This document shows positions 1 through 16,820 of a stretch of DNA of 16,820 nucleotides, in pieces. Source of the DNA: Comamonadaceae bacterium. Lineage in GTDB: Bacteria > Pseudomonadota > Gammaproteobacteria > Burkholderiales > Burkholderiaceae_C. Position 1 is the first letter of the stretch, and every line of letters begins with the position of its first letter. A program made the translations under genes and the position numbers. The stretch spans positions 1 through 16,820 of the forward strand of contig CANHGF010000014.1 in NCBI GenBank assembly GCA_947460065.1. Direction: 5' to 3'. A model generated the notes under the pieces. The model ran no database searches and had not been told where the DNA came from. It worked only from the letters and a program-made list of their open reading frames with translations.

Positions 1-2
1 AC

Positions 3-287
3 AACGTCGAGATCAACGACTCCATCATCTATGCGATCGAAAAGCACAGCTCGCCTGAAATGTTGCTGCGCCTGGAAAACACCCTGCGCCTGTTCGAGCG
101 CGAGGCGCCCAAGCACCCCCGTGTGCTGGCCATCGGCCTGCACCCCCACCTCATTGGTGTGCCGCATCGCTTCGAATACCTCGAGCGCATGCTCGATGTG
201 CTGATGAAGTCGCCGCAGGTGACCTTCATGACCGGCAGCCAAATTGCCGACTGGTACACCGCGCAGGTGCCCCCGCCACAGGCTTAA
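3..287 (+). CDS. Polysaccharide deacetylase family protein, C-terminal part (5' truncated by window)
   Basis: The reading frame is open from the first complete codon (position 3) to TAA at 285-287, so the gene begins upstream of the window. The visible ~94 residues end with the pattern GLHPHLIGVPHRFEYLERML, then a stretch ending MTGSQIADWY. This is the usual C-terminus of the PuuE/NodB-like polysaccharide deacetylase superfamily, where an HP..G.P.R motif precedes a final helix with 'eIa.W'. Family members hydrolyse N-acyl or cyclic amide bonds (allantoinase-like, imide or chitooligosaccharide). The catalytic Asp and metal ligands would lie upstream and cannot be checked. The next gene starts 22 bp downstream on the same strand, so it is probably in the same operon. 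A hydrolase of a non-sugar amide or imide fits the catabolic context better than a cell-wall enzyme, but this is inference. Confidence 0.75.
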   Translation, partial: NVEINDSIIYAIEKHSSPEMLLRLENTLRLFEREAPKHPRVLAIGLHPHLIGVPHRFEYLERMLDVLMKSPQVTFMTGSQIADWYTAQVPPPQA

Positions 288-309
288 CCCCCCATCGACA
301 AGGACATTC

Positions 310-1092
310 ATGGATCTGCAACTCAAAGACAAGCGCGTGCTGGTCACCGGTGCCTCACGCGGCATCGGGCTGACCATCGCACTGGCTTTTGCCCGCGAAG
401 GCGCCCGCCCCGTGCTGGTGGCCCGCGACCAGGCCAACCTCGACAAGGCCATGGCCACCTTCGCCAGCGCCGGCCACGCCCGGCCCGAAGGCGTGCTGCT
501 GGACCTGTCGGTCTCGGGCTCGTCCGAGGCGCTGCAGCAGCAGGTGGGCGAAGTCGACATCCTGGTCAACAACGCCGGCGCCATTCCGGGAGGTGACATC
601 CAGGCGGTGAACGAAGCGCGCTGGCGCCAGGCCTGGGAGCTCAAGGTGCTGGGCTACATCAACATGACCCGCGTGTTCCTGCCAGCCATGCAGGCGCGCG
701 GCTCAGGGGTGATCTGCAACATCATCGGCCTGGCCGGCGCCATGCCGCGGGCCGACTACATCTGCGGCTCCACCGGCAACGCGGCACTGATGGCCTTTAC
801 CCATGCCATTGGCGGCGACAGCCTCAAGCAGGGCGTGCGTGTGTTCGGCATCAACCCGGCGCCCACCCGCAGTGACCGCATGCAGGGCCTGCTCGAGCAG
901 CAAGCCACCAAGCTGCTGGGCGACGCCGCCCGCTGGCGCGAGCTGACCGGCCGCTACCCGCTCGGCCGCCTGGCCGAGCCCAGCGAGATCGCCGAGCTGG
1001 CTGTGTTTTGTTCATCGCCGCTGTGCAGCTACCTCAGCGGCTCCGTCATCAACGTCGAAGGAGGGCAGATGTACACCACATCTGCCAACTGA
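310..1092 (+). CDS. Atypical short-chain dehydrogenase/reductase (SDR)
   Basis: A 260-residue Rossmann-fold protein of normal classical-SDR length. The dinucleotide motif TGASRGIG is at residues 13-20 and NNAG at 87-90. The C-terminus has 'PLGRLAEPSEIAELAVFCSS' followed by SGSVINVEGG, typical of FabG-like SDRs. The start at 310 is preceded by AAGGA at 300-304; the frame is open further upstream, but that stretch overlaps the previous gene and is not SDR-like. The active site is unusual. Where NISS is expected the protein reads ICNIIG (135-140), and Tyr150 is followed by ICGSTGN rather than xxxK. The catalytic Ser and Lys are therefore both absent or displaced. The family membership is sure; the reaction is not. 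The acyl-CoA dehydrogenase gene follows after 3 bp, so the two are very probably co-translated. Confidence 0.9.
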   Translation: MDLQLKDKRVLVTGASRGIGLTIALAFAREGARPVLVARDQANLDKAMATFASAGHARPEGVLLDLSVSGSSEALQQQVGEVDILVNNAGAIPGGDIQAVNEARWRQAWELKVLGYINMTRVFLPAMQARGSGVICNIIGLAGAMPRADYICGSTGNAALMAFTHAIGGDSLKQGVRVFGINPAPTRSDRMQGLLEQQATKLLGDAARWRELTGRYPLGRLAEPSEIAELAVFCSSPLCSYLSGSVINVEGGQMYTTSAN

Positions 1093-1095
1093 ACC

Positions 1096-2250
1096 ATGCA
1101 AACCTATGAATTCCCAGAGCTGCGCGAAGGCGTGCGGCAAGTCGTCAGCCAGTTCGATTCACGCTATTGGCAAGAGGTGGACGAGGCACGCGCCTTCCCC
1201 GAAAAATTTGTCACCGCGCTGACCGAAGCGGGCTGGCTTTCAGGACTGATCCCCGAAGAGTACGGCGGCTCGGGCCTGTCGCTGACCGAAGCGAGCGTGG
1301 TGATGGAGGAGATCAACCGCGCCGGCGGCAACTCTGGCGCCTGCCACGGCCAGATGTATGTGATGGGCTGCGTGGTGCGCCATGGCTCGCAAAAGCAGAA
1401 GGAAGACCTGCTGCCGCGCATTGCCAGCGGCCAGATCCGCATGCAGTCGATGGCGGTGACCGAGCCGACCACCGGCAGCGACACCACCAAGCTCAAGACC
1501 ACCGCGGTGCGCAAGGGCGACCGCTATGTGGTCAATGGCCAGAAGGTCTGGACCTCGCGGCTGCAGCACTCGGACTACATGCTGCTGCTGGCGCGCACCA
1601 CGCCGCTGGCCGAGGTGCAAAAGAAAAGCGAAGGCCTGTCGGTGTTTCTGGTCGATCTGCGCGAAGCGGTGGGCAAGAGCATCACCGTGCGGCCGATCCG
1701 CAACATGGTCAACCACGAGACCAACGAGATCTTCATTGACAACCTGGAGATCCCGGTCGAAAACCGCATCGGCGAAGAAGGCAAGGGGCTCAAATACATC
1801 CTCGACGGCCTGAACGCCGAGCGGATTTTGATCGCCGCCGAATGCATCGGCGACGGCCACTGGTTTATCGATCGCGCCAAGTCCTATGCGCAGGAACGGG
1901 TGGTGTTTGACCGGCCCATCGGCAAGAACCAGGGTGTGCAGTTCCCGATCGCCCGCGCCCACGTGAATGTGGAGGCCGCCAGCCTGATGCGCTGGCGCGC
2001 CTGCGAGCTGTTCGATGCCGGCCAGCCCTGCGGCGCCGAGGCCAATATGTCCAAGCTGCTGGCCGCTGACGCCTCCTGGGAGGCGGCCAACGTCTGCCTG
2101 CAGACCCACGGCGGCTTTGGCTTTGCGGCCGAGTACGACATCGAGCGCAAATTCCGTGAAACCAGGCTCTACCAGGTGGCCCCAATTTCCACCAACATGA
2201 ACCTGTCCTACATCGGCGAGCATGTGCTGGGCATGCCGCGCTCGTACTGA
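1096..2250 (+). CDS. Acyl-CoA dehydrogenase (FAD-dependent)
   Basis: A 384-residue protein of standard acyl-CoA dehydrogenase length, predicted to oxidise an acyl-CoA to the 2,3-enoyl-CoA and pass electrons to ETF. The N-terminal helical domain is followed by the first family signature, MAVTEPTTGSDTTKL (119-133), and by YVVNGQKVWTS (144-154) in the middle beta domain. The C-terminal helical domain contains QTHGGFGFAAEYDIER (336-351). The usual MCAD-type catalytic Glu (YEGT) is replaced by LYQVAP (358-363). Glu242 in GLNAERILIAAE is at the helix-G place used by isovaleryl-CoA and long-chain dehydrogenases, so it is the likely base. No good ribosome site precedes the ATG, which fits coupling to the SDR gene 3 bp upstream. 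The substrate is unknown. Linkage to a hydratase and a CitE lyase suggests a short, possibly branched or dicarboxylic CoA ester, as in itaconate-type clusters that also carry a dehydrogenase. Confidence 0.93.
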   Translation: MQTYEFPELREGVRQVVSQFDSRYWQEVDEARAFPEKFVTALTEAGWLSGLIPEEYGGSGLSLTEASVVMEEINRAGGNSGACHGQMYVMGCVVRHGSQKQKEDLLPRIASGQIRMQSMAVTEPTTGSDTTKLKTTAVRKGDRYVVNGQKVWTSRLQHSDYMLLLARTTPLAEVQKKSEGLSVFLVDLREAVGKSITVRPIRNMVNHETNEIFIDNLEIPVENRIGEEGKGLKYILDGLNAERILIAAECIGDGHWFIDRAKSYAQERVVFDRPIGKNQGVQFPIARAHVNVEAASLMRWRACELFDAGQPCGAEANMSKLLAADASWEAANVCLQTHGGFGFAAEYDIERKFRETRLYQVAPISTNMNLSYIGEHVLGMPRSY

Positions 2251-2271
2251 GCGCCAGGCAGCACAAAACCC

Positions 2272-3165
2272 ATGAACGCCACACCCGCCACACCCGACCT
2301 GCAAAGCTGGGTCGGGCGCACACAAACGATGAGCGAGGCCATCAGCGCCGTGCCGCTCAAGCAGATGGCCGCCTTGATGAACAACGAGCGGCGCATGCGA
2401 GAGCCCATGCATGCCGGGCCGCTGCCGGCCGGCTGGCACTGGCTGTACTTCAACCCGCTGGAGGTGCAGGCCAAGCTCGGCGCCGACGGTCACCCCGAGC
2501 GCGGCGACTTTCTGCCGCCGGTGCAATTGCCCCGGCGCATGTGGGCCGGCAGCCGACTGCACTGGCGCCGTGACTTTGAAGCGGGCATGCAGATCGACAA
2601 AGCCTCGGAGATCATCAAGGTCAGCCAGAAAAGCGGACGCAGCGGCGAGATGGTGTTTGTCACCGTCGCCCATCGCTACAGCGATGCGGATGGGCTGATT
2701 CTGGAAGAAGAGCACGACATCGTCTACCGCGAATGGGCCAGCGCCGCCGAGACCGAAGCCCTGCGCGCCCTGGGCGAGCAGGTGCGCGCCGGCAGCCATG
2801 CCTTTGAGCGCCAGGGCCAGACGGCCTTGCCCTGGAAGGCTGACTCGGTCGCGCTGTTTCGCTACTCGGCCGCCACCTTCAATGGTCACCGGATCCATTA
2901 CGACGCTGACTATTGCCGCCAGGTCGAAGGCTATCCCGGCCTGGTGGTGCATGGTCCTCTGCTGGCCACTTTGCTGCTGCATCTGGTGCAGACCCAGGTG
3001 GCGCCTGGCCGGGCGCTCGCCAGTTTCGAATTTCGCGCCCTCAAGCCGACCTTCGACCTCAGCGGCTTTCACCTGCACTGCAGCGCCGAGGGCGATGGCC
3101 TGGCGGTCTGGACCACCAACAACATCGGGCAGGTCGGTGTGGACGGAAGGGTCACGCTGCGGTGA
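2272..3165 (+). CDS. MaoC/HTD2-type acyl-CoA hydratase (itaconyl/mesaconyl-CoA hydratase-like)
   Basis: A 297-residue protein of the COG3777 type: two hot-dog halves, of which the C-terminal half keeps the active site. The hydratase-2-like motif is FNGHRIHYD (203-211) with His and Asp, followed by GYPGLVVHGPL (220-230). The N-terminal half has the family's 'AGPLPAGWHWLYF' segment (48-60) and the downstream 'LPRRMWAGSRLHW' (86-98). Characterised relatives hydrate itaconyl-CoA or mesaconyl-C4-CoA to citramalyl-CoA, or are fungal-type HTD2 dehydratases. The immediate downstream CitE-like lyase, overlapping by 4 bases (GTGA), supports a citramalyl-CoA-like product that is then cleaved. This assignment is by family and context only; other beta-hydroxyacyl-CoA products are possible. 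Confidence 0.82.
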   Translation: MNATPATPDLQSWVGRTQTMSEAISAVPLKQMAALMNNERRMREPMHAGPLPAGWHWLYFNPLEVQAKLGADGHPERGDFLPPVQLPRRMWAGSRLHWRRDFEAGMQIDKASEIIKVSQKSGRSGEMVFVTVAHRYSDADGLILEEEHDIVYREWASAAETEALRALGEQVRAGSHAFERQGQTALPWKADSVALFRYSAATFNGHRIHYDADYCRQVEGYPGLVVHGPLLATLLLHLVQTQVAPGRALASFEFRALKPTFDLSGFHLHCSAEGDGLAVWTTNNIGQVGVDGRVTLR

Positions 3166-3977
3166 AGTCCGATCTGCCGGTCAGCTACCTGTTTGTTCCT
3201 GCTTCGCGCTGCGAGCGCATCGCCAAGGCGCTGGCCGCTGGCGCGCAGGCGGTGATCGTCGACCTGGAAGACGCGGTCGATCCGGCGCAAAAGCCCGAGG
3301 CCAGGGCCCAACTGGCCCAGCACCTGCTGAGCGCGGGCAACGCCATCAAGCCCTGGCTGCGCATCAACGCCCTGGGCACGCCCTGGTTTGCCGACGACCT
3401 GGCGCTGGTGGCCCAGTCTGGCGCGCAACTGGCTGGCGTGATGCTGCCCAAGACCGAGAGCCAGCAAGACCTGGCTCAGCTACAGGCGCGCACAGCCTTG
3501 CCGCTGATCGCGCTGGTCGAATCAGCGCGCGGCATCACCCACTTGGCCGACATCGGCAGTCACCCTGGCCTGCACCGCATGGCCTTCGGCTCGGCCGATC
3601 TGTCACGCGACCTGGGCTGCGAGGACAGCTGGGACAGCCTCAGCCATGCACGCCAAGCCATGGTCCTGCACAGCGCCGCTTGCGGCCTGCCAGCGCCGAT
3701 TGACGGCGTGAGCTTCGTGCTTGACCAAGCCGGACCGGTGCGCGAAGACGCAGCGCGCGCAGCCCGCCACGGCTTTGGCGCCAAGCTGTGCATACACCCG
3801 GCGCAAATTGCGCCCACCCACGAGGGCTTTGCTCCTTCACCCGCGCAGCTGCAATGGGCGCAGACGGTGATGGCTGCGGCCGATCAGGGCAGCGGCGCGC
3901 AGCGCGTGGGCGGCCAAATGATCGACCGCCCAGTGATTGAGCGCGCCCGCCAGATTCTGGCCCGCCAGATTGCGTAG
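3162..3977 (+). CDS. CitE/HpcH-family CoA-ester lyase (citramalyl-CoA lyase-like)
   Basis: A 271-residue TIM-barrel lyase. The start is GTG at 3162, which overlaps the hydratase stop in a GTGA junction and has GGAAGG at 3145-3150 as ribosome site. An earlier in-frame ATG at 2913 would lie deep inside the hydratase gene and adds non-homologous sequence. Motifs of the CitE family in order: LFVPASR (10-16), DLEDAV (34-39), LRIN (66-69), VMLPKTE (93-99), LVESARGI (118-125, Glu120 a metal ligand), FGSADLSRDL (142-151, Asp146 a metal ligand) and GFGAKLCIHPAQI (204-216). Such enzymes cleave citramalyl-CoA, malyl-CoA or related 3-hydroxyacyl-CoAs with Mg2+. No citrate lyase alpha or gamma subunit lies nearby, so a stand-alone lyase is expected. 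With the preceding hydratase, cleavage of (S)-citramalyl-CoA to acetyl-CoA and pyruvate is the leading hypothesis. Confidence 0.88.
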   Translation: MKSDLPVSYLFVPASRCERIAKALAAGAQAVIVDLEDAVDPAQKPEARAQLAQHLLSAGNAIKPWLRINALGTPWFADDLALVAQSGAQLAGVMLPKTESQQDLAQLQARTALPLIALVESARGITHLADIGSHPGLHRMAFGSADLSRDLGCEDSWDSLSHARQAMVLHSAACGLPAPIDGVSFVLDQAGPVREDAARAARHGFGAKLCIHPAQIAPTHEGFAPSPAQLQWAQTVMAAADQGSGAQRVGGQMIDRPVIERARQILARQIA

Positions 3978-3981
3978 ATAT

Positions 3982-5208
3982 ATGAATTCAAAAACCGCTT
4001 CCCTAGATCCCGTGATCGTCGTCGGCGCCGGCCCAGTGGGCCTGTTGTGCGCGCTTGAGCTGGCCCGCCGCCAGGTACCGGTGACGGTGCTCGAAACCGA
4101 GCCCGGCACCACGCTGGATTTGCGCGCCGGCACCTTTCACCCGCCCACCCTGGAAATGCTGCAGCCCGAAGGCGTGGCCGATGCGATGCTCGAGACCGGC
4201 ATCAAAGTGCGCCATTGGCAGTCGCGCGACCGCGAATACGGCCTGATCGCCCAGTGGGACCTGGACCTGCTCAAGAACGACACGCCTTACCCCTTCCGCC
4301 TGCATCTGGAGCAGCACAGGCTGACCCCCATCTTGCTGGCCAAGCTCAAGGCCTACAGCCATGCGCAGGTGCTGTTCTCGCATGAGTTCATCTCGCTCAC
4401 GCAAAGCGATGAGCAGGTGCTGGCTACTGCGCGCACCGCACAGGGCGAGGTGCAGATCAAGGGCCGCTACCTGATCGGCGCCGACGGCGGACGCAGCCCG
4501 GTGCGCAAGAGCGCCGACATAGCGTTTGACGGCTACACCTGGCCCGAGCGCTACACCGTGGTGAGTACGACCTTTGACTTCGAGCCCCTGGGCTATGCCG
4601 ACAACGCCTACATCAGCGACCCTGAGCAGTGGCTGGCCTTTTTCCGCATGCCCGACGCAGGCCCGCCCGGTCTGTGGCGCATGACCCTGCCGGTGACCGA
4701 CGAGCTCAGCGACGAAGAGGTGCTGGCCCCGGCCTTTGCCCACCATGCCATCAACCGCATCATCGGCGCGCCGGCCACCAGCACCTACCCCATCGTGCAC
4801 CAGAGCGTCTACCGGGTGCATCAGCGGGTGGCCAACAGCTTTCGCGCCGGCCGGGTGTTGCTGGCGGGCGACTCGGCCCACGTCAACAACCCGCTGGGCG
4901 GCTTTGGTTTGAACAGCGGCATCCATGATGCGGTCAACCTGGGCGACAAGCTCGCACGCGTCTATCACGGCCAGGCCAGCGCCGATCTGCTCGACCTCTA
5001 TGACCGCCAGCGTCGCACCGTGGCCATGGAATATGTGCAGAATCTCTCGGTCAAGAACAAGAAGAACCTGGAAGAAAAAGACCTGCCCACCCGCCTGGCG
5101 CGCTTTGAAGAGCTGCGCCAGGCGGTGACCGATCCGGTCAAGGCCAGGGCCTATTTGCTGATGTCGTCCATGATCAACAGCATCGCCCGCGCCAACGCGA
5201 TCACCTGA
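3982..5208 (+). CDS. Class A FAD-dependent aromatic monooxygenase/hydroxylase
   Basis: A 408-residue flavoprotein. The ADP-binding GxGxxG is in VIVVGAGPVG (11-20). The middle DG motif is YLIGADGGRSPVRK (163-176), and the GD motif with the flavin-contacting segment is RVLLAGDSAHVNNPLGGFGL (291-310). This order defines single-component class A hydroxylases (PobA, MhpA, PheA/TfdB type), which use NAD(P)H and O2 to hydroxylate aromatic or related compounds. The C-terminal thioredoxin-like domain of the ~550-600-residue phenol hydroxylase group is missing, so it is a compact member. The start is ATG 3982, 4 bp after the lyase stop; the longer frame from 3937 overlaps the lyase and puts 15 unlikely residues before the Rossmann strand. 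No clear ribosome site is seen, so coupling is likely. The substrate is not deducible. Confidence 0.9.
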   Translation: MNSKTASLDPVIVVGAGPVGLLCALELARRQVPVTVLETEPGTTLDLRAGTFHPPTLEMLQPEGVADAMLETGIKVRHWQSRDREYGLIAQWDLDLLKNDTPYPFRLHLEQHRLTPILLAKLKAYSHAQVLFSHEFISLTQSDEQVLATARTAQGEVQIKGRYLIGADGGRSPVRKSADIAFDGYTWPERYTVVSTTFDFEPLGYADNAYISDPEQWLAFFRMPDAGPPGLWRMTLPVTDELSDEEVLAPAFAHHAINRIIGAPATSTYPIVHQSVYRVHQRVANSFRAGRVLLAGDSAHVNNPLGGFGLNSGIHDAVNLGDKLARVYHGQASADLLDLYDRQRRTVAMEYVQNLSVKNKKNLEEKDLPTRLARFEELRQAVTDPVKARAYLLMSSMINSIARANAIT

Positions 5209-5251
5209 ACACCAAGCCACGCACAGACCCACTTAACCCATTGGAGCTTGT

Positions 5252-6241
5252 ATGAAGACTCGCATCCCCCGCCGTATTTTCTTGTCCCTGATTGCGACCG
5301 CCGGCCTGTGCGCGGCCCTGCCTAGCCAGGCTCAGAGCACAGGCGCCTGGCCGCAGCGCCCCATTCGATTGATCGTGCCTTTTCCACCCGGTGGCAATAC
5401 CGACGGCATTGCACGCCTGACTGCCGAGCGGCTGAGCCAGAGTTTGGGCCAGAGCGTGGTGGTTGAAAACCGCGCCGGCGGCAATGGGGCGATTGCGGCC
5501 GACGCGCTGGTCAAGGCGGCGCCCGACGGCTACACCCTGATGATGGCTGCCATGCCGGTGCTGGCCATCTTGCCGGCGATCAGCAAGACCAACTTTGACC
5601 CGCTGCGCGACTTTGTGCCCATCAGCATCGTCGGCAGCAACCCCTTCGTGATGGCGGTGCACAGATCGGTGCCAGCCAACAATGTGCGCGAATTTGCCGA
5701 CTTCATCCGCAAGAACCCGGGCAAATTCAACTACGCCTCGGGCGGCTCGGGCACCGTCTCGCACCTGTCGGCGGCGTTGTTTGCCAAGCGCGCCAATCTG
5801 GACATCGCCCATGTCAGCTATAAAGGTGGCAGCCCGGCGGTGACCGACCTGCTTGGCGGCCAGGTGCAGATGTATTTCGGCAACCTGTCTGAACTCGCAC
5901 CGCATGCTGCGGGGGGCCAGATTCGCATCATCGGCGTCTCCAGCTTGCAGCGCGCCAAGCAACTGCCCGATGTGCCCACCGTGGCCGAATCGGGCTTTAC
6001 TGGCTTCAAGACCCTGACCTGGAACGGCCTGGTGGCCCCGGCCGGCACACCTGCCGCAGTGGTCAACCGCATCGCCGCTGCGGTCAAGGACATGGTGGGC
6101 CAAAGCGATGCGGTCGCCCGCCTTCAGCAGATGGGGGTCGATCCGATCGGCGATACGCCCGCACAATTTGCCGACACGCTCAAAGCCGATCTGGCCACTT
6201 GGTCTGAGGCGGCCCGCGCCAGCAATTTGAAGGTCGAGTAA
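5252..6241 (+). CDS. TTT/Bug-family periplasmic solute-binding receptor
   Basis: A 329-residue secreted binding protein. Residues 1-27 form a signal peptide: basic start MKTRIPRR, a hydrophobic core around FLSLIATAGLCAAL, and a probable cleavage after S-Q-A27. The mature part shows the Bug/TctC pattern: WPQRPIRLIVPFPPGG (33-48), VENRAGGNG (71-79), PDGYTL (91-96). These receptors bind carboxylates or aromatic acids in the periplasm; they serve TctAB permeases, or act as orphans, which are very abundant in Burkholderiales. No TctA/TctB permease genes are in this window, so this looks like an orphan receptor associated with the catabolic operon. The ATG at 5252 is preceded by TTGGAG about 7 bases upstream. 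A strong hairpin follows the stop codon. Confidence 0.93.
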   Translation: MKTRIPRRIFLSLIATAGLCAALPSQAQSTGAWPQRPIRLIVPFPPGGNTDGIARLTAERLSQSLGQSVVVENRAGGNGAIAADALVKAAPDGYTLMMAAMPVLAILPAISKTNFDPLRDFVPISIVGSNPFVMAVHRSVPANNVREFADFIRKNPGKFNYASGGSGTVSHLSAALFAKRANLDIAHVSYKGGSPAVTDLLGGQVQMYFGNLSELAPHAAGGQIRIIGVSSLQRAKQLPDVPTVAESGFTGFKTLTWNGLVAPAGTPAAVVNRIAAAVKDMVGQSDAVARLQQMGVDPIGDTPAQFADTLKADLATWSEAARASNLKVE

Positions 6242-6252
6242 ACACATTCAAT

Positions 6253-6278
6253 GCCGCGCGGCAAGCGTGCTGCGCGGC
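6253..6278 (+). promoter_or_regulatory. Strong intra-operon stem-loop after the binding-protein gene
   Basis: Positions 6253-6263 pair with 6268-6278 to give an 11-bp stem (one G-U pair) around the loop AGCG. It lies 12 bp after the receptor stop and ends just before the GGAGGG ribosome site (6281-6286) of the next gene. There is no T-run, so it is not a classical Rho-independent terminator. Likely roles are 3'-end protection of the abundant receptor mRNA, partial termination, or damping of translation of the downstream gene. Confidence 0.6.
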
Positions 6279-6293
6279 CCGGAGGGAGTCCCC

Positions 6294-7064
6294 ATGAGCC
6301 TGCAAACCCGTACACCGAGCACCGATACCCTGGCCAGCCGCGCCAAGGTGGCGGTGGTGGTTCCAGCCACCAACACCATCGTTCAGCCCGAAATGGAAGC
6401 CATGCGCCCGCCAGGCGTGACCAACCACGTCACCCGGATGCGCCTGCCGGCCAGGCCCTATGACGATCAGGCTGCCTACAAGCGCGCCCTGGAGACAGAA
6501 AAGGGCGAGCTGGAAGAAGCGCTGGAGCTGGTGCTCTTGTGCGAGCCCCATGTGGTGGCGCACGGCCACTCCATCCACTCCTTTCGCGGCGATGCCGAGC
6601 AGGCCCTGGCCGAAGAGCAGCGGCTGGAAAAGCTCTGCGGCATTCCCTTCATCACACCCTCGCGCGCGGTGCTGGCGGGTCTGGAGGCCATAGGCCAGCC
6701 CAAGCGCATTGCCATCCTCACCCCCTACTGGCCGCCGGCCGACGAGATGATCGCCGCCTTCTTCACCGCCTGCGGCTACGAGGTGGTGAGCACCCACGGC
6801 CTGAAGTCCACCGGCCCGACCGCGGTGGCGCGCTTTACCAGCGAGCAGATCATGCAAGGCTTCGAGGCGGCCAACCATCCCGACGCCGATGCACTCATCC
6901 ACGTCGGCACCAACCTGCCCGTCTCAGCCCTGACCCCGCAGATCGAAACCCACCTGGGCAAACCCCTGATCGGCGTTAACGTCGCCACCTACTGGCTGGC
7001 CCTGCGCAGGCTGGGTATCAAGGATCCGCTGCCTGGCATGGGCCTGCTGGCAGAAAAGTACTGA
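6294..7064 (+). CDS. Arylmalonate decarboxylase / maleate isomerase-like (Asp/Glu racemase superfamily) protein without catalytic cysteines
   Basis: A 256-residue protein with the two-lobed Asp/Glu racemase fold of the Amdase family. Seen motifs: VAVVVPATNTIVQPEM (19-34), PSRAVLAGLEAIG (122-134) then RIAILTPYWPP (138-148), and GKPLIGVNVATYWLALRRLG (222-241). Relatives are maleate cis-trans isomerases (two Cys), arylmalonate decarboxylases (one Cys) and decarboxylase-like genes common in Comamonadaceae catabolic clusters. Here the first site reads AHGHSIHS (89-96) where maleate isomerases have a Cys-Thr-Ser, and the second reads HVGTNL (203-208) where SCTNL or similar is expected. Both usual catalytic cysteines are replaced. 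The start at 6294 has an excellent GGAGGG site 7 bases upstream; the frame extends to 6267 but without a ribosome site. Function is unassigned; a non-cysteine mechanism or a binding role is possible. Confidence 0.85.
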   Translation: MSLQTRTPSTDTLASRAKVAVVVPATNTIVQPEMEAMRPPGVTNHVTRMRLPARPYDDQAAYKRALETEKGELEEALELVLLCEPHVVAHGHSIHSFRGDAEQALAEEQRLEKLCGIPFITPSRAVLAGLEAIGQPKRIAILTPYWPPADEMIAAFFTACGYEVVSTHGLKSTGPTAVARFTSEQIMQGFEAANHPDADALIHVGTNLPVSALTPQIETHLGKPLIGVNVATYWLALRRLGIKDPLPGMGLLAEKY

Positions 7065-7078
7065 GGTCAGGCGCTCGC

Positions 7079-7162
7079 GTGGCGCGCCGGGTGGCGCGAC
7101 GGGTGGCATAGGTAGTGGCATAGGGAGTGGCATAGGGAGTGGGATGGGGAGTGGGATGGGGA
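7079..7162 (+). repeat. Left 12-bp tandem array leading into a REP head
   Basis: Seven consecutive 12-bp units, all beginning GTGG, run without gaps: GTGGCGCGCCGG, GTGGCGCGACGG, GTGGCATAGGTA, two copies of GTGGCATAGGGA, then two of GTGGGATGGGGA. The eighth unit in register (7163) is the 5' half of a complete REP-like hairpin. Units become more REP-like toward the REP. The array starts 14 bp after the stop codon of the Amdase-like gene. Positions 7135-7167 contain six G-tracts of 3-4 with loops of 2-3 bases, a strong G-quadruplex motif on the plus strand. Confidence 0.9.
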
Positions 7163-7192
7163 GTGGGAGCGCCGCCCCGGCGCGATGGGGCC
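7163..7192 (+). repeat. REP-like palindromic element (variant 1)
   Basis: Head GTGGGA, then stem GCGCCG, loop CCC, stem CGGCGC, then GATGGGGCC. The layout (head tetranucleotide plus short GC hairpin plus GAT) is that of RAYT-dependent REP elements known from Pseudomonas and other proteobacteria. It faces the reverse copy at 7221-7251, giving a BIME-like pair with a 28-bp spacer. No RAYT gene is in the window. Confidence 0.85.
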
Positions 7193-7220
7193 TTCAAAGG
7201 GGCTGCGGTGCCTGATCCAC

Positions 7221-7251
7221 CGCCGCATCGCTGCGAGGGCGCAGCTCCCAC
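7221..7251 (-). repeat. REP-like palindromic element (variant 2), reverse orientation
   Basis: On the minus strand: head GTGGGA, stem GCTGCG, loop CCCT, stem CGCAGC, then GATGCGGCG. The same 31 bases occur without a mismatch at 16612-16642. The stem differs from variant 1 by paired changes, so the hairpin rather than the sequence appears conserved. Confidence 0.85.
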
Positions 7252-7332
7252 AGCAGCTCCCACAGCAGCTCCCACAGCAGCTCCCACAGCAGCTCCCACA
7301 TCGGCTCCCACATCGGCTCCCACATCGGCTCC
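7252..7332 (-). repeat. Right 12-bp tandem array extending from the reverse REP head
   Basis: Read on the plus strand: four copies of AGCAGCTCCCAC (7252-7299), two of ATCGGCTCCCAC (7300-7323) and a partial one (7324-7332). On the minus strand each unit is GTGGGAGCTGCT or GTGGGAGCCGAT, that is, the head and left stem arm of a REP repeated in register, ending in the full REP at 7251-7221. It mirrors the left array at 7079-7162. Confidence 0.92.
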
Positions 7333-7350
7333 AGCCTTTTGCCAAAAGTT

Positions 7351-7380
7351 GTGGGAGCGCCGCCCCGGCGCGATGGGGCC
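7351..7380 (+). repeat. REP-like element (variant 1), copy without array
   Basis: Identical over 30 bases to 7163-7192. Its distal part GCGATGGGGCC (7370-7380) is repeated inverted at 7408-7418, perhaps the remnant of a facing partner. It lies 102 bp upstream of the pyrF start. The interval 7381-7470 otherwise shows no gene. Confidence 0.85.
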
Positions 7381-7470
7381 TCTGATCAGGCGCAGCGCCT
7401 GCAGCCAGGCCCCATCGCAACGCAGATGTCATTGCCTCGCCCACTGCTGCAGCTGGACCAGGACGCTTTC

Positions 7471-7476
7471 TACAAT
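7471..7476 (+). promoter_or_regulatory. Probable -10 box of pyrF
   Basis: TACAAT differs from the TATAAT consensus by one base. Its last base is 7 nt from the A of the pyrF ATG at 7483, so the predicted transcription start falls on or next to the start codon. No convincing -35 is seen: TGCAGC stands at 17-bp spacing. No ribosome-binding sequence lies at a usual distance. Confidence 0.45.
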
Positions 7477-7482
7477 CGGCCC

Positions 7483-8325
7483 ATGAACTTCCTCGACATG
7501 CTCGCCGGCGCTGAGCGCGCCAACCAATCGATGCTGTGTGTGGGGCTGGATCCGGAGCCCACGCGCTTTCCGGGTCGGCTTAAGGGCGATGCCAACAAGA
7601 TCTACGATTTTTGTGCCGCCATCGTTGATGCCACCGCCGATCTGGTCTCTAGCTTCAAGCCGCAGATTGCCTACTTTGCGGCCCACCGGGCCGAGGGACA
7701 GCTTGAGCGGCTGATGGAGCATATGCGCCGGGTGGCACCGCAGGTGCCGATTATTTTGGATGCCAAGCGTGGCGACATCGGCTCGACCGCCGAGCAGTAC
7801 GCCCGCGAGGCCTTCGAGCGTTATGGGGCCGATGCGGTCACGCTGTCGCCCTTTATGGGCTGGGACTCGGTGGCGCCTTACCTGAAGTACGAAGGCAAAG
7901 GCGCTTTCTTGCTGTGCCGCACTTCCAACCCCGGCGGCGATGATTTGCAGAACCAGCGCCTGGCCTCGGTCGAGGGCCAGCCCCTGCTCTACGAACACGT
8001 GGCCCGGCTTGCGCAGGGCCCCTGGAACCTCAATGGCCAGCTCGGCCTGGTCGTCGGTGCCACCTATCCGGCCGAGATCGAGCGGGTGCGCCAGATTGCG
8101 CCCACCGTGCCCCTGCTCATTCCGGGCGTGGGCGCGCAGGGCGGCGATGCGGCGGCCACGGTCAAGGCCGGCTGGCGCGCCAAGCCCGATGGCAGCAGCG
8201 CCGGGCCGATCATCGTCAACTCCTCACGCGCCATCCTCTACGCCTCCAGCGAAGGCGACTACGCCCAGGCCGCGCGCCGGGTCGCCCAGCAAACCCGAGA
8301 CCTGCTCGAGGCGGCCAAGGGCTAA
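7483..8325 (+). CDS. pyrF: Orotidine 5'-phosphate decarboxylase
   Basis: A 280-residue protein matching type 2 OMP decarboxylases in length (~270-280 residues, longer than the ~230-residue E. coli type). It decarboxylates OMP to UMP, the last step of de novo pyrimidine synthesis, in the cytoplasm. The substrate-binding GLDP is at 21-24. The catalytic Asp-Lys-Asp network is in [15 protein letters not shown] (93-107, with D93, K95, D98). The later loops TSNPGG (147-152) and [11 protein letters not shown] (212-222) are also typical, as is the phosphate-gripping [15 protein letters not shown] region near 241-255. The start is ATG 7483: the frame is open back to 7339, but that part crosses a REP element and encodes low-complexity sequence. 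No Shine-Dalgarno is visible; see the TACAAT entry. The gene stands alone, not in a pyr operon. Confidence 0.97.
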
Positions 8326-8565
8326 GAGGCAAGCCGGCTGGGCGCCGTGCCGAGGGGGAGCTCAAGCGCTTGATGGAGCACATGAAGCCGGACCTCCTGA
8401 GCGATCAACTCCAGACGGCAGCAGCGCTACCCCATGCGGGGCGCTCGCTTACCGCCTGGTGGTGCAGGCCGACCGCGCCGATATCTGTGGCCATGTGTCA
8501 GATCAAATCCATGTGGGCCGCGCAGCGGGTCTTCAACGCTCAGCCACCGGCTGTGTAGACTGGTT
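8326..8565. other. Non-coding or decayed stretch with a short pyrF-like scrap
   Basis: No convincing gene is seen between pyrF and the antitoxin. Positions 8346-8387 translate in frame as R-AEGELKRLMEHMK, matching PyrF residues 69-82 ([14 protein letters not shown], at 7687-7728) at 11 of 14 residues. Most base differences are synonymous, which suggests an old coding fragment rather than a recent copy. Small overlapping frames here (for example ATG 8370 to 8558) have no recognisable features and were not called. Confidence 0.4.
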
Positions 8566-8589
8566 TGGGTAGTCACTTTTGACTACCCA
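8566..8589. promoter_or_regulatory. Perfect palindrome upstream of antitoxin gene, probable autoregulatory operator
   Basis: Positions 8566-8575 (TGGGTAGTCA) are the exact inverted repeat of 8580-8589 (TGACTACCCA), with the spacer CTTT. It ends 15 bp before the antitoxin ATG. A weak promoter (TTCAAC at 8532-8537, 18 bp, TAGACT at 8556-8561) would place the start point at the palindrome's left edge. Ribbon-helix-helix antitoxins typically bind such palindromes to repress their own operon. The site could also form an mRNA hairpin upstream of the GGAG ribosome site. Confidence 0.6.
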
Positions 8590-8604
8590 CCAATGGAGCT
8601 TGTC

Positions 8605-8919
8605 ATGCCCGCTGTTCCTGCCAATATCCGCACCAGCCTCAAGCTACTCAGCGCGCTCAAGCGGCAGCTCGAAGAAGATGCCGAGCAAATGGGCATGAGC
8701 TTGCACGCTTTCATGGTGAGCACGCTGGCCGATGCCGCGCAGCGCAAGCGCTTGCGGCAAACATTGACTCAAGACTCGGCTGATGCGCTGGCGGTCATGA
8801 AGGCAAGCGGTACAGGCCACGCGCTGGAGGATGTTCGGGTTTATTTTTCTCAACTGAAAGAGCATCGCCTGGGGCGCAGCGCGCCGCCAGCCCCCTTGCA
8901 AGCGAAAAAAATGGGCTGA
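8605..8919 (+). CDS. Ribbon-helix-helix antitoxin (type II TA, ParD-like)
   Basis: A 104-residue protein. Its N-terminal half fits a ribbon-helix-helix DNA-binding domain: strand IRTSLKLL (8-15), helix A around LKRQLEEDAEQMG (18-30), turn MSLHAF, helix B to about residue 51. The C-terminal half (52-104), with a possible helix around ALEDVRVYFSQLKEHRL, would wrap the toxin. The start 8605 is chosen over the in-frame ATG at 8593 because GGAG at 8595-8598 is 6 bp from 8605. A toxin reading frame starts 3 bp downstream but is broken, so this is now an orphan antitoxin. The exact family name is uncertain; the fold and its pairing with a ParE-like frame are the support. Confidence 0.8.
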   Translation: MPAVPANIRTSLKLLSALKRQLEEDAEQMGMSLHAFMVSTLADAAQRKRLRQTLTQDSADALAVMKASGTGHALEDVRVYFSQLKEHRLGRSAPPAPLQAKKMG

Positions 8920-8922
8920 GGT

Positions 8923-9224
8923 GTGAGCACCGTATTTCTAAGCCCTGCCGCATTTCAGGATTTGGTGCGCTTGGAAACGTTTTGTACGAGACCGAAGATC
9001 CATTGGCTGATTAACTCCTCGATCACATCCTGAACGCGCTCGAGGTGCTGACGCATCAACCCGGCATTGGCCGGCCGGTAGAAGGTGGTTTGCGTGAGCT
9101 GATCATCTCCCGCAGGCGCAGCGGATATTTGGCGCGCCATGCAGGGGACGATACCCTGGACCGCGTCCTGGTGGCCCGTATTCGCCACCAGCGAGAAGCT
9201 GGCTATACAGACGAAGAAGTTTGA
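8923..9224 (+). pseudogene. RelE/ParE-family toxin, inactivated by frameshift and nonsense codon
   Basis: Starting from GTG 8923, the first frame reads VSTVFLSPAAFQDLVRLETF, a typical ParE N-terminus. The frame is lost at the T-run 8980-8983. Adding one T restores it into YETEDPLAD, then TAA at 9012-9014 (a C-to-T change of CAA would explain it), then LLDHILNALEVL, HQPGIGRPVEGGLRELIIS and, at the end, RVLVARIRHQREAGYTDEEV before TGA 9222-9224. The repaired product is 100 residues, the normal ParE length, with the conserved R-G-RELI, SGYLAR and VARIRHQRE segments. ParE toxins poison DNA gyrase and RelE toxins cleave mRNA; this copy should make only a ~36-residue peptide. Two independent lesions indicate real decay rather than one sequencing error. 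Confidence 0.9.
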
Positions 9225-9291
9225 GGCATTTAGAGCCACCCCATTGCACTGCCGCAGGGCTTTAGGCGTGCCGGGCGGGGTGAGGCGCTCA

Positions 9292-9316
9292 ATCGCCGCG
9301 GGGGCGCGGCTCCTAC
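9292..9316 (-). repeat. REP-like element (variant 3, GTAGGA head)
   Basis: On the minus strand: head GTAGGA, stem GCCGCG, loop CCCC, stem CGCGGC, then GAT. It has the same architecture as the other REPs here, with a third, fully compensated stem. It lies 34 bp downstream of the uvrA stop codon, where it may also form the 3' hairpin of the uvrA transcript. There is no T-run. Confidence 0.75.
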
Positions 9317-9349
9317 AGGGGAAAAGACAAGAGGCTGAGGGACTGCCAG

Positions 9350-12340
<2,991 letters not shown>

Positions 12341-12407
12341 GCGGCGGGGCTGGGCAAGGTAACCGAGCATCATACGGCCGACCGGCCGTTCCTGCATCAG
12401 CTCAGCC

Positions 12408-14918
12408 TCAGAGGGTGGCGACGGCGGCCTCTTTAACGAAGGCCTCGAGCTGTTCGACCGGTAGCGCCGGGCTGAAGAGAAAGCCCTGGAACACCCGGCA
12501 GCCTGCGTCGCTTAGCAGCTGCAGCTGCTCGGCCGTCTCTACCCCCTCGGCGGTCACTTGCAGTCCCAGGTTGCGGGCCAGCTGGACGATGGTGCGGGCG
12601 ATGGCCGCATCGCGAGGATCTCCCGCCATGTCGGTCACGAAGGAGCGGTCGATCTTCAGGCGCTGCAGGGGCATGTGTTTGAGGCAGGACAGGGCCGAAT
12701 AGCCCATGCCGAAATCGTCGATGGCCAGGCCCAGGCCGGCTTGGCGCAGCAGGCGCATGCGGGCGATGGTGCCTTCTAAATCGATGGCCAGCAGGCTTTC
12801 GGTGATTTCCAGCTCGATCTGCTGCGCATGGGCGCCGTGGCGCGCGACGGCCTGCAGCACCTGCTCGACGAAGTTCGGCTGCAGGAACTGGCGGGTGCTG
12901 ACGTTGACCGACAGTGTGAGCGAGCGCAGATGGGGCTGGTCGGCCCACAAGGCCAGTTGCCGGCAGGCTTGCTCGATCACCCACTGACCCAGCGGCAGGA
13001 TCAAGCTGCTTTCCTCAGCCTGTGCGATGAAGCTGTCCGGTCCGCGCAGCTCGCCCGTCGGCAGGCGCCAGCGCAGCAGCGCCTCGACACCGATGACCTG
13101 CCCGTTCGCCAGCACCTGCGGCTGGTAGTGCAGCACAAACTGCTGCTCATGCAGCCCCTGGCGCAGCGCGCTGGTCAAGGCGGCTTTGGCCAGGGCGGCG
13201 GCCTGCATGTGTGGGTCAAAAAAGCACAGCGCGTTGCGGCCCGCTGCCTTGGCCTGGTACATGGCCAGATCGGCCTGCTTGAGCAGTTCGGGCAGGGTGT
13301 TTTCATGGTCGCGCAGCAAGGTGATGCCGATGCTGCAGGTGCCATGGTGGGGTTGGCCGGCCAGCTCATAGGGCTGGCCCAGGGTGCGCAAGATCAAGGT
13401 GGCCGCCTGCCGGGCCCGCTCGGTGGCCAGCGCGGGCCGATCGGCCAGCTCATGCATGACCACCACAAATTCGTCGCCCCCCAGGCGGGCGACGGTATCG
13501 CCATCACGCACGCAGGCTCGCAGCCGCGCAGCCACCTGTTGCAGCAGCTCGTCGCCCCGGTCGTGGCCCAGGGTGTCGTTGAGGAGCTTGAAGTGGTCCA
13601 GGTCGATGAACAGCAGTGCTCCGATGCGCGCACCGGCGGCGGCTTGCGCCAGCGCTTGCTGCAGCCGCACCAGCAGCAACTGGCGGTTGGGCAGGCCGGT
13701 CAGCGGGTCATGAAAGGCCAGGTGCTCGATCACCTCTTCTTGTGCCTTGCGCGCGGTGATGTCGCGGCCCACGGCCACCCAATGGGCGCTGCCGGGCGCC
13801 AGGTCGTCGACCGGCACCACCTCGAGCTCAAGCCAGAAGGTCTGGCCGTCTTTGCGGTAGTGGATCAGCTCGCTGCGCACCGCTTGCCGTCTGCGCAGGC
13901 CGTGCGAGATGCGGGCGAGTTCGCTGGCTTGGGTCAGCGGTCCGTGCAACAGGCGCGGGTGGTGGCCCAGCACATCGTGCGCGCTGTAGCCGGTCAGCCG
14001 CGAGAAGGCCTCGTTGACGAAGACGATGCGCAGCCCCTGGTCGGCGGGCTTTTCGGTGATGTAGACCACGTCGTTGAGCCTGGCAATACAGGTGCGTAGC
14101 AGCAGCAGCTGTTCCTGCGTGCGATGGCGCTGGCTGACGTCGTCGATGTAAAGCGCCAGACCCTCGTCAAAGGGGTACAGGCGCAGCTCCAGCCATTTGT
14201 CCAGACTCAGGGCGTAGACCTCGAATTCGCTCCCCTGGCCGCTGTCCAGGGCCTGCTGAACCTTCAGGCGCAGTGCATGGCCGCTGGTTTCGTCGAGTTC
14301 GTGCCACAGGCGCCGGCCCAGCAGCTGCCAGGCCTGGCGCTCCAGCAGCCGGCAGGCGGGCGGGTTGAGGTAGCTCAGCCGGCCGTCGGGCGTCATCGTC
14401 GCAAAGGCCGCAGTCAAGCTCGCCAGGGTGGTGCTCAGCTGCATCTGCTCGCGCAGGGCCTGCTGGCGGCGCTGCCGGTGTTCGCTGCGGTCCTGCAGCA
14501 CGCCTTGCCACAGCAGGCGGTCTGCTGCCGCCCGGCAGCGCAGCAGCAGGCGCACCGGCAGCTTCTTTCCCCCAGCAGTCAGCGCCAGGGTCTCCAGTTC
14601 CAGTGAGTCGCCATCGCAGGTGGCGCTGTGCATCAGGGCCAGTAAGTCGCCCCGACACTCGCTGGCCAGGAGATCGCTCGGCTGGCGCCAGGGTGGCGTC
14701 TCGGTGGCATCCCACTGCAGCAGGCGGGCCAGGGCGGGCGTCCAACGCAGCAACGCCGGCTCGCTATCCGAACTGTCCAGCCATTGCCAGCTGCCAGCTT
14801 GGCCTGCTTGCTCGAGTAATTCGAGCCCATCGAGTCGTGCGGCAGGCGGGTCGTTGGTCGTCATGGGGGCTGCCGGCTGGGCCAAAAGGCTCAAGGGCTT
14901 CATGTGCAGTCGGTGCAT
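12408..14918 (-). CDS. PAS-GGDEF-EAL c-di-GMP cyclase/phosphodiesterase
   Basis: A cytoplasmic signalling protein of up to 836 residues with no membrane segment or signal peptide. Domains: a degenerate PAS-like N-terminus (30-150), a PAS around 160-265, a clear PAS/PAC at 280-392 ([13 protein letters not shown], ending VGRDITARK), GGDEF at about 400-570 and EAL at about 580-830. The cyclase motif GGDEF is intact (480-484), preceded by an inhibitory-site RxxD (R471-D474) at the standard 5-residue distance. The phosphodiesterase residues are intact as well: EAL (612-614), ELEITE (702-707), [10 protein letters not shown] (734-743), KIDRSF (755-760), EGVET (791-795). Both activities are therefore possible, and the PAS domains presumably choose between them. 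Start codons at 14918, 14903 and 14864 are all in frame and none has a good ribosome site, so the N-terminus is uncertain. uvrA begins 10-67 bp downstream. Confidence 0.93.
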
Positions 14919-15119
14919 GCGGTGGGCGAAAGGACGCCTAGCTTAGAGCCGCAGGCGGTCCGCATCAGCGCCTGGCGACATGCACCGACAGAGCCTTGCG
15001 GTCCTACCGCTGGCATTACCGCGGCTTGGTCCTACGGCAAGGCGGGCAGTCTGTAGTGCGAAAGAGCAGCCTGCCCGGCCTACAGTGTCAGGCCCAACTT
15101 CACGTAACGCTGGCGTACC
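14919..15119. other. Divergent intergenic region with inverted repeats
   Basis: This 200-bp gap between two divergent genes must hold both promoters, but none stands out. It contains GCCTTGC (14993-14999) against GCAAGGC (15037-15043), two direct GGTCCTAC copies inside these ends, a small GCGGT-CCT-ACCGC hairpin, and CGGGCAG (15043-15049) against CTGCCCG (15071-15077). The minus-strand GTAGGA heads recall the REP family, but the stems do not match, so it is not called as a REP. Confidence 0.45.
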
Positions 15120-15479
15120 ATGTCCTTCACCTACCGCAACTGGCATGACACGGCCGCGCCCCTGTCTGCCAAGCCGCCACGCGTGGGCGGCGAGGATATT
15201 TCGATTTGGCGCGACCGCTTGTATGCGCTGTTTTCCGAGCACGGTCATGTGAGCCGGCTCGACTTGGTGCGCGCCGATCAAGCCGGACAGCGGCGCTACC
15301 TGTGTTTTTTGCGGATGGCCAGCGAGCAGGAAGACAACGCGGTTGCGCTGGCCTTGGGCCTGGGCCGCTTTGGCGGTGATCTGGTGATGCTGATCTCGCC
15401 CGACGAGCCTGCGCTCATCAACCCGCCTTGGCTCAACGCGGTGATGCCCGCCAGCGCGGGCCAGGCCCAGCGGATCTGA
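15120..15479 (+). CDS. Small conserved-looking protein of unknown function (possible RRM-like fold)
   Basis: A 119-residue soluble protein with no signal peptide or membrane segment. It opens with MSFTYRNWHDTA, a short linker, then a compact core from about residue 27 to 92: IWRDRLYALFSEHG, VSRLDLVRA, RRYLCFLRMAS, a helix, then RFGGDLVMLIS. The order helix-strand-strand-helix-strand and the RRYLCFLRM segment recall an RNA-recognition motif, but this is pattern reading, not a confident match. The tail (95-119) is low complexity. The ATG at 15120 is the first in frame; no strong ribosome site precedes it. Its stop is 3 bp from the stop of the convergent asparaginase gene, so the two transcripts must overlap at their 3' ends. 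Codon use matches the neighbours, which supports a real gene. Confidence 0.75.
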   Translation: MSFTYRNWHDTAAPLSAKPPRVGGEDISIWRDRLYALFSEHGHVSRLDLVRADQAGQRRYLCFLRMASEQEDNAVALALGLGRFGGDLVMLISPDEPALINPPWLNAVMPASAGQAQRI

Positions 15480-15482
15480 TGG

Positions 15483-16493
15483 CTAGGGCTGCTGCAGCTT
15501 GAAGACGGCGCGCCGCGCGCCGACCACCTCGCCCTTGACGCTCAGTATCGTCTCGGCCTGCCAGGGTTTGAGGGCCTGACGCTGGGCCTGCGTCAGCCAG
15601 CCGAGCTGATCGAGCACTGCCACGGCGGTGGCTGTCAGGGCCTGCCTGCTACCGTCGGAAATCTTGATGGCCACGCCGATGCCGCGGCTGGCGCTGCCCA
15701 GGGCCTGCACCCCATCGGCGCCCGTCTTGCTGACCCAGTCGCCGCCGCCGATGCGCATGAAGGCCTCGTCATGCCGACCCGTGCCCGAAACCAGATCAGG
15801 ATGCTGGCGCATCGCTTGCGACAGCCGCGCTAAGCTGACGCCCGCAACCGGTGAGGCCGTGCCGGCGGCCAGCCGGGCATAAGCCAGCGCCAAGCCCGAC
15901 AGAGGTACGGCGTAGTTGGGCGCCGAGCAGCCGTCGATGCCAACGGCCACTTGATCGGCGCGCAAGGCCATCACCCGCATCACCGCCTGGGCAATGGCTT
16001 GTTGCAGTGGATGTTCGGGCGCCAGGTGCTGGTCCAGTGGCAGGCGGTGCTGCACGCAATAGGCCAGAAAGCCAGCGTGCTTGCCACTGCAGTTGTGATG
16101 CCGCTCGTCGTAAGGCCCGCCCGAGCCCTTGACGCCAAACTCTACAAAGTAGGGCGTGTGGCAGCCGCATCGCAGGCGCTTGTAGCCCAGGCCGGTGGCC
16201 GCCAGCAGGCGGTCGATTTGGGCCACATGCCGGTCCTCGCCGCTGTGCGAGGCGCACAGCATCGCGATTTGCGCCGGCTCGGGCTTGAAGTGCTCGGCAC
16301 CACCGCCCTCCATGAAAGGCAGAGCTTGCAGCGGCTTGAGGGTCGAGCGGGTGAAGCTGATCAGTTCCGGATTGCCGGCGCTGGCCAACAGCTTGCCTTG
16401 CGCATCGACCACCGCCACCGCGCCGAAATGCACGCACTCGGCCACACTGCCGCGCTCGGTTTGAATCAGGGGTGTCCAGTTCATGGCGCTCAT
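15483..16493 (-). CDS. L-asparaginase, Rhizobium etli AnsA / ReAV-like (asparaginase II family)
   Basis: A 336-residue enzyme of the family PF06089, unrelated to E. coli AnsA/AnsB, that hydrolyses L-asparagine to aspartate and ammonia. Characteristic motifs: RSTLKPLQA (49-57, containing the S-x-x-K pair Ser50/Lys53), CASHSGED (80-87), HNCSGKHAGF (133-142, Cys135 and Lys138) and GIDGCSAPNYA (185-195, Cys189). The Cys-Lys-Cys set matches the zinc-binding site described for the R. etli enzyme, and SxxK the serine nucleophile site. There is no signal peptide, so it is cytoplasmic. The start at 16493 has GAGGG 6 bases upstream; the in-frame extension to 16607 runs through two REP elements and is rejected. 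ATG 16484 is an alternative. The 5' leader holds several REPs. Confidence 0.9.
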   Translation of the reverse strand: MSAMNWTPLIQTERGSVAECVHFGAVAVVDAQGKLLASAGNPELISFTRSTLKPLQALPFMEGGGAEHFKPEPAQIAMLCASHSGEDRHVAQIDRLLAATGLGYKRLRCGCHTPYFVEFGVKGSGGPYDERHHNCSGKHAGFLAYCVQHRLPLDQHLAPEHPLQQAIAQAVMRVMALRADQVAVGIDGCSAPNYAVPLSGLALAYARLAAGTASPVAGVSLARLSQAMRQHPDLVSGTGRHDEAFMRIGGGDWVSKTGADGVQALGSASRGIGVAIKISDGSRQALTATAVAVLDQLGWLTQAQRQALKPWQAETILSVKGEVVGARRAVFKLQQP

Positions 16494-16512
16494 TGTCGAC
16501 CCTCGGCTCCAA

Positions 16513-16542
16513 GTGGGAGCGCCGCCTCGGCGCGATAGGGCG
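16513..16542 (+). repeat. REP-like element (variant 1b)
   Basis: GTGGGA, stem GCGCCG, loop CCT, stem CGGCGC, GATAGGG. It differs from the 7163 copy by C-to-T in the loop and in the tail. It lies 19 bp upstream of the asparaginase start, in the opposite orientation, and therefore in that gene's leader or promoter. Confidence 0.85.
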
Positions 16543-16553
16543 CATGATCTTTT

Positions 16554-16583
16554 GTGGGAGCGCCGCCTCGGCGCGATAGAGCC
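16554..16583 (+). repeat. REP-like element (variant 1b), second tandem copy
   Basis: Same head, stem and loop as 16513-16542, in direct orientation, 11 bp after it. The tail reads GATAGAGCC. Confidence 0.85.
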
Positions 16584-16611
16584 TATGAACGACGCCTGCT
16601 GGCTCAATCAA

Positions 16612-16642
16612 CGCCGCATCGCTGCGAGGGCGCAGCTCCCAC
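16612..16642 (-). repeat. REP-like element (variant 2), reverse orientation
   Basis: Identical over 31 bases to 7221-7251, including the GCTGCG/CGCAGC stem. It pairs with the forward copy at 16554-16583 in the same convergent arrangement as in the 7-kb cluster, but without any 12-bp array beyond its head. Confidence 0.85.
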
Positions 16643-16671
16643 ACCCCTCCGACGAGATTCGCTGGGGCTTT

Positions 16672-16701
16672 GTGGGAGCGCCGCCTCGGCGCGATAGGGC
16701 C
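16672..16701 (+). repeat. REP-like element (variant 1b), third forward copy
   Basis: Same head and stem as 16513-16542, tail GATAGGGCC. It is 22 bp beyond the stop codon of the partial minus-strand gene, a common location for REPs acting as 3' hairpins. Confidence 0.85.
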
Positions 16702-16723
16702 TACGCCAGCCTGCCGGTCCTGC

Positions 16724-16820
16724 TTAAAACCTGGGCAGGTCCGGGTGCTTGATCTGGCCTGCGCGCACCAGCATCTTGCCGTATTCGGCGCAGCGGTTGA
16801 GCGTGGGAATGACCTTGCCG
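16724..16820 (-). CDS. Probable ABC-transporter substrate-binding protein, C-terminal end (truncated by window)
   Basis: The minus-strand frame is open from the window edge to TAA (16724-16726). The 32 visible residues end with GKVIPTLNRCAEYGKMLVRA followed by GQIKHPDLPRF. This tail resembles the C-termini of NMT1/SsuA-like periplasmic binding proteins (nitrate/sulfonate/aromatic type) frequent in Comamonadaceae. The segment is too short for certainty, and the ligand cannot be guessed. The REP at 16672-16701 lies just downstream. Confidence 0.55.
   Translation of the reverse strand, partial: GKVIPTLNRCAEYGKMLVRAGQIKHPDLPRF

Follow-up and report, generated by a model that had tools for sequence, protein, structure and literature searches.

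Tandem arrays at the outward heads of REPINs, putative birthplaces of minisatellites

A REPIN with arrays on both heads next to pyrF

The stretch of DNA analyzed here (hereinafter, the window) comprises 16,820 nucleotides of a contig from a Comamonadaceae bacterium. Between a reading frame that ends at 7064 and the pyrF gene that starts at 7483, the window contains an inverted pair of REP sequences (REPIN), and tandem arrays run into both heads of this pair (Table 1). The gene starting at 7483 passes the cut-off of the pyrF_sub2 model; the frame ending at 7064 matches the EutA and arylmalonate decarboxylase models, in both cases well under the cut-off.

Table 1. REPs and associated arrays in the interval preceding pyrF
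Feature	Positions	Strand	Composition	Basis
Left array	7079..7162	+	seven 12-bp units that continue in phase into the forward REP	direct reading, TRF
Forward REP	7163..7190	+	head GTGGGA, 6-bp stem GCGCCG/CGGCGC, loop CCC, tail GATGGGG	
REPIN	7163..7251	.	inverted REP pair, heads outward	direct reading, folding
Reverse REP	7222..7251	-	head GTGGGA, stem GCTGCG/CGCAGC, loop CCCT, tail GATGCGGC; GTGGGAGC at 7244-7251	
Right array	7252..7323	-	GTGGGAGCTGCT x4 (7252-7299) adjoining the REP, then GTGGGAGCCGAT x2 (7300-7323)	
Stub	7324..7332	-	GGAGCCGAT, 9 nt, distal end of the right array	
Third REP	7351..7378	+	identical in sequence to the forward REP	

The original prediction, made from this DNA alone, described a facing REP pair with 12-bp arrays that enter both heads in register, and both direct reading and TRF bear this out. 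The seven units counted on the left are present, and the "six and a half" on the right resolve into six units plus the 9-nt stub. The arrays had also been called mirror images, which applies to their period and placement, whereas their sequences differ. On the left, direct reading gives GTGGCGCGCCGG, GTGGCGCGACGG, GTGGCATAGGTA, two copies of GTGGCATAGGGA and two of GTGGGATGGGGA; the first 6 nt of the REP are found in the two REP-nearest units (GTGGGATGGGGA) and 4 nt in the rest. On the right, the GTGGGAGCTGCT units are identical to the reverse REP over their initial 11 nt. The units thus match the REP start over 8-11 nt in the right array and over merely 4-6 nt in the left one, so that the proposed composition of a unit, REP head plus left stem arm, describes the right array but neither the left one nor the many units elsewhere that carry flanking DNA. 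TRF reports period 12 at 7079-7107, 7103-7166 and 7241-7332, along with a weaker overlapping period-6 row at 7123-7169. The GGAGC of the stub equals the GGAGC of the adjoining head, one period off, and this 5-nt match is a possible founding microhomology of the right array.

Each strand of the REPIN is predicted to fold into a single long hairpin, the base of which is formed by GTGGGAGC/GCTCCCAC (folding energies of -31.3 and -29.9 kcal/mol for the two strands, z of -3.73 and -2.73). The third REP has no array coming into its head by direct reading and TRF. Shortly downstream of it, CCCCATCGCAACGC resembles, by eye, a headless partner. The window also contains a second REP cluster at 16513-16699, with forward REPs at 16513, 16554 and 16672 and a reverse head at 16635-16642; TRF detects no arrays in this cluster.

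Placement of tandem arrays relative to REPs

The distribution of arrays was assessed in a 478-kb sample of the genome of the window (G000; G013, G039 and G125 below are other genomes of the same genus) that contains 73 REPs. The sample consists of the contigs on which the first 100 of the 284 GTGGGAGC matches lie, with just the first 20 kb taken of contigs C1 and C4; it is biased in that array-bearing contigs have more such matches, and it includes the window, the source of the finding, which contributes 2 of the 12 head arrays. At a TRF score of at least 50, the sample holds 37 arrays, 12 on heads, none on tails, one over a whole REP and 24 elsewhere; without the window, the count is 10 on heads and 0 on tails. 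Random relocation (1000 runs) put a mean of 0.155 arrays on heads, with a maximum of 2, and 0.117 on tails. One of the 24 arrays elsewhere is the distal part of the left array of the window, and another begins 10 bp from a REP. At lower TRF scores, two weak 8-bp doublets (scores 32 and 34) touch tails. The original prediction had raised the question whether arrays occur away from REPs as often as next to them, as unrelated minisatellites would; with 12 of 37 arrays on heads, which make up a tiny share of the sequence, and none on tails, that reading is not favored.

A larger set combining G000 and G013 (592 kb, 158 REPs), partly picked by matches, has 24 arrays on heads, one on a tail, five made of whole REPs and 35 elsewhere; the stretches of G013, G125 and G039 and loci L107-L113, which were selected through array or REP matches, serve for description only. 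A GTRGGA head with a perfect stem (at most one G-U pair) is found 170 times in these 592 kb, 158 times with a GA tail, and 79 of the 158 REPs belong to head-outward inverted pairs, the lengths of which peak at 71-72 and 88-90 bp. Two stem patterns match 49 and 114 times in G000, with 0 matches for the controls. The lone tail-side array (L114:1092-1172 in G013, from the set chosen by matches; period 33, score 134) was counted as a head array in the relocation analysis, where tail is the correct assignment, and is omitted from the comparison of REPINs and lone REPs below. Two further G013 loci near contig ends, L130 and L131 (contigs C33 and C41), are head-to-tail arrays of whole REPs with a 37-bp period.

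The 12-bp period, taken in the original prediction as a feature of the class, turns out to be local: periods vary between loci and between genera. Those in the G000 and G013 set include 12, 13, 15, 16, 17, 18, 24, 26, 27, 30, 34, 35, 36, 39 and 50, and overall they range from 9 to about 70 bp, the unit usually consisting of a REP prefix plus flanking DNA. The shortest chain period was observed in G125 (L344, contig C150), where two 9-bp units GTGGGAGCT are in register with a REP head.

Similar arrays were sought in a GTDB scan (one genome per species, with three near-adjacent heads as the query), which yielded at least 120 stretches. Among the matches listed, there are 132 arrays in 118 loci, and 26 of these arrays end in a strict REP hairpin as the last copy; judged by eye, about 10 further arrays among these matches end in imperfect Pseudomonas-type REPs, and many others, the periods of which are divisible by three, resemble coding repeats. 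The REP-ended arrays among the matches listed include records from Luteibacter, Pseudomonas, Methyloversatilis, Thioalkalivibrio and Chromatiaceae. Three genera were then represented by 400-kb tiles per genome, all of which contain tails as well as heads (TRF score of at least 50). The head and tail counts are 11 and 0 in Methyloversatilis sp. XJ19-49 (25 REPs; relocation mean of 0.08 heads), 15 and 0 in Pseudomonas sp. Q11 (111 REPs, one whole-REP array; 0.24 heads), and 4 and 0 in Luteibacter sp. OK325 (42 REPs, six whole-REP arrays; 0.10 heads). The Luteibacter tiles are contiguous on a single contig; those of Methyloversatilis, in which six 20-kb tiles within the first 520 kb were skipped, and of Pseudomonas were picked with the match list in view, which affects array frequency. 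All three genera have pairs in which each head carries a TRF array (three in Methyloversatilis, two in Pseudomonas, one in Luteibacter), and the double array of the window is therefore not unique. The predicted anchoring at heads thus holds in the four sampled genera, with the single tail exception in G013. Judging from sequence comparison, REPIN arrays sit almost exclusively at the outer ends and have a locus-dependent unit length, and these ends look like birthplaces of minisatellites.

Copy number at orthologous loci

The pyrF site of G013 harbors the same REPIN within flanks that are 94-95% identical to those of G000; the Y1 protein of G013 is 98% identical to its G000 counterpart. On the left side, G013 has four segments, namely GTGGCCGCCGAT, a 10-nt segment, GTGGCATATGCA and GTGGCATAGGGA, followed by the REP; on the right side, there is a stub GGAGCCGCT and a single unit GTAGGAGCCGCT, again followed by the REP. 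Compared with G013, G000 has a surplus of three units on the left (one GTGGCATAGGGA and two GTGGGATGGGGA) and of five on the right (one GTGGGAGCCGAT and four GTGGGAGCTGCT). This surplus is REP-proximal, and the REP-adjacent units are the most REP-like; growth in G000 would be a simpler reading than loss in G013. Array length also differs at two more loci, a point in favor of the original prediction. At one of these, flank and REP are single in G013 (L116) and G000 (L101) repeats the flank together with the initial 7 nt of the G000 REP; at the other (L109 in comparison with L114), there are two additional REP-adjacent units in G013. At the three shared head-array loci, which were partly chosen via array matches, the G013 array is accordingly longer once and shorter twice. 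The units of the G000 array at L101 start with GTGGGAGGGC, as does the G013 REP (GTAGGAGGGCCG), whereas the adjacent G000 REP has GCGCCG; this array may preserve a record of an earlier REP.

The gene order of the pyrF region is shared by G125, which has neither REPIN nor array there, and by G007, which lacks an intact REPIN and such an array. In G007, a headless REP-like fragment, CCGCCCCCGGCGCGATG, was noticed in the corresponding intergenic stretch upstream of pyrF (L137). The absence of the intact element in two relatives with the same gene order is compatible with either insertion or loss.

Composition of the units and their junctions

The unit adjoining a REP tracks that REP for k nucleotides and then switches to the flank or to an earlier unit. 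Among the 53 of 73 chains with k of at least 6 (the 20 with a shorter match were omitted), the REP-side breakpoint is in the 5' arm in 42, at the arm end or in the loop in 9, in the head in one and beyond in one; the chain rule, under which units start with at most one mismatch from GTGGGAGC and full REPs are excluded, under-sees breakpoints below about 6 nt or past the hairpin. In the 47 of 55 collected arrays that have two or more units, REP-likeness is greater for proximal than for distal units in 31, smaller in 5 and tied in 11, which is partly expected because the leftmost unit is flank. Founding junctions are clean in 13 of the 73 chains, with overlaps of 0 nt (four cases), 1 nt (four), 3 nt (three), 5 nt (one, the GGAGC of the right array of the window) and 10 nt (one). 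Overlaps of at least 3 nt thus occur at 5 of the 13, compared with about 5% estimated by hand for random sequence, an excess that is soft because the filter for clean junctions favors overlap.

Arrays are present on 28 of 129 REPIN heads and on 14 of 122 lone REPs (Fisher p 0.04), a difference affected by the choice of the Methyloversatilis and Pseudomonas tiles with the match list in view. In G000 and the three-genus samples, lone REPs have 14 head arrays and no tail arrays. Among 18 lone-REP arrays, a partner head with 0-1 mismatches is present 64-82 nt away in four, whereas the remaining 14 have no candidate partner with fewer than 2 mismatches.

When a loose rule is used to build chains, both sides bear one in 40 of 134 REPINs, compared with 34 expected under independence. 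The REP-adjacent period is common to both sides in 8 of these 40 as against 3.62 in shuffles, and 8 was reached in 5 of 500 shuffles. The run shared across the REPIN averages 3.9, compared with 3.32 in 200 shuffles (maximum 3.72), and runs of at least 6 occur in 4 as against 2.04; this sharing is a hint only because the shuffles crossed genomes. At two loci of Pseudomonas sp. Q11 (L404, REPIN 6011-6097, and L288, REPIN 84-171), units occur in inverted orientation on both sides of one REPIN, namely GTGGGAGCTGACCT and the near-identical 20-mers GTGGGAGCAAAATGGAATCT and GTGGGAGCAAAGTGAAATCT, which hints at template switching across the hairpin.

How the arrays could arise

We lean toward the reading that these arrays are minisatellites born at the outward REPIN heads through replication slippage (template misalignment), one of the two causes suggested in the original prediction and the one that fits best, albeit with modest confidence. 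Given that the two heads form the predicted base of the hairpin, a head would be the first part encountered by a polymerase on either strand, whichever side it arrives from. The polymerase would copy the flank and some 6-17 nt of the REP and then stall in the stem; the nascent 3' end would slip to an upstream site, and the stretch would be recopied. The initial slip would set the period, later slips would add units on the REP side, and the tails, being inside the hairpin, would almost never acquire arrays. The comparisons of loci and genomes contribute three points to this case, namely the head-side placement, the end of the REP-derived part in the first arm or loop, and the REP-adjacent position of the orthologous surplus; the single hairpin with the heads at its base, from which the head-only polarity would follow, is a folding prediction. 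Slippage is favored also in that it needs no extra factor, uses the local flank, and yields variable periods and breakpoints in the stem arm. The arrays differ between G000 and G013, two genomes in which the search for a REP-flanked RAYT gave no match. Several observations speak against slippage: lone REPs have head-only arrays as well, whereas a stem without a partner would be expected to stall polymerases whichever side they come from; 8 of the 13 clean founding junctions have an overlap of 0-1 nt; and there are the tail-side array of G013 and the two weak tail doublets of G000. Lone-REP arrays could stem from the time when the partner still existed; in the accessible text of the paper that describes REPINs, lone REPs are considered REPIN remnants (PMC3116915).

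The other suggested cause was processing by a RAYT transposase. Such an enzyme would nick the strand immediately before the head, on its 5' side; synthesis from the free 3' end would then extend into the REP, and once the product is rejoined to the bound 5' end, a REP prefix would be present twice. This scheme would directly account for the head-only polarity, lone REPs included. As far as the accessible part of the source goes, TnpAREP cleaves at C|T on the 5' or 3' side of REPs, and the 3'-OH left by the cut is what HuH enzymes use in priming or strand transfer (PMC8266576). A CT closes the unit before the next head in 39 of 49 cases in Pseudomonas and in 21 of 27 in Methyloversatilis, but the flanks of REPs also end in CT (57 of 111 and 18 of 25, respectively), so that the unit ends are partly inherited. 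At the REP side, C|T is possible in just 7 of 53 chains, which leaves strand transfer at C|T unsupported. CC or CA cleavage is reported for the GTGG head of one enzyme (PMC8266576, in its accessible part); the breakpoint is C|C in 5 of 53 chains and C|A in 2. Units with long flanks would need remote nicks. REP-flanked cognate RAYTs are present in the Luteibacter, Methyloversatilis and Pseudomonas genomes (Y1 genes with nearby REPs: 1 of 1, 1 of 2 and, in strain Q11, 2 of 4, respectively). By contrast, the search for a RAYT gene proposed in the original prediction gave a single Y1_Tnp match each in G000, G013, G039 and G125, no REP of this family lying closer than about 1.5 kb to any of them, and this Y1 gene is matched in 79 of the 81 genomes of the genus as against just 15 for the REP pattern. 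The completeness of G000 is given as 79% (100% for G013), so that a RAYT could be missing from that assembly; an unlinked, diverged or lost RAYT is possible. On balance, we consider RAYT-primed growth the weaker rival of slippage and rather unlikely. The Y1 gene of G000 (L164, contig C51, 6579-7274), next to a frame that was read by eye as glutamate synthase, scores 71.5 bits against a cut-off of 80 for the NCBIfam REP-associated transposase and has no REP nearby; it is possibly a domesticated RAYT-like gene. Near the Y1 locus of G039 (L426), one unrelated-looking stem was observed.

Unequal recombination of whole REPs, or decay of tandem REP clusters that leaves headed stubs, is improbable. 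Tandem arrays of whole REPs do exist at scores of at least 50 (five in the G000 and G013 set, one in Pseudomonas and six in Luteibacter), but the strict test detects no full REP among the 434 inner copies of the 132 GTDB-scan arrays, among the matches listed. Furthermore, many units match the REP as far as its first stem arm and are local flank from there on, the three identical neighboring units GTGGGAGCGCCGCCTCG of L104 have no second stem arm, and none of the orthologs at the three compared loci has the same units as full REPs. That a REPIN landed in or beside a pre-existing, otherwise unrelated GTGG minisatellite, an origin compatible with the distal left units of the window, which have GTGG alone in common with the REP, is very improbable given the head-not-tail placement in the samples of four genera, units that vary by locus yet start like the local REP, the pyrF site without intact REPIN or such array in G125 (REPIN-free) and G007, the ortholog with REPIN and without array at L116, and the lack, among the orthologs seen, of any with the array but without the REPIN.

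If slippage at the hairpin base is the cause, REPIN heads could be a general directional source of minisatellites, with two outward arrays per element, each with its own period, no transposase involved, and units that may cross sides by template switching; this extension is put forward tentatively. One polar process would then tie mobile palindromes to minisatellites, and head-born arrays could explain the origin of many intergenic VNTRs in REP-bearing bacteria. The polarity makes it testable whether a RAYT or replication through the hairpin drives REP instability. Strains could be told apart by means of the arrays, which would also distort REP counts that are based on short head words.

Relation to known repeats

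The following comparisons refer to the accessible parts of the cited papers. Like published REPINs, the elements described here are inverted REP pairs that face head-out and are separated by a short spacer (PMC3116915). Clusters in that work consist either of whole REPINs repeated in tandem together with flanks or of whole REPs at even distances (72 and 112 bp), and its accessible text makes no mention of head-anchored arrays built from partial heads. The GTAG-tagged REP superfamily likewise has a terminal GTRG motif by a short stem, dimers and clusters that contain flanks (PMC3733652); these clusters reiterate singletons or dimers plus flank, whereas here a head fragment is reiterated. The REP classes of fluorescent pseudomonads similarly have a GTGGGAG head, a palindrome and a GAT or GAA tail, and have cognate RAYTs; head-anchored arrays of the present sort were not found in what could be seen of that paper (PMC3686654). 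More generally, the accessible text of five papers (PMC3733652, PMC3116915, PMC8266576, PMC3686654, PMC2817692) contains tandem clusters of whole REPs or whole REPINs and no head-anchored arrays of partial units, and a term search for such arrays in the accessible part of PMC12306157 gave no match. Full-text literature searches, which cover little of the subscription literature, yielded no description of head-anchored partial-unit arrays; in the original prediction, no described REP class was known to have a head-anchored array on both partners.

Bacterial minisatellites, or VNTRs, consist of short tandem units, the copy number of which changes between relatives. REPs and minisatellites are thus both known; what appears to be new, as far as the literature searches reach, is that minisatellites are anchored to REPs in a specific and polar manner. 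In contrast to ordinary VNTRs, the arrays described here start from a single, defined end of a mobile palindrome, are polar, and have their breakpoint in the stem.
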